A DNA stretch of 64,000 nucleotides, taken from the NCBI GenBank assembly GCA_030431455.1, contig JAUIJE010000008.1, forward strand, positions 62,001 through 126,000. Direction: 5' to 3'. Positions 1-64,000 of this stretch are shown here, one piece after another (position 1 is the first letter of the stretch; each line of letters begins with the position of its first letter). The notes under the pieces were generated by a model that saw only the letters and a program-made list of their open reading frames with translations, ran no database searches and was not told the origin of the DNA. Made by a program: the position numbers and the translations under genes. Origin of the DNA: a bacterium (lineage in GTDB: Bacteria > Myxococcota > UBA727 > JAUIJE01).

Positions 1-983
1 TGTGCCCGTTGGACCTCGAACCACGCGTCCAGCCGGCCGCGGCGTTCGGCGGCCTCGGCGAGCGTGAGGTTGGCGTCCGCGCGCGCCCGTCCACCTTGGT
101 TGCGCGCGAACAGGGGAAACGGCACCGAGAGCGTCAGGAGTCCGGCCGCATACCCCGAGCCGCCGAGGGGCCAACCCACGTCCTGGGTCGTCACCGACGT
201 CCCCACGGTCACATCCGGCCAGGCCAGGCTCGATTGGAGCTCGACGTCGCGGCGGGCGGCGGCGACCTCCTGCCCGAGGGCCAGCAGATCGGGCCGTCCG
301 TCGACGGACGGGTCCGTCGTGGGGGGCGGCGGCGGCAACGACAGGCCCGCGGTGGGGGCCACCGGTGACGACATCCCCACCACCCGCCCCAGGTCGGCGC
401 AGGCGGCCTGGTACCGCGCCTGTTGTTGGCGTGCTTGCCCCGTGATGCGCGCGAGCTCGACCCGCCAAGCGTTGACGTCGGTGTCCGCCACCGCCCCGGC
501 ATCGCGTTGTTGGCGGGTGAGCTCCAGCAGGTGCCGCACCGCTTCGACCGTCTGCGTGAGCAAACGTCCCCGGTCCTGTTCGAGCTGGGCCACGACGTAG
601 GCACGGCGCACCGCGGCGATGACCTGGCCTTCGTTGTCGCGCTGCCGGGACTCTGCCGCATCGGCTTGGGCCGCGGCCAGAGACCGGGAATGCCCCCACC
701 GACCGAACAACGGCCACGCCTGGCTGACCCCCAACGTGACACCGCCGGCCGGGCGCCCAATGTAATTGTATCGCGGGAGGGCTTGCGCGCTGATTACCGG
801 GTTGGTGGGAAACGCCGCCGCCCCGGTCTGGGCCGCGGCTCCCAAGGCCCCCTGGGCCCGGCCTTGCTCGACGACGGGGCTGTGGGCGAGCGCGTGGGTC
901 ACCGCGTCGTCCACGTCCATCGGCGTGGGCGCGAACGCGGCCGGTCCCACCCAAGCCAAAAGCCAAAGCGCGGACGGGGTCAT
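1..983 (-). CDS. Outer-membrane efflux channel, TolC/CusC family (3' part cut by window edge)
   Basis: The minus-strand frame is open from an ATG at 983 to the left edge, so about 327 N-terminal residues are visible and the C-terminus is missing. It starts with a hydrophobic signal-like segment ([17 protein letters not shown]) followed by the TolC-type helical pattern: DAVTHALAHSPVV, alternating A/Q/R-rich heptads and proline-rich turns. It would form the trimeric outer-membrane duct for the RND pump encoded just upstream. Its ATG overlaps the TGA of the pump gene (980-982) by an ATGA junction, so the adaptor, pump and channel genes form one operon. The family call rests on the repeat pattern and the neighbours. 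Confidence 0.85.
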   Translation of the reverse strand, partial: MTPSALWLLAWVGPAAFAPTPMDVDDAVTHALAHSPVVEQGRAQGALGAAAQTGAAAFPTNPVISAQALPRYNYIGRPAGGVTLGVSQAWPLFGRWGHSRSLAAAQADAAESRQRDNEGQVIAAVRRAYVVAQLEQDRGRLLTQTVEAVRHLLELTRQQRDAGAVADTDVNAWRVELARITGQARQQQARYQAACADLGRVVGMSSPVAPTAGLSLPPPPPTTDPSVDGRPDLLALGQEVAAARRDVELQSSLAWPDVTVGTSVTTQDVGWPLGGSGYAAGLLTLSVPFPLFARNQGGRARADANLTLAEAAERRGRLDAWFEVQRA

Positions 984-3900
984 TCCGGCTCCGCCACGGT
1001 CCCGTACCGCAGACAGAGAGCAGGGAGCACAAACAGGTTGAGCAGCAACGAGCTGATGACGCCCCCGAGGACGACCACGGCAAGGGGGCGCTCGATTTCG
1101 TGTCCAGGAAGGTCGCCCCCGACGATGATGGGCAACAAAGCCAGGGTGGTGGTCAGCGCGGTCATGAGGATGGGACTCAGCCGCTCCACCGAGCCGCGCA
1201 CGATGAGGTCTCGGCCGAAGGGCATGCCCTCCTCGGCGGCGAGGTGCTCGTAGTGGCTCACAAGCATGATGCCGTTGCGGGCCGCGATGCCGAGCACGGT
1301 GATGAACCCGACCATCGATCCCAACGACAACACGCCCCCGTCGAGAGCCGCGGCAACCACGCCCCCCACAAACGCAAACGGCAACGTTGCCCCCACGAGC
1401 AAGGTGGTCCGCACCCGCCGAAAGCAGGTGTACAACGCGAGCAGGACCGCCAACCCCGCCAGCAAAGACATCCACACCAGCCGCCGCTGGATGCGTTGCC
1501 GTTCGGCGTACTCCCCGAGCAGCTTGGCATGGTGGCCACGAAACAACGGGAGTTCGCGCAGGGTGGCTTCGACCTCCCGCGCCACCGCCCCGAGGCTGCG
1601 ACCATTGACCTCGAACCCCACATCGATGCGACGCGATGCTCCCTCTCGAACAATCACATTGGGACCGGACACCACTGACACGTCCGCCACCGCCCCCAAC
1701 GGGACGTAGGCGCCATCAGGGGTGGGCACCGTGAGCCGCCGCAACGCGTCGACTTGATGCTGCATGGCTTCGCCGCCCCGCACCACGACGTCGATCACCC
1801 GTTGGTCCTGGTACAGCTCGCCCACTTTTGTCCCTTGCAGCGCGACCTCCGCCACGCGGCGGATGCGCGCAGGAGACAGCCCCAACCGGGCCGCGTCGCC
1901 CACGCGGACCCGCACCTCGACCTGCGGAACCCGGGTCTGCTGCTCGACCTTCGGGTGATCCACACCATCGATGGCCTCGAGCGCGGTGGCGATTCGTTGA
2001 GCGTCCTCGCGCAGTCCGTCGAGGTCCGCGCCGTAGATCCGCACCACCAAGGCCGTGCTCGCCCCGGTGAGCACTTCTTTGATCCGCTCCCGGAGGTAGG
2101 TCAGCACGTCGCGGTAGAGGCCCGGGTATCCGTCAACCACCGCCTGGACCTGAGCCAGGGTCGCATCGTAATCAGCGGCGGCGTCGATGCTGATCCAAAG
2201 CTCTGTGAAGTTGACCCCCACCACCTCGTCGGCGACCTCGGCGCGACCGAGGTGCGCGCCGAAATTGCGGACCCCAGGAATGTCCCGGATGGCATCGCTG
2301 GCGAGCAAGGTGTTCCGGGTCATGGCGGACAGAGAGGTCCCGGGAGGCATCACCCAATGCATCAGGAAATCGCGCTCGCGAAAGTCAGGCAAGAAGCTCT
2401 CGCCGAGCCCGAGGGCGCCCACCAAGGCCAGCACCGGGGCGAGCACCGCGACCCCCACCGCGCGCCGTGGGTGTCGCACCACCACGCCCAGCGTCCGCTG
2501 GTAACGAATGCGAAGCCAAGCCGCGACGGGGGAGACCCGTCGGTTGTCCTTTTTGCCCAGCAGCATCAGGCACAGCGCGGGCGTCACCGTGAGGGCCACG
2601 ATCAGAGAACTGACGATGGCGGCGGCGTAGGCGAGCGCCAGGGGCCGAAAGAAGGCGCCGGTGATGCCCTCCATCATGAACACAGGAAACAGCACCGCGA
2701 GGATGATGAGCGTGGCGTACACCACCGCTGCCCGCACCTCGAGCGATGCGGCCAAGACCACCTCGGCGGGCCGGCGCGTGCCCCCCTGGCGCGCCGCGAA
2801 CAGTCGTCGGTCGACGTTCTCCACATCGATGATGGCGTCGTCCACCACCTCGCCGAGGGCGATGATCAACCCTGCCAATGTCATGGTGTTGATGCTCTGA
2901 CCGAACGCGGTGAGCACCCACACCGCGGCGAGCAGCGACAACGGGATGACCAGGACGCTGATGAAGGCGGTGCGGAGATCAAACAAGAACAACAGCAACA
3001 CCGCGATGACCAACCCACAGCCGAGCAAGATCGAAACCGAGAGGTTGTCGAGCGACTGTTCGATGAAGGTCGCGGGCCGGAAGATTGTCGCGTCGACGTC
3101 GACCCCGGCCAACGCGGGCGCGAGCTCGGCGAGGACCGCGTCGACGCCCTCGGTCACGGTCAGGGTGTTGGCCCCGAGTTGCTTTTCCACGATGAGAAGC
3201 AGGCCGATGCCGGGGCCCACGAGACCGTCGCCGATGAGCGGCGGGTGACCGGTCTTGAGGTCCGCCACGTCTCCGATCACGATCGGGGCGCCATCGCGCT
3301 GGGCCACCGGGACCCCGGCGAGGTCTGCGGGCCGCTGCACCGCGGGGGCGTGGCGAACGGTGAGGCGCTGGTTGGGCGTCTCCAAAAAACCGCCGGCCGC
3401 GGGGAGCACGGCCTCGCGGGCGGCGCGTTCGATGTCGTCGATGGCCACCCCCCAGCGCTGGAGCCGCACAGGGTCGAACTGCACCGCGAGCTGCTCATTG
3501 CGCTGTCCCCACACCGCGACATTGGCCACGCCCGGCACCGCCATCAGCCGGGGGCGCATCGTCCACCGCACCAATGTCGACAGCTCGTCCAGGGACATGG
3601 TGTCGGCCCGCACCCCGATCTTGAGGATCCGGCTGGTCGATGACAAAGGCGGCAACATCACCGGGGCCCGGCCCACCTGCGGCAGTTGCGGACCGACCAC
3701 CGCCAACCGTTCCTGCACGAGTTGCCGCGCGCGCAGGACGTCGGTCCGGGACGAAAACTGCATCACCACCGACGACAGACCGGGAACGGACTTGGACCGC
3801 AGGTCGGACAAGCCGCCCACCCCGCTCAGCGCGTTTTCGAGGGGAACGGTGATCAGCGCTTCCACCTCGTCGGTGGTCAACCCGGGCGCTTCGGTCTGAA

Positions 3901-4069
3901 CCTCGACCCGCGGGGGCGCGAACTCGGGAAACACATCGAGCTGAGCCCCGCGGCCCGCGTCGATGCCGACCACGATCAACAACGCGGCCAGGGCGGTCAC
4001 CACAAGGCGGTTGTCGAGGCTGGTGCTCACCAACCGGTGCATCCACCCGGTGCGCGGCGGCTCGCTCAA
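980..4069 (-). CDS. Heavy-metal efflux RND transporter, CzcA/CusA family
   Basis: A 1029-residue inner-membrane proton-driven pump, close to the usual family length. After a first membrane helix it has the typical [18 protein letters not shown] porter entry. It also has the TM4 motif [13 protein letters not shown] with the acidic proton-relay residues, a second periplasmic domain and a C-terminal helix bundle. It should take up a metal ion from periplasm or membrane and pass it to the outer-membrane channel. The metal cannot be read from the sequence. The frame begins with a TTG overlapping the adaptor stop (TTGA). An ATG at 4042 ([11 protein letters not shown]) is an equally good start. It lies in a three-gene operon with adaptor and channel. 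Confidence 0.93.
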
Positions 4070-5235
4070 TGGCCCACCCCGGTCTCGGTGCCGATGAGTT
4101 CGGGGACGCCGACCGTCACCACCCGCGTGTCCACCGGCGGTCCCTGGCGCAGGCGGTGGTGGGCCTCGTCGAGGGGGGGGCCCAGCTCCACCGGGGTCCG
4201 CACGAACACGCCGGGTTCGCGCACCACGTACACCTGGGGCCTTCCCCGCGGGTCGTAGAACAGCGCGCTGTCCGGCACCGCCACCGCCGCGGCGGTGGCC
4301 CGCGGAATCGCCACGTCGACGCGGGCGCCGAGGGGGAGGCGCGTCCCTTGGTCCAGGGCGAACACGACCTGCACATTGGGATTTGTGCCAAGCCCCACCG
4401 GAGGTTGGGACACGCGCGCCGCGGCCGCCCAGGTGTCACCCCCGGGCAGCCGCACGCGGGCGGGTGCATCGGACGCGAGGCGAGTCACGTCGCCGACGAA
4501 CACCGCGGCGACAACCTGCAAGTGATCGAGGTCGGCCACGGTGAACAGCGGCGTGCCTGCGTCGACGAGCTGGCCCGCGGTCACGGCCACACTGAGCAAG
4601 CTGCCCGCCAGCGGTGATCGCAAGGGGAGCACCACGTCGGCATCGAGCGGCCGTTGACCGAGTCGTTTGACCCGCTGTCGTGCGGCCCCCAACTCCGCGT
4701 TGGCCGCGGCCAAGTCTGCGTTGGCCTGCTCGACGGTGCGGGCGCTGGCAGAGCCCTCCGCGAACAGGCCCGCGACGCGGGTTGCGTTCTTGCTGGCGGC
4801 GTCCACCCGGGCTTGGGCTGCCTCTTCGGCGGCCTGGGCTTCGATGCCGACAAAGCGTTGGGGGGACACGATCGGCAGCAGACGCGCCAACCGTTGACCG
4901 GAAGTGACCTCGGTACCGGGCACCAGCGCAGCGGGGCCCGCCAGCACCGTGCCCGCGAGGGGCGCGCGCACATCCGCCCGCCCGCCGGGCCGTGCGGTCA
5001 CCACGCCGGTGGTGACCAGGTCGTCCGTGGTGGTTGCGGCCATCGCCAACGGTGCGGTGGCGAGCCGGATGCGGGCCATCGCGTCCGCCGTCAGCGTCAC
5101 CGCGTGCACGCCGTCGTCGAGCACCACGGCGTGACCCGGCGGCGGGCGGTCGCTCTTCCCCATTGGGGGCGCCCCGCAACCGGTGAGGACCGGCGCGAGG
5201 ACCGCAGGCGCGAGCAGGCGGAGCATCGTGGGCAT
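4066..5235 (-). CDS. RND efflux periplasmic adaptor lipoprotein, HlyD/CusB family
   Basis: About 389 residues. The start ATG at 5235 was chosen because it begins a lipoprotein signal peptide (MPTMLRLLAPAV...) ending in the lipobox LTGC. The open frame upstream runs into the control region. Downstream come a barrel-sandwich half (ADVRAPLAGTVL), a long alanine-rich helical hairpin, the second lipoyl half (VVLPLRSPLAGSLL) and beta-barrel and membrane-proximal domains. It bridges the RND pump and the outer-membrane channel and may hand over metal ions. It is the first gene of the operon, divergent from the two-component genes, with paired direct repeats in the shared intergenic region. Confidence 0.9.
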   Translation of the reverse strand: MPTMLRLLAPAVLAPVLTGCGAPPMGKSDRPPPGHAVVLDDGVHAVTLTADAMARIRLATAPLAMAATTTDDLVTTGVVTARPGGRADVRAPLAGTVLAGPAALVPGTEVTSGQRLARLLPIVSPQRFVGIEAQAAEEAAQARVDAASKNATRVAGLFAEGSASARTVEQANADLAAANAELGAARQRVKRLGQRPLDADVVLPLRSPLAGSLLSVAVTAGQLVDAGTPLFTVADLDHLQVVAAVFVGDVTRLASDAPARVRLPGGDTWAAAARVSQPPVGLGTNPNVQVVFALDQGTRLPLGARVDVAIPRATAAAVAVPDSALFYDPRGRPQVYVVREPGVFVRTPVELGPPLDEAHHRLRQGPPVDTRVVTVGVPELIGTETGVGH

Positions 5236-5258
5236 GACCTGCACGCTATCGGGACAAG

Positions 5259-5276
5259 CTGAAGCCAACCTGAAGC
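5259..5276. promoter_or_regulatory. Paired CTGAAGC direct repeats with 11-bp period: candidate response-regulator box
   Basis: CTGAAGC occurs at 5259-5265 and again at 5270-5276. These are exact 7-mers separated by 4 bp, so one helical turn apart. This is the usual geometry of binding sites for OmpR/PhoB-family dimers. The site lies in the short divergent region between the adaptor gene (start 5235) and the response regulator gene (start 5332), where a metal-responsive regulator could control both transcripts. The geometry is seen directly; the regulator assignment is inferred. Confidence 0.55.
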
Positions 5277-5331
5277 GCTTCTACCGGCCGCGCGCGCTGG
5301 ACACCGGCGGCCCGCGGCATCATGGTGGGGC

Positions 5332-6012
5332 ATGGCCCGTTTGCTCATCGTGGAGGACGAACCGACCCTGGCCGCGGCCTTGGCGCAAGGGTTGCGCGAG
5401 ATGGGCCACACGTGTCGGGTGGCCGGCGACGGCGACACCGCTTGGTGGGAATTGGAGAATGAAGCGATCGACCTCGTGGTGCTCGACGTGATGATCCCCG
5501 GACTGTCCGGGCTCGCTCTGTGCCGGCGCCTCCGCCAAATGGGGGATACCTTGCCGGTGTTGATGCTCACCGCGCGCGACGCCATCGACGACGTGGTCGA
5601 GGGGCTGGACGCGGGGGCGGACGACTACCTCACCAAGCCGTTCGCGTTCGCCGAACTCACCGCGCGCATCGCGTCGTTGCTGCGCCGGGTGTCCGGCCAG
5701 GCCAACGCCGGGCACCTCCGGGTGGGGGCGTTGGGGCTCGATCTGAAATCGCGCCGCGCCCACGTCGACGACCGGGAGGCGGTGCTCACCGCGCACGAGT
5801 TCAGCCTGCTCGAGTTCATGATGCGCCGCGCCGGCATGGTGGTGACCAGGACGCAGCTCATGGCCGCGGGCTGGGATGACGAGGACGTGCCGGCCAATGT
5901 GTTGGAGGTGCATGTCTCCAACCTTCGGCGCAAGCTCGACCCCACGGACACCCGCCGCTTCATTCGCACCATGCGCGGGGTGGGGTACCGCCTGACGGAA
6001 GGAGACGCGTGA
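5332..6012 (+). CDS. Response regulator, OmpR/PhoB family (CusR-like)
   Basis: 226 residues. The N-terminal receiver domain shows the acidic pair VEDE (8-10), the phosphoacceptor Asp52 in VVLDVMIPG and the conserved lysine in LTKPF. A winged-helix DNA-binding domain follows (LTAHEFSLLEFM, RRKLDP, RTMRGVGYRL). It is the transcription factor of the adjacent histidine kinase, whose GTG start overlaps its TGA. Divergence from the RND operon and the 11-bp-period repeats between them suggest that it activates metal efflux and its own gene. Confidence 0.94.
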   Translation: MARLLIVEDEPTLAAALAQGLREMGHTCRVAGDGDTAWWELENEAIDLVVLDVMIPGLSGLALCRRLRQMGDTLPVLMLTARDAIDDVVEGLDAGADDYLTKPFAFAELTARIASLLRRVSGQANAGHLRVGALGLDLKSRRAHVDDREAVLTAHEFSLLEFMMRRAGMVVTRTQLMAAGWDDEDVPANVLEVHVSNLRRKLDPTDTRRFIRTMRGVGYRLTEGDA

Positions 6013-7490
6013 AGGCCGCCCGCACCCTCCGCGCGCGGATCTTTCTCGCGGTGGTCGCGCCGGCGGTGGGCGTGCTCGCGGTCAGCCTCGCCGTCACCTA
6101 CGTTCAGGTGCGGCAGGATCGGCTCGACGACGTGGACCGCACCCTCCAGGCCCATGCATTTGCATTGGCCGGCCTGGCCGAGTTTGGTCCCGCGGGCTGG
6201 AGCATGGAAGTGGACCTCGACCAAGCGGTGCAGAGCGACCTCGTGCGCTCCGTGGCCCGGTGGCGTCTGCAGGTGTTTCCCTGTGGCGAGGTCCTGGCCC
6301 AGAGTCGCCCGCTGTGGCACGCCCCCTGTGTGGCGCCGGCTTTGCCCACCCCGACGGTGCTTCGCGACGACGATCTGCCCGCGCTGCGGACCGCCACCGC
6401 GGAGACCGTGGAGACCGCGCAGGGTCCTCTTCGTGCCTGGTCGGGTGTGTTCGCGGCGCGGCGAGATCGCGACGGCCTTCCCCCCAGCGGTACCGCGTCC
6501 GTGGCGTCACCCGCGGGCGAGGCGGGACTCGTGCAGCTGATGGTGGCGCAGGACCTTGCCCCGCTCACCGCCGACCTGCGGCGCCTGCTGCTCGATATGT
6601 TGCTGGTGGGCTTTGCCCTCCTCGGCGCCGCCATCGCGGTGGCGTTGGTTTTGGCGCGATCGCTCGCGCGCCCGGTGGAAGCGATGGCCGCCGCCGCCGA
6701 GGCGTTCCGCACCCCCGAGCGCGACGTGTTCGTGGCCCCGGGCGGTGGCTCGACCGAACTCGAAGCCCTCGGGGACGCGTTGCATGCGGCGTTCGCCCGG
6801 GTGCACGACGCGTTCGCGCGCGAACGGCGGTTCACGTCCGACGCCGCGCACGAGCTGCGGACCCCGCTGAGCGCGATTCGGACTCGCTGCGAAGTCGCCC
6901 TGACCCGCGACCGCGCCCCCGCGGAGTGGCGCGCGGTGGTGACCGACGCGCTCGCGATGGCCATCCGGCTCCAGGACATCGTCGAGGGCCTGCTGGTCCT
7001 CGCCCGGACTGACGGTACGGCCCGCGCCCACGTCCGGGAGCTGGCGATCGCCACCCTACTCGACGATGTCCTCGATGGACTCGCCCCCGAGGCGCGCCGC
7101 TTGGTGCACACCAGTGCCCGCCCCGATCTCACCGTCCACGGTGATCCTGTGCTGCTGACCCAAGCGGTGAGCAACCTCGTGACCAACGCCGTGGCCCACA
7201 CCCCCGACGGGGCCCGGGTCTCGGTCACCGCGCAGGAGGTCGCCGGTGGGGTGCGCATCGCGGTGGCCGACGACGGCCCGGGCATCCCCGGTGACGTGTT
7301 GCCGCGGGTGTTCGATCGGTTCTTTCGGGTCGACGACGCGCGCCATCGCGCCGCGGGAGGCGCCGGGCTCGGCCTCTCCATTGCCCGCACGATCGTCGAG
7401 CACCACGGTGGGACGCTCGATGCGACGAGCACCCCGGGGCGGGGCTCGGTCTTCACCATTGAGCTGCCCGACGCGGCGGGTCGTGGCTAA
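6009..7490 (+). CDS. Membrane sensor histidine kinase (CusS/QseC-like)
   Basis: 493 residues from a GTG that overlaps the stop of the response regulator gene. TM helix 1 (about 11-32), a periplasmic sensor region of roughly 150 residues, TM2 (about 195-218) and a HAMP segment precede the H-box SDAAHELRTPLSA. The ATPase domain has NLVTNAVAHTPDGA, DDGPGIP, the FDRFFRV F-box and GAGLGLSI. It should sense a periplasmic metal and phosphorylate the regulator encoded upstream. Codons for residues 49-53 include one copy of the CAATG-N4-TGCA sequence (6155-6167). The stop codon overlaps that of the convergent small gene through CTAA. Confidence 0.94.
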   Translation: MKAARTLRARIFLAVVAPAVGVLAVSLAVTYVQVRQDRLDDVDRTLQAHAFALAGLAEFGPAGWSMEVDLDQAVQSDLVRSVARWRLQVFPCGEVLAQSRPLWHAPCVAPALPTPTVLRDDDLPALRTATAETVETAQGPLRAWSGVFAARRDRDGLPPSGTASVASPAGEAGLVQLMVAQDLAPLTADLRRLLLDMLLVGFALLGAAIAVALVLARSLARPVEAMAAAAEAFRTPERDVFVAPGGGSTELEALGDALHAAFARVHDAFARERRFTSDAAHELRTPLSAIRTRCEVALTRDRAPAEWRAVVTDALAMAIRLQDIVEGLLVLARTDGTARAHVRELAIATLLDDVLDGLAPEARRLVHTSARPDLTVHGDPVLLTQAVSNLVTNAVAHTPDGARVSVTAQEVAGGVRIAVADDGPGIPGDVLPRVFDRFFRVDDARHRAAGGAGLGLSIARTIVEHHGGTLDATSTPGRGSVFTIELPDAAGRG

Positions 7491-7714
7491 CGCCCCGCGA
7501 GCAGCGCCGCGAGGTCGTCGCAGTCGCGCTCCAAGAACCGCAACCGCTCGACGGCTTTTTGCACCGCGGCCACCGAGCAGTGCCCCGTGTCCAATGCTTC
7601 TGCAATCTGGGCGAGGCCGTCGCCCTCCAGGCCGTACACCAGCATCACGTCCTTGGTGATCCACGAACCGTCCGTGGCCCCCCCGCGGCGCAGTCGTCCG
7701 TCGCTCTCGCGCAC
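7487..7714 (-). CDS. Small hypothetical protein downstream of the ATP-grasp gene
   Basis: 75 residues from a GTG at 7714, two bases past the TGA of the ATP-grasp gene, in a different frame. The product has a Gly/Arg-rich start and then DVMLVYGLEGDGLAQIAEALD, two predicted helices and a Leu/Asp-rich end. No family is recognised; the helical stretch resembles a small helix-turn-helix or protein-interaction module. Normal codon bias, absence of internal stops and tight spacing support a real gene translationally coupled to its neighbour. A frameshifted C-terminal extension of the ATP-grasp protein is the main alternative. It contains one CAATG-N4-TGCA copy. Confidence 0.55.
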   Translation of the reverse strand: MRESDGRLRRGGATDGSWITKDVMLVYGLEGDGLAQIAEALDTGHCSVAAVQKAVERLRFLERDCDDLAALLAGR

Positions 7715-7716
7715 CC

Positions 7717-8748
7717 TCAGCGCCCCGGGGGGCCGAAGGTGAGCGCGTCGGTCTCGAGGAGATAGCGCCACCGGCGCGACCCTTTGACCGGGCGCTTTTG
7801 GTGGGCGCGGCGCAACAGCCCGATCACCACCACCCCGCCCGTCCACCGGGCGTTGAGCTCGACCAGGGGCCGCAGCACGGGCTCGCCGTCCGGCCCCTCG
7901 AACACAAACGCATCGATGCCACAGGCCCCGTAAAAGCCCTGGGCCGCGGCCTCTTTGCCGATCTTGAGCGCGGTGTCGCGCAGCTCGTCGTCGAAGGTGC
8001 TGCCTGACGTGACGTTGCCCTTGCCGTCGATGCGGCCTTCGTTGCCGCCGTAAACGCCGGACCGCGACACGATGATGCGGGTGGTCCCCAGCAGCTCGAC
8101 CTTGCCCTTTTTGTCGATGTACAGCTGCGCGGACAGGTCCTCGGTGCGCTCCACCCAGGGCTCCATCATCGCGCCACCTCGACGAGACAGCCCGGGAAAG
8201 CCGCGCACGACCTTCTCGTCGACTTTGCCGTTGCGGCCCCCGACCCGGCCGCGCCCGGACGTGCCGTAGCGCGGCTTGAGGGTGTAGGCGCCCTCGGTCC
8301 AGCTCGGCCAATCGCGGGTCCGGCTTTCGATGTGGGCCCGGGCCTTGTCCGCGTTGTCGAGCAGGTCGGGGTCCATGACCTCGACCAAGCCGTAGAAGTC
8401 GTCGGGGGCGAAGCCCAGCTTCTTGACGATCTCTTGGGCGAAGGCTTTGTCGTGCACCTTCTTGACGATCTTGGGCCGCACCGCGGCGTAGCGAATGCGG
8501 CGCTCGTCGGCGACCTTCACCGCTTCATCTGTGGATAGCCAAGGGACGAGACCTTCGACGTTGTCGATCCACGGGAAGATGGGCGGGTCGGTGCGCGAGG
8601 TGGCATCGAGCAACAGCAGCTTGGCGTCGGGGTCGAACAGCGACACCCAGGCCTGGGCGAGGGTGCGCACCGGTCCGAGGCGCAGGCCATTGCGCCAATG
8701 GGACCCCTCTTCGGCCCCGAAGTTGGGAAACAAGATTGCGTGGTTCAC
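7717..8748 (-). CDS. ATP-grasp domain protein
   Basis: 343 residues. The start is the GTG at 8748, which overlaps the TGA of the upstream DUF455 gene (GTGA) and begins VNHAILFPNFG. The middle contains an ATP-grasp lysine and glycine-rich loop (LKPRYGTSGRGR). The C-terminal part contains LVELNARWTGG, whose Glu/Asn match the Mg-binding residues of ATP-grasp ligases. ATP-grasp enzymes join a carboxylate to an amine through an acyl-phosphate; the substrate here is unknown. Pairing with a ferritin-like oxidoreductase suggests a two-step modification of an amino acid, peptide or small molecule. Confidence 0.75.
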   Translation of the reverse strand: MNHAILFPNFGAEEGSHWRNGLRLGPVRTLAQAWVSLFDPDAKLLLLDATSRTDPPIFPWIDNVEGLVPWLSTDEAVKVADERRIRYAAVRPKIVKKVHDKAFAQEIVKKLGFAPDDFYGLVEVMDPDLLDNADKARAHIESRTRDWPSWTEGAYTLKPRYGTSGRGRVGGRNGKVDEKVVRGFPGLSRRGGAMMEPWVERTEDLSAQLYIDKKGKVELLGTTRIIVSRSGVYGGNEGRIDGKGNVTSGSTFDDELRDTALKIGKEAAAQGFYGACGIDAFVFEGPDGEPVLRPLVELNARWTGGVVVIGLLRRAHQKRPVKGSRRWRYLLETDALTFGPPGR

Positions 8749-9584
8749 GTCTGCTCGTACGGTTTTTTGTGTTGGACGTATTCGATCATGGCACACGACA
8801 GTCCGGCCTTCTTGCGCGCGCCCACATCGAAACGCCGGCCCTTGGCCCGGGCCGCGGACAGGGGAAACGGCACATGGTCGGCGTACCCGTCGGGGAGCGG
8901 CCGGCGGTTGAGCTTTTCGAACCAGGTGCGGGCGAGGGCCACATGGCCAATCTCGTCATCGTGGATGCGCTGCAAGATGGCGGCGACCCTATCATCCCCC
9001 GCCCGGGCGAAGGCGTCGCGGTACAGGAGGGTGAAGTCGAGGTTGGCCTGCTCCAAGGTCAGGCCCATGCCGGCCAAAAAGCCGAGCAGCCCGGGGTGGT
9101 CGTCGGCCCCGGTGGGCAGCACGTCCCAGAAATAGCCAGACAAGGGAAACGAGCCGAACGGGTGGCCGCGCTCCTCGAGCACGTCGAGGTACAGCCCGAG
9201 GTGGATCTGCTCCTCGGCCAGCGCCTGCAACAGACCGCGGCGCAGGGCCGGGGGCGCGTCGGGGTAGGCGAGCAACGCCCACGCGAACAGCTCCACCGCC
9301 ATCAGCTCGTGGTGGGCAAACCGGCTGAGGGTGCGGGCCGCGGCCACGGGGTCGGACAGCTGGGCGAGCTTGGGCAGGCGCGCGGGCTTGTCCGGGCACA
9401 GCGCGATGGCGGCGTCACGCGCGGGCCAGGCCACAAACCGCGCCTCGTGGGGCACGTCGGCGAGCCCGGCGGGGGGCACGAGCTTGTCGGACAGCGCGCC
9501 CCCTTCGAGCAACCGCAGGCAATACCCCGCGACGGTGCGCGGGGTGAAAGCGGACGGCGGGGTGTCGGACGGGGTCGGGGTCAC
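8745..9584 (-). CDS. DUF455 family ferritin-like protein
   Basis: 279 residues from a GTG at 9584 preceded by GGAG. It is a helical protein with iron-ligand-like motifs spaced as in ferritin-like four-helix bundles: AHHELMAVELFAW, LAEEQIHLG and HDDEIGHVAL. This is the pattern of DUF455 (COG2833), whose members are thought to bind a di-metal centre but have no settled reaction. It is the first gene of an apparent two- or three-gene operon with the ATP-grasp gene. The role is not known. Confidence 0.8.
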   Translation of the reverse strand: MTPTPSDTPPSAFTPRTVAGYCLRLLEGGALSDKLVPPAGLADVPHEARFVAWPARDAAIALCPDKPARLPKLAQLSDPVAAARTLSRFAHHELMAVELFAWALLAYPDAPPALRRGLLQALAEEQIHLGLYLDVLEERGHPFGSFPLSGYFWDVLPTGADDHPGLLGFLAGMGLTLEQANLDFTLLYRDAFARAGDDRVAAILQRIHDDEIGHVALARTWFEKLNRRPLPDGYADHVPFPLSAARAKGRRFDVGARKKAGLSCAMIEYVQHKKPYEQT

Positions 9585-9605
9585 GGCTCTCCAAGTGGAG
9601 AGGCC

Positions 9606-11123
9606 TTATACCGACCGAACCCGGCGACGCCAAAGGAGGACACCCAAAAGCGCGAACGGGGACAGGGCCGCGGCGCCGGTCTGCCGGCAGCCCCCGCCGG
9701 CGTCGTCCACCGGGTCGGGGCCGCGGATGTACACCGCGGGGGTGCTGTTGCCGGCGGCGTCCACCGCGCGCACGGACAGCTCGATGGCGTGGCCGAGGAC
9801 GTCGCCGTACCGGCGCGTGTCGAGGGCGAGCCGGGCGGTGCCGTCGCCGAGGTCCTCGGCCCGGAGGTGTTCGCCGAGGAGCAAGGGGGTGTCCCCGTCG
9901 AGGCTGATGGTCGCGTGGTAGCTGAGGTCGGCGGTGGCGGTGAGGTCGTCGGCGCCGGGGGCGAGCAGCACGTTCAGCCCCGCAAACGGGGCCGCGTCAC
10001 AGGGCCCCCCCGACAGGGTGGGGGCCTCGCGGCGCTCCACCGCGAGCAAGGCGGGGGTGGCCGGGGCGGTGTCGTCGACGACGTCGAGCACCTCGAGAGA
10101 TTGCGAAAACGGGACCTGACATCCCATGCATTGACACTGGGGACAGTCGAGGTTGCGCAGGGCGTGGGTGCCCGCGGGGGCGGCGGCGGTGGGCGAGAGG
10201 CGCTCGCGAAAGGGCCCGAGGCTGTCTTTGGCCAACGGGCGCACGCTGTCGCCGAGGTCGATGGCCAGCGGCACAGACTCGAAGGGGTAGTCGACCACGA
10301 TGTGTCCGTTGGCGGGCAACGGCGCTGGGGCGTGAACCGCGGGGGCCACGGGGAGCTCGCACATGCGGGGGGCCTCGTCGTCGTAGGGCGCGCCGGCGGG
10401 GCGGGCGACGACCCGGTACACGCGGGTGGGCGAGCGGTGGCCGGCAAAGTCGGTGGTGGTGATCGCGACCCGGAGCTCGTCGTCGAGGGCGAGGCGGTCC
10501 TGCCGGTGGGCGAGGGTGAGATCCAACGGGCTCCAGGTTCGGCTCGAGAAGGTGCGGGTGACGATGCCGTCGCGGGCCACGGTCAACACCTCGATGAACG
10601 CCGCGTCGACGTCGAGGGCGGCCTGGAGCCGGAGCAAGTGGTTGCCCTGGCCAAAGTCGCAGCCGATGGGGGTGAGGGTGAGGTCGAGGCGCTCGACGCC
10701 GGGGGCGGGCGGCGGCTCGTCGTCGAGGGTGGTGGTGGTGAAGGTGATGACGTCGCTGAAGCAGTCGGGGCAGTCGTTGTTGTCGGTGCGCACGAGCTGG
10801 AAGTGGTAGGTCGAGTTGTCCTGCAGGGGGGCCGCGGGGCGCACGATGCGCCCGTCGCGCACCACCGGGACGGTCTCGCCCGCGGCGTCGGTCAGCTCGG
10901 GGATGATGCCGGGGGGCTCTTTGTCGAGCTCGCGCATGGGGCCGGACAGGCGGATGGCGACGTTGGTGGGCACGACCTCGCCGCTTTGCGGCACGGCGAC
11001 GAAGAGCTCAAAAAACGGGTCCGCCACCGCCGCGTCGAGGGCCACGCCGCCGCAGTCAGGTTCGGCGAAGGCGCCGTTTTGGCTGGCGAGCAGGGCGAGA
11101 AGCGAAAGCGGCGCGACGAGCAT
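9606..11123 (-). CDS. Secreted cysteine-containing protein with MYXO-CTERM-like tail
   Basis: 505 residues with a clear SD (GAGGTGA) before ATG 11123. An N-terminal signal peptide (MLVAPLSLLALLASQNGAFA) is followed by beta-rich modules with Ig/SbsA-like phrases (VPTNVAIRLSGPM, STYHFQLV, FTTTT) and cysteine pairs such as CPDC and CPQCQCMGC. The C-terminus has a Gly-Cys (AGGGCRQTG), a hydrophobic helix (AALSPFALLGVLLW) and the basic end RRRVRSV. That is the layout of myxobacterial MYXO-CTERM sorting signals, which are cleaved and surface-anchored through the Cys. The function is unknown. The tail is a useful lineage marker. Confidence 0.75.
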   Translation of the reverse strand: MLVAPLSLLALLASQNGAFAEPDCGGVALDAAVADPFFELFVAVPQSGEVVPTNVAIRLSGPMRELDKEPPGIIPELTDAAGETVPVVRDGRIVRPAAPLQDNSTYHFQLVRTDNNDCPDCFSDVITFTTTTLDDEPPPAPGVERLDLTLTPIGCDFGQGNHLLRLQAALDVDAAFIEVLTVARDGIVTRTFSSRTWSPLDLTLAHRQDRLALDDELRVAITTTDFAGHRSPTRVYRVVARPAGAPYDDEAPRMCELPVAPAVHAPAPLPANGHIVVDYPFESVPLAIDLGDSVRPLAKDSLGPFRERLSPTAAAPAGTHALRNLDCPQCQCMGCQVPFSQSLEVLDVVDDTAPATPALLAVERREAPTLSGGPCDAAPFAGLNVLLAPGADDLTATADLSYHATISLDGDTPLLLGEHLRAEDLGDGTARLALDTRRYGDVLGHAIELSVRAVDAAGNSTPAVYIRGPDPVDDAGGGCRQTGAAALSPFALLGVLLWRRRVRSV

Positions 11124-11353
11124 GGGTCACCTCAGACAAAGGGTGAGCAGTGTTTGTGCCACGGAACGAACGCCCACCGCATGCGGCCGGCCGGCGGGTG
11201 GGGCCTCAGTTTTTCACCGATCGCGCCCCCTGGGCTTGGAATCTGGCCCCGCCAGATCAAATCGTTCGCTCGATTCTATGCACCAAGGCCGGGCCCGCGG
11301 GACGGCGGGGGCGCAGGTTTCGCCCCGGTCGGGCCCCGGGTAGAGTGCCGCGC

Positions 11354-11953
11354 ATGGTCGCGACCTCCCCTGCTTTTGTCCGCAACAAAGACCCGATCCT
11401 CGGGGCCCTGGAATCGGTGTGGCCGGCCTCCGGCCGCGTGCTCGAGGTCGGGTCGGGCCCCGGCCAGCACGTCGCCCTGTTCGCCCAGCGCTTCGGGGGG
11501 CTGACGTTTTTCCCCACCGAGCGGGACCGCACGCTGTTTGTGGCCATTTCCCACCACGTGGCCGAGGCGGGGGTACACAACGTGCGCCCGCCGGCGTTTT
11601 TGGACCTCGACGACGACAAGAGCTGGCCCGACGGGGACGAAGGGTTTGACGCGGTGTTGGCGATCAACGTGCTGCACATGGTCGGCGAGCGCAGCGTGGC
11701 GCGCTTTTTCGAACTCGCGGGCCGCGTGCTCAAACCCGGCGGCGCCGCCTCGGCCTACGAGTGTTTTACCCAAGGGGGGCAGCACACCGCGGAGAGCAAC
11801 GCGAAGTTCGACGCGTGGCTGCGCGAGACGTCGCCCGGCCGGGTCCACGCGTTCGAGACCGTGTGCCGGTTCGCCGAAGAAAACGGCCTGCCCTTCGAGG
11901 GCACCCAGGCCCTGCCCGCGAACAACCAGCTGGTGACCTTTCGCCGGATCTGA
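11354..11953 (+). CDS. SAM-dependent methyltransferase-like protein, DUF938 family
   Basis: 199 residues. The ATG at 11354 was chosen because homologues begin just before PAFVRNKDPIL; the upstream open frame is non-coding in character. Motif I is VLEVGSGPGQH (SAM-binding glycine loop). It is followed by an acidic loop after motif II and motif IV-like LAINVLHMVG, a class I methyltransferase Rossmann fold. DUF938 members have unknown substrates. It stands alone; the next gene is an ECF sigma factor 47 bp downstream in the same direction. Nothing notable was seen in the 230-bp region before it. Confidence 0.82.
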   Translation: MVATSPAFVRNKDPILGALESVWPASGRVLEVGSGPGQHVALFAQRFGGLTFFPTERDRTLFVAISHHVAEAGVHNVRPPAFLDLDDDKSWPDGDEGFDAVLAINVLHMVGERSVARFFELAGRVLKPGGAASAYECFTQGGQHTAESNAKFDAWLRETSPGRVHAFETVCRFAEENGLPFEGTQALPANNQLVTFRRI

Positions 11954-12000
11954 CCGGCCCCAGCGGGAACCGCGCGGGCCGCCGCGCGTGACACCGTTCG

Positions 12001-12579
12001 ATGATGCCGCAGGTCCGCGCCGATCCTGAGTCCGAGCTCGACGAGTTCACCCTCGTTCGCGCCCAACGCGGCGACGAGGACGCCTGCCGCGCGCTTTTTT
12101 CGCGGCACCAACGCGCGGTGTACGGGATGTGTTCGCGTTTGCTGCATGACCCCGCCCGGATCGAGGACGTGGTGCAGGAGACCTTCCTGCGCGTGTTTGC
12201 GGCCCTGCCCCGCTTCGATCGCCAAGGACCGGCCAAGCTCTCGACCTGGATCCTGACCATCGCGATCCGGCTGTGCCGGGACGAGGCCCGCAAACGGAGG
12301 CGACGCCACGGGGCACAGATGCCCGCGTGGGTCGAGACCGAGGCGGTGGCCGCGGATGTGCCCGTGCAGCGCCGGGCCGAACTCGTCGCGGTGGACGCCG
12401 CGATCCGCGCCCTCCCCGACGGCATGCGCGAGGCCCTGGTGCTCAGCTGCGTCGACGGGCTGAGCACGGCCGAGGTCGCGGCGGTGCTGGGCGTCGAACC
12501 CGGCACGGTGAAGTCGCGGGTCTCCCGCGCCCGACAAAAGCTGAAGGCCACGCTCGCGGAGGCTTGTCATGATCGATGA
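12001..12579 (+). CDS. ECF RNA polymerase sigma factor (sigma-70 family)
   Basis: 192 residues. Region 2 (about 20-90) has ALFSRHQRAVYGMC, DVVQETFLRVF and the -10-reading helix WILTIAIRLCRDEARKR. Region 4 (about 135-188) has LPDGMREALVL and the helix-turn-helix STAEVAAVLGVEPGTVKSRVSRAR. It directs RNA polymerase to a small regulon. The next gene, overlapping by 11 bp, encodes a FecR-like membrane protein that is probably its regulator or co-regulated partner. The signal is not deducible. Confidence 0.92.
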   Translation: MMPQVRADPESELDEFTLVRAQRGDEDACRALFSRHQRAVYGMCSRLLHDPARIEDVVQETFLRVFAALPRFDRQGPAKLSTWILTIAIRLCRDEARKRRRRHGAQMPAWVETEAVAADVPVQRRAELVAVDAAIRALPDGMREALVLSCVDGLSTAEVAAVLGVEPGTVKSRVSRARQKLKATLAEACHDR

Positions 12580-13840
12580 ACGACCCACCGACGAACACCT
12601 CGACGCCGTGCTCGAGGCGCTGCCCACGGCGGGGCCGCAGCCGGACACCTTCGAGGCGATTTGGGCACGACGGGACCCGGCCCCCGAGGAGGCCCCCCCG
12701 CCGTCGCGCCCCCGGTGGGCCCAAGCCTGGGCCGCGGGCTGTGCCCTGTGCGCGGCCGCGGTGGTGTTCTTGGTCGTCGACCCCGCCCTCCCCGCGTCGG
12801 GGCGCGCCGACGGCAAGGGTGCATGGGCATTGCCCGGGGGCGGGGCCATCGTCACCGACGAGGGGGCCGCGCTGCGCTTTCAGACCGATTGGCGGGGCGC
12901 CACCGAGGTCGAGCAACAACGGGGCCGGGCCTTTTACCGGGCGCCCCCGGGCCGGGATTTTTCCGTGCACACCCCCGCGGGGGACGTGCACAGCACAGGG
13001 ACTTCATTCGCGGTGGAGGTAGCGGACATGAGCAGCCAAGGACTTCTGAACAAACGAGACGCGGTGGTGGGCGCGGTCTTCGCCGGACTCGCGGCGATGG
13101 CGGTGGTCACGGTCTACGAAGGCGGGGTGCGGCTTGTCCCCGAGGAGGGCGCGGCCCTGGAATGCAGCGCGGGCGAGACCGCGACCCTCGCGCCCACCGG
13201 GGCGCGCGCGGGCACGCCGAAGGACGCGGGCGACGAGCAGACCCGGGCGCTGAAAAAACAGGTGCGCACGCTCGAGGAGCAACTCAAAGGGTTCATGCTC
13301 GCCGAGGCCAACGGCACGTCGCCGCTGGTCGAGCAGAACCAACGACTGCAGCAGCAGGTGGCAGAGCTGTCGCGACAGCTCGAGGCGGAGTCGGAGATGC
13401 GGGCCGGACAAGAGGGCCACGCGTTCGCGTTCCCCGAGGGGCTCCCGGACGCCTACCGCGGCGATGCGCTGCGCCAGCTGTTCACAAATAAGCTCCAGCA
13501 GTCGGGGCTGGAGGGCGACATCGAGGCGGTGGATTGCTCGGAGTTTCCGTGCATTGTGTACGGCAAGGCGATGATGGAAGGCGATGACCGGTCGTCGTTG
13601 GACAAGGCGTTTCGGGAGATGAACAACCTGATCGCCAACGAGTTCGACCCCGAGCGCCACCACTACAACACGTCGGTGTGGGGGGGCATCGATGAGGGGC
13701 CCCAGGGGAAGAAGCAGAAGAACATCTTTGGGTTCGCGATCTATCCCAAGGACAGCGTCGCCGACGGGGACATGACCGCGATGAAGCGCCGCTTGCGGTA
13801 CCGCAACACCCAATACGCCGATCAGTTCTTGCAGGAGTAA
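12569..13840 (+). CDS. FecR-like membrane protein, probable anti-sigma partner
   Basis: 423 residues. The cytoplasmic N-terminus (about 1-50) lacks a clear anti-sigma signature. A TM helix (AQAWAAGCALCAAAVVFLVV) precedes a FecR domain with HSTGTSFAVEV and TVYEGGVRL. Between these two halves the usual strand is interrupted by MSSQGLLNKRDAVVG followed by a hydrophobic stretch, as if a second membrane helix were inserted. A coiled coil (about 225-280, Leu/Gln/Glu heptads) and a C-terminal globular region with two cysteines (CSEFPC) follow. It overlaps the sigma factor gene by 11 bp. I infer envelope signal transduction. Confidence 0.72.
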   Translation: MIDERPTDEHLDAVLEALPTAGPQPDTFEAIWARRDPAPEEAPPPSRPRWAQAWAAGCALCAAAVVFLVVDPALPASGRADGKGAWALPGGGAIVTDEGAALRFQTDWRGATEVEQQRGRAFYRAPPGRDFSVHTPAGDVHSTGTSFAVEVADMSSQGLLNKRDAVVGAVFAGLAAMAVVTVYEGGVRLVPEEGAALECSAGETATLAPTGARAGTPKDAGDEQTRALKKQVRTLEEQLKGFMLAEANGTSPLVEQNQRLQQQVAELSRQLEAESEMRAGQEGHAFAFPEGLPDAYRGDALRQLFTNKLQQSGLEGDIEAVDCSEFPCIVYGKAMMEGDDRSSLDKAFREMNNLIANEFDPERHHYNTSVWGGIDEGPQGKKQKNIFGFAIYPKDSVADGDMTAMKRRLRYRNTQYADQFLQE

Positions 13841-13911
13841 AAAGACGGCTGCGCGGGTGCGACGACGAGACGCCCGAGGGGGCTTACCCGGACGCGCTCA
13901 CGCGGACGCGT

Positions 13912-15129
13912 TCACACGGACCCGGCCTCGAGTTGGGGCTGCCCGGTGAGGCCGGGGGGCAGCGCGCGGCCGGCCACCGCGCAATCGTAGACCTCGACCA
14001 GGTCCTTGGCCCGGGCCTCGATGGAATAGCGGGACGCGACCTGCGCGGCCTGCTTTTTCTTTTCTGCGTACAGGGCCTCGTCGGTGAGCAGGCGCTCGGC
14101 CTTTTCCGCGAAGTCGTCGGGGTCGTTGTCCCCCCACAGACAGCCCTGTTCGCCGGCCATGGTGTTCTTCGGGCCCATGGCTTTGACCGAGACCATGGGC
14201 ACCCCCGCGGCCAGCGACTCGACCACCACCAAGCCTTGGGTCTCGGTCACCGACGGGAACAAGAACAAGTCCGCGGCCCCGTAACAGTTGAGCCAGGCCT
14301 GGTCTTTGACGAACCCCGTCCAGATGATGTCGTCGAGACCGAGCTCCGCGGCGAGCTTCTTCAGCCGCTTCATGTACGGGGCCGGGCCCCCGCCGGCGAT
14401 GACAAACCGGAGGTCGGGCACACCGCGGTCCCGCAGCTTGCGCATGGTCCGCACGACGAGCTCGACGTTCTTTTCGTCGCCCATCCGGCCGAGGTAGAGC
14501 ACCACCTTCTCGTCGGGGCGGATGCCGCGCGCGGCCCGGAACGCGGCCCCGTCCATGTGGGCGAAGCGGTCGAGCTCGATCCCGGTGGGGACCACCGCGA
14601 TGGGGAACTCGCCGACGTTCCATTCGTTCATGATCGTGTCGCGCATCTCGACGCTGGGGGCGATGAGGGCGTTGGCGCGTTTGCGCACCGTGCGGGGGGC
14701 GGCCCAGCGCATCCAGGCGTTGACCAGCCAATCGGGCACCAACGGCAAATAACAAAGGTACTCGTTCCACAAGGTGTGGAACGTGTGGACCCGCGGCACG
14801 TCGTAATGATTGCGGATGGCGGTGCACATCAAGTGGCCGATGGCGAACTCGGTCATCGAATGCACGAGATCCGGCTGGAAGGCGTCCAAACGTTTTTTGA
14901 GGGGCTTGGTCTGCCAGAACTTGCCGAGCCGGGTCTTGGGATAGAGGAACTCGCCGTTGACGGAATCGACCTGGTACATGTCCTCGCCGCATTCCTGCCC
15001 GGGGAAGCGCGGCACCACCAGCAAGACCTCGTGGCCCTGGCGCTTGAGCTCCCGCATGAACAGCTCGGTCGAGATCACCACCCCATCGACCTTCGGCCGG
15101 GTGGTGTCCTGGAAGATGGCCACGCGCAT
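13912..15129 (-). CDS. Glycosyltransferase family 4
   Basis: 405 residues, GT-B fold. The N-terminal domain begins MRVAIFQDTTRPKVDGVV, typical of GT4 enzymes related to diacylglycerol glucosyltransferases and PimB/MgtA-type mannosyltransferases. The C-terminal donor domain has VVLYLGRMGDEKN, the GGGPAP loop and the E-x7-E motif ETQGLVVVES that binds the nucleotide-sugar. The acceptor is probably a membrane lipid or cell-surface glycan; the exact one is not predictable. It is divergent from the START-domain gene with only about 50 bp between starts, so their promoters overlap. Confidence 0.88.
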   Translation of the reverse strand: MRVAIFQDTTRPKVDGVVISTELFMRELKRQGHEVLLVVPRFPGQECGEDMYQVDSVNGEFLYPKTRLGKFWQTKPLKKRLDAFQPDLVHSMTEFAIGHLMCTAIRNHYDVPRVHTFHTLWNEYLCYLPLVPDWLVNAWMRWAAPRTVRKRANALIAPSVEMRDTIMNEWNVGEFPIAVVPTGIELDRFAHMDGAAFRAARGIRPDEKVVLYLGRMGDEKNVELVVRTMRKLRDRGVPDLRFVIAGGGPAPYMKRLKKLAAELGLDDIIWTGFVKDQAWLNCYGAADLFLFPSVTETQGLVVVESLAAGVPMVSVKAMGPKNTMAGEQGCLWGDNDPDDFAEKAERLLTDEALYAEKKKQAAQVASRYSIEARAKDLVEVYDCAVAGRALPPGLTGQPQLEAGSV

Positions 15130-15178
15130 AGTGAGGCCTCGTTAGCGAATGTGCCCAGAGATGATAAGAGCTTAGGTG

Positions 15179-15862
15179 ATGATGAAGTGGGGTCCTGGCC
15201 TTCTGGTGTGTGCTTTGTGTGCTGCGGCGCCCGGCGGGGCCGACGAGCCCGTGGGCGCGCCCAAGAAGCACAAGTGGGTGCTCGACCACAAAGACGACAA
15301 CATCGCGGTGTACGTGCGCGAGCGCGACGACAGCGGCATCGAAGACGTCAAGGCGGTGGGCCTGCTCAACGCCCCCGCGGATGTGTTGATGCGGGTGGTG
15401 GAGCGGGTCGGGGACTACGACGAGTTCATTCCCTTCACCGCCGAGGCCACCGTGATCCAAAAGAAGGGCATGGTGCAGCTGGTCTACCAGCGGGTCGACG
15501 CGCCCTTCCTCGACGAGCGCGACTACTACGCCACCGTGACGGACAAGAGCTATACCCGAAAAGACGGCACCCGGGTCTACCGCTCCGACTGGTCCAGCGC
15601 CCCCGCGTCCTATTGGAAAAAGAACCTCCGCAAGGACTGCATCCGGGTCACCGTCGTCGACGGATACTGGGAGTTCGAGCCCTACAAGCCGGACCCCAAA
15701 AAGGCCATCGCCCGCTACCGGCTGTTCACCGATCCCGGGGGCGCGATCCCCGACTGGGTGCTCAACGCCGGGAGCAAGCGCGCCCTGCCCCTCATCTTCG
15801 AGGCGGTGGAAAAACAAGCGCAGCTCCCGCAGTACCAGGCCCCCAAGCCCGCCGCGCCCTGA
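15179..15862 (+). CDS. Secreted START-domain lipid-binding protein
   Basis: About 227 residues. GTG-ATG-ATG are stacked at 15176-15184; 15179 was chosen for its spacing to a weak AAGAG. A signal peptide (WGPGLLVCALCAAAPGGA) is followed by a START/Bet v1-like domain: AVYVRERDDSGIEDVKAVG, GDYDEFIPFT, LVYQRVDAPFLDERDY, and the C-terminal amphipathic helix. START folds bind hydrophobic ligands in a cavity, so this may carry a lipid in the periplasm. Divergence from a lipid or glycan glycosyltransferase gene gives weak support. Confidence 0.8.
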   Translation: MMKWGPGLLVCALCAAAPGGADEPVGAPKKHKWVLDHKDDNIAVYVRERDDSGIEDVKAVGLLNAPADVLMRVVERVGDYDEFIPFTAEATVIQKKGMVQLVYQRVDAPFLDERDYYATVTDKSYTRKDGTRVYRSDWSSAPASYWKKNLRKDCIRVTVVDGYWEFEPYKPDPKKAIARYRLFTDPGGAIPDWVLNAGSKRALPLIFEAVEKQAQLPQYQAPKPAAP

Positions 15863-15868
15863 GCGCGG

Positions 15869-16594
15869 TCATTCCCCAATGGCATTGGTGGTGAGCGGCC
15901 CCGGCGGGACCACCGGGGGCGCGCCGGACTCGTCGAGCACTTCGCCCACCCCGACGAGCAGCGCGGTGGCCAGGGGCGCCACCGCGTAGGCCACCCCGCC
16001 CACCAGCAGACACCCCGCGGCGGTGGCCAAGACCGTCGGCCCCACCGCGATCCGATCCCACGGGGGTGATGGAGGTGAGAGCTGAAGGTAAAGACCCACC
16101 GCGCCCACCCACAACAGCGCCGTGGCGAGCAAGCCCAGCGCCACGCCGGGCACGCCCCACACCACGCGCGCCGCCACCCGGTCGGGGGGCACGCCCGCGT
16201 ACGCCGCGAGCAGAACGCCCGCCAGCCACAACCCCCCCGCCGCCGCCGGCGCGAACGCCCCCGCCCCCACCGCCGAGGCGACGACCAGGCCCTCCAGGTA
16301 AGGGGCATTGGTGCCGGCGAACACGACGTACGCGCCGAGCGCGACCGCGGGCGCCGACTGGACCATCAACGCCACGGTCCACAACTCGAACAGGGCGCGC
16401 CGGGTGCCGCCGCCCTGAAGGGGCCGGAGATTGTCCACCCACGCCGCGGCGACGCCGCGGTCATCCTCGACGTCGGCCGGCGGGGCGTCATGGTCACTGG
16501 GGTCTTCAGCCGCCGACGCGGGCCACGCACCGGTGGCGAGGAGCAGGGCCAGGGCCCCGGCGAGCGCCCCGGGGCTACGCGGGCGGGAGCTCAC
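15869..16594 (-). CDS. Hypothetical multi-span membrane protein with signal peptide
   Basis: 241 residues from GTG 16594 (a TTG one codon upstream is also possible). A signal-like helix ending at ASAAEDPSDHD is followed by an acidic linker and about five hydrophobic helices (MVQSAPAVALGAYVVF, GAFAPAAAGGLWLAGVLLAAY, LGLLATALLWVGAVGLYL, VLATAAGCLLVGGVAYAV). No family is recognised. Its start lies inside the end of the upstream TPR gene (20-bp overlap), suggesting translational coupling. Confidence 0.65.
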   Translation of the reverse strand: MSSRPRSPGALAGALALLLATGAWPASAAEDPSDHDAPPADVEDDRGVAAAWVDNLRPLQGGGTRRALFELWTVALMVQSAPAVALGAYVVFAGTNAPYLEGLVVASAVGAGAFAPAAAGGLWLAGVLLAAYAGVPPDRVAARVVWGVPGVALGLLATALLWVGAVGLYLQLSPPSPPWDRIAVGPTVLATAAGCLLVGGVAYAVAPLATALLVGVGEVLDESGAPPVVPPGPLTTNAIGE

Positions 16595-17432
16595 CAAGGA
16601 GCGCGCTCGCCTTCTCCGCGTACAGGGTCTTGCCGTTTTCGATCGCGACGAGATGAGCGCGGGCCTTTTGGACCTTGCCCATGTCTTTGTATGCCTGGGC
16701 CAGGTGGTAGCGGGTGAACTCGATGTCCCCCGGCCGCAGGTGCTGCCGCTCCTTCAGCGCCTCGTCGAGGCGGGCGATGGCGAGCTCCGGCTCCTTGCGG
16801 GCGAGGTGCACCACCCCGAGGGTGCGCAGGGCGAACTGGCGGTCGGCGGGGGTCGCGAGCTCGAGGGCGCGCTCGCCGTATTCCTGGGCGAGGTCGAGGT
16901 CCGACTGCAGGCCTGACAATGTGAATGCGTAGTTGTTGAACCACAGGGCGCGATCGGCCTTGGGCAACTTCTGCGGGTCGATGGTGTCGAGCTCCTCGCG
17001 GGCTTGGCGGAGGTCGCCCATCTCGCAAAAGATGGCCGCGGGCACGAGCTTGGCCGCCTCGTCGTGGGGATTGGCCGCGAGGTGCCGCTCCAAGGCCTGG
17101 CGGGCCTCGTCGAACTTGCCCCCCGCAAACAGGCTCGCCACCAGCAGACGGCTCGCTTGGGGGTCGTCGGCCTCGAAGCGCAACACCCGCTGGCAGGTCT
17201 TGGCCGCCTTGTCGTGGTCGGCCGCTTGGTGGGCCCGGACCGCGTCCTGGAACAGCAACCGCGCGTATTGCATGCGTTTGCGCGGCGGGAGCTGGGCGGG
17301 CTCAGACTTCCACGCCTCGCGCAGACGATTTTTGCGCATCAGCCAGGACCCGACCGCGATCGGCCCGTACACCGCCACGGTGCCGGCGACGACGACAAGA
17401 ACCACGGCCAAAAAAGGGTGAAGGGGCCCCAT
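16575..17432 (-). CDS. Membrane-anchored TPR protein
   Basis: 285 residues from ATG 17432, which has GGGAG six bases upstream; a GTG at 17453 gives seven more residues. One N-terminal TM helix (FLAVVLVVVAGTVAVYGP) is followed by about six tetratricopeptide repeats (RVLRFEADDPQASRLLVAS, EARQALERHLAANPHDEAAK, LALRTLGVVHLARKEPELAIARLDEAL and similar). TPR arrays are protein-protein scaffolds. It lies 57 bp downstream of the diguanylate cyclase gene and overlaps the next membrane-protein gene, so it may belong to the same envelope-sensing operon. Confidence 0.78.
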   Translation of the reverse strand: MGPLHPFLAVVLVVVAGTVAVYGPIAVGSWLMRKNRLREAWKSEPAQLPPRKRMQYARLLFQDAVRAHQAADHDKAAKTCQRVLRFEADDPQASRLLVASLFAGGKFDEARQALERHLAANPHDEAAKLVPAAIFCEMGDLRQAREELDTIDPQKLPKADRALWFNNYAFTLSGLQSDLDLAQEYGERALELATPADRQFALRTLGVVHLARKEPELAIARLDEALKERQHLRPGDIEFTRYHLAQAYKDMGKVQKARAHLVAIENGKTLYAEKASALLGELPPA

Positions 17433-17489
17433 CAACGTCTCCCAACCGGCCACCGCCGCACCCGCAGTGTCGCCGCGCGCGCCTTGGGG

Positions 17490-19487
17490 TCAAGGCTCCG
17501 CGGGCAGGTCATCGGGCAAGGGGGGAAGGTCCGGTCCATCCGATTCGATATCATGTTGTGCGCCGTCTTTGCGGGGAACAAATGCCGTCGGGCCCTCCTC
17601 GAGCCCAAAGATGCTGCGCACGCTGACCACCCGATCGCGGCCTTGGTGCTTGGCCTCGTAGAGCGCGCGGTCGGCGAGGTCGAGCAGGACTTGTCCCGGC
17701 TTGCCCTCATAGGCGGGCGGCATGTCGTCGGGGAACACCGCCAACCCCATGGAGATCGACATGTGCCCGAGGGGCTGGGTCTTGGCCCCGTGGGTGTCGA
17801 GGTCGCGCACCGCGAGGCGGAGCTTCTCGGCGACGTCTTCGCCGGCCTCGAGCTCGGTGCGGGGCAAAAACACCGAGAACTCTTCGCCCCCGAACCGGGC
17901 GACCCCGTCGACCTTGCGCACCGCCCCCTCGAGGGCGCGGGCCACGGCCACGAGCGCACGGTCGCCGAGGAGGTGGCCCATGCGATCGTTGTAGGCCTTG
18001 AAGTGGTCGACATCGATCATCAAGATACAAAGTGGCATCGAGAACCGCTGGGCGCGGATCAACTCCAGCTCCAGGCGGCGCTCGAGGGCGCGGCGGTTCA
18101 TCAGGCCGGTGAGCGCGTCGGTCACCGACAGCTCGACCGTCTTTTGGTGAAGGTCGGCGTTGACCACCGCCATCGCCGCCTGGGACGCGAGGGCTTGGAG
18201 CAGCTCGATGTCGTCCTCGTCGTAGCCGGCGACCTTCTCGGTGAAGTAGAGCATCACCCCCACGACCCGGCCCTTGTGGAGCATGGGCAACGCGAGCAGC
18301 GCACCGGTGCCGAGCACGTCGCGGGCGGGCCCATGGCGACCCCCGTCCGCGGCCACGTCGGGCAAGAAAAACGGCGCCCCGGTCTCGGCCACCCAACCGA
18401 CGATGCCGGTGCCGACCTCGACGTCGCCGGACAGCTCGTGTTCGGCCGCGGCCCCGGTGAGCCGCGCCGGGCGCAGCACCGGCTCGCCGGTCTCGCTCGG
18501 CTCGACGAGGAAGATCGCCGAGTGTTGCACCGAGAGGGTGTCGCGCACGACCTCGACCAACCGGTCGAGCACCGCCTCGTTGTCGAGGGTGGAGCTCAGG
18601 CGGTGCGCGGCCTCCATCAACAAGGATTGGGCGCGCACCCGGCGCTCGAGGGCCTGGTTGGACACCTCGAGCTGGGCCTTGAGGGTGAGCTCTTCACGGG
18701 CCTTTTCGAGGTCGGCCTCGCGCTCGATCTCGCTGGCCTTCAGCGACGTGATGCTCTTGAGCATCGCGTTGAACGCGCGCACCAACGCGCCGAGCTCGTC
18801 GTCGGACGCGTGCCGGGCCCGGACCAAAAAGTCGCCCTCGGCGGCTTTTTGCATCACCCGGGCGAGCTTGAAGATGGGCCGGGACACGATGCGTTCGCTG
18901 AGCAGGAGCACGAGGGCGACAAGCACCGCGAACGCGAACAGAATGCCCAGCCCCCCCGCGAGGTGAAAACCCTCCACCGACTTCAGGGTGGCTTCGCGCG
19001 AGACCGCGATGTGCACCGCGCCCACCGGGTCGGTGTCCGCGTCGTGGCAGCCCACGCAACGCCGGGTCCAGGGCATGTTCTCGGTGACGTGGACCAAGCC
19101 CCCGTCGAGCTGCACGTCGCGGAGGTTCTTGGCCAGGCCCGCGCCCAGGGTGCCGACCCGGTCCGGGCGCGAGCTTTTGACCACCTCGCCGTCGGCGTTG
19201 AGCACGTCCACCGCGAGCACGGTCTCGGCCCGGCCGAGTTGGCTGAGCACGTCGTCGGTGTGGGTGCGGTTGCGTTCGTCGACGACCAAAAAGCTCGTGA
19301 CCACCGCTTCGGAGAGCAGACCGATCTGGTCTGACGCGGACTGTTCGACCGCTTGGCGCTCAAAAAACACCAACCCCAAGAACAGCCCGAGCCCGAGCAC
19401 GGAGGCGGCGGCGCCGACGGAGACCGCCAGCTTGCGCCCCACCGCGCGCTTGATCACCCAGGAACGTTCGGACTCGGCCTCGCCCAC
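17490..19487 (-). CDS. Diguanylate cyclase with periplasmic heme-c-type sensor, HAMP, GAF and GGDEF domains
   Basis: About 665 residues from GTG 19487 (GTG 19457, VIKRAVGRKL, is an alternative). Order: TM1 (23-42), a periplasmic region of about 130 residues containing the heme-c attachment motif CVGCH (144-148), TM2 (176-196), HAMP (197-250), coiled coil, GAF (about 285-445) and GGDEF. The catalytic motif GGEEF (533-537) is intact. RKVD (524-527) sits at the correct distance for the inhibitory c-di-GMP site. It should make c-di-GMP from two GTP in response to redox state, oxygen or a gas at the heme. It starts 8 bp after the DsbA-like gene, whose thiol chemistry could serve cytochrome maturation. 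Confidence 0.88.
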   Translation of the reverse strand: MGEAESERSWVIKRAVGRKLAVSVGAAASVLGLGLFLGLVFFERQAVEQSASDQIGLLSEAVVTSFLVVDERNRTHTDDVLSQLGRAETVLAVDVLNADGEVVKSSRPDRVGTLGAGLAKNLRDVQLDGGLVHVTENMPWTRRCVGCHDADTDPVGAVHIAVSREATLKSVEGFHLAGGLGILFAFAVLVALVLLLSERIVSRPIFKLARVMQKAAEGDFLVRARHASDDELGALVRAFNAMLKSITSLKASEIEREADLEKAREELTLKAQLEVSNQALERRVRAQSLLMEAAHRLSSTLDNEAVLDRLVEVVRDTLSVQHSAIFLVEPSETGEPVLRPARLTGAAAEHELSGDVEVGTGIVGWVAETGAPFFLPDVAADGGRHGPARDVLGTGALLALPMLHKGRVVGVMLYFTEKVAGYDEDDIELLQALASQAAMAVVNADLHQKTVELSVTDALTGLMNRRALERRLELELIRAQRFSMPLCILMIDVDHFKAYNDRMGHLLGDRALVAVARALEGAVRKVDGVARFGGEEFSVFLPRTELEAGEDVAEKLRLAVRDLDTHGAKTQPLGHMSISMGLAVFPDDMPPAYEGKPGQVLLDLADRALYEAKHQGRDRVVSVRSIFGLEEGPTAFVPRKDGAQHDIESDGPDLPPLPDDLPAEP

Positions 19488-19495
19488 GCGCGTGT

Positions 19496-20623
19496 TTACC
19501 CTTGCTGTCCCGACCGGGCCAAAGCCTCGTCGATGGCCGCGGACAGGCTGTCCACGTCGGCCGGGCCACGGTGTGCATAACCATTGATGTAGAAGCTTGG
19601 CGTGCCTTCGACCCCCAGGGCCCGGCCCTTGTTGAGGTCGGTCATGACCTGTTGCTTGACGTCGGGGCTGCCCACGCACGACGACATCTGGTCGAGGTTG
19701 AGCTCGAGCTTCACCGCGTAGGTCTTGAGCGACGCCTCGTCGAGGGCGGCCTGGTTGTCGTAGGCCAGGTCATGGAACTCCCAGAACTTGCCCTGGGCCC
19801 CCGCACATTGCGCGTACTCGGCCGCGATCTGGGCCTGGGGGTGAAAGCTGAGCGGGAAGTGGCGGTACGCGAACCGCACCTTGCCTTTGTACTTCTGCTT
19901 GAGCGCGGTCACGTTGTCCGCGGCCTGGGAGCAATAGGGGCACTCAAAGTCCGCGAACTCCACCACCGTGACGGTGGCGTCGGCCGGGCCCACGGTGGCG
20001 GTGTGGGCGGGGATGTCCACGTCGAGGGGCGGGGGCCGCACGTCGGGGAGCTGGCGCTCGACCTTGGCTTCGGTGCGCAGGTCCTTGAGCATTGTGCCGA
20101 CGGCGTCCTGCATCGCCTCTTGGCGCATGGCCATGGCCACCTGCTGCTGCAGCTCTTCGAAGGGGGGCGCCCCTTCGCGCTTGCGGCTCTCGTAAAAGGC
20201 CCGCATCGCGGCTTCGTCGGGGGGCGCGACCTTCTGCTTCAGCTGTTGCTGGACCCAGGCGTCGGGGTCGGTGCCGGCTTTTTTGGCCGCGCGCTCGATG
20301 AGCACCTCGTTGATGCGGTTCTCGACCAGGCCGTCGCGGACCTGGCTCAGCTTGTCACAGTATTCGCGCAGCGCGCGGTCCTCTTCGGCCACCAAGTCCG
20401 CGCCCAGGTCCTGGGCCGTGATCGCCTGCCCGTCGACGGTGGCCACCACCGTGTCCGAAGCCAGGGACAGGGACGCGTCCTGGCACCGCCCGGCTTTGCT
20501 CGTCGCCGCGGGGCCCGGCGAGCTCACGGTGGGGGCCGCCTTTTGGTTGGTCGCGACCTGGGCGGGGCATCCAAAAAGCCCGACCAAAAGGCCGGCCACG
20601 GCCCACAAGTTCCGTTTGTTCAT
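19496..20623 (-). CDS. SurA-N/DsbA-like thiol-disulfide lipoprotein
   Basis: 375 residues with SD AAGGGA before ATG 20623 and a lipobox (LLVGLFGC). Residues about 55-190 resemble the N-terminal chaperone domain of SurA/PpiC proteins (TVVATVDGQAITAQDLG, ENRINEVLIERAAKKAG). Residues about 200-375 are a DsbA-like thioredoxin fold with active site ECPYC and the cis-proline loop EGTPSFYING. It is a periplasmic disulfide-handling lipoprotein of the bacterial DsbA/thioredoxin_4 type. Gaps to the genes on either side are 23 bp (threonine deaminase) and 8 bp (diguanylate cyclase). Confidence 0.87.
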   Translation of the reverse strand: MNKRNLWAVAGLLVGLFGCPAQVATNQKAAPTVSSPGPAATSKAGRCQDASLSLASDTVVATVDGQAITAQDLGADLVAEEDRALREYCDKLSQVRDGLVENRINEVLIERAAKKAGTDPDAWVQQQLKQKVAPPDEAAMRAFYESRKREGAPPFEELQQQVAMAMRQEAMQDAVGTMLKDLRTEAKVERQLPDVRPPPLDVDIPAHTATVGPADATVTVVEFADFECPYCSQAADNVTALKQKYKGKVRFAYRHFPLSFHPQAQIAAEYAQCAGAQGKFWEFHDLAYDNQAALDEASLKTYAVKLELNLDQMSSCVGSPDVKQQVMTDLNKGRALGVEGTPSFYINGYAHRGPADVDSLSAAIDEALARSGQQG

Positions 20624-20646
20624 GCTGTGTGTCCCTTTCTGAACCT

Positions 20647-21852
20647 TCACATCCGTTTGACCACGTAGCCTTCTTCGCTCAAGACCGCTTGTAGTTTCTC
20701 TACGTGGTCGTGGCCGCGGGTCTCGACCTGCAGCTCCACCAGAACTTCCCCCAGTGTGCCCGGCGAAAACGCCCGCTCGTGGTGCACCTCGACCACGTTG
20801 GCCCGCACGCTCGCCGCGCACTTGAGCAACTCGGCCAGGGCCCCGGGCTTGTCCGGCATTTTGATCTCGAACCGGCACAAGCGTCCGGTCTCGACCAGCC
20901 CGCGCTCGATCACCCGGGAGATGACGTTCACGTCGATGTTGCCGCCGCACAGCAAGGTGGCGACGTTGGCCCCCCGAATATCGATCTTGCCCGCGAGCAG
21001 GGCCGCGACCCCGGCCGCCCCCGCGCCTTCGGCCACGGTCTTTTCTTTTTCCAGCAGGTGCAGGATCGCCCGGGCGATGTCGTCGTCGTCGACGGTGACC
21101 CATTCGTCGACGAGCTCCCGGCAAATCTCGTAGGTGCGCTGGCCGACCTTCCGCACCGCGATGCCGTCGGCGATGGTGGTGGCCTTGGGCAACGCAAAGG
21201 GGCCGCCCTCGGCGATGGCCCGTTGCATGGAGGGCAACACCGCGGGCTCGACCCCGATGATGCGCACCGTGGGCTTGACCCGTTTGGCCGCGGTGGCGAT
21301 CCCGGCGATGAGCCCGCCGCCCCCCACCGGGACCACGATGGCCTCGGCGTAGGGGTGTTGTTCGATGAGCTCCAATCCCAAGGTGCCCTGGCCCGCGATG
21401 ACGTGGTCGTCGTCGAAGGGGTGGATCATGGTGGCGCCGCTTTTCGCCGCGGCCGCCTCGGCGGCGGCGAACGCCTCGTCGTAGTTGTCGCCATCGAGGA
21501 CCACCGAGGCCCCCAGCGCCGACGTGCGCGAGACCTTGATCAACGGGGTGCCCACCGGCATCACGATGGTGGCGGGAATGCCCAGACGGGCCGCGTGGTA
21601 GGCGACGCCTTGGGCGTGATTGCCCGCCGACGCCGCGATGACCCCGGTCCGCCGCTCGTCGGGGGACAGCGCCAACAGCTTGGTCAGCGCCCCCCGGCAC
21701 TTGAACGAGCCGGTGTGCTGGAGATTCTCGAACTTCACAAAGCAGTCCGCCCCCACCGCTTCGGACAGCGCGTCCGCCCGGCGGCAGGGGGTCTCTTTGA
21801 TCGCGCCGGCAAAACCCCGGCGGGCGGCTTCGATGTCGGCGAACGTGACCAC
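20647..21852 (-). CDS. ilvA: Threonine ammonia-lyase (threonine deaminase)
   Basis: 401 residues from GTG 21852, which has a good SD (GAGGAG). It is a PLP fold-type II enzyme converting L-threonine to 2-oxobutanoate and ammonia, the entry to isoleucine synthesis. The PLP lysine lies in TGSFKCRGA. The substrate loop is SAGNHAQG and the phosphate-binding loop is PVGGGGLIAG. A single ACT-like regulatory domain (from about 325, FEIKMPDKPGALAELL) ends the protein, the length class of short IlvA/TdcB enzymes. It may be the first gene of a minus-strand operon and is divergent from the NuoA-like gene with 79 bp between starts. tdcB-type catabolic use cannot be excluded. Confidence 0.92.
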   Translation of the reverse strand: MVTFADIEAARRGFAGAIKETPCRRADALSEAVGADCFVKFENLQHTGSFKCRGALTKLLALSPDERRTGVIAASAGNHAQGVAYHAARLGIPATIVMPVGTPLIKVSRTSALGASVVLDGDNYDEAFAAAEAAAAKSGATMIHPFDDDHVIAGQGTLGLELIEQHPYAEAIVVPVGGGGLIAGIATAAKRVKPTVRIIGVEPAVLPSMQRAIAEGGPFALPKATTIADGIAVRKVGQRTYEICRELVDEWVTVDDDDIARAILHLLEKEKTVAEGAGAAGVAALLAGKIDIRGANVATLLCGGNIDVNVISRVIERGLVETGRLCRFEIKMPDKPGALAELLKCAASVRANVVEVHHERAFSPGTLGEVLVELQVETRGHDHVEKLQAVLSEEGYVVKRM

Positions 21853-21931
21853 GGCGCTCCTCGGCCGGGGAGCATGGCACAGGCCCACCCGTTGGCAATG
21901 GCTCCGAGCGCCGCACGTGCTACAAGGCCGC

Positions 21932-22288
21932 GTGCTCCTCTCGCTGCTCGCCGTCGTCGTGGTCGGGGCCCTCATCTGGGCCACGGTGCTGCTGGTCCAC
22001 CGGCTCACCCGCACGGACCGCGCCCCCCAGTCCCGGGCCTCGGACGCGCTCTCCACCCTGGAGGCCCGCGGGGGCCGCCACCGCATCGGGGTGCAGGTGG
22101 TCGAGGCCGCGGCGATGGCCGCGCTGTTCTGGATTCCGTCCGCGGCGTTGCTGCTGGTGCCCGAAGCGCGCTCCGGCCTCGCCCGTTGGGCCTTGGTCGC
22201 GACGATGACCGGGGCGGTGCTCGGCGCGGTGTGGGCCTGGCGCCGGGGGGTGCTGCGGCCCATCCGCGAAGAGCGGAGCAACTCATGA
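21932..22288 (+). CDS. NuoA-like membrane subunit, degenerate
   Basis: 118 residues from GTG 21932. Three hydrophobic helices occur in NuoA order: TM1 (1-23), then a cytosolic loop, TM2 (AAAMAALFWIPSAALLLV) and TM3 (LVATMTGAVLGAVWAWRRG), ending like NuoA in a short basic-then-polar tail. The loop aligns with the NuoA stretch before TM2, but the YECG motif reads LEARGG and the acidic FD-x-E positions in TM2 read WIPSA. The key Q-chamber cysteine and glutamate are therefore missing. The call depends heavily on the following NuoB-, NuoC- and NuoD-like genes. The stop overlaps the next ATG (ATGA). Confidence 0.65.
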   Translation: MLLSLLAVVVVGALIWATVLLVHRLTRTDRAPQSRASDALSTLEARGGRHRIGVQVVEAAAMAALFWIPSAALLLVPEARSGLARWALVATMTGAVLGAVWAWRRGVLRPIREERSNS

Positions 22289-22716
22289 ACCCCTTGCTGC
22301 CGCTGTTCACGTTCGCCCAGGCCCAGAGCTTGGCGGTGTTGCCGTTCGTGGGCACCATCCCGTCGGGGGGGCTTTTGCCCTGGGCCCAGTTTCAAGGGGC
22401 CGCCGCCCTCGGGCCCGCGCCCGGCAGTGCGGTACCGCGCCAGGCGGACATGCTCGTGGTCGTCGGGCAGGTCTCGCAGAAGCTTGCCCCCATTTTGCAG
22501 CGCACCCACGCCAAGATGGCGGTGCCGTCGTGGGTGGTGCACGTGCGGCCGCCGTTGCCGGCCCGGCCCAGCTACGCCGGGGTGGAGTCGCTCGAGGAGA
22601 TCATCCCCGTCGACGTGGTCATCGAAGGGGACCCGCCCGACGACGAGACCGTGGCGCGGGGCCTCGCCGCCCTCGAGGACCGGGTGCGCGGCCGCGTGCC
22701 CCGGGAGGCGACGTGA
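22285..22716 (+). CDS. NuoB-like protein without any iron-sulfur cysteine
   Basis: 143 residues. From residue 51 it follows NuoB closely: PRQADMLVVVGQVSQKLAPILQR (PRQADLxVVAGTxxxKMAPxxxR in NuoB), PSWVVHV (KWVISMG) and IPVDVVIEGDPP (IPVDVYIPGCPP). Every ligand of cluster N2 is gone: the N-terminal CC pair is absent, GAC reads RPP (88-90) and GCPP reads GDPP. The protein contains no cysteine, so it cannot transfer electrons as NuoB does. The frame is intact and overlaps both neighbours by 4 bp, so it looks maintained rather than decayed. Confidence 0.85.
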   Translation: MNPLLPLFTFAQAQSLAVLPFVGTIPSGGLLPWAQFQGAAALGPAPGSAVPRQADMLVVVGQVSQKLAPILQRTHAKMAVPSWVVHVRPPLPARPSYAGVESLEEIIPVDVVIEGDPPDDETVARGLAALEDRVRGRVPREAT

Positions 22717-23261
22717 CCGACGGCCGCCGCCAACACCTGTGCACCCTGGTGAAAAACCGCCTCGGTCCCTACCTCCTCCGCGACGTCGAGGTCCGGGGGG
22801 GCGAGGAGCGGGCGCGGGTCGACCGCCACCTGTTGATCACCCTGCTGTCCTTTTTGCGCCGGGACCGCGACGCCCACCTCGACATGCTCGTCGACCTGTT
22901 CGCGGTCGACCACGGCCCGGGCGAGGACGGCGACAACCGCACCCGGTACGCGGTGCACTACCGCCTGCGCAGCTCGCGCCTGCCCTACCGGCTCACGTTG
23001 CATTGTGTGTTGCCCGAGGACGATCCCACCGTGCCCAGCGTGGTGTCGGTGTTCGGGGCCGCGCATTGGTACGAACGCGAGCTGTACGACCTGTTCGGCA
23101 TTCTCCCCGACGGGCACCCCAACGTGCGGCGCCTGTTGCTCTACCCCGGCTTCGCCGGGCACCCCGGCCGGCGTGACTACCCCCGGGCCAAGAGCCAACC
23201 GTTGGTGCCGCTGCGGCGCTCAGCGGTCACCACCGTCGTCGTGCGCGGGGGCGAATCGTGA
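22713..23261 (+). CDS. NuoC-like protein (complex I 30-kDa subunit family)
   Basis: 182 residues from GTG 22713 (GTGA overlap with the NuoB-like stop). The family signature is well kept: HWYERELYDLFGI (119-130), GHPNVRRLLLYPGF (134-147) and GHPGRRDYP (149-157). In complex I this subunit packs against NuoD and NuoB in the peripheral arm and carries no cofactor. Its conservation beside a cofactor-less NuoB-like protein suggests that the scaffold, but not the redox path, is under selection. It overlaps the NuoD-like gene by GTGA. Confidence 0.9.
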   Translation: MTDGRRQHLCTLVKNRLGPYLLRDVEVRGGEERARVDRHLLITLLSFLRRDRDAHLDMLVDLFAVDHGPGEDGDNRTRYAVHYRLRSSRLPYRLTLHCVLPEDDPTVPSVVSVFGAAHWYERELYDLFGILPDGHPNVRRLLLYPGFAGHPGRRDYPRAKSQPLVPLRRSAVTTVVVRGGES

Positions 23262-24541
23262 AGCGGCTGTTCGACACCATCCCCGAGGCCCTCGCCCCCG
23301 ACCTGCCCCTCGAGACCGGCCACGAGGACCTCCCGCTGTTGCCCCCCGACGACAACGACGTGATCCGGCCGGACGCGGAGGAGGCGCTCACCAGCGTGTC
23401 GCGCAAGGGCGGCGCGTTGGTGCACATCGACAACCCCCGGATGGGCAAACACCTGCTCTGGACGTTTGGCCCGCTCCATCGTGACCTTCCGTTCATGTTG
23501 CAGCTCCGGGCCGAGATCGACGGCGATCGCTTCGTGGCCGTGGACCCGGAGATCGGCTGGCTGCACCAAGGCATCGAGAAGCTGCTCGAGAGCACCGCCC
23601 CCGACGACGCGTTCGCGGTGTTGGCCGCCCTCGGGCCCGACGACAGCGTGCCGTTCGACATCGCCTATGCCCTCGCGGTGGAACAGCTCCTCGGCCTCGA
23701 CGAGGACATCCCCGGCGACGTGCAACGGTTCCGGGTGATCCTCCTCGAGCTCTCCCGGATCCGGGCCCACCTCCAGGTGCTCAGCGACCTGGCCCGGGCG
23801 CACTCGGACCTCCGCGCCGAGGCGGTGCTCACCTTCAGCCAGAACACCGTGACGGATCTGTTGCGGCGCTTGCCCCAAAAAGACGACGTCGTCCTGCACC
23901 ATGCCATTGGATCGCTGGCCGCGAGCCTGCCGGGCAAACAGCTCGAGTCCCTGAGCCAGCAGCTCACCGCCGCCCTCGCCCCCGCCCAAGCCATCGGCCA
24001 GCTGTTGATGCAGACCCCCGCGTTCGTCGACGGGCTCGGCGGGCTCGGCCCCCTGAAGAGCCGGCGGGCGGTGGCCCTCGGGCTGTCCGGTCCCGCCCTG
24101 CGCGCCACCGGCCTCGCCGACGACGTGCGGGTGCGCGCCCCCTACCTCACCTACGGCGACATCGCGCCCCAGGTCGCGTGCCGCGAGCAGGGCGATGCCC
24201 TCGCCCGCTTCGGGGTGCGCCTCGACGAGATCGCCTCGTCGGCGGCCACCGTCGTGCGGGCGGTGCAAAAGATGGACGGGGCCACCCTCACCGCCGCCCC
24301 CCGCGTCGACGGTGCGGCGTTGAAGGGCGCGGGCCAGGCCGCGGTGTCCATCGAAGCCCCGTCGGGGGAGCTGTCCCTGGTCCTGCACTGTGACGACGAG
24401 GGCTTGTCCCGGGTGCGGGTGCGGGGCCCGTCGTTCCCCCTCGCCGCCGCCCTCGGTCCGCTGTTGGCCGGGGCGCGGCTCGACGACGCGATCACGATCT
24501 TGTCCAGCCTTGGCATCTCCGGGCCCGAGCTCGATCGGTGA
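23258..24541 (+). CDS. NuoD-like protein with altered quinone site
   Basis: 427 residues with an N-terminal extension of about 50. Order of NuoD motifs: FGPLHRDLP (70-78, where NuoD has GPxHPSxHG, so the second histidine is lost), EIGWLHQGIEKLLE (98-111, for HIGYLHRGxEK), YALAVEQLLG (137-146), VILLELSRIRAHL (160-172), GPALRATGLADDVR (for GLRATG-x-DVR) and the C-terminal VRVRGPSF...ELDR. The tyrosine of the DYL motif that ligands quinone reads as proline in my alignment. NiFe-hydrogenase cysteine pairs are absent, so this is not a hydrogenase large subunit. I infer an intact scaffold with an impaired quinone pocket. Confidence 0.85.
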   Translation: MKRLFDTIPEALAPDLPLETGHEDLPLLPPDDNDVIRPDAEEALTSVSRKGGALVHIDNPRMGKHLLWTFGPLHRDLPFMLQLRAEIDGDRFVAVDPEIGWLHQGIEKLLESTAPDDAFAVLAALGPDDSVPFDIAYALAVEQLLGLDEDIPGDVQRFRVILLELSRIRAHLQVLSDLARAHSDLRAEAVLTFSQNTVTDLLRRLPQKDDVVLHHAIGSLAASLPGKQLESLSQQLTAALAPAQAIGQLLMQTPAFVDGLGGLGPLKSRRAVALGLSGPALRATGLADDVRVRAPYLTYGDIAPQVACREQGDALARFGVRLDEIASSAATVVRAVQKMDGATLTAAPRVDGAALKGAGQAAVSIEAPSGELSLVLHCDDEGLSRVRVRGPSFPLAAALGPLLAGARLDDAITILSSLGISGPELDR

Positions 24542-24621
24542 GCGGACCCCACCAGCGCCGGATGGCGCGCGGGACCGAGGATGTTAACACCCCCACGCTG
24601 AGGTTCGGCGGGAGGTCGTCT

Positions 24622-26112
24622 ATGCGCACAGCGTGCGGAGTGCTCATCGTGGCGTTGCTGGGAGGTCCGGCGGCCGCGTCCGATCCCCCGGCCCCGGGCA
24701 GCGACGGGGGCGCCGCGGTCACCTACCACGGCAACGCCTCCCCCCTGACGTTCTCGGTGCCGGCCGAGGGGGTGTCGCCCCAAAAGCGCGCCGCCGAGGC
24801 CACCCGCGCCCTCGAGGCCGCGCTCGACGCGGAGCGCGAAGGCGGCGCCCCGGTGGTGAAGGTGCCCCTCGAAATCGGCCGCGCGGTGTTGCGCATCGAC
24901 GACGTGGTCGTCGCGCCGCTGTATCCCGCGGACGCCACCGCCGCGGGCATGTCGCTGTCCGACTACGCGATGAGCGTGGAAAAGGAGATGGCCGCGTTCG
25001 TGCCGTCCCAGATGCGCCGCAAGACGCTGCAGCTGTTCTTTTTGCATCTGTTTTTGTCGGTCTTTGTCCTCGTGGCCATGGTCTTGACCCTGCGCGCGTT
25101 GCGCACCGCGTTCGATCGGTGGGACCAAAGCCTCGACGAGCGGCGCAGCTCGTTGCCCCCGGTGGCGATCCTGCGCGTGCCGGTGGTGAGCCGAGAGGCG
25201 CTCGGGGGCGCGCTCGCCTTCGGTCTCGCGGTGGGGCGGGTGGCCGCGTACATCGTCACCGTGGTGGCGGCGGTGGCGTTTGTCCTGTCGCAGTTCGACA
25301 TCACCCGGCCGCTGTTGCGCGACCTGGTGAAGTGGAGCGGGGTGCCGCTGGTCTCCGGCTTCCAAGCGTTCGTGGGCGCGATTCCCGGCATCGTCGTCGC
25401 GGGGGCGCTGTTCGCGCTCACCCGGGCCGCGCTCCGGGTGGTCAACCTCCTGCTCGACTCCGTGCAGTCTGGACAATTGCATTGGCAAAAGGTCCCTCCC
25501 CGCCGGGTGCCGGTGGTGCGCAACCTCGCGTTCATTCTCGCCGTGGTGGTGATCACCCCCCTGATGTTGGGGGCGGTGTTCGGCCGGTTTGGCACGCCGC
25601 TGGAGACCATGGCATTGGGTGCGGGGTTCGTGATCCTGGCCGGGGCCATCCCCCTCGCGGCCTCGGCGGTCACCGGGGTGGTGGTGCTCTGGACCGAGGG
25701 GGTCCGGCCGGGGGACTGGGTCGAGGTCGGCGACGTCAGCGGCGAGGTCACGGAGATGACGTTTCGTGATCTGCGGCTGGTGCCCGCCCGGGGGGGCACC
25801 ATCAGCGTGCCCTATCTCGCGCTGGTCACGCGCCCGGTGCACCGGCTGCGCGAAGCCCCGAAGGAGACCTTCACGCTCACCGTACAGCGCGACAAGTCAG
25901 CCAAGGAGTTGCTCGACGTCGTGCGCAGCACGGTGAAGAAGCGGGAGCCGGACGCCGAGGTCGAGCTCAGTCACATTGACGGCGACGTGGTGCGCTTTTC
26001 GATCTCCGCGCCCACCATCCGGGCCGGGGTCCGGGAGCAGCTGATGCTGGCGTTGTGTGAGGCCGCCGACCAATCGGCGTTTTCCCTCGCGGGGTCGGGC
26101 GATCCTCCGTGA
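24622..26112 (+). CDS. Mechanosensitive channel, MscS family, with signal peptide and periplasmic domain
   Basis: 496 residues. The start is ATG 24622, preceded by GGGAGG and beginning a signal peptide (RTACGVLIVALLGGPAAA). A periplasmic region of about 110 residues and about five TM helices lead to the MscS pore helix and beta domain (GVRPGDWVEVGDVSGEVTEM, GGTISVPYLAL), then an alpha/beta C-terminal domain. Such channels open under membrane tension or ligand and let small solutes or ions pass. It follows the NuoD-like gene by 80 bp and overlaps the next gene by GTGA, so it belongs to the same operon-like block. Confidence 0.87.
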   Translation: MRTACGVLIVALLGGPAAASDPPAPGSDGGAAVTYHGNASPLTFSVPAEGVSPQKRAAEATRALEAALDAEREGGAPVVKVPLEIGRAVLRIDDVVVAPLYPADATAAGMSLSDYAMSVEKEMAAFVPSQMRRKTLQLFFLHLFLSVFVLVAMVLTLRALRTAFDRWDQSLDERRSSLPPVAILRVPVVSREALGGALAFGLAVGRVAAYIVTVVAAVAFVLSQFDITRPLLRDLVKWSGVPLVSGFQAFVGAIPGIVVAGALFALTRAALRVVNLLLDSVQSGQLHWQKVPPRRVPVVRNLAFILAVVVITPLMLGAVFGRFGTPLETMALGAGFVILAGAIPLAASAVTGVVVLWTEGVRPGDWVEVGDVSGEVTEMTFRDLRLVPARGGTISVPYLALVTRPVHRLREAPKETFTLTVQRDKSAKELLDVVRSTVKKREPDAEVELSHIDGDVVRFSISAPTIRAGVREQLMLALCEAADQSAFSLAGSGDPP

Positions 26113-27323
26113 GCGCGATTCTGGTTCTCCTCGCCTTGTTGGCGGTCTCGACCCTCGCCTCGCGCAAGGGCGCGGCCGCGTTTGTGGTCACGATCATCAC
26201 CACCCCGTTGCTGCTGGGGATCGGCTTTTTGTTGTCCGCGCGGGGCCTGGCCTTTTTGCCCCAGACCACCGCGGATGCGCTGCTGCCCGCGATCCGGGTG
26301 GGGGCGGCCTGGCTCGCGGTGTTGGTGGGCCTGCGGGCGGCTCGTCCCCGGTTCACCGCCCGCGGGGTGCGGCGTACTGCAGGCACATTGGTGGTGTGCA
26401 TCGTGACCTGGGGGGCGCTCACCGGGGGCGTGTTCGGGGTGCTGCTGTTGCTCGATGTGCTCGGGGGCAGCCACGCCGCCGACTCGTCGCATCTCACCGC
26501 GCTGGGGGCCGCGCTGTTGCTCGGCGGCATCGTCACCGGCTCGGGCTACCAGGCCGGGGACGAGGGCCACGAAGAGCCCATGCATGCACATTTTGTGGTG
26601 TTCTTGTCCCGGCACGATGAAATCACCGGCGCGGTGGCGATCCTGGTTGCGATTGTGCTCTGGCCGTTGGACGCCCCGGTATACGGCGACAGCTGGCTCG
26701 CCCCCGCGGTCATCCTCGGGCTCGCCCTCACCATGACCGTGGCCAACTTGCTCATCGGCGGCGTCAACCAGGACAGCACCGCCAACGCCCGCATCGCCCT
26801 GCTCGGCCAATCGGTGTTCGCCTCCGGCCTCGCCACCGCCATGGGCCTGCCCGACGCCGCGATCGCGTTTTTCTTTGGCGCGTTTTTGGCGTTCACGCCC
26901 CAGGCGATGCTCCAGCTCGAACGCGGCCTGCTCGCCACCGAGCGGCCGGTGCGCATGGCCGTGCTCGCCCTCGTCGGCGCCCACCTCGGCTTCACCTGGG
27001 AAGCGGTGGCGATCGGGGTATCGCTCGCCCTGCTCCGGCTCGGGGTCAAAATGCTCCTGCGCCCGGCGGTGGGCGGCAACGGGGCCGCGTTCCCGTTGCA
27101 TTCGTTCTTGTCGTCGTCGGGCCTGGCCATTCCCTTTGCCGTGAGCTTCGCCATGACCCGGCCCGGCGGTCTGTCCGAGAGCTTCGTGCTCACCGCGGTG
27201 TGTGTGGCGGTGAGCGTGTCCGACCTGATCACCTTCGCGCTCTGGCGCCGGCCCCCCGCCCCCGACGTCGACGTGGCCGTGCTCCCCGACGCGCCCGCCC
27301 CGGGCCAAGGGGTGGCAGCATGA
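26109..27323 (+). CDS. Polytopic membrane protein, divergent antiporter-like
   Basis: 404 residues with about 11-12 hydrophobic helices and few loops. The helix pattern and the stretch LGAALLLGGIVTGSGYQAG, followed by RHDEITGAVAILVAIVLW, resemble the core of cation/proton antiporters (CPA fold) but without a clear family motif. The last helices contain LHSFLSSSGLAIPFAVSFAM. It overlaps the MscS gene before it and the CPA antiporter gene after it by 4 bp each. Its partner in the same transcript is a recognisable CPA antiporter, so a paired or heteromeric transporter is possible. One CAATG-N4-TGCA copy lies at 26378-26390. Confidence 0.6.
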   Translation: MSAILVLLALLAVSTLASRKGAAAFVVTIITTPLLLGIGFLLSARGLAFLPQTTADALLPAIRVGAAWLAVLVGLRAARPRFTARGVRRTAGTLVVCIVTWGALTGGVFGVLLLLDVLGGSHAADSSHLTALGAALLLGGIVTGSGYQAGDEGHEEPMHAHFVVFLSRHDEITGAVAILVAIVLWPLDAPVYGDSWLAPAVILGLALTMTVANLLIGGVNQDSTANARIALLGQSVFASGLATAMGLPDAAIAFFFGAFLAFTPQAMLQLERGLLATERPVRMAVLALVGAHLGFTWEAVAIGVSLALLRLGVKMLLRPAVGGNGAAFPLHSFLSSSGLAIPFAVSFAMTRPGGLSESFVLTAVCVAVSVSDLITFALWRRPPAPDVDVAVLPDAPAPGQGVAA

Positions 27324-29266
27324 ACGCCCCCGCGCCCCCCCCACCGCAGAACCGCCTGCTCGTCGCGTTGCGCGGTCTCGCCGCCTTGGGCCTCATCGCC
27401 GCGTGGTTGGTGGTGGTGCGGCGCCAAGGCTGGGTCGAGGCCACCGGGGGCGCGATGTTCGCCCTCGGCTTTCTCCTCGTGGCCGGCACCATCGGGGGCA
27501 AGGTCGCGGCGTTCTTTCGGCTCCCCCAGCTCACCGGCTATCTGGCGGTGGGGGTCATCTCTGGCCCCTACGTGCTCGCGCTGTTCGAGAAGGACGACGT
27601 CGAAGACCTCAAGCTGATCAACACATTGGCATTGGCTCTGATCGCCCTGCAGGCCGGGGCCGAGCTCACCCTGCCCATGCTGCGGCGCAGCCTCCGCAGC
27701 CTGATGTGGGCGTCGGTGGGCCACGCGGTGATCATCACCCTGGGCATGACCGCGTTGTTCGCCCTGCTCAGTCCGTACATGCCCTTCCTCGACGGGCTCG
27801 CGTTGCCCGCGGTGCTCGCGGTGGGGCTTTTGTGGGGGGCGATGGCGGTGTCCAAGGCCCCCGCCGACACCCTCGCCATCCTCGGGGAGACCGGGGCCAA
27901 GGGGCCCCTCGCCGAGCACGCCCTCGGGGTGGTGGTGCTCCTCGACGTGGTGGTGCTCATCCTGTTCGCGGTGGCGCTGATGTTCGCCAAGGCCGCGCTC
28001 AACCCCGAAGCCGCGCTGTCGCTGCACGTGTTCGCCGATCTGGGGCAGGAACTGGTGGTGTCGGTTGCCGCGGGCACCACCTTTGGGCTGGTGATCGCCG
28101 CGTACTTCTGGGCCGTGGGCAAAGAAAAACTCCTGTTCACGGTGGGGGCGGCCTACGGCATCACCGCGTTCTGTGCCTACTTCCACTACGACACCCTGCT
28201 GGTGTTCGTGGTGGCCGGGTTTGTGGTCATGAACCTCACCAAGTTTGGCCATGACCTCGTCGAGACCACCGAGTCCGCGGGGGCGGCGGTGATGGTGGTG
28301 TTCTTCGCCACCGCCGGGGCCCAGCTCAACATCGGGGCCCTGAAGACCTACGGCTTCATCGCGTTGGGGCTCGCCTTCGGCCGCATCGGGTTGACCTTCC
28401 TCGCCTCGCGGTTGGGCCACCGGTTGGCCAAAGACCCGCCCTCGGTTCGGAAGTTCGCGTTCACGTCGTTCATCTCCCAGGCCGGGGTCACCATCGGGCT
28501 TGGCACCATTGCCGCCAACCAGCTCGGTGAAGTGGGCGGCGAGATCGCGGTGTTGGTCATCGCGGTCATCGGCATCAACGAGATGATCGGCCCGGTGGCG
28601 TTCAAGATTGGCCTCGCCAAAGGTCTGAAGCTCGAGAACGAGCTCGACCAGATCCACGAGCTCCCCGACGAACAAGACCCGGCGATGACCCCGCCGCCTC
28701 CCGACGTGGCCGCGCTGGTCGATGAGGCGTTGGCGGACTTCACCTACGAGACCAAGCAGCACGATGACCGGGTCGAGGTGTACGTGCTGATGGACGACGA
28801 CGACAAGGTCGACGGCAACTTCCTCATCCGCCACGCGGGGGAGGCGGGTTGGTCCATGCACCTGCGCTCGCAGCTGTTCAAGCCCGCGGCCCACCGGGTG
28901 GTGCTCATTCCCGAGCGGGGCATGCTCAAGGTCGTGCAGCGCATCGGCGAGCTCGAGGTCGGGGACCAAGAACTCGACGACGCGTTCATCATCGACGCCA
29001 AATCCGAGGCGAGCCCGTTCATTCGGTCCCTCAAGACGCCCTTGCTCGCGCTCTCCCCCTTTACCTTGCGGGTGGAGATCGAAAGCCGCCGCTTCCTGGT
29101 CGCCGCCGACGACCTCCCCGACGACGAAGCGCTGCGCACCGCCCTCATCGCCTCGGCCGAACTCTGGAAGCAGCTCGTGCGCAAACCGCCCGCCAAGGGC
29201 CCCGAGGGCAAAAAGGACCAAACCCCGCCCCCGCCGGTCGAGCCCGCTCCGGGGCACGACGGATGA
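27320..29266 (+). CDS. CPA-type cation/proton antiporter with long cytosolic C-terminal domain
   Basis: 648 residues. About 13 TM helices (28-445) include the exchanger entry GKVAAFFRLPQLTGYLAVGVISGP, an ion-site-like HALGVVVLLDVVVLILF with a membrane Asp, and FTSFISQAGVTIGLG. This matches KefB/NhaS-type antiporters exchanging Na+ or K+ for H+. The C-terminal 200 residues are not an RCK domain. They include LDDAFIIDAKSEASPF and LRVEIESRRFLVA, slightly reminiscent of DUF3137-type modules, and end in a Pro/Lys-rich tail. It overlaps both flanking genes by ATGA-type junctions. Confidence 0.82.
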   Translation: MNAPAPPPPQNRLLVALRGLAALGLIAAWLVVVRRQGWVEATGGAMFALGFLLVAGTIGGKVAAFFRLPQLTGYLAVGVISGPYVLALFEKDDVEDLKLINTLALALIALQAGAELTLPMLRRSLRSLMWASVGHAVIITLGMTALFALLSPYMPFLDGLALPAVLAVGLLWGAMAVSKAPADTLAILGETGAKGPLAEHALGVVVLLDVVVLILFAVALMFAKAALNPEAALSLHVFADLGQELVVSVAAGTTFGLVIAAYFWAVGKEKLLFTVGAAYGITAFCAYFHYDTLLVFVVAGFVVMNLTKFGHDLVETTESAGAAVMVVFFATAGAQLNIGALKTYGFIALGLAFGRIGLTFLASRLGHRLAKDPPSVRKFAFTSFISQAGVTIGLGTIAANQLGEVGGEIAVLVIAVIGINEMIGPVAFKIGLAKGLKLENELDQIHELPDEQDPAMTPPPPDVAALVDEALADFTYETKQHDDRVEVYVLMDDDDKVDGNFLIRHAGEAGWSMHLRSQLFKPAAHRVVLIPERGMLKVVQRIGELEVGDQELDDAFIIDAKSEASPFIRSLKTPLLALSPFTLRVEIESRRFLVAADDLPDDEALRTALIASAELWKQLVRKPPAKGPEGKKDQTPPPPVEPAPGHDG

Positions 29267-29961
29267 CGCGCACGCCGTGGCGGTGGCTCGCCGGCCTGGC
29301 GCTGGTCGCGGCCGCGGGGTGGGCGGTCTGGACCTGGTCGGACACCGCCGAGACCGAGCACGCCGCGGCTCTGGCCGAACAGGCAGAGACATTGCGGGCC
29401 GAGGCGGTGGCCGCGGGCGCCTCCCGGCGAGACCGGCCCACGCTCAAAGACGACGCGAAGCCCCCACCCCCCTCTTCGCCCCCCGCCCCCCGCGACCGCG
29501 ATGACACCACCGGGGCCGGCCCCTCCGGCGCCGACGCCCTCCGCCGGTTGGCCGAGGCCCTGCAGCAGGTCGAGCGGCAACGGCAACAGCGGCTCGCGGA
29601 GACGCCCGCCGACACCACCGACCCCGAAAGGGTTCGGTTCAGCCCCGACGCCGCAGGCATCCGCGCCGCGGTCAAGGCCGCGATCCCCGATCTCAAGGCC
29701 TGTTACGAGCCCTGGCTGGGACTCAATCCCGACCTCGAAGGCAAGCTCACCCTCTCGTTCCGCCTGCCCACCGAGGTCGCCGACGGCGGCCCCACCGTGA
29801 CCGATGTCGAGACCACCGCCGGCACCGTGGGCAACGAACTCGTCGACGGCTGTGTACGCAATGTCTTTGCGGGGCTCGACTTCACGCCCCCCGCGGACGA
29901 GGACGTCACCGTGAACTACCCCTTGGTGTTCAACGCCGCGCCCGACGACCAGGCCCCCTAG
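29263..29961 (+). CDS. AgmX/PglI-type periplasmic protein with N-terminal anchor
   Basis: 232 residues. One N-terminal TM helix (WRWLAGLALVAAAGWAVW) is followed by a Pro/Ala/Arg-rich linker with a short coiled coil (about 85-115). A C-terminal domain of about 100 residues has IRAAVKAAIPDLKACYEPWL, a beta region, DGCVRNVF and LDFTPPADEDVTVNYPLVF. This is the AgmX/PglI C-terminal pattern with its two cysteines, common in myxobacterial envelope proteins including gliding-related AgmX. It resembles TonB-like C-terminal modules. It ends the block; its stop and that of the convergent GH57 gene share CTAG. Confidence 0.8.
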   Translation: MTRTPWRWLAGLALVAAAGWAVWTWSDTAETEHAAALAEQAETLRAEAVAAGASRRDRPTLKDDAKPPPPSSPPAPRDRDDTTGAGPSGADALRRLAEALQQVERQRQQRLAETPADTTDPERVRFSPDAAGIRAAVKAAIPDLKACYEPWLGLNPDLEGKLTLSFRLPTEVADGGPTVTDVETTAGTVGNELVDGCVRNVFAGLDFTPPADEDVTVNYPLVFNAAPDDQAP

Positions 29962-32378
29962 CCGACCCGCACCCGCAACCGCGCCGCCACCCGCTCGAGG
30001 TCCCCGAGCCATGCCGGCGCGGCCGCCCGCTCCTGCTGTTGTTCGAGCATCTCGGGCCGGCGCCGCTTGGCCTGCGCGAACACCGCCTGCTGCAACGGGA
30101 ACACGTCGACATCGAACGGCAACACGTCGAGCACGTCGAGGGCGATGCCCACGTCATCGAAGGCGTGGGCGTCCGGCGCGCGGTCGGCCAAACGCCGCGC
30201 CACCCCATCGACGTGGGTCTGCGCGGCCTGGCGCAAATCGTCGGTGTCCAGCGCCACCGACAACGCCCGGGCCTCGTCGACCAGGGTCTTGAGCCGCAAC
30301 ACGTCGGGACGCTCCGCGGACAGCGTCTTTTGGACGTTGGCGTTGAGCACAAACGCGGCCGCGCTCTTGACCGTGGCCGGCAGCGGCACGCCGGTCGACG
30401 CCACGTACCGAATCAGGGACGCGTGGTGGTTGTGCATCCGGGTCGAGACCTGGGTCGCCTCCTCCAGGGCCCGGTCCAGGACCGTCCCGAGCACCGTGCG
30501 TTGCTCGTCGTTGAACAGCGACTTCAGGGAATAGGTCATCTCCAAAAAATGCCGGTCCAGCGTGCGCATCAACTCGGCGAGGTCGCCGGCGGCGAACCCC
30601 CGCTCGACCTCGGCCTTCATCGCCGCGTAGGCCGCGTCCCCCTGAAAGGCCCGCACCCCGCCCGAGAGGTTGTGGTCGCCGAGGTGCAACACCGCGTAGG
30701 CGAGCGTGGCCTCTTCGCGGGTGCTGCGCACCCGGCACCGTACACGCCCGATCCGCAGCGTACGCCGCCCCGAGGTGTGCACCGCCGCGTCCTCGCGGTC
30801 CAGGTCAAAGCCGTACACCGCGGTGTGCGGGCCAAAATCTTCGAACAGCGACAGCACCGCGTAGTGCGCCACCACCTTGGCGAGGTCGACCATCGCCGGG
30901 CGGACCGCGCGGTCGTAGATCGCGGCCCCGTCCCCCAGGTGCGGCAGGTTGCTGTGGGCCTCGCGCAGCCGCGACAAGAACCCGTGCTCGACGTGGGGGG
31001 CGTGCGGCAACGCCAGCTGCACCGCCCGGCCCGCGTACTGGATGATCTGCACCGTTTCGATGCCGCTCAGGTCGTCAAAGAACCACCCGCAGCTGGTGTA
31101 CATCAACATTGCGTGCCGCTGCATCTCCAGCAAATGCAATTGCTCGCGCAGCGCGGCCCCCTCGAGGTCCGGCCGGCCCTGCCCCTGGAGGAACGACCGC
31201 AGGGCCTCGTCGCCACGGTCCAAGACCACGTCGATGTACGCGTCCCGCGCGGCCCAGGGGTCGGCAAAGGCACAGTGCGCCTCGTACACGGTCGCGAGCT
31301 CGTCGCGCAGCCAATCCAGCGCCTCCCGCAGCGGGCGGCGCCACGCCTGGGTCCATCCCCGGCCGGGGTCGGCGCAACAGCCGCAGTCGCTCTTCCAGCG
31401 CTCGACCCCGTGGGCGCAGCTCCAGGCGCTGGGCTCGACGATCTCCGCCTCGTCAGCGGGCGGACACAGGGCCAAAAACTCGCCGTAGTTGGTGACCCGG
31501 GCCAGCCCATTGCGCTCGATATAGTGCATAGCGTAGGCGAGGCCCATCTCGCCGTGCCGGTGATGGTGACCGTAGCTTTCCCCGTCGGTGGCGATGTGCA
31601 CCAGGGTCGGCCGGGGGGGATCGTCGGACACGCCCCCCAACAGACGCTCGGCGAAGGCGTCTCCGTGGTCGAGGATGCGCTCGAAGGCCACGCTTTGCGA
31701 CACCGGCCCATCGTAGAAAAACACCGCGATGCGGCCCCCCGAGGGCAGGCGCACCCAATACGGCCGGGTGGTGTCCACCGTGCCGGGGGTGTCTTGCCAG
31801 TCACCAGCCCCGTCGTCGGTCCACGCCCGCACCCGGCGACACTGGCCGGGGGCCAGGATCGTAAACGTGATGCCCTCGTCGTGCAGGGCCTGCAGGGAGG
31901 CGAGGTCGGCCGCGGTCTCGGCCAGCCACATGCCCTCGGGAGGACGCCCGAACCGGTGCTCGAAGTCGCGCCGCCCCCAGCGCACCTGGGTGCGCTGGTC
32001 GCGCGGGCAGGCCAGCGGCAGGATGATGTGGTTGTAGACCTGGGCCAACGCCGCGCCGTGGCCGGAAAAACGCGCCTGGCTCTCGCGGTCGGCCTCCAGG
32101 AGGGCCTGGTAGGTCACCGGGTCGTGGTCGGCCATCCAGGACAGCAGGGTGGGCCCCATGTTGAAGGACATGCGCGCGTAGTTGTTGACGATGTTGACCA
32201 CCCAACCTTCGCCATCGAGGATGCGCGCATGGGCATTGGGCGCGTAGCACTCCGCGGTGATGCGCGCGTTCCAATCATGAAAAGGCGCGGCGGAGTCCTG
32301 CTGTTCGATCGCTTCCAGCCAGGGGTTCTCCCGGGGGGGCTGGTAGAAGTGGCCGTGCACGCACACGAAGCGGTTCAT
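29958..32378 (-). CDS. GH57-type glycoside hydrolase with DUF3536 domain
   Basis: 806 residues. The N-terminal GH57 barrel starts VCVHGHFYQPPRENPW. It contains the nucleophile motif GMWLAETA and the acid-base region ATDGESYGHHHRHGE, as in GH57 amylases and branching enzymes. The C-terminal half (about 340-800) is helical and matches DUF3536, with WSCAHGVERWKSDCGCC and HAMLMYTSCGWFFDD. It probably acts on alpha-1,4-glucan in the cytoplasm (no signal peptide). Its ATG overlaps the stop of the glucanotransferase-branching enzyme fusion (ATGA), so both belong to one glycogen or maltodextrin unit. Confidence 0.88.
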   Translation of the reverse strand: MNRFVCVHGHFYQPPRENPWLEAIEQQDSAAPFHDWNARITAECYAPNAHARILDGEGWVVNIVNNYARMSFNMGPTLLSWMADHDPVTYQALLEADRESQARFSGHGAALAQVYNHIILPLACPRDQRTQVRWGRRDFEHRFGRPPEGMWLAETAADLASLQALHDEGITFTILAPGQCRRVRAWTDDGAGDWQDTPGTVDTTRPYWVRLPSGGRIAVFFYDGPVSQSVAFERILDHGDAFAERLLGGVSDDPPRPTLVHIATDGESYGHHHRHGEMGLAYAMHYIERNGLARVTNYGEFLALCPPADEAEIVEPSAWSCAHGVERWKSDCGCCADPGRGWTQAWRRPLREALDWLRDELATVYEAHCAFADPWAARDAYIDVVLDRGDEALRSFLQGQGRPDLEGAALREQLHLLEMQRHAMLMYTSCGWFFDDLSGIETVQIIQYAGRAVQLALPHAPHVEHGFLSRLREAHSNLPHLGDGAAIYDRAVRPAMVDLAKVVAHYAVLSLFEDFGPHTAVYGFDLDREDAAVHTSGRRTLRIGRVRCRVRSTREEATLAYAVLHLGDHNLSGGVRAFQGDAAYAAMKAEVERGFAAGDLAELMRTLDRHFLEMTYSLKSLFNDEQRTVLGTVLDRALEEATQVSTRMHNHHASLIRYVASTGVPLPATVKSAAAFVLNANVQKTLSAERPDVLRLKTLVDEARALSVALDTDDLRQAAQTHVDGVARRLADRAPDAHAFDDVGIALDVLDVLPFDVDVFPLQQAVFAQAKRRRPEMLEQQQERAAAPAWLGDLERVAARLRVRVG

Positions 32379-35300
32379 GATTCCTCCGGGCGGTAGGCGA
32401 GCATCGCCAACGGGGGAAGCGTCAATGTCACAGAGTGGGCGCGGCCCTGGGCCCCGATGTCCTCGGCCACCAGGCGGTCGGGGTTGTCCACCCCTGAGCC
32501 CCCGTAGGCGGGATCGTCCCCGTCAGCGATTTTCTGCCACGCGCCGCCCCGGGGCACGCCGACGCGGTACCCGGGGCGGACCACGGGGGTGAAGTTGAGC
32601 GCGATGAGCACCGGCGCGCCGTGGACATCCTTGCGCAAATAGGTGAGCACCGAGTGTTCGGCGTCGCTGCCGTTGACCCATTCGAAGCCGTCGGGTTCGC
32701 AGTCGCGCTCGTGCAGGGCGGGCACGTCCCGGTACACCCGGTTCAGCTGCGCGACCCAGCGCATCAGGCCCTGGTGGCGCTCGTCGTCGAGCAAGTGCCA
32801 GTCCAGGCTCTGCTCGTGGTTCCATTCGCGCCACTGGCCGAACTCCCCGCCCATGAACAGGAGCTTTTTGCCCGGCTGGCTGAACATGTAGCCGTACAAC
32901 AGCCGCAGGTTGGCGAACTTCTGCCAGTCGTCGCCGGGCATCTTGCCGAGCAGCGAGCCTTTGCCGTGCACAACCTCGTCGTGGGACAGGGCGAGCACGT
33001 AGTTCTCCGAGTAGGCGTACATCTGGCGGAAGGTGAGCTGGTTGTGGTGGAAGCTCCGGTGGATGGGGTCCTTTTCGAAATAGGACAAGGTGTCGTTCAT
33101 CCAGCCCATGTCCCACTTGTAGCCGAACCCCAATCCCCCTGCATCGACCGGGCGCGACACCCCGGGCCAAGCGGTGCTCTCTTCGGCGTAGGTCTGCACC
33201 CCGTCGCATTCCCCGTACACCGCGGAATTGAGCTCACGCAAAAATGACACCGCCTCAAGGTTCTCGCGCCCCCCATGCTCATTGGGGATCCACTCGCCCT
33301 CTTTTCGGGAATAGTCGCGGTACAGCATCGACGCCACCCCATCGACCCGCAGCCCGTCGACGTGGAAGGTCTTGACCCACCACAGGGCGCTGGAGACCAA
33401 GAAGCTCTGCACCTCGTGCCGCCCGTAGTTGAAGATGCAGCTCTTCCAATCCGGGTGAAAGCCGAGCCGGGGGTCGGCGTGCTCGAACAGCGCGGTGCCA
33501 TCAAACTTCGCCAGGGCCCACCCGTCCTCGGGAAAGTGCGAGGGCACCCAATCCAACACCACCCCGATGCCGCGCTGGTGCAGGGTGTCCACCAACGCCA
33601 TCAAGTCCTCCGGCCGTCCGTAGCGCGCGGTGGGGGCGAAATAGCCGGTCACCTGGTAGCCCCACGAACCATAGAAGGGGTGTTCCATCACCGGCATGAG
33701 CTCGACGTGGGTGAAGCCCAGTCGCTCGATGTGGTCGGCGAGCGAAGCGGCCGCTTCCCGGTAGGACAGGAATCGCCCGCCCTCCTCCACCTGCCGTCGC
33801 CAGGACCCGAGGTGCAGCTCGTAGATCGACACCGGGGCATCCAGCGCGCTTTTGCCCGCCCGGGTGGCCATCCAGGCCCCGTCTTCCCAATCATACTGGG
33901 TCGACGCCACCACCGACGCGTTCGCGGGAGGCTCTTCGCTGGCAAACGCGAAGGGGTCGGCTTTCTCCAACCGCTCGCCCCCTTTGGTGAGCAGCCGGAA
34001 CTTGTACTTGTCTCCCGCCGCGGCCCCGGGGACAAAACCCTCCCAAATCCCCGACGACGCCCGGGGACCGAGGGCGTGGGCCGCGTCCTGCCACCCGTTG
34101 AAATCGCCCGCCACCGCCACCGCGGTCGCGTCCGGGGCCCACACCGCGAAGCGGACCCCGCGCACGCCGTCGTGCTCCTCGACGTGGGCGCCGAGCGCGT
34201 CGTAGGCCTTGCGGTGGGTGCCCTCGTTCCACAGGTACACGTCGGTGTCGCTCAGGGCGGTCACGTCGGTGCGCACCGGCGCGGGCGCCGCCCCGGTGGA
34301 GAGCGGGACCGGGTCCCGGCGACGACACTGGTCGAGGTCGGACAGCAGGGCCTTGACCTCGTCGTCCGCGCACAGCGCGTCGATGGGCGCGGCCCGGCGC
34401 CGCCAGTTGGGCATCTCGTCGCAGGTGCCGGGCACGTTCTGGGGCGCGGTCTTGCCGAGCACATCGTCGAGGCTGACCACCACCGTGCGCGCCGGGCTCT
34501 GGGCCAGCGCGCGCATCGCCCCCCGGGTCACCGCCACCGGGTCGTGCGGATCGTCGCACAGCCCCCGGGCCCGCAAGCCTTCGGCGAGCGCGTCGACACA
34601 CGCCCGGCGCTGGGCCCGGTCGCGGTCCGCGTCCTCGGCCGACTGGTGACCGAGCTCGATCCGCAGCCCGATGTCGCTCCCCTCGACGAACGCGGGGAAC
34701 GTGGGCGTGTCGTGGGTACCCAACGAAGCCAGCACCTCGGGGCGCGGCTCGATCATCGGGGCGCGCGGGTTGCCGGTGAGGCCAAACTGCACCAAGTGCA
34801 TGCCGGTGGCGCGACGGGCCGTCATCTGGGCGGTGACCTCGTCGGGCACGGTCCCGAGATCCTCCCCCGCGATCTCGGTTTGGGTCTGGTGCGAGACCAA
34901 GCACACCACCGCCCACAGCTCCTCGGGGGCCATGTGCACATAGACCCCCTCGGTGGCCGCGCGCCCCTCGGGCACACAGTAGATGCGATGCAGCCACATC
35001 ACGTGGTCGAGACGGAGAATGCCCGCGTACCGACAATGTGTCTGCAGCATGTCCCGCACGAACCGGTACCCGTCCTGGCGCAGGCCCCGCGGCGAAAACG
35101 GCGCGAAGCCCCAGTTCTGGCCCCCCGCGAACAAGGCGTCCGGGGGCGCCCCCGCGCACAGCCCGGTGGCGAACACCTGCGGAAACCGGGTCGCGTCATA
35201 GCCCTGGCCGTGGCTGCCCACCGGGAGGTCGAGATAGAGCGACACCCCCCGATCCCGGGCGTGGGCGGCGAGGGCGGTGAGCTGCCGGTGCAGCGCGGCC

Positions 35301-36295
35301 TGGGCGTAGAGGTGCACGCGGGCCGCGGGGGCCCCGTCGCGTTTCTTGCGGTACCGCACGTAGTCGTCGAGGTGGGGCATCGCCGCGCGGGCCTCGTCGA
35401 GCAGCGCCGGGTCTGGCCGGCGAAAGTACGTTTCGGCCAGCGCCTCGAGCACCGGCCAGCGCTGCGTGTAGGCGGCCGCGGGGTCGACGAGCTCGTCGGG
35501 GCCAGTGTCGCCCCACGCGGCCGCGACCTCGGCGAACCGGGCCTTGGCGTTGCGCGACCGGGCCCACTCGTCGGTGGCCTCGAGGTCCAGGTACAGCTCA
35601 TTGAAGAACAGCCGCGACAATGGGGCATAGGGACTGACGTCGATGCGGCCCTGGGCGTCGCGTTCGTAGGACGCGCACAACAGGGGCAAGGTGCCGACGA
35701 ACCGTCCGCCCTGGTCCGCGCAGAGATCGCTCAGGCCCCGGAGGTCACGAAGGTCGCCCACCCCCGACGAGCCGGTGCGCCCGATGCCGTACAGCGGCGC
35801 GAACAGGCCGTACCCCCGCGCCCCGGTGTCGGCGGGGTCGCGCCAGGTGCGCGGCGGCGCGGACAGGATGGTGAACTGGTGCGAGACCGGCCCCACCTGC
35901 AGACGCCCCCGGTGCATGCCGAACGGCAGGGCGGGCAAGGCGATCTCGGCGGTGAGGGGGACCTTCGCCGCGCGGGTCGTGCCGTCCTCGAGCTCGACGT
36001 CGAGCTCGGCCACGGCCGCGCGCGGGGCGGCGGCGCGATCGACGGGGAGCGTGCCCTCGCCGCCCCAGGCCACGACCACGTCGGGGGCGAGGGTCGCCCG
36101 CGCGGTGAGCGCGCGCCACACCGCGGGGGCTTGATCCGGTCGGGTCAACGGGGTGTCCCGCACGTCCCGGGTCAGGGCCGCGGCCACCGCGCACAATGTC
36201 TCTGGATCGGGCGTGCGGGTGATGCCGCTGGCATCGGTCGCGGTCAGGGCGATGCCCAAGTGGGCGCAAAGGGCGTGCAGGTCGGCGGTGGACAC
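32375..36295 (-). CDS. Fused 4-alpha-glucanotransferase and 1,4-alpha-glucan branching enzyme (MalQ-GlgB)
   Basis: 1306 residues from GTG 36295 ([14 protein letters not shown]). Residues 1-about 670 are GH77 amylomaltase: LRLDH nucleophile (about 428), GEDLG acid-base (about 477) and SLGTHDTP (about 527) are present, so it looks active. Residues about 680-1306 are a GlgB with CBM48 ([23 protein letters not shown]) and GH13 motifs: [10 protein letters not shown] (nucleophile Asp about 983), AEEST (about 1037) and LSHDEVVHG (about 1106). No stop or frame change separates them. One chain could disproportionate linear glucans and branch them. It is coupled to the GH57 gene and lies 41 bp after the kinase gene. 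Confidence 0.92.
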   Translation of the reverse strand: [1306 protein letters not shown]

Positions 36296-36336
36296 GCGCC
36301 GGTTGTGTCCGGTCACGCCCCGCTTGGCAACGCGCT

Positions 36337-38307
<1,971 letters not shown>

Positions 38308-38353
38308 CGTTCGATGTTATCGGGCCCGCGGCGGGGGGGGCAACGCAGCGCGC

Positions 38354-38381
38354 CAAACAAAAACGCGCCCCGGGGGGCGCG
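38354..38381 (-). terminator. Intrinsic terminator of the ferredoxin gene
   Basis: On the minus strand CGCGCCCC and GGGGCGCG form a perfect 8-bp GC stem, immediately followed by TTTTTGTTTG. It lies about 45 bp past the ferredoxin stop (38427) and before the kinase gene, so it isolates the two transcripts. Confidence 0.8.
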
Positions 38382-38426
38382 GTCTTGCTGCCGGTGGCGG
38401 AGACGGAGGTCCCCGCGGCGGCGCGG

Positions 38427-38771
38427 TCAGCCGACGAGCTGGTTGTCGCCGCGGCGCGGCGGGTCGGTCTTCGGCCGCACCGTCCAGCCCTTCTGGCCTT
38501 TGTAGCTCGGCGCGAGGTTGCCGTTGATTTGGGCCCAGTACGAGCTGTCGCTGGTGGCGTCGACCGAATCGACGATGGCCCCGATGGGGCACTCAGGCAG
38601 ACAGGCGCCGCAATCGATGCACTCGACGGGGTCCACGACGACCATGGGCTGGCCTTCCATCGGGTAACCCTGGGGCATCGCGGCCACGTAGTGCATGCAG
38701 TCTGCGGGGCAGACCTGGACACACGCAGCGTACACTTCTGAAATACACTTGCCGGTGACGACGTGGGTCAT
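38427..38771 (-). CDS. fdxA: 7Fe-type ferredoxin ([3Fe-4S][4Fe-4S])
   Basis: 114 residues with a strong SD (GGAGGAACG) before ATG 38771. Cysteines at 9, 17 and 21 (GKC, AACVQVC) plus the cluster motif CIDCGACLPEC match bacterial 7Fe ferredoxins of the FdxA/Azotobacter FdI type. The first motif has C-x7-C-x3-C spacing rather than CxxC, which favours a 3Fe cluster beside the 4Fe cluster. The C-terminal 40 residues (DSSYWAQINGNLAPSYKGQ) are an extension seen in this subfamily. It is a soluble low-potential electron carrier. It stands alone, with its own terminator. Confidence 0.88.
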   Translation of the reverse strand: MTHVVTGKCISEVYAACVQVCPADCMHYVAAMPQGYPMEGQPMVVVDPVECIDCGACLPECPIGAIVDSVDATSDSSYWAQINGNLAPSYKGQKGWTVRPKTDPPRRGDNQLVG

Positions 38772-38926
38772 CGTTCCTCCTTAGCCCCGGTGATCGGGCG
38801 GCCCTATCCTTCACTCCATCGCGGTTCAATTTCAAGCTACGGACGCCCGAGGGCGGCATTTTTTTTGGGCGAAACCGCTGGTCGACGAGCAGAGGCGGGT
38901 GAGAACGCGTTCTCACCTGTATCAGC

Positions 38927-39259
38927 TCACCGCCCCGCCCCCGGGGTGCGGATGAGGATGCGCTCGATCAACGCCTGCGAGTACGACGTCAACTCGATGA
39001 ACACCACGCCCATGCCGGTGGGCGGCTCGCTCACCACCCGGACCACCTCGCCGATGCCCTCGATGGTCTCGAAGTCGTCGACGATGATCGAAAACCGGAG
39101 ATCGACCTTGGTCCCCACCGGGAGCGGGTCGTCGGTGCGCACGAACACCCCCGAGCGAGACACGTCGGTGACGTACTCGGTGATGAACTCCTCGATGGTG
39201 TGAAACTCGCGGTTGACCTGAACCCGCGGCTCCGCACGTTGATCTGACGAATCGCTCAC
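38927..39259 (-). CDS. PilZ-domain c-di-GMP receptor protein
   Basis: 110 residues, essentially a single PilZ domain. The c-di-GMP-binding motifs are both present: RAEPR (RxxxR, about residue 8-12) and DVSRSG (DxSxxG), followed by PLPVGTKVDLRFSI and GMGVVFIEL. The GTG start at 39259 overlaps the TGA of the RNase G gene by 4 bp, so translation is probably coupled. The stand-alone domain may act as an adaptor regulating a partner protein. The GGDEF enzyme at 17490-19487 is one possible c-di-GMP source in this window. Confidence 0.87.
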   Translation of the reverse strand: MSDSSDQRAEPRVQVNREFHTIEEFITEYVTDVSRSGVFVRTDDPLPVGTKVDLRFSIIVDDFETIEGIGEVVRVVSEPPTGMGVVFIELTSYSQALIERILIRTPGAGR

Positions 39260-40809
39260 CGTTTCTCCCGTCGACTCTTGGGCGCCGCGTCTTCACTGGT
39301 GCCGAAGATATCGAACTGCTCTTGGTGAAACGAACCCCGCGGTCGCACCACCACCCGTCGATCGAGCATCTCCTCGATGCTCGCCAGCACATCCGCCTCG
39401 TCGTCGTACAGCACATCCGCGACCTCGGGATGGGCCTGGACCACCACCACCGGCTCGAAGAAGTTGGGCGCCTCCCGGGTGAGGGCCCGAAAGATGTCGT
39501 AGGCCACGGTGCGCTTGGACTTCAAGCTGCCCCGCCCCTCGCAATACCAGCACGACTCGGTCATCTGCCGGCCGAGGGACTCGCGCGTGCGTTGGCGGGT
39601 CATCTCCACCAAACCGAGTTCGCTCATCTTCACCACGTTGCTGCGGGCGCGGTCTTTTTTGAGCGCGTCGGTGAGCGCGTCGAGGACCTTTTCGCGATGG
39701 GGCGCGATCTCCATGTCGATGAAATCGATGATCACCATGCCCCCGATGTTGCGCAACCGGAGCTGGTCGGCGATTTCGCCCACCGCCTCGAGGTTGGTCT
39801 TGAGGATGGTGTCCTCGAGGTTGCGCTTGCCCACAAATCGGCCGGTGTTCACGTCGATGGCGGTGAGGGCCTCGGCTTGATCGATCACCAGGTAGCCACC
39901 CGACTTGAGCCACACCTTGCGGCTCATGGCCCGGGCGAGCTCCGTCTCAATGCCATAGTATTCGAAAATCGGCTCCGACTCCTCGTACCGCTCCAGCCGG
40001 TCGGCGAGGTTGGGGTCGCGGATGTTCATGAACCGTTGCACGTCGGCAAACGTCTTCTCATCGTCGATCACCACCCCGACCACATCGGGGGTGAACATGT
40101 CCCGCGCGCACCGCAGGACCAAGTCGAGCTCGGGCTGGACCAGCGCCGGCGCCGCCACCTGCTTGGCCCGCTTCTGCACGTCGGCCCACAACGACGCGAG
40201 GAACGCCGCGTCCTCGGTGAGCTTCTCTTCGCTGAGGCCCTCGCTCACGGTGCGCACCACGTACCCGCCGCCATGGGCGGCCTGGGCCTCGCCGAGGACT
40301 TTTTTGAGTCTGGCCCGTTCGTCCTCGTCGGTGATGCGGCGCGATACCCCCACGTGGTCGTGCTTGGGCATGTACACCAGGTGCCGGCCGGGCAACGAAA
40401 TCGAACACGTCACCCGCGGCCCTTTGGTGCCGATGGCGTCCTTGGCCACCTGGACCATGATGTTCTGGCCCGGCGACAACAGGTCTTCGATGCGGCGGTC
40501 CTTGTTGCGGCGCTCCCCCTCGCCCTTGTCCCCTGGGGCATTGGCATTGGCATGGGCGTGGCCGTTGCTCCGGGATTCCTCGTCGAGGATCACGTCCGCC
40601 ACGTACAAGAACGCGGCCTTGTCCAGGCCGATCTCGACAAACGCGGCCTGCATCCCGGGCAGGACCCGCTGGACCTGACCGAGATACACGTTGCCCACGA
40701 TCCCACGGTCCTTGGCCCGCTCGATCAGGACCTCGGCGACATGGCCTTGGTCCATGATCGCCACCCGGGTCTCGAAGTCCGAGACGTTGACGACAAGTCG
40801 TTCGCGCAT
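39256..40809 (-). CDS. rng: Ribonuclease G/E family endoribonuclease
   Basis: 517 residues, the length of RNase G rather than full RNase E. It opens MRERLVVNVSDFETRVA, followed by an S1 domain (GNVYLGQVQRVLPGMQAAFVEIG). A long charged insert (about 80-110) interrupts it. The catalytic region has YLVIDQAEALTAIDVNTGRF and GGMVIIDFIDM, whose aspartates bind Mg. The Zn-link motif CWYCEGRG is present near 430. It matures rRNA and mRNA 5' regions. The coupled downstream gene is a PilZ protein, which is unusual company. Confidence 0.93.
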   Translation of the reverse strand: MRERLVVNVSDFETRVAIMDQGHVAEVLIERAKDRGIVGNVYLGQVQRVLPGMQAAFVEIGLDKAAFLYVADVILDEESRSNGHAHANANAPGDKGEGERRNKDRRIEDLLSPGQNIMVQVAKDAIGTKGPRVTCSISLPGRHLVYMPKHDHVGVSRRITDEDERARLKKVLGEAQAAHGGGYVVRTVSEGLSEEKLTEDAAFLASLWADVQKRAKQVAAPALVQPELDLVLRCARDMFTPDVVGVVIDDEKTFADVQRFMNIRDPNLADRLERYEESEPIFEYYGIETELARAMSRKVWLKSGGYLVIDQAEALTAIDVNTGRFVGKRNLEDTILKTNLEAVGEIADQLRLRNIGGMVIIDFIDMEIAPHREKVLDALTDALKKDRARSNVVKMSELGLVEMTRQRTRESLGRQMTESCWYCEGRGSLKSKRTVAYDIFRALTREAPNFFEPVVVVQAHPEVADVLYDDEADVLASIEEMLDRRVVVRPRGSFHQEQFDIFGTSEDAAPKSRREKR

Positions 40810-40881
40810 GGGTACACCCCACCATGCGGGACCGCGGGCGAAGCCGGTAAGGCCCCGCCCGGGATCACGCGGTCAGCGAGG

Positions 40882-41988
40882 TCAGATGATGCCGCGGGCG
40901 CGCTTGTGCAGCCGCACACCGGCAAACGTGTGCTTGATGCGGCCGATCGAACGGATGCGACGCTCGGCCAACTTGTTGGCCGCTTCGTTGGTGGTGATCT
41001 TTTCTTCGCGCGCGATCTCGTAGATCGAGGTCACGATGGCGTAGATGCCCGCCGCGTGCTGCACCGCCCGCTCGCGGTTGTAGCCCTCGAGCTCGTTGGC
41101 CACGTTGATGAGGCCGCCGGCGTTGATCACGTAGTCGGGCGCGTACAGGATGTCGCGCTCCTCGAGGGCCTTGGCGTGCTTCTCTTCTTTTTCGAGGATG
41201 TTGTTGGCGCTGCCCGCGACCACGCTGCACTTGAGGCGCGGAATGGTCTTGTCGTTGATCACCGCGCCGAGGGCGCAGGGGGCGAACACATCGCAGTCCA
41301 CGTCGTAAATCGTCTCCGGGCTGACCGCTTCGACGCCGCGGAAGTCGCCCACCGCGCGCTTGACATTCTCGGTGTCGATGTCGCAGATGAACACCTTGGC
41401 CCCGTCGCGGGTGAGGTGCTGCACGAGGTGGTAGCCGACCGCGCCCACGCCTTGGACCGCGACCTTCTTGCCCTCGAGGGACTCGTTGCCGGTGGTCCAC
41501 TTGAGCGACGCCTTGATGCCTTCGTAGGTGCCGAGCGCGGTGACCGGGCTCGGGTCCCCGGAGCCCCCGAGGGCGCGGGAGATGCCGGTGACAAAGTCGG
41601 TCTCCATCCGCACCCATTCCATGTCGCGCACGGTGGTGCCGACGTCTTCGGCGGTGATGTAGCGACCGCCGAGCCCCTGCACGAACCGGCCGTAGGCGCG
41701 GAACAATGCTTCTGATTTGAGACGCTTGGGATCGCCGATGATCACGGCTTTGCCCCCGCCAAGATTGAGACCGGCGGCGGCGGACTTGTAGGTCATGCCC
41801 CGGGAGAGGCGGAGCACGTCGCGGAGGGCGTCTTCTTCCTTTTCGTAGTTCCAGAAGCGGCAGCCGCCGAGCGCCGGCCCGAGGGCGGTGTTGTGAATGG
41901 CGATGATGGCCTTGAGCCCACTTTCGCGGTCAAAGCAGTGGATGACTTGCTCGTGGTCGCGAGCGCTCATCGATTCGAACACGGTCAT
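40882..41988 (-). CDS. Glu/Leu/Phe/Val dehydrogenase, leucine dehydrogenase type
   Basis: 368 residues with a textbook SD (AGGAGG) before ATG 41988. N-terminal substrate domain: HNTALGPALGGCRFW, catalytic lysines in TYKSAAAGLNLGGGKAVI and the Asp region TAEDVGTT. C-terminal NAD domain: VAVQGVGAVGYHL. Length and the GPALGGCR motif match leucine/phenylalanine dehydrogenases rather than the longer glutamate dehydrogenases. It reversibly deaminates branched-chain amino acids to 2-oxoacids with NAD+, feeding branched fatty-acid primers in many myxobacteria (family knowledge). It appears to be monocistronic. Confidence 0.9.
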   Translation of the reverse strand: MTVFESMSARDHEQVIHCFDRESGLKAIIAIHNTALGPALGGCRFWNYEKEEDALRDVLRLSRGMTYKSAAAGLNLGGGKAVIIGDPKRLKSEALFRAYGRFVQGLGGRYITAEDVGTTVRDMEWVRMETDFVTGISRALGGSGDPSPVTALGTYEGIKASLKWTTGNESLEGKKVAVQGVGAVGYHLVQHLTRDGAKVFICDIDTENVKRAVGDFRGVEAVSPETIYDVDCDVFAPCALGAVINDKTIPRLKCSVVAGSANNILEKEEKHAKALEERDILYAPDYVINAGGLINVANELEGYNRERAVQHAAGIYAIVTSIYEIAREEKITTNEAANKLAERRIRSIGRIKHTFAGVRLHKRARGII

Positions 41989-42097
41989 GACAAAAACCTC
42001 CTAAAACGGTTGCGATCGATCGCATCAACGGCGCCGGTGTAAGGCAGGCTGAGATTCTCGGCAACGGCCGGAACCAGGCGACTTATCGCGCACCGCG

Positions 42098-42946
42098 TCA
42101 GAGGTCGGGCACGTCGACCTCGGCGGCGAACACCCGCCGCGCCGGCCCCCGCATGCGGACCCGTTCGCCCTCGCCGGGGACCTCGACAAAGAGGGTGCCC
42201 CCGGGGAGCGCCACCGGCCACATCTTGCCCGCGGCCAAGCGACCGGCTTTGACGTAAGCCGCCACCGTGGCGCACGCGCCGGTGCCACAGGCCAACGTCA
42301 CCCCCGCGCCCCGCTCGCACACCACCAACGACAGGCCCTCGCCCTCTTGCTGGGCGAACGACACGTTGGCCCCCGCGGACAGGCCGAGGTGCCGGGGCAA
42401 CGCCGGGCCCACCGCGTCGACCAACGCGCGGTCGGTGCCCGCGTCGAGGAGCACGACGTGGGGGTTGCCCATGCTCACCGTCGACGCGGTGAAGGCGTGG
42501 CCCCCAAAGGTCACCGCCTGCTCGAGCATCGGCCCCTGCCCTTGCAGGCCCGAGAAGTCCGGCACCGCCATGTCGACCTCGACCTGCCCCCCTGCGATGC
42601 GCACGTCGTGGGGGCCGGCCATGGTCTCGATCACGTGACCGCCTTCGTCGGGGACCAACCCGATGTCGACGAGGTACCGGCTGACACAGCGCAACCCGTT
42701 GCCACACATCTCGGGCACCGAGCCGTCGGGGTTGGTGATGTGCATGCGCACTGCCCCGTCGTTCTCGGCGGGCAACAACGTGATGACCCCGTCGCCCCCG
42801 ATGCCGAAATGCCGGTCCACCAGCCACCGGCGCACCGCCACCGGGAGGGCGGGCGCAGCCCCGTCGCCCATGCGCTCGTCGACGATGACAAAGTCATTGC
42901 CGAGGCCTTCGTACTTCCAAAACGCGATGTGATAACCAGTCGACAT
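42098..42946 (-). CDS. dapF: Diaminopimelate epimerase
   Basis: 282 residues. It opens WKYEGLGNDFVIVDE. The two catalytic cysteines are in EMCGNGLRC and ACGTGACATV, and the substrate-binding asparagine motif is MGNPHVVL. It interconverts LL- and meso-diaminopimelate for lysine and peptidoglycan synthesis. Its ATG (42944-42946) overlaps the ATG of the divergent lipoprotein gene in a shared CATG. Each gene's upstream signals therefore lie in the other's coding region. No strong SD is visible. Confidence 0.94.
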   Translation of the reverse strand: MSTGYHIAFWKYEGLGNDFVIVDERMGDGAAPALPVAVRRWLVDRHFGIGGDGVITLLPAENDGAVRMHITNPDGSVPEMCGNGLRCVSRYLVDIGLVPDEGGHVIETMAGPHDVRIAGGQVEVDMAVPDFSGLQGQGPMLEQAVTFGGHAFTASTVSMGNPHVVLLDAGTDRALVDAVGPALPRHLGLSAGANVSFAQQEGEGLSLVVCERGAGVTLACGTGACATVAAYVKAGRLAAGKMWPVALPGGTLFVEVPGEGERVRMRGPARRVFAAEVDVPDL

Positions 42947-43754
42947 GGTCCGCGGAGCTTTTCACCTCGGGCGCCTTTGGCCAATCCCCGTTTGGGCCGC
43001 GCTGGTGCTCGCCACCGGCTGTCCACATTATACGCCCCTCGGCGAAGCCACCCGCACCCGCCTCGCCGACCAGTACGCGGGCGAGGATCGTTACCTCGCG
43101 CAATCGGTGTACGCGGGCCCGTTCTACGACGACGACCGGTACGTGATGTGGCACGCCCGCAAGTTCGAACAGCTCGGCCACCTGCGCACCCCCGAGGGCC
43201 GGGTCTGGGTGCCCCCGCCCGCGACGTCGATCGTGCCCGCCGGGCGCAAGGTGCGCATCGACCGCATCGAGTTCCCCACCGGGGATGTCGTGTTTGGCCG
43301 CCCGCTGTTCACCCCGCGGTACAGCACTTGGGTGTGGTTGTCCCTCGCCGACGAGGCGGGCCATTTCGACGACGACGCCCCCGCGCGCCACGTGATGGTC
43401 TTGCCCGAGGGCATCCCCGACCGGGAGGTGTTTGACCAGTGGCTGGACGCCTGGCTCACCCCCACCGACCCGCGGCCCTGGCTCGACGGGCTCTCGGACG
43501 AACGCCGGGCCGCGGTGGCCCAAAAGCGGGTGCTGGTGGGCATGGACTACCGCACGCTGGTCGCGGCCTGGGGCCATCCCGACCGGCTCACCGAGGACCA
43601 ACTGCCGACCACCGCCGAGACCCTCGAGGTCGCGGTCTACGGGCCCACCGCGGTGATCCTGCGCGATGGGCGGGTGGATCGGGTCAGCTCCGGCGCGGTC
43701 AGCGACGCGGGGGACGCTGTCGCCGGAGGAATCGGCGCGCCGGCTCCTCGATGA
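42945..43754 (+). CDS. Lipoprotein of unknown function with BamE/SmpA-like C-terminal stretch
   Basis: 269 residues. A signal peptide with lipobox (LVLATGC) targets it to the membrane surface. The middle region contains FYDDDRYVMWHARKF and VRIDRIEFPTGDVVFGRP. Near the end LVGMDYRTLVAAWGHPDRL followed by a beta strand resembles the GMs-x-VxxxLGxP pattern of BamE/SmpA-type folds. It starts within CATG shared with dapF and its 3' end overlaps the convergent acyltransferase gene by 56 bp. The role is unknown. Confidence 0.68.
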   Translation: MVRGAFHLGRLWPIPVWAALVLATGCPHYTPLGEATRTRLADQYAGEDRYLAQSVYAGPFYDDDRYVMWHARKFEQLGHLRTPEGRVWVPPPATSIVPAGRKVRIDRIEFPTGDVVFGRPLFTPRYSTWVWLSLADEAGHFDDDAPARHVMVLPEGIPDREVFDQWLDAWLTPTDPRPWLDGLSDERRAAVAQKRVLVGMDYRTLVAAWGHPDRLTEDQLPTTAETLEVAVYGPTAVILRDGRVDRVSSGAVSDAGDAVAGGIGAPAPR

Positions 43755-44790
43755 AACGGTGAGCGGGCAACGTCAGGCCCACGATCACCACGCACACGAT
43801 CCCGATCACGGGCAGCGACCACGCCACCCCGAGCCGGCGGCCGACCCCTGAAAAAAGCGAGAGCAGCGGGGTGTGCAGGATGTAGAGCGCGTACGACGAC
43901 AGCCCCACCGCGACGAGGGCGGGATGGGACAGGGCCCGGCCCACCGCGGTGTCCGACGTCGCCAACAGATAGATCAAGCCCGCGAACAACGGCGCGTAAA
44001 GAGCATTGTGCACAAGCGGGTACGGCAACCAGGAGCCGGTGTAGACGGCTATGCCCAAAAGGCCCAACACCGTCCCGGTCCAGACGCCGGCCCGGGGCAC
44101 CGGCTCCCCCCGACAGAGGTACAGCCGGCCCAGGCACACCCCGAGGACAAACTCGAGGCCCCGGACCAAGGGGCTGTACTTCAGGAAGTTGAGCCAGAAC
44201 AGCTCGTGGTCCGGTCCCACCGGGTAGACCCCGTCGGGGGTGAGCGCGATGTAGGCCCCCGACGCCAACAGTGCCACTGCATACGCGCCGGCCATGCCGA
44301 CCACCGCCCCCCGGGCGGACAGCTTCATCGCCCGGGGCGCGAGCCACAAAAACGCGAAATAGAACGAGAGCTCGGCCGAGACCGACCACGCGGGGGGGTT
44401 CCACCCGCCGGCGTAGGGAGGAAAAAACGCCTGTACGCCGAGGAGGATGCTGCCCACCAACCCCGCGTCGTGGCCGAGGTCGCCGGTGAGGTGGCCGCGG
44501 AGGATGGGGAGCGAAGCGAGCAGCCCCACGAGGTAAAGCGGGTAGATGCGCGCCCACCGCGCCACCGAAAAGCCCACCCGGTCGAAGCCGCCGGCCTCGA
44601 GGGGGTCCCGGTAGGCGTAGACGAGGATGAACCCCGAGAGCACAAAAAAGAAGCTCACCGCGATGTAGCCGGTGGCGACCACCGGGCGAAACCATGTATA
44701 GGCGCCGGCGGCGGGCACCCCGGCCAGCGCATGAAACAGCAACACGTGGAACGCGGCGAAAAACCGCAGCCCGGTCAGGCTCTGCAGCAA
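43699..44790 (-). CDS. Membrane acyltransferase family 3 (OafA/NodX-like)
   Basis: 363 residues from a TTG at 44790, the only start compatible with the family opening LQSLTGLRFFAAFHVLLFH. It has about 10 TM helices. SFFFVLSGFILVYAYRD and RWARIYPLYLVGLL carry the conserved motifs (the SGF and R-x10-Y regions), and WSVSAELSFYFAFLW is the active-site-adjacent segment. Such enzymes O-acylate sugars of LPS, exopolysaccharide or macrolides at the inner membrane. It starts 7 bp after the small acidic protein gene and is probably the last gene of that three-gene set. Confidence 0.9.
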   Translation of the reverse strand: MLQSLTGLRFFAAFHVLLFHALAGVPAAGAYTWFRPVVATGYIAVSFFFVLSGFILVYAYRDPLEAGGFDRVGFSVARWARIYPLYLVGLLASLPILRGHLTGDLGHDAGLVGSILLGVQAFFPPYAGGWNPPAWSVSAELSFYFAFLWLAPRAMKLSARGAVVGMAGAYAVALLASGAYIALTPDGVYPVGPDHELFWLNFLKYSPLVRGLEFVLGVCLGRLYLCRGEPVPRAGVWTGTVLGLLGIAVYTGSWLPYPLVHNALYAPLFAGLIYLLATSDTAVGRALSHPALVAVGLSSYALYILHTPLLSLFSGVGRRLGVAWSLPVIGIVCVVIVGLTLPAHRFIEEPARRFLRRQRPPRR

Positions 44791-44797
44791 CGGAAGG

Positions 44798-45139
44798 TCA
44801 GCCTTCTTCCGGCTCGGGATTCAGCATCTGCGCCTTGGTGGCGAGCAGGTGGTCGAGGAGCTCGAGGGCGCGCTGGTAGCCGAGGGCGGCTTTTTTGCCC
44901 GACGCTTTTTCTTTGGGGGACGCGCCATTTTTGCCCATCTCGTCGAGGACCGCGTGTCGCTCCCGCATGCCGTCAAGCCACGGACCGTCGGCTTCCACCT
45001 GCGCCTCGATGAAGGGAAAGCCGATGCTCTCGGGCTCGCTGGCCTCCTCCGACGACGCACCGGGCGCGGCAGCCCGGGGGCGCTCGACGGGCTTTTTGAC
45101 CGCATCCTGGATCTTGAAGTTCTTCAGGTCGTCACTCAT
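44798..45139 (-). CDS. Small charged hypothetical protein
   Basis: 113 residues from ATG 45139 in an ATGA overlap with the upstream membrane-protein gene. It is hydrophilic, without membrane segments: MSDDLKNFKIQDAVKKP, a Pro/Ala/Ser/Glu linker, then a helical segment (ERHAVLDEMGKNG) and a C-terminal helix (YQRALELLDHLLATKAQML). No family is recognised. Tight coupling to the membrane gene suggests a cytosolic partner of that protein. Confidence 0.65.
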   Translation of the reverse strand: MSDDLKNFKIQDAVKKPVERPRAAAPGASSEEASEPESIGFPFIEAQVEADGPWLDGMRERHAVLDEMGKNGASPKEKASGKKAALGYQRALELLDHLLATKAQMLNPEPEEG

Positions 45140-45843
45140 GGCGGGCCTCCAAATCGAGCGAGCCCACCATAGGACAGTCCCGTGCCCCACACCAGGGTCC
45201 AATAGAAGCCGAAGCGCACCCGCACCGGGAACGCGGGGCCCTTCTGAAATCCCCAGTACAGCAAGAACCACACCCCGATGGCGATGCTCACCGCCCCGAG
45301 GAGCACCAGGATCACGCCCCCTTTGCGTCGACGACGGCGGCGCTTGGCCGAGGAATAGTCCCGCCCGCCCCAGTCGTCCTTTTTCAACACCGTGAACGTG
45401 TAGAGCGCGATGATGAAGTGGGCCACGCCCCCCGACGACAAACCGTTCCAGTGGCCCGCGCCGGCCACCGACAGCCAGGGCAAAAACGACCCCACCAGCA
45501 TCGCCAGGGCGGCCACCACCACGAGCTTGTCCGCGCGGGTCGCCCCCGCCCAGTCGTTGGTCCACGAGCGCTTGCGCGCCTCGAGTTCGATCGCCAGCTC
45601 GTCGAGCGCGCGCGGGCTGTCCTCGGCCACCACCGGCGCCCCCCGGGCCGGGGCCGGCGCGTACTCCTCGCCGGACACGGGCATGCGCGCGCCGACCTGG
45701 GCGTACAACAACTTGTGCCCGGGACCGGCGGGGGCGGCGTCGGCCGACGCCTTGCCGCCCACCTCGGAGGTGCGCACCGCGGGCGCGGTCGAGGTGGGAC
45801 GCGGCTCGATGGCGGTCCGCTCCAGGTCTTCGTCGTCAGCCAC
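45136..45843 (-). CDS. Hypothetical membrane protein with long cytosolic N-terminus
   Basis: 235 residues. About 110 soluble, Ala/Pro/Glu-rich residues precede four hydrophobic helices (LVVVAALAMLVGSFLPWLSV, GGVAHFIIALYTFTVL, GVILVLLGAVSIAIGVWFLLYW, FGFYWTLVWGTGLSYGGL). A strongly basic KRRRRRRK patch sits between helices 2 and 3. The FLPWLSVAG helix resembles small membrane proteins of unknown function found in many bacteria. It is the first gene of a three-gene minus-strand set and is divergent from 45912. Confidence 0.65.
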   Translation of the reverse strand: MADDEDLERTAIEPRPTSTAPAVRTSEVGGKASADAAPAGPGHKLLYAQVGARMPVSGEEYAPAPARGAPVVAEDSPRALDELAIELEARKRSWTNDWAGATRADKLVVVAALAMLVGSFLPWLSVAGAGHWNGLSSGGVAHFIIALYTFTVLKKDDWGGRDYSSAKRRRRRRKGGVILVLLGAVSIAIGVWFLLYWGFQKGPAFPVRVRFGFYWTLVWGTGLSYGGLARFGGPP

Positions 45844-45911
45844 GGGCCCATCCTACCGCTGGACCGCGGCCGGGTGATAGGGGGGCCGGGCGCGTGTGGT
45901 ATGTCCCGGCG

Positions 45912-46811
45912 ATGTCCCCCGCGGCACTGTTCGGCACTCTCGTCCTCGTGGCCAGCGATCCCGCGGCCGCGGCGCCCGCGTCCGATGCCGGCGCGCTCAT
46001 CGCCGAGGGCGAGGCCTTGCTCGACGAAGACCCGGCCACCGCCCAGGAGCAGGCCGAGTGGGTGCTCGGCCGCGGCGACCTCGGACAAGCCGAGCACGCC
46101 CGCTGCTTGTCTTTGCTCGCCCGGGCCGCGGCCGCGGCCGGCCACGACACGGTGGCCGCGACCGCCCGCCGGCGGGCCGCGATCCTCGCCGCCCCCGACG
46201 ACGCGGTGACCGCGCGCGCCCTGCGCCTCGACGAGGGCGACCTGAGCGGGGTCGAAGTGCGGCTGTTGCACGACGAGGAGGGCTGGGTCGCGGGGGTGCG
46301 GATGGGCCCGGGGACCGAGCCCCACGCCCTGTCCACCCCCCGGCCGGTGTTGTTCTGGCCCGCGGGCCCCGAGGGGGCGCCGGCCACGGTGTGGCTGATC
46401 ACGGCCCAGGGCAATGCCATTGTCTCGCTGAAGGTCGAGTCGCCGCCCGCGCCGGACGCGCCCGCGCCCACGGGGCGACCCGGCCCGCCCCCGCCCGGTG
46501 ACGACGACGCGGGGTCGCGCCTGTGGGCGCCGTGGCCTTGGCTGTCTCTGGTGGGGGCTGGTGCAGCGGGATTGGGTGTGGTCTGCTTTTCCTCGGCCGC
46601 GATCACCTTTGTGCTCGCCCAGGACGGACGGTTGGCGTGGGAGCCGCTGTCCAACCTCGCGGTGGCGGCGATGGTCACCGGGGCGGTGCTGTCGGTCACC
46701 GGGGTGGCGGTGGTGGGGGCCGACCGGTTGCTGTTTGGGGGAGACAATGAAGTTGCAGAAAAGACACCTGATGTGGGGCCTGGCCCTGTGGCTGTGGTGT
46801 ACGGCGAGTAG
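45912..46811 (+). CDS. Secreted or membrane-anchored hypothetical protein
   Basis: 299 residues from ATG 45912 (SPAALFGTLVLVASDPAAAAPA signal-like start). An Ala/Glu-rich helical region with TPR-like character (LLDEDPATAQEQAEWVLGR, ARCLSLLARAAAAAG) is followed by a beta domain and a Pro-rich spacer (about 190-210). Two TM helices end it (LVGAGAAGLGVVCFSSAAITFVL, LAVAAMVTGAVLSVTGVAVVG). The 3' end overlaps the next gene by 65 bp in another frame, an unusually long same-strand overlap. No family is recognised. Confidence 0.62.
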   Translation: MSPAALFGTLVLVASDPAAAAPASDAGALIAEGEALLDEDPATAQEQAEWVLGRGDLGQAEHARCLSLLARAAAAAGHDTVAATARRRAAILAAPDDAVTARALRLDEGDLSGVEVRLLHDEEGWVAGVRMGPGTEPHALSTPRPVLFWPAGPEGAPATVWLITAQGNAIVSLKVESPPAPDAPAPTGRPGPPPPGDDDAGSRLWAPWPWLSLVGAGAAGLGVVCFSSAAITFVLAQDGRLAWEPLSNLAVAAMVTGAVLSVTGVAVVGADRLLFGGDNEVAEKTPDVGPGPVAVVYGE

Positions 46812-48057
46812 CGCCCAAGACGACAACCCCCTCGCGGGCATGCTCGAGGCGATGCAGGCCGCGGCCCAACCTCCCGCGCGCTACGAGCTCCCCGGCACCC
46901 GAGCGGAGATGACGCTCCCCCAGAAGGGCTACGTGTTCGCCGGGCAGTCGGCGCCGGTGACGCTCACCCACGTGGCCAGCTCGGCACAGATTCAGCTGCT
47001 GGTCGGGGACGGCTTTTCCCCGGGCACGGTCAAGAAGGCCATGGCCATGCAACTGGAGGGCAAGGTCACCGGGGCGAACAACCCCAAGCACCGGGGGCGC
47101 GCGTTCGCCGCCACCGGCACGCGCACGGTGTTCGGGATGTCGATGCCCACCTATGTCCACGCGGTGGCGTCCCGAGAGCCGCGCCCGTCGGTGTGGATCC
47201 TGGCCTCGGCCTCGGGCGAGATTCCCGCCGAGGTGAAAAAGGCCGCGGACAAGATCGCCCGCAGCATCACGTTCTTGCCCCTGGGCAAGGTCAAGCCGGT
47301 GGTGTTGTCTTTCGGCGGCGGCTTCGACGGGGTGACCGCCACCCTGACCCTGCCCGGGGACGGCGAGGCCACGGAGAACACCAAGACCTCGTTCGTGGCC
47401 ACCTACGCGCTGCTGCCCGGGGGCCTCCAGGTTCGATGGGTGCGTTCGCAGAGCGCGACCGAGGCCTTGGGCCAGGCCGTCGAGAGCACGGGCGGGGACG
47501 TGGGCCGGGCGAAGTCGTTCGCGAAGGGCAAACGCGTGACGTTCGAGCACGGTGCCGACACCGATCGCATGCGGGTCACGGCATGGGCGCGCCAGGTCGG
47601 TCCCCAACACGTCTTGCTGGTGACCGAGGCGCACGCGGCGGTGTTCGACGACCCGCAGCACCAAAAGCGCTTTGACAAGATCGTGAAGTCCTTGAAGGTG
47701 ACGCGCGGACAACAGCCCGACGCCCGGCTCAGCGCGGCCCTCACCGGGTTGATGCTCTACAACTACACCGGCAGCGAGAACCACTCGTCGACGCTGGGCT
47801 GGTCGCTCTGTCCGGGGGGGGTGGCGTACGATCGCACCCACAGTTTTTTCTCGAGCGATTTTGGCTCGTCGATCAAAGACGCCACCAACGAGCGGGGGGA
47901 ATGGAAAGTGGTCCGGGCCGGGCAAGGGTTCGACCTGTGGGTCCGCTTCCCCTCGAAGGGCGAGTCCCTCTACAAGTTCAAGAACCTGGCCCGCGGGGGC
48001 GCGACCCACGTCTCGGGCAAGGTCTGGCTCTCCAAGCGCACCGGGTGTGGTGGATAG
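46747..48057 (+). CDS. Secreted hypothetical protein
   Basis: 436 residues with a signal peptide (KRHLMWGLALWLWCTASSA). The first half looks like two related alpha/beta units (RAEMTLPQKGYVFAGQSAPVTLTH, then ARSITFLPLGKVKP; GVTATLTLPGDGEATENTK, then FDKIVKSLKV), as in periplasmic proteins with duplicated lipoprotein-type domains. The C-terminal 100 residues contain YNYTGSENHSSTLGWSLCPGG and two cysteines. No family is recognised. Its start lies inside the previous gene (65-bp overlap), so the two are co-transcribed. Confidence 0.65.
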   Translation: MKLQKRHLMWGLALWLWCTASSAQDDNPLAGMLEAMQAAAQPPARYELPGTRAEMTLPQKGYVFAGQSAPVTLTHVASSAQIQLLVGDGFSPGTVKKAMAMQLEGKVTGANNPKHRGRAFAATGTRTVFGMSMPTYVHAVASREPRPSVWILASASGEIPAEVKKAADKIARSITFLPLGKVKPVVLSFGGGFDGVTATLTLPGDGEATENTKTSFVATYALLPGGLQVRWVRSQSATEALGQAVESTGGDVGRAKSFAKGKRVTFEHGADTDRMRVTAWARQVGPQHVLLVTEAHAAVFDDPQHQKRFDKIVKSLKVTRGQQPDARLSAALTGLMLYNYTGSENHSSTLGWSLCPGGVAYDRTHSFFSSDFGSSIKDATNERGEWKVVRAGQGFDLWVRFPSKGESLYKFKNLARGGATHVSGKVWLSKRTGCGG

Positions 48058-48476
48058 CCGGGCCAGATCATGGGCCGGCTGCGGATCCGTCGCGCGGGGC
48101 CGGATCTGATCCAATGTTGTTGTCCGTGCGGCAAAAAACCGCTGGGGCCCGCGCCTCCGGAGGACGGGCCCCCCACCCGGGCGATTTCGCCCTACTGTGC
48201 ACAGCGACCGCGTCGCCATGCGGGGGCCTGGCGGACCGATGCTTCGGTCCCCGAACAAATTCCGCCAGATCGTGCGATCCCGCCCACCGGTGGGCCAAAC
48301 GGCCCGGGTAGGCGACTGTAAGTCTGCGTTTCTAAACACTTTTGTGCGAAACCGCCCCTTGCTCTGCCGCCGAACAGATCCGTACGGTGGCGTTCACGCT
48401 CGGGCCCCACGCGGGGTGGGAGGGGATGTCACCCCCCCGCGATGTCCCGGGGTTGAGCGCACCGGAGGAGGAAAAG
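48058..48476. other. Intergenic region rich in inverted repeats upstream of the first cytochrome gene
   Basis: No gene was seen. A nested hairpin is formed by GGGGCCCG (48144-48151) and CGGGCCCC (48165-48172) around the palindrome CCTCCGGAGG. It has no T-run but could end the preceding transcript. Further stems are GGGCG/CGCCC (48179-48192) and GGACCGA/TCGGTCC (48233-48250), plus GATCG/CGATC near 48270. The segment from about 48310 to 48365 is less GC-rich and may hold the promoter. GGAGGAGG just before 48477 is a strong ribosome-binding site. Confidence 0.6.
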
Positions 48477-51400
48477 ATGGGCCGTCAGATTCTGTTCACG
48501 TTCAGTGTGTTGGCGCTGGTTGTCGCCGCCGGCTGCCCGCAGCCGGTGGACCCCAACGAGGCGGTCACCCCGCCCCCCACCGACAACGGCAACATCACCA
48601 TCGACGAGGTGGTGGACAACCCCACCGACCCCAACGACAACGTGGGCGGACCGGACAATCCCATTGTCGAGCCCCCCCAAGACTGCGGCGCGCTCCCGGT
48701 CAACGGCCAAGTCCTCGACTGCTATGCCCTGTTGTCGGCGGACAACTACTGCGGCGTGGTGTTCGCCGACCCCGCGACCCCCAACTTCCAGCTCGTGAGC
48801 GCCTGCGGCCAATGTGACGGCACCCTCTTCTCCGCCCCCACCGGGGTCGACTGTGGCAACGGCGTGACCGGGGAAGAGACGCCGCCGCCCCCCTTGCCCG
48901 AGAGCACCTGCAAGTCGTGTCACGCGCCCAACGATTACGACGGACTCCACTCCATCGAGGACCCCCACCCCTGGAACGGCCCCCTCGACTGCACCACCTG
49001 TCACGGGGGCGACGGCACCGCCACCAACCCCGTGTACGCCCACATCTGCCCGCCCCCCGCGGTGGGCAATCGCCAGCAGCAGATTCTGGACCCCCGCGCC
49101 TTCTTCCTCTCCTTCACCACCGCGGGGGTCCAGTTTCTGCCTGACTACACGTGCGCCACCCAAGGCGGCGGCAGCAAGACCGTGCAAGCGGTGCAGTGGC
49201 TCAACTTCATCAACCCCGGCGACATCCGCTCCGCCAAGCTTGGCCTCGGCTGTGGCACGTGCCACGGCGCGGGGGCCGAGGCCGCCGGCTACAAGGGCGG
49301 CGACGTCGTGGCCAAGGTCGAGCGCAGCGTGATGGGCCAAGCCTCGGGCCTCAACTCCGGGAGCCGCCACACCGCGGGCATCGAGAATGTGTATGCAGAT
49401 CGCCGCGGCAAGCTCAGCGGCACGGACTATAACACCATGGGCGACTTCTCCGCCACCGACGTGACCAACCCCGAATACAACCCCGCCACCCGCTCGGTGG
49501 GCGAGGTCGGCTCGTTGCGCATGGCCGAAGTGAGCACCACCGACGGCTTCCAGTTCGACACCAGCTACACCGCCGCTGACGTCAACAACGCCAACAACAA
49601 CAACAACATCAACCTCGACAACTACCCCAACGGCATCAACAACGCCCGGGCCGCGGACCTCTACCAGGAGATCCTCAACCAGGCCTGCACCGGCTGCCAC
49701 CTGCAGAACGCGTACAACAACAACCGCGCGGGCGACTACCGCTCCACCGGGTGCTCGGGCTGTCACATCGAGGTCAACAAGCTCGGCCGCGCCACCGGCC
49801 GCGACCCGAATACCCCGGTCTACGAGCCGGCGGATCCCAACTTCCTCACCCCCGGCGAACACATGCACGTCGCCGATCACCGCGTGCGCAACGTGATGAA
49901 GTTCCCCGGCCAAGGGGTCAACACGGTGGTGCAAGGCATCGGCCTGCAGAACTGCCTGGTGTGCCACGAGGGCTCCAACCGGACCACGTTCCAGTACCAG
50001 GGCATCCGCCTCGACCAGAACCAAGACCTCACCAACGGCAACTTCTACCCCAGCAACAACACCGTGGCCTTCACCAATGCCGCTGGATTGTTCGGCGAGA
50101 ACCAGTTCTTCAACAACCGCAACATCAACCAGTGGATCGAGACCGAGATCTGGGAAGCGGACATCGCCAACCTCATCGGCCAGGCCGGTCAAGACGCCAC
50201 CCCCCCCGACGTCCACCACGAGGCGGGCATGGGGTGCGCCGATTGCCACTCCACCGGCGCCACCCACGGACGCGGCCAAATCTACTCGCGGATGAAGATC
50301 CAGACCCACGAGAACGACGTGCTGTGTGAGACCTGCCACGGCACCATCGATGGCTATGCCCAAACCGACGGCACGCACATCCTCACCCAAGACGGCCATC
50401 CCCTGACCAACACCTACGCCGACGGGGACCCCAGCGAAGGTCAGTTCTGGCTTGTGTCCAAACTCGACGGGTCCACCCACTACATCCCCCAGACCCTCGA
50501 CGTGGTGAACGGCGCGTCTGGGGAGTTTGGCAAGCAGTACCCCATCGGGGCCGCGCGCCAGGGTTCAATCTTCAACTACGTCGCGTCCGCGGCCATGGGC
50601 CGGTACAACGGCGGGCTCGACCTCGCCGACGGCATGGGTCCGTTCCAGCCGCACATGGACCCCAACGCCTTCCAGGTGACCAACAACTTCAGCCACTCCG
50701 ACGGGGTCGCGGGCCAGCCCAACCAGGGCATGGAGTGCTACACCTGCCACGCGTCCTGGCAGAACAACTGCGTGGGTTGTCACCTCGACGCCAACTTCGA
50801 CAACAACCCCCAGAACTTCTTTTACAGCCAGGTCATCGGCGAGCGCATCTACTTCAACTTCGCGGCCAACTTCGTGTACCAAAACCCGGTGGACTTCATG
50901 CTCGGCATCAACGACCGCGGCAAGATCTCCTCCTACCAAGGCATGCATCGTTTCTGGAGCTACACCGACTTCAACAACGACACATCCAATCGCATTGCCA
51001 CGGGTGACCGCAACGGCCTGGGATTCGACCCCGCGCTGCTCAACGCCAACCGCAACGACCAGCCCGCCCTGGAGAACAACCCCTTCACCCCGCACTCCAT
51101 TCGGGCCCGGGCCACCCAGAACCAGGTCGGGGCGCGGGCGTGTCTCAACTGCCACCTCTACAACAACAACGCGACCTTCGCCTACGACCAGAACCAGGAC
51201 GAGTGGGCCAACGTGCAGGACTACATCGCCAACACCGAGGACTACGCCAATGCCATTCCCTTCAACGTGAACATGGCCTACGGGCTCGGCTCTGACCTGT
51301 GGCTGTTCGACGCTGACGGCAACGCCGTCGTCGACACCAACAACGCCCCGGTCTACAACCTCGACCGCATCGTCGAGCAGAACGGCGCGTCCAACTCGTC

Positions 51401-51647
51401 ACATGCCCACCCGCTCCTCAACCCGCTGAACATCAACCCGCGCTACGCCGACCCGGTGGGCACCAACAACGTGCCGGTGGTGCGCCCGTTGACCGCCACG
51501 GTGCTGCAGCGGCTCCAGCTGCTCAACAACCAAACCGGCCTGACCGACATCTACCTGCGCAACCTGGTGCCGGGGCAAGACCCCGCGGCCACACACGCGT
51601 ACGCGTACGACTCGTCGTTCAAAGACCTGGCCTACGCCAACCAGTAA
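48477..51647 (+). CDS. Eleven-heme c-type cytochrome lipoprotein, copy 1
   Basis: 1056 residues, ATG 48477 after GGAGGAGG. The lipobox VVAAGC is followed by an acidic Asn/Asp/Pro linker. Eleven CxxCH motifs follow: CKSCH (145), CTTCH, CGTCH, CTGCH, CSGCH, CLVCH, CADCH, CETCH, CYTCH, CVGCH and CLNCH (889). A conserved 160-residue tail without heme follows. Between motifs the sequence is very rich in Asn, Gly and Asp (for example ADVNNANNNNNIN). It should be an envelope-anchored electron-transfer protein, perhaps surface exposed. No family name is recognised. A terminator follows, then a paralogue. Confidence 0.88.
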   Translation: MGRQILFTFSVLALVVAAGCPQPVDPNEAVTPPPTDNGNITIDEVVDNPTDPNDNVGGPDNPIVEPPQDCGALPVNGQVLDCYALLSADNYCGVVFADPATPNFQLVSACGQCDGTLFSAPTGVDCGNGVTGEETPPPPLPESTCKSCHAPNDYDGLHSIEDPHPWNGPLDCTTCHGGDGTATNPVYAHICPPPAVGNRQQQILDPRAFFLSFTTAGVQFLPDYTCATQGGGSKTVQAVQWLNFINPGDIRSAKLGLGCGTCHGAGAEAAGYKGGDVVAKVERSVMGQASGLNSGSRHTAGIENVYADRRGKLSGTDYNTMGDFSATDVTNPEYNPATRSVGEVGSLRMAEVSTTDGFQFDTSYTAADVNNANNNNNINLDNYPNGINNARAADLYQEILNQACTGCHLQNAYNNNRAGDYRSTGCSGCHIEVNKLGRATGRDPNTPVYEPADPNFLTPGEHMHVADHRVRNVMKFPGQGVNTVVQGIGLQNCLVCHEGSNRTTFQYQGIRLDQNQDLTNGNFYPSNNTVAFTNAAGLFGENQFFNNRNINQWIETEIWEADIANLIGQAGQDATPPDVHHEAGMGCADCHSTGATHGRGQIYSRMKIQTHENDVLCETCHGTIDGYAQTDGTHILTQDGHPLTNTYADGDPSEGQFWLVSKLDGSTHYIPQTLDVVNGASGEFGKQYPIGAARQGSIFNYVASAAMGRYNGGLDLADGMGPFQPHMDPNAFQVTNNFSHSDGVAGQPNQGMECYTCHASWQNNCVGCHLDANFDNNPQNFFYSQVIGERIYFNFAANFVYQNPVDFMLGINDRGKISSYQGMHRFWSYTDFNNDTSNRIATGDRNGLGFDPALLNANRNDQPALENNPFTPHSIRARATQNQVGARACLNCHLYNNNATFAYDQNQDEWANVQDYIANTEDYANAIPFNVNMAYGLGSDLWLFDADGNAVVDTNNAPVYNLDRIVEQNGASNSSHAHPLLNPLNINPRYADPVGTNNVPVVRPLTATVLQRLQLLNNQTGLTDIYLRNLVPGQDPAATHAYAYDSSFKDLAYANQ

Positions 51648-51668
51648 CAGTTCGTTCCAAGACCCTTG

Positions 51669-51710
51669 GGGGCCTCCGCACTCTCTCTCCAGCGGGGGCC
51701 CCTTTTTTTT
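51669..51710 (+). terminator. Intrinsic terminator after cytochrome copy 1
   Basis: GGGGCCTCCGC (51669-51679) pairs with GCGGGGGCCCC (51692-51702) with one wobble, then eight T. It sits 22 bp past the stop codon at 51647, so the two cytochrome genes are probably separate transcripts. Confidence 0.9.
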
Positions 51711-51848
51711 GGGTCGCGCCGACCTACATCTCCTCCCCGCTCGCATCGGCCCGATGTCGGAGTGCAAGCCCCGGTTGTTCGCTGCATGCTGACAATGTTG
51801 TTCGGCTGTACCGTATAATCAGCGGTTCCATTCGACGGGGGAGGTCGC

Positions 51849-54800
51849 ATGGCGGGGGACATCGGTTGTCGGCGGGGGGCTTGGCCCGCCGTGCTCGGGG
51901 TGCTGGTTGGGGTGACCGGGTGTTGGGACCCGCCGCCCGCGCCCACCGCCCCCGACCCGGTGGCGCCGCCCGCGTCCGGGCATTTCCGGCCCGTGCTGCC
52001 GGGGACCGACGCGCCCGGGCCCGGCCCCGGGCCGATGCCCAACCCGTGGGAGCCGTGTGTTGACGACGACGACATCGTGTCGCCCGAACCATGCGATGCG
52101 ATCCCCTTGCCCGGCGGCGAGGTGCTCACCTGCTCGGACCTGTTCGACCCCGAGACCTACTGCGCCCATGTGTTCGACAATGTCCCTGGCGACGGGCTCT
52201 TGGTGCTCGGCGCCTGCGCTGCTTGCGACCCCCTCTTCCTCACCATCGCCGACGAGGTCACCTGTGGGCCCACCCCGTTGCCCGACATCCCGCCCCCGGC
52301 CCCGCCGCCGGGGACCTGCACCGCGTGTCACGCCCCCGCCGGCTACGATGGTGCAGGCTCATTGGGCGATCCCCATCCCTACACGCCCCGGTCGCAACCG
52401 ATGCGGTGCGTGACCTGCCACGGCGGCGACGACACCGAGACCAACCCGTTCTATGCCCACGTGTGTCCGCCCCCCGCGGTGGGCAACCGCCAGGACCAGG
52501 TCCTGGACCCTCGCGCGTTTTTCCTCGCCAACACCTTGGTCGGGGTCGCGACCCTGCCCAACTACACCTGCCCCACCAGCGACGGCGGGACCCGGACGGT
52601 GACCGCCACCGATTGGCTCGCGTTCCAAGACCCCGGCGACCTGCATGGCGCGCGGGCGGGCAAAGGATGCGGCACCTGCCACGGCCCCAGCGCCGACGAG
52701 GAAGGCCTGGCCGGGGGGGACATCGTGACCCCGCTGTGGCGCAGCGTGATGGCCCAAAACACCGGCATCTTCACCGGCGCGCGCCACGGCGCGGGGATCG
52801 AAAATGCCTTCCACGAGCGACGCGGCCTCGACGCCAACGGCCTGGCCGACCTCGGGGTCAGCGACGTGGACAACCCGGACTTCGACCCCGTCACCCGCCT
52901 CGTCGGTGAGATCGGCTCGCTGCAAGCCAACAAGGCGATCAGCACCGGGGCCTTTCTCACCGCCACCGGTTACGCCGCGGATGACGTCTCCACCGCCAAC
53001 AACACCAGCGACCCCAACGCGGACAACTTCCCCAATGGGACATCCAATGAATATGCATCCTATCTCTACCAGGAGATCTTGACCCAGGCCTGCAGCGGCT
53101 GCCACCTGCAAAACCGCGCCGGCAGCACCCAGGCCGGCGCCTACCGCCGCTCCGGGTGCTCGGCCTGTCACGCGCGCCCCTCGATGCTCGGGCGCTTCAA
53201 CGGCCACGACCCCATGGTCAGCACCTGCGAGCCCCTCGACCCCAACTTCCTCACCCCGGGCGAACACGCCCACGCCCTCGACCACCGCGGCCGCAGCGTC
53301 GCCACGCTCCCCCAGGGCCCCGACCCCACCGCCCTGGTCGCCGGCGTCGGCGATGACAGCTGCCTGCTGTGCCATCAAGGCTCCAACCACACCGTGTTCC
53401 AATACCGCGGCTGGCGCCTCGACGAGAACCAGGACCTGACCAACGCGGCGTTCTACCCCCGGGCCGACCCGGTGGCCTTCACCAATGTATCTGCATTGTT
53501 CGGCGAGAATCAGTTCTACATCGGGCGCCACATCAACCAATGGATCGCCACCGAAATTTGGGAACAGGACGTGGCCGACCTCCGGGGCCAAGCCGGGCAG
53601 GACAGCACCCCCGCCGATGCCCACCACGACGCGGGCCTCGGGTGCGTCGACTGCCACACCACCGGGGCCACCCACGGCCGCGGCCGGCTGTTCAGCCGGA
53701 TGCGCGACCAGACCCACGCCCACGACGTGAGCTGCGAGACCTGCCACGGCACCATCGATGCGTACGCCGCAACCGACGGCGTGCACCCCCTGACCCAGGA
53801 CGGGGCCCCCCTCGACCACATCTTTGTCGAAGGCGATCCCCAACAAGGCGATCTCTGGCTGGTGTCCAAGCTCAACGCCACCCTGCACTACGTGCCCCAG
53901 GTCAAAGACGTCGTCGACACCACATCGACCAAGCTCTACCCCCCGGGCGCGACCCGGCAGGGCCCGATGCTCAACCGGGTGGCCTCGGCGGCGATGGGCC
54001 GGGCCGACGACGCCGGCGACGGCAGCGACGGCACCGGACCGCTTCAGCCGCATTGGCCCACGACCACCGTCAACCCCGCCGTCCCCTTCGCCCACAGCGA
54101 CGGGGTGGGCGGGACCGCGGGCCAAGGCCTGGCCTGCATCACCTGTCACGCCAGCTGGCAAAACAACTGCATGGGCTGTCACCTCGACGCGGCGTTTGAT
54201 GATCGCCCCGACACGTTCTTGTACAGCCTCGCCGACGGGGAGCGCGCGCACCTCCAAGTGAGCCCCGCGGTCCGGTACCAAAACCCCGTCGACTTCATCC
54301 TCGGCGTCGGCGACCGCGGCCGCATTGTTCCCTATTTCGGCCTGCACCGGTTCTGGAGCTACACCGACCGAGACAACAACACCTCGCTGCACATCGCCAC
54401 CGGCGACCGCAACGGGCTCGGCGACGATCCCGGCCTGCGTGATCCCAACCGCCACACCCTCCCCGCCCTCGGCAGCCACCCCTTCACCCCCCACACCGTG
54501 CGCGGCCGCCCCACCATGACCGCGGTGGGCCCCCGGCAATGCCTCAACTGCCACCTGCCCCACCCCGACGACGTGTACGCCCACGATCAGGACGGCACCG
54601 CGTGGTCCGGGGTCGCCGACTACATCGCCAACACCGCCGACTACGCCCGCGCCATCCCGTTCAACGTTCGGATGGCCTACGGCCTCGGCTCAGGGCTTTG
54701 GCTCGCCGACGCCAACGGGGACTTCGTCGTCGACAGCAACAACCCCCCGGTCTACGACCTCGACCGCATCGTCGAGGAAAACGGCGCCTCCAATGCCGCG

Positions 54801-55043
54801 GACGGCCACCCCCTGCTTGACCCCTTCGCCATCAACCCGCGTTACCTCGACCCCGCCGGCACCAACCACGCGGGGGTGGCGCGGCCTCTCACCGCCACCG
54901 TGCTCGCCCGGTTGCAGGCGCTCAACGCGGTGGGCCTCACCGACATCTACGTGCGCAATCTCATCCCCGGCCAGGACCCCGCCACCACCCACGCCTATGC
55001 CTACGACGCATCGTTCAAAGACATTGGCTATGTGGGCCAATGA
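51849..55043 (+). CDS. Eleven-heme c-type cytochrome lipoprotein, copy 2
   Basis: 1064 residues, ATG 51849, with lipobox LVGVTGC. It is collinear with copy 1: the same eleven CxxCH positions (CTACH, CVTCH, CGTCH, CSGCH, CSACH, CLLCH, CVDCH, CETCH, CITCH, CMGCH, CLNCH). It shares blocks such as DPRAFFL, NFLTPGEH, LFGENQF, NCxGCHLDA, HRFWSYTD, RNGLG and LIPGQDPA-THAYAYD. It is less Asn-rich and more Asp/Ala-rich than copy 1. Tandem duplication with divergence suggests related but distinct electron partners. Three exact CAATG-N4-TGCA copies lie in this gene. The stop abuts that of the convergent gene in the palindrome TGATCA. Confidence 0.88.
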   Translation: MAGDIGCRRGAWPAVLGVLVGVTGCWDPPPAPTAPDPVAPPASGHFRPVLPGTDAPGPGPGPMPNPWEPCVDDDDIVSPEPCDAIPLPGGEVLTCSDLFDPETYCAHVFDNVPGDGLLVLGACAACDPLFLTIADEVTCGPTPLPDIPPPAPPPGTCTACHAPAGYDGAGSLGDPHPYTPRSQPMRCVTCHGGDDTETNPFYAHVCPPPAVGNRQDQVLDPRAFFLANTLVGVATLPNYTCPTSDGGTRTVTATDWLAFQDPGDLHGARAGKGCGTCHGPSADEEGLAGGDIVTPLWRSVMAQNTGIFTGARHGAGIENAFHERRGLDANGLADLGVSDVDNPDFDPVTRLVGEIGSLQANKAISTGAFLTATGYAADDVSTANNTSDPNADNFPNGTSNEYASYLYQEILTQACSGCHLQNRAGSTQAGAYRRSGCSACHARPSMLGRFNGHDPMVSTCEPLDPNFLTPGEHAHALDHRGRSVATLPQGPDPTALVAGVGDDSCLLCHQGSNHTVFQYRGWRLDENQDLTNAAFYPRADPVAFTNVSALFGENQFYIGRHINQWIATEIWEQDVADLRGQAGQDSTPADAHHDAGLGCVDCHTTGATHGRGRLFSRMRDQTHAHDVSCETCHGTIDAYAATDGVHPLTQDGAPLDHIFVEGDPQQGDLWLVSKLNATLHYVPQVKDVVDTTSTKLYPPGATRQGPMLNRVASAAMGRADDAGDGSDGTGPLQPHWPTTTVNPAVPFAHSDGVGGTAGQGLACITCHASWQNNCMGCHLDAAFDDRPDTFLYSLADGERAHLQVSPAVRYQNPVDFILGVGDRGRIVPYFGLHRFWSYTDRDNNTSLHIATGDRNGLGDDPGLRDPNRHTLPALGSHPFTPHTVRGRPTMTAVGPRQCLNCHLPHPDDVYAHDQDGTAWSGVADYIANTADYARAIPFNVRMAYGLGSGLWLADANGDFVVDSNNPPVYDLDRIVEENGASNAADGHPLLDPFAINPRYLDPAGTNHAGVARPLTATVLARLQALNAVGLTDIYVRNLIPGQDPATTHAYAYDASFKDIGYVGQ
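53483..53495. repeat. Exemplar of a dispersed bipartite motif CAATG-N4-TGCA
   Basis: CAATGTATCTGCA is here. Exact matches, counting both orientations, lie at 6155-6167, 7592-7604, 12820-12832, 26378-26390, 35035-35047, 37456-37468, 37915-37927, 52352-52364, 53045-53057 and 53483-53495. One-mismatch relatives occur at 16917, 29382, 29859, 32226, 40537, 49385 and 63748. All exact copies are inside genes and use codons otherwise rare here (AAT, GTA, TCT, GCA, ACA). The role is unknown. Confidence 0.6.
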
Positions 55044-56042
55044 TCAGGGACGCGACCACGCCGCCCGCAACGCCTGCTGGGCCTCGTCGTTCTTCATCGA
55101 GAAGTCGCGGTCCCACAAGCTCGGCCCCGGGATCCACTTCCACCAGAACATCCCCGCGAACCATCGCTGGCGCGGCAACAACCCCAACGCCGCCCGCATC
55201 AACCGCGCCCGGTAGGCGATGACCGCGTCGTCACCGTCGGTGTCCGGCACCCAGGGCTCGTGACCGGCCTTTTTGCCCCGGGCGTAGCCCACCTCCGCGA
55301 ACAGCACGCGTTTGCCGTGTCGCGCCGAAAGAGACTGCATCGTCTTCAGGTGCGGGCCCCAGCCGCGCTCGATGTCGGCCACGCTGGCGCCGAGATGTCG
55401 CGCCACCGGGAAATAGGCCTGCACCCCGATGAGGTCCAGCTGCGACCAGAACGGCACCCGCGACAGCTTGTCCCAGTTGGCCGCGTAGGTGAGCGTGCCC
55501 CGGTAGGTCTGGCGCACCGCGGCCACGATGCCCGGCCACTCCCGGCGGTGGACCGTCCCCTCGAGCTCGGTCCCGAGCGCGAACAAGGGGACCTGGTGAC
55601 GTTGGGCAAACCGCGCCTGGTCCACAATAAACTGTGAATAGCCACGGAAGAACCGCGCCCATTGTGCCTCGTGAGCGAAGGTGATCGCCCCCCGCCAGGA
55701 AAAGCTGCCCCAGTAGGCGAGGTGGGGCTTGACGAACAACCGGACGCCCTTTTGCCGGGCGATCTCCGCGCAGCGATCGAGATAGCCGGTGTCCGCGGCT
55801 TTGCTCCATTGCACCGCGCCGTCGGTGCGCACCCGGGCGTAGGGGTGAATCTGCACCGCGTCGGCGCCGAGGGCTTTGATCTCGTCGAGGGCGGAGGCCA
55901 TGGCGTGGCTGCCCCAGATTTGCCCGTACATCGGACAGGACACGATCACCCCGCGCCACGGGGCCGGGGCCGCCTCGGCGAGGGCCCGGCCCCCCAGCGC
56001 CAGGGCGGTGCTGCCGATCAAAAAGCGGCGGCGCGTGCTCAT
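55044..56042 (-). CDS. Secreted GH113-like glycoside hydrolase
   Basis: 332 residues from ATG 56042. The start MSTRRRFLIGSTALALGG is a Tat-like signal (RRRFLI). The mature part is a TIM-barrel pattern: IVSCPMYGQIWGSHAMASAL, DAVQIHPYARV, RLFVKPHLAYWG, LFALGTELEGT, DLIGVQAYFPVA and RVLFAEVGYA. The glutamates of GTELEG and FAEVGY fit acid-base and nucleophile of GH113-type enzymes (clan A). The substrate is probably a beta-mannan-like or envelope glycan, not certain. It is convergent with cytochrome copy 2. Confidence 0.8.
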   Translation of the reverse strand: MSTRRRFLIGSTALALGGRALAEAAPAPWRGVIVSCPMYGQIWGSHAMASALDEIKALGADAVQIHPYARVRTDGAVQWSKAADTGYLDRCAEIARQKGVRLFVKPHLAYWGSFSWRGAITFAHEAQWARFFRGYSQFIVDQARFAQRHQVPLFALGTELEGTVHRREWPGIVAAVRQTYRGTLTYAANWDKLSRVPFWSQLDLIGVQAYFPVARHLGASVADIERGWGPHLKTMQSLSARHGKRVLFAEVGYARGKKAGHEPWVPDTDGDDAVIAYRARLMRAALGLLPRQRWFAGMFWWKWIPGPSLWDRDFSMKNDEAQQALRAAWSRP

Positions 56043-56099
56043 GGGGGAAGGATAGTGCTTGCTGGGCGCTTGGCGGACACCGCGCCGCGCCGGCGTCGG

Positions 56100-56150
56100 A
56101 CCCAGGCCCGCCGCCGAACGCAGGCCCACCGATGAACGCAGGCCCACCCA
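56100..56150. repeat. 18-bp tandem repeat, about 2.8 copies
   Basis: Units at 56100-56117, 56118-56135 and 56136-56150 follow ACGCAGGCCCACCGATGA; the 15-mer GAACGCAGGCCCACC is exact at 56116-56130 and 56134-56148. Confidence 0.75.
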
Positions 56151-56163
56151 CTGTGGGTGGGCC
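56141..56163. repeat. Perfect inverted repeat (operator or hairpin)
   Basis: GGCCCACCCA (56141-56150) and TGGGTGGGCC (56154-56163) are exact reverse complements with a 3-base loop. No T-run follows on either strand, so an operator or RNA structure is more likely than a terminator. Confidence 0.6.
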
Positions 56164-56267
56164 GGATCCGGCCACCCCCACCACCTCGCGGGGCACACCC
56201 CTGCCAGGTCGCGTCTGCGAGCGACAAAATGTAGGGCGCCATGTGTACTGTCTCCGGGGGCAAGCCC

Positions 56268-56295
56268 TTGGACTTGCGCCACAGGGCGATAAATA
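56268..56295 (+). promoter_or_regulatory. Putative sigma-70 promoter for rpsD
   Basis: TTGGAC (56268-56273), a 16-bp spacer and TAAATA (56290-56295) form the best -35/-10 pair in the region, followed by TTTGATTTTATTACAAAAATC. The transcript leader would be about 180 nt. Assigned by eye. Confidence 0.4.
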
Positions 56296-56482
56296 TTTGA
56301 TTTTATTACAAAAATCAGACACCGACGAGCAGCGTCCGCGCCTCTTTGCACGGTTGACCAACGCCGCACGCCTCTGTACGTAGACCATTCGTGTGGGACA
56401 CCCACACACCCGTCCACAGAAGGCCGCGGCTCACCCGGAATGGTTCTGGGTCGAGGGTCGCGGTGACGGAAAGGAAATTGAA

Positions 56483-57100
56483 ATGGCTCGTTATACCGGC
56501 CCCCGTCTGAAGATCATCCGCCGCCTCGGCACCCCGCTGCCCGGCCTCATGCGCACCGACCCGGACCTCCGGCGTCCGTACCCGCCCGGCCAGCACGGCC
56601 CCACCCGTCGCAAGAAGCTCTCGGACTACGCCTTCCGTTTGATGGAAAAGCAAAAGCTGCGCTTCCACTACGGCGTGAGCGAGAAGCAACTGAAGCGCTA
56701 CGTCGCCGACGCGTTCCGCCGCAAAGGCAACTCCGGGACCAACCTCCTGCAGAACCTCGAGCGTCGCCTCGACAACGTCGTGTTCCGCATGGGCCTCGCC
56801 CCCACGATTCCTGCCGCCCGGCAAATGACCGGCCATGGCCACGTCACCGTCAACGGCAAGAAGGTCGACATCGCGTCGTACCAAGTGCGGGCCGGCGACG
56901 TCATCGGCGTGCGCGAGAAGTCCAAGTGGAAAGAGCGCGCGGTGGAAGCGATGGGCGACCCCAACAACCTCACCCACCCGAGCTACCTCGAGGTCGACAC
57001 CAACGGCGTCACCGCCAAGATGTCGCAGCTCCCCGAGGCGGGCGATTGTCCCCTCGACATCGACCCCCAGCTCATCGTCGAGTACTACTCCGGCAAGTGA
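56483..57100 (+). CDS. rpsD: Small ribosomal subunit protein uS4 (S4), cysteine-free form
   Basis: 205 residues. It has MARYTGPRLKIIRRLG, RRPYPPGQHGPTRRKKLSDYA, LRFHYGVSEKQLKRY and the S4 RNA-binding domain (ERRLDNVVFRMG, GHVTVNGKKVDIASY). It nucleates 30S assembly by binding 16S rRNA. The N-terminal zinc cysteines of the C-plus type are absent. It is not beside rpsM, rpsK, rpoA or rplQ, so it stands outside an alpha operon and has its own leader and terminator. It could be the only copy or a zinc-sparing second copy; the window cannot decide. Confidence 0.95.
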   Translation: MARYTGPRLKIIRRLGTPLPGLMRTDPDLRRPYPPGQHGPTRRKKLSDYAFRLMEKQKLRFHYGVSEKQLKRYVADAFRRKGNSGTNLLQNLERRLDNVVFRMGLAPTIPAARQMTGHGHVTVNGKKVDIASYQVRAGDVIGVREKSKWKERAVEAMGDPNNLTHPSYLEVDTNGVTAKMSQLPEAGDCPLDIDPQLIVEYYSGK

Positions 57101-57122
57101 TCGGTCCTCGACCGACAAGAAC

Positions 57123-57148
57123 GCCCCCGCCTCGACGGGGGCTTTTTT
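57123..57148 (+). terminator. Intrinsic terminator of rpsD
   Basis: GCCCCCG (57123-57129) pairs with CGGGGGC (57136-57142), followed by six T; it begins 22 bp after the rpsD stop. Confidence 0.92.
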
Positions 57149-57247
57149 GTGCCCGCGCGCCCTCGTCACCGCGCCCGGCGCCGAGGCGACGGCGATGTGG
57201 GATGCCTCGATTTCGACACCCCACCGGGGGAGCGGTACCATTGGTCC

Positions 57248-58849
57248 ATGCGCCTTCTCTGGATCGTTCCGCTCGCTTTGGTGTTCTCCTGTGGCCCGTG
57301 CACGCCCCCGGAGGTGATCGGGGATGGCGATGGCGATGGAGATGGAGATGGCGATGGCGATGGCGACATCGATTGTCCCCCCGGGGCCCCCGACGCGGAC
57401 GATGACGGGCTGTGCGACGCCGAAGAGGCCCGCCGGGGGACCGACCCCAACGACGCGGACAGCGACGACGACGGCCTGAGCGACGGCGACGAGGTCCGGG
57501 ACGGCACCGATCCGCTCGATGCCGACAGCGACGACGACGGGGTCGACGACGGGACCGAGCGCGAGAACGGCACCGACCCCAACGACCCCGACAGCGACGA
57601 CGACGGCCGCAACGACGGGGACGAACGCGACGTGGGCACCGACCCCATCACCCCCGACGAAGCCTGCGCCTCCCGGTCGGCCCAAGCCAGCCTCGACGAG
57701 CCGCCCCCGGTGGACATCATCATCGCCATCGACTCGTCGGGCTCGATGGACGCGGAGATCGCCGCGGTCCAGCAGAACATCAACGTCAACTTCGCCAACA
57801 TCATCAGCGCGAGCCAACTCGACTACCGCATCATCTTGCTCGCCGACTACCCGCCCGCCTCCAAGAACCCGGTGTGCATCACCGCGCCCCTGTCCGGCGA
57901 CGACTGTGAAGAGCCGTTGCCCCCCCAGCCCGCCATCACCGAGCGGTTCTTTCACTACGACATCATCGTCGACAGCCACGACGCCTTCGAGAAGCTGGTC
58001 GATACCTACGACCAGCCGGACGAGCATGACCTCGCCCCCCAAGGCTGGGGCGGGTGGCTGCGCCCCGGCTCGAAGAAGACCTTCCTGATCATCTCCGACG
58101 ACGACCCCAACCAAGGCGCGGGCTGGTTCGACGATCAACTCCTCGGCCTGTCGCCCGAACACTTCGGCACCCAAGACGACCGCAACTACACCTGGCACAG
58201 TATCATTGGCATGGTCGCCAACGACCCCGTGACCGCACCCTGGCGCGCCGAGGACGGCATCCAAAACCAGCAGTGCAACCCCGGGTCGGAATCCGCGGCC
58301 ACTGAGTACCAAGAGCTCTCCGTGCTCACCGGGGGCCTGCGGTTCCCCCTGTGCAACAACGAGAACTTCAACGTGGTGTTTCAAGAGATCGCCCAGGGCG
58401 TGATCGAAGAGGTCATCCTCCCCTGCACCATCGTGCCCCCCGCGCCCCCCGCGGGCGAGACCCTCGACCTCGACGGGGTCGCGGTGGTCTACACCCACGG
58501 CCCCACCGGCGCCGCAACGTCACTGGATCGCGTGAGCGGGCCGGGGGCGTGCACAGCCACATCCTTCTACGTGACCGGCCAGGCGGTGGCGCTGTGCCCC
58601 AATACCTGCAGCACGGTACAAGCCGACACCAGCGGGACCCTCGATTTCTACTTCGCCTGTGAAGGCGACCTGCCCGACCTCACCCCCGACGGTGGCGTGG
58701 CCGATGCCGGGGGTGACGACTGCAACTCCTGCGAAGACTGCGGCGGACAAGCCTGCAACGAAGGCACCTGCGGCGCGTGTGGGTCCAACGAAGATTGCTG
58801 TCCCGACCACATCTGCGCCGCGGGCGCCTGTGTGTTGATCGGGGGCTGA
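57248..58849 (+). CDS. Lipoprotein with thrombospondin-3-type calcium repeats and a von Willebrand A domain
   Basis: 533 residues from ATG 57248. The lipobox region VFSCGPC is followed by a (Gly-Asp)8 run. Four to five calcium-binding repeats of the DxDxDGxxDxxE type follow ([46 protein letters not shown]). A vWA domain (about 155-395) has the MIDAS DSSGSMD and a later Asp-rich loop. A beta region and a Cys-rich tail ([25 protein letters not shown]) end it. It is an extracellular adhesion or binding protein of a type common in Myxococcota. The function is unknown. Confidence 0.85.
57323..57367. repeat. 6-bp tandem repeat encoding Gly-Asp
   Basis: About 7.5 in-frame units of GATGGC or GATGGA encode an alternating Asp-Gly run directly after the lipoprotein signal. 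Slippage would change the linker length without shifting the frame. Confidence 0.85.
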
Positions 58850-58954
58850 CGCGCCGGGACCCGCCGGTTGCGGTCCACCGCCGCGCGATCTATTTCCACG
58901 TCGTTGTCCACGCTTCGACCTCGATCCGGTGCCCGCAGACATCACGACAAGGTG

Positions 58955-59383
58955 ATGATCGGCCGGGCCGAGCGCGTGCGCTTTCTGGATTGGGGCGCGC
59001 GGCGGCTCAAGGCCAAGGTGGACACCGGGGCCAAGACCAGCTCCATCCACGCCGAGGACATTGTGCGGCTTCCTCGACGGCGGGTGCGGTTTGCGATGAT
59101 CATGGACAAGGGCGAACGACGCCACGTGGAGGCCCGGGTCACCCGGGTGGCCCGGGTCAAGTCGTCCAACGGCACGTACGAAGACCGCATTTTTATTGAA
59201 GCCCGGGTCCAGGTGGGACCTGTGGTCAAGACCATTGAAGTCAGCCTCACCCCGCGTCCCGACATGCGGTACCGCATGCTCCTGGGGCAAAAGGCCCTCG
59301 AGGGAGACTTCGTGGTCGACGTCAGCCAACGCTACATCGCGGATCGAAGCTTGAACCGCGACGAGGAGAAACCTGCCCGATGA
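58955..59383 (+). CDS. Retropepsin-like aspartic protease (RimB / ATP-dependent zinc protease family)
   Basis: 142 residues from ATG 58955 (GTG 58952 also possible). It begins MIGRAERVRFLDWG. The single catalytic motif KVDTGAKTSSIHAE (DTGA) is typical of retropepsin-like RimK-linked proteases. RVTRVARVKSSNGTYEDR and YRMLLGQKALEGDFVVDVS complete the fold, which works as a dimer. Homologues paired with RimK (RimB in Pseudomonas) are thought to remove or control glutamate tails. The stop overlaps the start of the RimK gene (ATGA). Confidence 0.88.
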   Translation: MIGRAERVRFLDWGARRLKAKVDTGAKTSSIHAEDIVRLPRRRVRFAMIMDKGERRHVEARVTRVARVKSSNGTYEDRIFIEARVQVGPVVKTIEVSLTPRPDMRYRMLLGQKALEGDFVVDVSQRYIADRSLNRDEEKPAR

Positions 59384-60621
59384 AGCTCGCCATCCTCTCT
59401 TGCAGCCCGCAATGTTACAGCACCCGCCGCCTCAAAGAGGCGGCCCTGGCCCGGGGCCACGAGGTCAACATCCTCAACACCCTGCGCTTCGCCATCGACC
59501 TCGAGAGCGCCACCCCCGAGCTGCACTACCGGGGCAAACAGCTGTCGCACTACGACGCCGTACTCCCGCGCATCGGGGCGTCGATCACGTTCTTTGGCAC
59601 CGCGGTGGTGCGCCAGTTCGAACAGATGGAGGTGTTCTGCACCAACCCCGCCACCGGCATCTCCAACTCCCGGGACAAGCTCCGCAGCCTGCAGATTCTC
59701 AGCCGACACCAAATCGGCATCCCCAAGACCACGTTTGTCCGCGACCGACGGGACGTGCTTGAAGCCATCAGCCGCGTCGGGGGCGCGCCGGTCATCATCA
59801 AGCTCCTCGAGGGCACCCAAGGGGTGGGCGTCATCCTCGCCGACACCGACAAGATCGCTGAGGCGATCATCGAGACCCTGCAAAGCACCCGACAGAACGT
59901 GCTGATTCAGAAGTTCATCGCCGAGAGCAAGGGGCGCGACGTGCGCGCGTTCGTCGTCGGCAACCGGGTGGTGGCGGCGATGCGGCGGGTGGCCCAGGGC
60001 CAGGAGTTCCGCAGCAACGTGCACCGGGGGGGACGGACCGAGGTGGTGGAGCTCGACGAGCGATACCAGCGCACCGCGGTGGCCGCGGCCCAAATCATGG
60101 GGCTCAACGTCGCGGGGGTGGACATGCTCGAGAGCAAAGACGGGCCCCAGGTCATGGAGGTCAACTCGTCGCCCGGGCTCGAGGGCATCGAGACCTGCAC
60201 CCAGCTCGACATCGCCGGCGAGGTCATTGACTACATCGCGAGCCAAGTCGACTTCCCCGTCCTCGACATCCAGCAGCGGCTGACCGTGTCCAAGGGTTAC
60301 GGGGTGAGCGAGCTGCACATCCCCGAAGGGTCCAAATACATTGGGGTGACCATCGCCGACAGCGGCCTGCTCGAAAAGGACATCAACGTCCTCACCCTCT
60401 ACCGCGAGAACAAAGTGGTGCCCAACCCCAAGGCCTCGCGCGAGCTCCACGCCCACGACCGCCTGCTCTGTTTTGGCAAGATGGAGTCCATGCGCTCGCT
60501 GGTGCCCAACCGCAAAAAGCAGGGCAAAACCACCCTGCCCCTGGAAACCGCGCCGGCAGCGTCCGACGCGGCCGAGCGGGCGGATCTGTTGCGGCAGTTC
60601 ATGCCCAACGAAGAGCTCTGA
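59380..60621 (+). CDS. rimK: RimK-family alpha-L-glutamate ligase with C-terminal RCK/TrkA-C domain
   Basis: 413 residues. RimK part (1-about 300): MKLAILSCSPQCYSTRRL, NSRDKLRSLQIL, VIIKLLEGTQGVGVIL (ATP-grasp loop), DVRAFVVGNRVVAAMRR and metal-binding VMEVNSSPGLEGIE. The C-terminal 85 residues (VLDIQQRLTVSKGYGVSELHIPEG, GVTIADSGLLEKDINVLTL, LHAHDRLLCFG) match a TrkA-C domain, which in other proteins binds small ligands or nucleotides. RimK adds glutamates to ribosomal protein S6 or to peptides. The extra domain is absent from E. coli RimK and may be a regulatory sensor. Confidence 0.9.
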   Translation: MKLAILSCSPQCYSTRRLKEAALARGHEVNILNTLRFAIDLESATPELHYRGKQLSHYDAVLPRIGASITFFGTAVVRQFEQMEVFCTNPATGISNSRDKLRSLQILSRHQIGIPKTTFVRDRRDVLEAISRVGGAPVIIKLLEGTQGVGVILADTDKIAEAIIETLQSTRQNVLIQKFIAESKGRDVRAFVVGNRVVAAMRRVAQGQEFRSNVHRGGRTEVVELDERYQRTAVAAAQIMGLNVAGVDMLESKDGPQVMEVNSSPGLEGIETCTQLDIAGEVIDYIASQVDFPVLDIQQRLTVSKGYGVSELHIPEGSKYIGVTIADSGLLEKDINVLTLYRENKVVPNPKASRELHAHDRLLCFGKMESMRSLVPNRKKQGKTTLPLETAPAASDAAERADLLRQFMPNEEL

Positions 60622-60632
60622 CCCCGCGCGCC

Positions 60633-60666
60633 GAAAAAGAAAAAGCCCCTGATAAATCAGGGGCTT
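60633..60666 (-). terminator. Terminator downstream of tRNA-Ile (possibly bidirectional)
   Basis: AAGCCCCTGAT (60643-60653) and ATCAGGGGCTT (60656-60666) form an 11-bp stem. On the minus strand it is followed by TTTCTTTTT. It ends the tRNA transcript and may also stop rimK transcription from the other side. Confidence 0.85.
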
Positions 60667-60672
60667 AGCTCG

Positions 60673-60749
<77 letters not shown>

Positions 60750-60831
60750 ACGATGGGTGTTAGCTAGCGGATTCAGCCCCGCCTGCAAAGCCCTTATCCC
60801 CCGCCGACCGACATTCCCGGCCGGCGCGCGC

Positions 60832-62184
60832 TCAGGTGCCTTTTTGCGCCTGGGCCGCGTAGGCCTCAGCCGCGGCCCACACCCGGAGGACGTTCTCCCC
60901 CGCGATCTTCTGGATGTCGTCGTCGGAAAAGCCGCGCTCGAGCAACACCCGAATGAGGTTCGGGTAGGCGGCGACGTCCTTGAGGCCGTAGGGGAGCGAG
61001 TCGCCGACCCCATCGAAATCCGAACCGAACCCGACGTGTTCGATGCCGACCAGATCGCGGATGTGCTGGATGTGATCCGCGACTTGCTCGACGGTGGCGA
61101 CCCCCAGCGGACGCGACCGATAGAACTTCGCCTTGTCGGCCTTGCCCGCCTCGTCGTCTTTGACCGCGTGGTCCTTTTTGTATTTGTCCCAAGCCTCCCA
61201 GCGGGACGCGGCGAACTTTTGCAGGTCGCCGTCGATGAAGGTCGAGCCGAAGTTCACCTGGACCACGCCCCCTTGGGCCGCGACCTTCTTGATCAGGGCG
61301 TCGCTCATGTTGCGCTCAAACCCCGGGGTGAAGTGGCGGCAGGACGAGTGCGACGCGATCACCGGCGCCTTGCTCTCGGCCAAGGCCTGCTCGGCCGCGG
61401 CGTCGGACAGGTGGGAGATGTCGACGAGGATGCCGAGGCGGTTCATCTCCGCCACCACCTGTTTGCCGAACGGGCTCAGGCCCCCGTTGACGTGGCGGTC
61501 GTCGTAGCTGCTGTCCGAAATGTGATTGTCTTTGGAGTGGGCGAGCGTGATGTAGCGAATGCCCCGCTGGTGAAAGTGCGCGAGGTTTTTGAGGTCGTTC
61601 TCGATGGGGCTGCCGTTCTCCATGCCCAGGGGGAACGCGATCTTCTTGGCCGCAAAAGCGGCGCGTACGTCGGCCACGCTTTTGGCGACCACGAAGTCAT
61701 CGGGGTGTTTTTGGGCCAAGCCCTCGACGAGGTCGATGAGCGCGTCCGCCGTCGCCTTGGCGCCCTGGAAGGTCGGGGCCCCGGGCCGTTCGTAGGTCTC
61801 TTTGTCCGCGGGCACGTAGATGGACATGAAGGGGGCGTCGAGGCCGCCTTTGCGGGCGCGCTCGGCGTCGAAGTCGCCCTTGTCGGTGCGCTGGCTGACG
61901 TCTTCTTTCGGCGCCGCCTTCGGGTTTTTGGGATCGAACAGGCGGTAGGGCAAATCGACGTGGGTGTCGACGATGAGCACCCGCTGGGCCAGGCCCCGGG
62001 CGCGGTCGAGGGCGACCTTGCTCTTGCCGATGGGGCTTCCGGCCGGGCCCGGCGCGGGCTTTGCCGTCGAGGCCGCGGCCGACGACGCGACCTTCTCCGT
62101 GCCCGCCTGGGCGGGACGGGGACAACCGGTCAAAAGCGACAAGCCGAGGGCGGCCCCGACGACGAGAAGAATGCGTGCAGACAT
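60832..62184 (-). CDS. Membrane dipeptidase, peptidase family M19, lipoprotein
   Basis: 450 residues. The lipobox is LLTGC, followed by an Ala/Pro-rich spacer (25-55). Zinc-site motifs of renal-dipeptidase-type enzymes are all visible: VDTHVDLPY, LGMENG (bridging Glu), VDISHLSD, ASHSSCRHF and FGSDFDGVG. It hydrolyses dipeptides, often with a D-residue at the C-terminal position, and would act in the periplasm or at the surface. It stands alone, divergent from the DUF218 gene. Confidence 0.92.
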   Translation of the reverse strand: MSARILLVVGAALGLSLLTGCPRPAQAGTEKVASSAAASTAKPAPGPAGSPIGKSKVALDRARGLAQRVLIVDTHVDLPYRLFDPKNPKAAPKEDVSQRTDKGDFDAERARKGGLDAPFMSIYVPADKETYERPGAPTFQGAKATADALIDLVEGLAQKHPDDFVVAKSVADVRAAFAAKKIAFPLGMENGSPIENDLKNLAHFHQRGIRYITLAHSKDNHISDSSYDDRHVNGGLSPFGKQVVAEMNRLGILVDISHLSDAAAEQALAESKAPVIASHSSCRHFTPGFERNMSDALIKKVAAQGGVVQVNFGSTFIDGDLQKFAASRWEAWDKYKKDHAVKDDEAGKADKAKFYRSRPLGVATVEQVADHIQHIRDLVGIEHVGFGSDFDGVGDSLPYGLKDVAAYPNLIRVLLERGFSDDDIQKIAGENVLRVWAAAEAYAAQAQKGT

Positions 62185-62261
62185 GGGGTGGGGCTAGCAC
62201 GGGGCCCGGCCGCGCCCAATGGGGCCTACCCCCACGCGGGCGGGGGCGGTAGGCCAGAGGC

Positions 62262-62849
62262 ATGCGCAAGTGGGTGTTGTTTTCGATGGCGCTGTGCTCC
62301 CCGCTGGTGGGGGCGGAGGTGTGGCTGCGGTCGGAGGCCCAAGCCCACATCGGCCGCGCCCCCGAGCGCGCGCGGCGGTGGGGGATCGTGCTCGGGGCCC
62401 CGGCCCAGGACGGCCGGCTCTCCGATGTGCTCGCCGCCCGGCTGGATGCGGCCGCGGCGCTGTGGCGCGCGGGCCTGGTGCGGCAGCTGCTGATCACCGG
62501 CGACGACGGACGCTTTGCCACCGACGAGGTGACGGTGATGCGCACGGGTCTTCTCGCCCGGGGGGTCGACGAGGGCGCGCTGGTGGTCGACGGGGGCGCG
62601 CCCCGCACCCTCGCGAGCATGGTGCGCGCGCGAGCCTTGTTCGACGTCGAGGACGCGGTGGTCGTGACCAATGCCTTTCACTTGCCGCGGGCGGTGTACC
62701 TCGCGCGGCGGTGTGGCATCGACGCCTTCGGGGTCGAGGCCGAGGACCGCGCGGGCTGGGTCAAGCGGACCGGGTGGTGGGTGCGCGAACGGGCCGCGGT
62801 GGTGCGCGCGGTCTACGACACCAGCCGCGCCCCCGACGCGCTCGACTGA
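62262..62849 (+). CDS. DUF218/YdcF-SanA family membrane-anchored protein
   Basis: 195 residues. An N-terminal anchor helix (RKWVLFSMALCSPLVGAEVWL) is followed by the DUF218 core: WGIVLGAPAQDGRLSDVLAARLDAA, LLITGDDGR, TLASMVRARALF and VVVTNAFHLPRAVYLARRCG. SanA and ElyC proteins of this family affect envelope barrier and peptidoglycan or enterobacterial common antigen metabolism; the biochemical activity is unsettled. The 3' end overlaps the convergent GDPD gene by 37 bp. Confidence 0.87.
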   Translation: MRKWVLFSMALCSPLVGAEVWLRSEAQAHIGRAPERARRWGIVLGAPAQDGRLSDVLAARLDAAAALWRAGLVRQLLITGDDGRFATDEVTVMRTGLLARGVDEGALVVDGGAPRTLASMVRARALFDVEDAVVVTNAFHLPRAVYLARRCGIDAFGVEAEDRAGWVKRTGWWVRERAAVVRAVYDTSRAPDALD

Positions 62850-63628
62850 GCGTCGTCCCCGCGCCCAAACGCGGCCCGGACCGCGCGGGGGTCATCGGTC
62901 ATGATGCCGTCCGCGCCGACGTCGAGCAGCGCCCGGGCCTCGTCCGCGTCGTTGATGGTCCAAAAATCCACCGCCACGCCCAGCGCATGGCACTTGTCCA
63001 CAAACGCGGTGGTGCCGAACCGAAACGGCCCCGCCCCGGTGGGGATCTGGGCCCGCACGCGGTCTTTGAACACCGGGAACCACCCCAGGGCGAACCGGGG
63101 CAGCGTGGCCAGCCACACGATGTGTCGACGACCGAGCACGATGGTGCCGGGGAAGCCGGCCGCCCGCAGGGCGTGCAACGTGGGGGTGTGAAAACTCGCC
63201 AAGGTCACGCGCTCCTCGGCGTCGTGGGCCCGCAACACCCGGAGCAACGGCCCCACCATGGACGGGGCCGCTTGTTTGACGTCGAGGTTGAAGCGCATAT
63301 CGGGCCAAGCGGTGAGCGCGTCCTCCAGCCGGGGCACACAAAAGCCCTGCCCGGTGAACGGCCGCTGCCCATCGTCGTCGACAAAGCCCCACCCCGCGTC
63401 CCACCCCTGCACGGTGGCGTAGTCGGTCGCGGCGATGGCCTCCTCGTGTCCGGCCATGCGCCGGCCGGTCTCGTCGTGGCTCATCACCACCACCCCGTCG
63501 CGGGTCAGGTGCACGTCGGATTCGATGACGTCCACCCCCAGCGCCACCGCCCGTTCGAACGCAGGCATGGTGTTTTCCGGGAGCTCGGCACAGGCCCCGC
63601 GGTGTCCGTACAGAAGCGGTCCGGTCAC
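62813..63628 (-). CDS. Glycerophosphodiester phosphodiesterase
   Basis: 271 residues. GDPD signature: LLYGHRGACAELPENTMPAF (His, Arg and Glu-Asn), IESDVHLTRDGVVVMSHDE (metal-binding Glu-Asp and second catalytic His), FNLDVK, and the C-terminal WTINDADEARALLDVGADGIMTDDP. It hydrolyses glycerophosphodiesters to glycerol-3-phosphate and an alcohol. No signal peptide, so cytosolic. Its ATG overlaps the stop of the upstream TPR-like gene by ATGA. Confidence 0.92.
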   Translation of the reverse strand: MTGPLLYGHRGACAELPENTMPAFERAVALGVDVIESDVHLTRDGVVVMSHDETGRRMAGHEEAIAATDYATVQGWDAGWGFVDDDGQRPFTGQGFCVPRLEDALTAWPDMRFNLDVKQAAPSMVGPLLRVLRAHDAEERVTLASFHTPTLHALRAAGFPGTIVLGRRHIVWLATLPRFALGWFPVFKDRVRAQIPTGAGPFRFGTTAFVDKCHALGVAVDFWTINDADEARALLDVGADGIMTDDPRAVRAAFGRGDDAQSSASGARLVS

Positions 63629-64000
63629 GACGACAGCCTCGCCAACCCCGCCCCCGCGGGCCGCAGCTGGCGATCGCGCAGGTAGGCGCTTTGGTACCGG
63701 ACCCGGGCCGCGTCCACCGCCCCCTCGCGCTCGGCCAGGGCCGCCCGCAATGTCTCTGCTTTGGCCTGGAGCCGCTCGGTCCGGTCCGACGTGGGCAACC
63801 GCACCAACGCGGCCTCGAGCTCGTCGAGGGCCATGCGGATGTCGGACGCGGGGGCCCCGGCGGCAAACAGCGCGCGGGCCCGCACCGCCAGGGCCGCGAG
63901 CGCATCCTGGCGGCTGGTCATCGCGTCGAGGACCTCGAGGGCCTTGTCCGGCTGCTCGGTGCGCACCAGGGCCGCGGCGTAATAGACCCGGAGCGCGGGG
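63625..64000 (-). CDS. TPR-like protein (5' part cut by window edge)
   Basis: The frame is open from the right edge to the TGA at 63625-63627; about 124 C-terminal residues are visible. The internal GTG at 63966 is unlikely to be the start, because the sequence continues upstream in frame as LRVYYAAALVRTEQPDKALEVLD, a tetratricopeptide helix pair. A second pair follows (ASDIRMALDELEAALVRLP, AETLRAALAEREGAVDAARVRYQ). The N-terminus and localisation are not visible. It is coupled to the GDPD gene. Confidence 0.7.
   Translation of the reverse strand, partial: PALRVYYAAALVRTEQPDKALEVLDAMTSRQDALAALAVRARALFAAGAPASDIRMALDELEAALVRLPTSDRTERLQAKAETLRAALAEREGAVDAARVRYQSAYLRDRQLRPAGAGLARLSS

Follow-up and report, generated by a model that had tools for sequence, protein, structure and literature searches.

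The window, by which we mean the whole 64 kb stretch of DNA that was analysed (G000:C7:62001-126000 of the 7.7 Mb genome of a myxobacterium-type bacterium), carries two plus-strand genes in tandem, ORF1 (48477..51647) and ORF2 (51849..55043), both of which start with an ATG preceded by a purine-rich ribosome-binding site and encode predicted lipoproteins of 1056 and 1064 residues, respectively. As the earlier note had described, each protein contains exactly 11 CxxCH motifs for c-type haem, in matching order, together with a lipobox; CX3-4CH motifs are absent from both. Since only about 0.03 CxxCH motifs would be expected from the cysteine and histidine content of ORF1, the number observed in this protein is not due to chance. 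The lipobox cysteine, which follows the signal peptide, is residue 20 in ORF1 (AAGC; 48534..48536, plus strand) and residue 25 in ORF2 (VTGC; 51921..51923, plus strand), and it is retained in at least 90% of 51 aligned homologues. Over residues 26–1056, the two proteins share 56% identity. The region from the first to the last CxxCH motif comprises residues 145–893 in ORF1 (48909..51155), where it constitutes the ExtM-like core discussed below, and residues 157–902 in ORF2 (52317..54554). Ahead of it lies a haem-free, cysteine-rich module (48678..48869 in ORF1), which has diverged in ORF2 (52086..52268; 33% to the module query). This six-cysteine module also occurs in two haem-free, lipoprotein-like ORFs on another contig (G000:C5:59877-61298; L005), and is thus common to otherwise unrelated proteins of this genome.

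The two genes are separated by an intrinsic terminator (51668..51711, plus strand) consisting of a 12-bp GC-rich hairpin followed by eight T residues (z -3.83 versus shuffled sequences), of which a simple terminator scanner picked up just a weak form. The strong terminator proposed previously was therefore recovered, and it is this element that speaks for the possibly independent regulation of the two genes suggested at the same time; a search for sigma-70-type promoters at the pair found none. A predicted secreted protein of 438 residues without a Pfam match is encoded directly upstream on the same strand (46741-48054), and the annotated neighbours include RNase E/G, Glu/Leu dehydrogenase, DapF, a GH113 hydrolase, RimK, an M19 dipeptidase and housekeeping genes. 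The observation that no porin or partner cytochrome is adjacent was confirmed, as the 64 kb window contains no multihaem ORF besides ORF1 and ORF2. When genome contigs, viral contigs and plasmids were scanned with single proteins, no match was returned, and only the alignment query was successful. A plasmid or viral origin of the pair was rejected.

Searches of Pfam and NCBIfam with the single sequences returned only generic c3/c7/c554 domains and sub-threshold matches to ExtM. The ExtM model NF040943, an NCBIfam equivalog with a curated cut-off of 800 bits, is matched by all 15 of the 15 aligned family members (best E-value 1.4e-63), the window proteins themselves scoring 72.9 and 56.3 bits, below that cut-off. 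In profile comparisons, hhalign aligned the family with 12-haem ExtM-like proteins at E 2.8e-33 over 655 columns, i.e., along the whole haem core, and a 700-residue group with 10–11 haems was matched at E 1e-84. A control comparison with a 23-haem family gave just E 4e-4 over 70 columns; the CxxCH motif therefore does not account for the kinship with ExtM, and an artefact of this kind was ruled out. Judged from these profile comparisons, the family, which the earlier note had not recognised and which is itself uncharacterised, is related to the 12-haem ExtM over its full length, although it scores below the cut-off of the model.

By the criteria applied here, the pair belongs to none of the families with which a comparison had been proposed, namely OmcA/MtrC, OmcS/OmcZ, octahaem cytochromes and hydroxylamine oxidoreductase (HAO). 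For OmcA/MtrC, there was no match to TIGR03507 and no fold match in the PDB, and the matches to the MtrC/MtrF II/IV domain model were weak, with Pfam scores under the cut-off. OmcS and OmcZ were not matched in PDB sequence searches using either single sequences or profiles. Full-length similarity to NrfA, HAO or octahaem tetrathionate reductase (OTR), together with their pattern of eight (or five) haems and a catalytic motif, was likewise lacking: HAO and OTR were not matched at all, and NrfA-type chains only locally, over two haems (E 1e-4 at best). Neither sequence nor profile searches of the PDB identified a solved structure matching the pair over its length, and a Foldseek search with the cytochrome model also returned no match, which is a weak negative, as AlphaFold models lack haem and this one has little regular structure.

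The alignment query identified 200 relatives on genome contigs, mostly in Planctomycetota. When only loci with at least 8.5 kb of upstream DNA were counted (n=34 for Planctomycetota), 29 of the 34 encoded, in this order and on one strand, an oxidoreductase, a cytochrome with about 23 haems, a barrel protein, a 7-haem lipoprotein cytochrome and, as the last gene, the 11-haem homologue; the remaining five contained a partial cluster. A DUF2959 lipoprotein is often found ahead of the set. The oxidoreductase combines an N-terminal membrane helix, two 4Fe-4S clusters (Fer4) and a YpdA-like FAD domain (Pyr_redox) with a ferric-reductase-like C-terminal membrane part that contains two WX3HX13H motifs, as does the oxidoreductase of the window genome. 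Two such motifs also define the inner-membrane component of PCC3 and PCC4, which are putative conduits (PMC5566968). The barrel protein has no Pfam match; its model is a 22-strand barrel (pLDDT 84) for which Foldseek retrieved outer-membrane barrels in the PDB, both porins and ushers, and phenylalanine is the C-terminal residue in 43 of 45 barrel proteins. Going by gene order and predicted domains, the planctomycetal cluster looks like a porin-cytochrome electron conduit of the kind represented by putative PCC3.

A comparable set of genes is present elsewhere in the window genome. About 25 kb of contig C20 encode a pentahaem protein, a barrel, a 51-haem lipoprotein, the oxidoreductase, and 20- and 10-haem cytochromes. 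The oxidoreductase and the barrel match their counterparts in G006, a genome of the same order, at E 2e-143 and E 1e-32, respectively, and the N-terminus of the 51-haem protein is similar to the 7-haem protein of G006. In G006, the 11-haem homologue lies directly beside the genes for the oxidoreductase, a 30-haem cytochrome, the barrel and the 7-haem protein. The 51-haem protein (G000:C20:157177-161445; L153:178-4446, minus strand) is a predicted lipoprotein of 1422 residues with 51 CxxCH motifs, or about 28 residues per haem, which places it among the larger haem counts for a single protein; kinase-like and sigma/anti-sigma-like genes adjoin it. The FeS/FAD oxidoreductase is encoded a second time by a solitary gene (G000:C8:432063-434594; L154), the membrane part of which is read in another frame or with an in-frame TAG, possibly because of decay of this copy or a frameshift.

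Among Myxococcota in general, the 11-haem gene usually stands alone, and none of the seven named loci contains a cluster. Two genomes of the same order with close homologues (G001 and G002, of which G002 has the closest homologue) encode neither the oxidoreductase nor the barrel. Within a sample of 173 myxococcotal genomes, the oxidoreductase was found in 45, the 11-haem protein in seven and both in five; the oxidoreductase is thus present in 5 of 7 genomes with the family versus 40 of 166 without it, a weak association in which shared ancestry is ignored (Fisher p 0.014). The myxococcotal conduit consists of the oxidoreductase, 20- plus 10-haem cytochromes or a fused 30-haem cytochrome, and the barrel, with an additional 9–51-haem protein in most of the loci read. 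As most Myxococcota that have the conduit lack the 11-haem protein, the latter is dispensable to it. One locus, in which the frame is cut by the locus edge, encodes a protein with at least 40 CxxCH motifs beside the barrel, the 10- and 20-haem cytochromes and the oxidoreductase (L185:1-5130; G056:C10). In two single-contig genomes (L181 and L182; G047 and G063), which we take to be Anaeromyxobacter dehalogenans 2CP-1 and Anaeromyxobacter sp. Fw109-5, the oxidoreductase, multihaem cytochromes and barrel occur at a locus without the 11-haem protein; Anaeromyxobacter is a known metal reducer.

The window genome contains at least four copies of the family, the tandem pair and at least two more. 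Contigs C11 and C13 each begin inside a further copy that is cut off at the contig start, leaving N-terminal fragments of about 100 residues from two different genes (57–59% to ORF1). The two contigs share their first 127 bases and differ immediately thereafter, the pattern left by an assembly graph with k = 127 when the bodies of two copies are so similar that it cannot tell them apart; these bodies are absent from the assembly. In a tree of 51 homologues, ORF1 and ORF2 are joined to each other (support 99) and then to a gene of Myxococcales SP234 (support 100), with a long stem (3.1) leading to this clade. The rate of evolution of ORF2 is about three times that of ORF1 (branch lengths 1.18 vs 0.37). 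The tandem pair and the collapsed copies together suggest gene amplification accompanied by divergence.

Two departures from the usual architecture were seen among the relatives. The SP234 protein, the closest homologue (L032:5710-10080), has about ten short cysteine-rich repeats inserted ahead of the haem domain, and it is probably the one family member with a Pfam match to DUF7107. In three genomes (L045:8078-12574, L046 and L047; G003, G010 and G008), a longer variant of 1415–1598 residues with 7–9 haems is encoded, adjoined in two of the three by 9-haem and 14–15-haem cytochromes; judged by eye only, the C-terminal part of the L045 protein resembles a propeller-type repeat domain.

Taking these results together, we think it probable that ORF1 and ORF2 are outer-membrane cytochromes that perform the terminal electron transfer at the outer end of a conduit, and that they have been amplified and are diverging. 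Extracellular or trans-envelope electron transfer, the role that the earlier note put forward, is the best-supported reading in light of both the planctomycetal cluster and the conduit genes in the window genome itself. Electrons from cytoplasmic NAD(P)H or ferredoxin would pass through the FAD and 4Fe-4S centres to the pair of b haems that the PCC3/4-type oxidoreductase has in the membrane, from there to the long periplasmic multihaem cytochromes, and on to the outer-membrane barrel with its lipoprotein cytochrome, which would hand them to the 11-haem protein and thereby to an extracellular partner, such as a mineral, humic substances or a redox protein of another cell. The NAD(P)H/ferredoxin end of the conduit suggests that electrons are exported. 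The pair would face outward and couple physically to the conduit encoded on C20; our confidence is lowered because the genes are unlinked to that conduit, because G001 and G002 lack the oxidoreductase and barrel, and because most conduits occur without an 11-haem protein. The long stem of the window clade and its loss of several conserved histidines also count against this role.

Haem and histidine conservation bears on the alternative that the two proteins are multihaem enzymes which reduce or oxidise a specific substrate, for example an oxyanion, with at least one haem that lacks a distal ligand as the active site; this is the multihaem oxidoreductase that had been offered as a second possibility, and we retain it as an unlikely one. 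All 11 haem motif columns are kept in each of the 51 aligned homologues, which come from Planctomycetota, Myxococcota and a few other groups; strict CxxCH motifs number 9 or 10 in some of them, where one or two sites take the CX3CH or a longer form. Only nine histidines outside these motifs are conserved in at least 98% of the 51, as against 11 haems, and the window clade lacks His 247, 848, 897 and 913 (mature numbering), which most planctomycetal homologues keep, so that a haem with an unusual ligand is possible in this clade. Conversely, most planctomycetal homologues have about 15 candidate distal histidines, enough for 11 bis-His haems, and ligation of this type throughout may be feasible for the family. 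The ratio of about 96 residues per haem (1056/11 = 96 in ORF1) would leave space for non-haem domains, and both the weak match to NrfA, which is local and confined to two haems, and the full-length kinship with ExtM-like proteins, ExtM being part of an ext cluster linked to selenite and tellurite, agree with an enzymatic function. Against it, no solved multihaem enzyme is matched over the length of the proteins, there is no conserved enzyme-type partner gene, and the role of ExtM is putative, the selenite/tellurite phenotype having been shown for ExtI and not for ExtM (PMC5877670). An alignment of all 15 relatives contained no stretch conserved enough for scanning.

Somewhat less likely still, the proteins could be outer-membrane lipoproteins that face the periplasm, or be secreted into it, and serve there to relay or store electrons. 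Their sequences reveal no signal for surface export, no barrel is adjacent in the window, and Geobacter ExtM has been reported in the outer membrane, the inner membrane and the periplasm (PMC5877670); in Planctomycetota, however, the gene order has the homologues at its outer end, behind the barrel and the small cytochrome, and proteins with 20–30 haems already supply the periplasmic wiring. That the copies are relics of a lipoprotein repeat family with little present function, as the tandem duplication, the collapsed extra copies and the faster ORF2 branch might suggest, is very improbable given that both frames stay open for more than 1000 codons, retain each of the 11 haem motifs and are preceded by clean ribosome-binding sites, and that the haem sites are invariant across phyla.

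With these results, large multihaem proteins that databases leave unnamed gain a family, a set of partners and a testable role, and a complete route for electron export (or import) is indicated in Planctomycetota, including the complete-genome isolates Pla163, Poly30 and Pla86. To our knowledge, extracellular electron transfer has hardly been studied in this phylum. The oxidoreductase of the same conduit is also present in 45 of the 173 Myxococcota sampled. More tentatively, and with rather less confidence than we place in the role of the pair, we propose that undecahaem lipoproteins of the ExtM-like type form a mobile module at the end of an undescribed envelope-spanning conduit, which would be driven by an NAD(P)H-oxidase-like inner-membrane protein in which ferredoxin, FAD and b-haem parts are fused. 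The conduit would be common to Planctomycetota (the three isolates included) and many Myxococcota, and the module would have been amplified in the window lineage.

Among known systems, the closest in sequence is ExtM, a 12-haem cytochrome of the ext cluster (extHIJKLMNOPQS) of Geobacter sulfurreducens (PMC5877670), with which the family shares homology over the haem core, all 15 members matching its model (NF040943). However, while ExtM has 12 haems and the ext genes ExtHIJKLNOPQS as neighbours, the window proteins have 11 haems and no ext neighbours, and they are nearly twice as long as the ExtM model. With OmcA/MtrC they have in common a large size, multiple haems and a lipid anchor, and they would also share a position at the outer end of a conduit. 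Putative planctomycetal porin-cytochrome clusters have been described in general terms (PMC10732223, PMC13264449, PMC5566968), and our search of the literature, subscription papers and supplements aside, found no description of the 11-haem family or of the cluster with the fused oxidoreductase. In karst metagenome-assembled genomes (MAGs), porin clusters centred on undecahaem or >20-haem cytochromes have been reported, another PCC group has ferredoxin-NADP reductase genes nearby, and two PCC-bearing MAGs are Planctomycetota (PMC13264449); the undecahaem group can be likened to the planctomycetal cluster by description only, as neither sequences nor a family are given there.

Close counterparts in organisation are PCC3 and PCC4 (He et al. 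2017, PMC5566968), porin-cytochrome conduits that are themselves putative. PCC3 cytochromes have 22–39 residues per haem, compared with about 96 for the 11-haem protein, and ORF1 thus lies outside this low range; in addition, the window genes are not adjacent to a conduit, unlike those of PCC3 clusters. PCC3 is characterised by a barrel, an extracellular and a periplasmic multihaem cytochrome and an inner-membrane protein carrying the WX3HX13H motif twice, all encoded in a single cluster. Such a cluster is absent from the window locus, the barrel, large multihaem cytochromes and inner-membrane protein lying together on C20, and is found in Planctomycetota. There, the inner-membrane part differs from that of PCC3/PCC4 in being fused to 4Fe-4S and FAD modules, but the 11-haem homologues are accompanied, as they would be in a PCC3/PCC4-like conduit, by a barrel, by long cytochromes of the periplasm and by an inner-membrane protein that has these two motifs, and a set of this kind is also present in the window's own genome.
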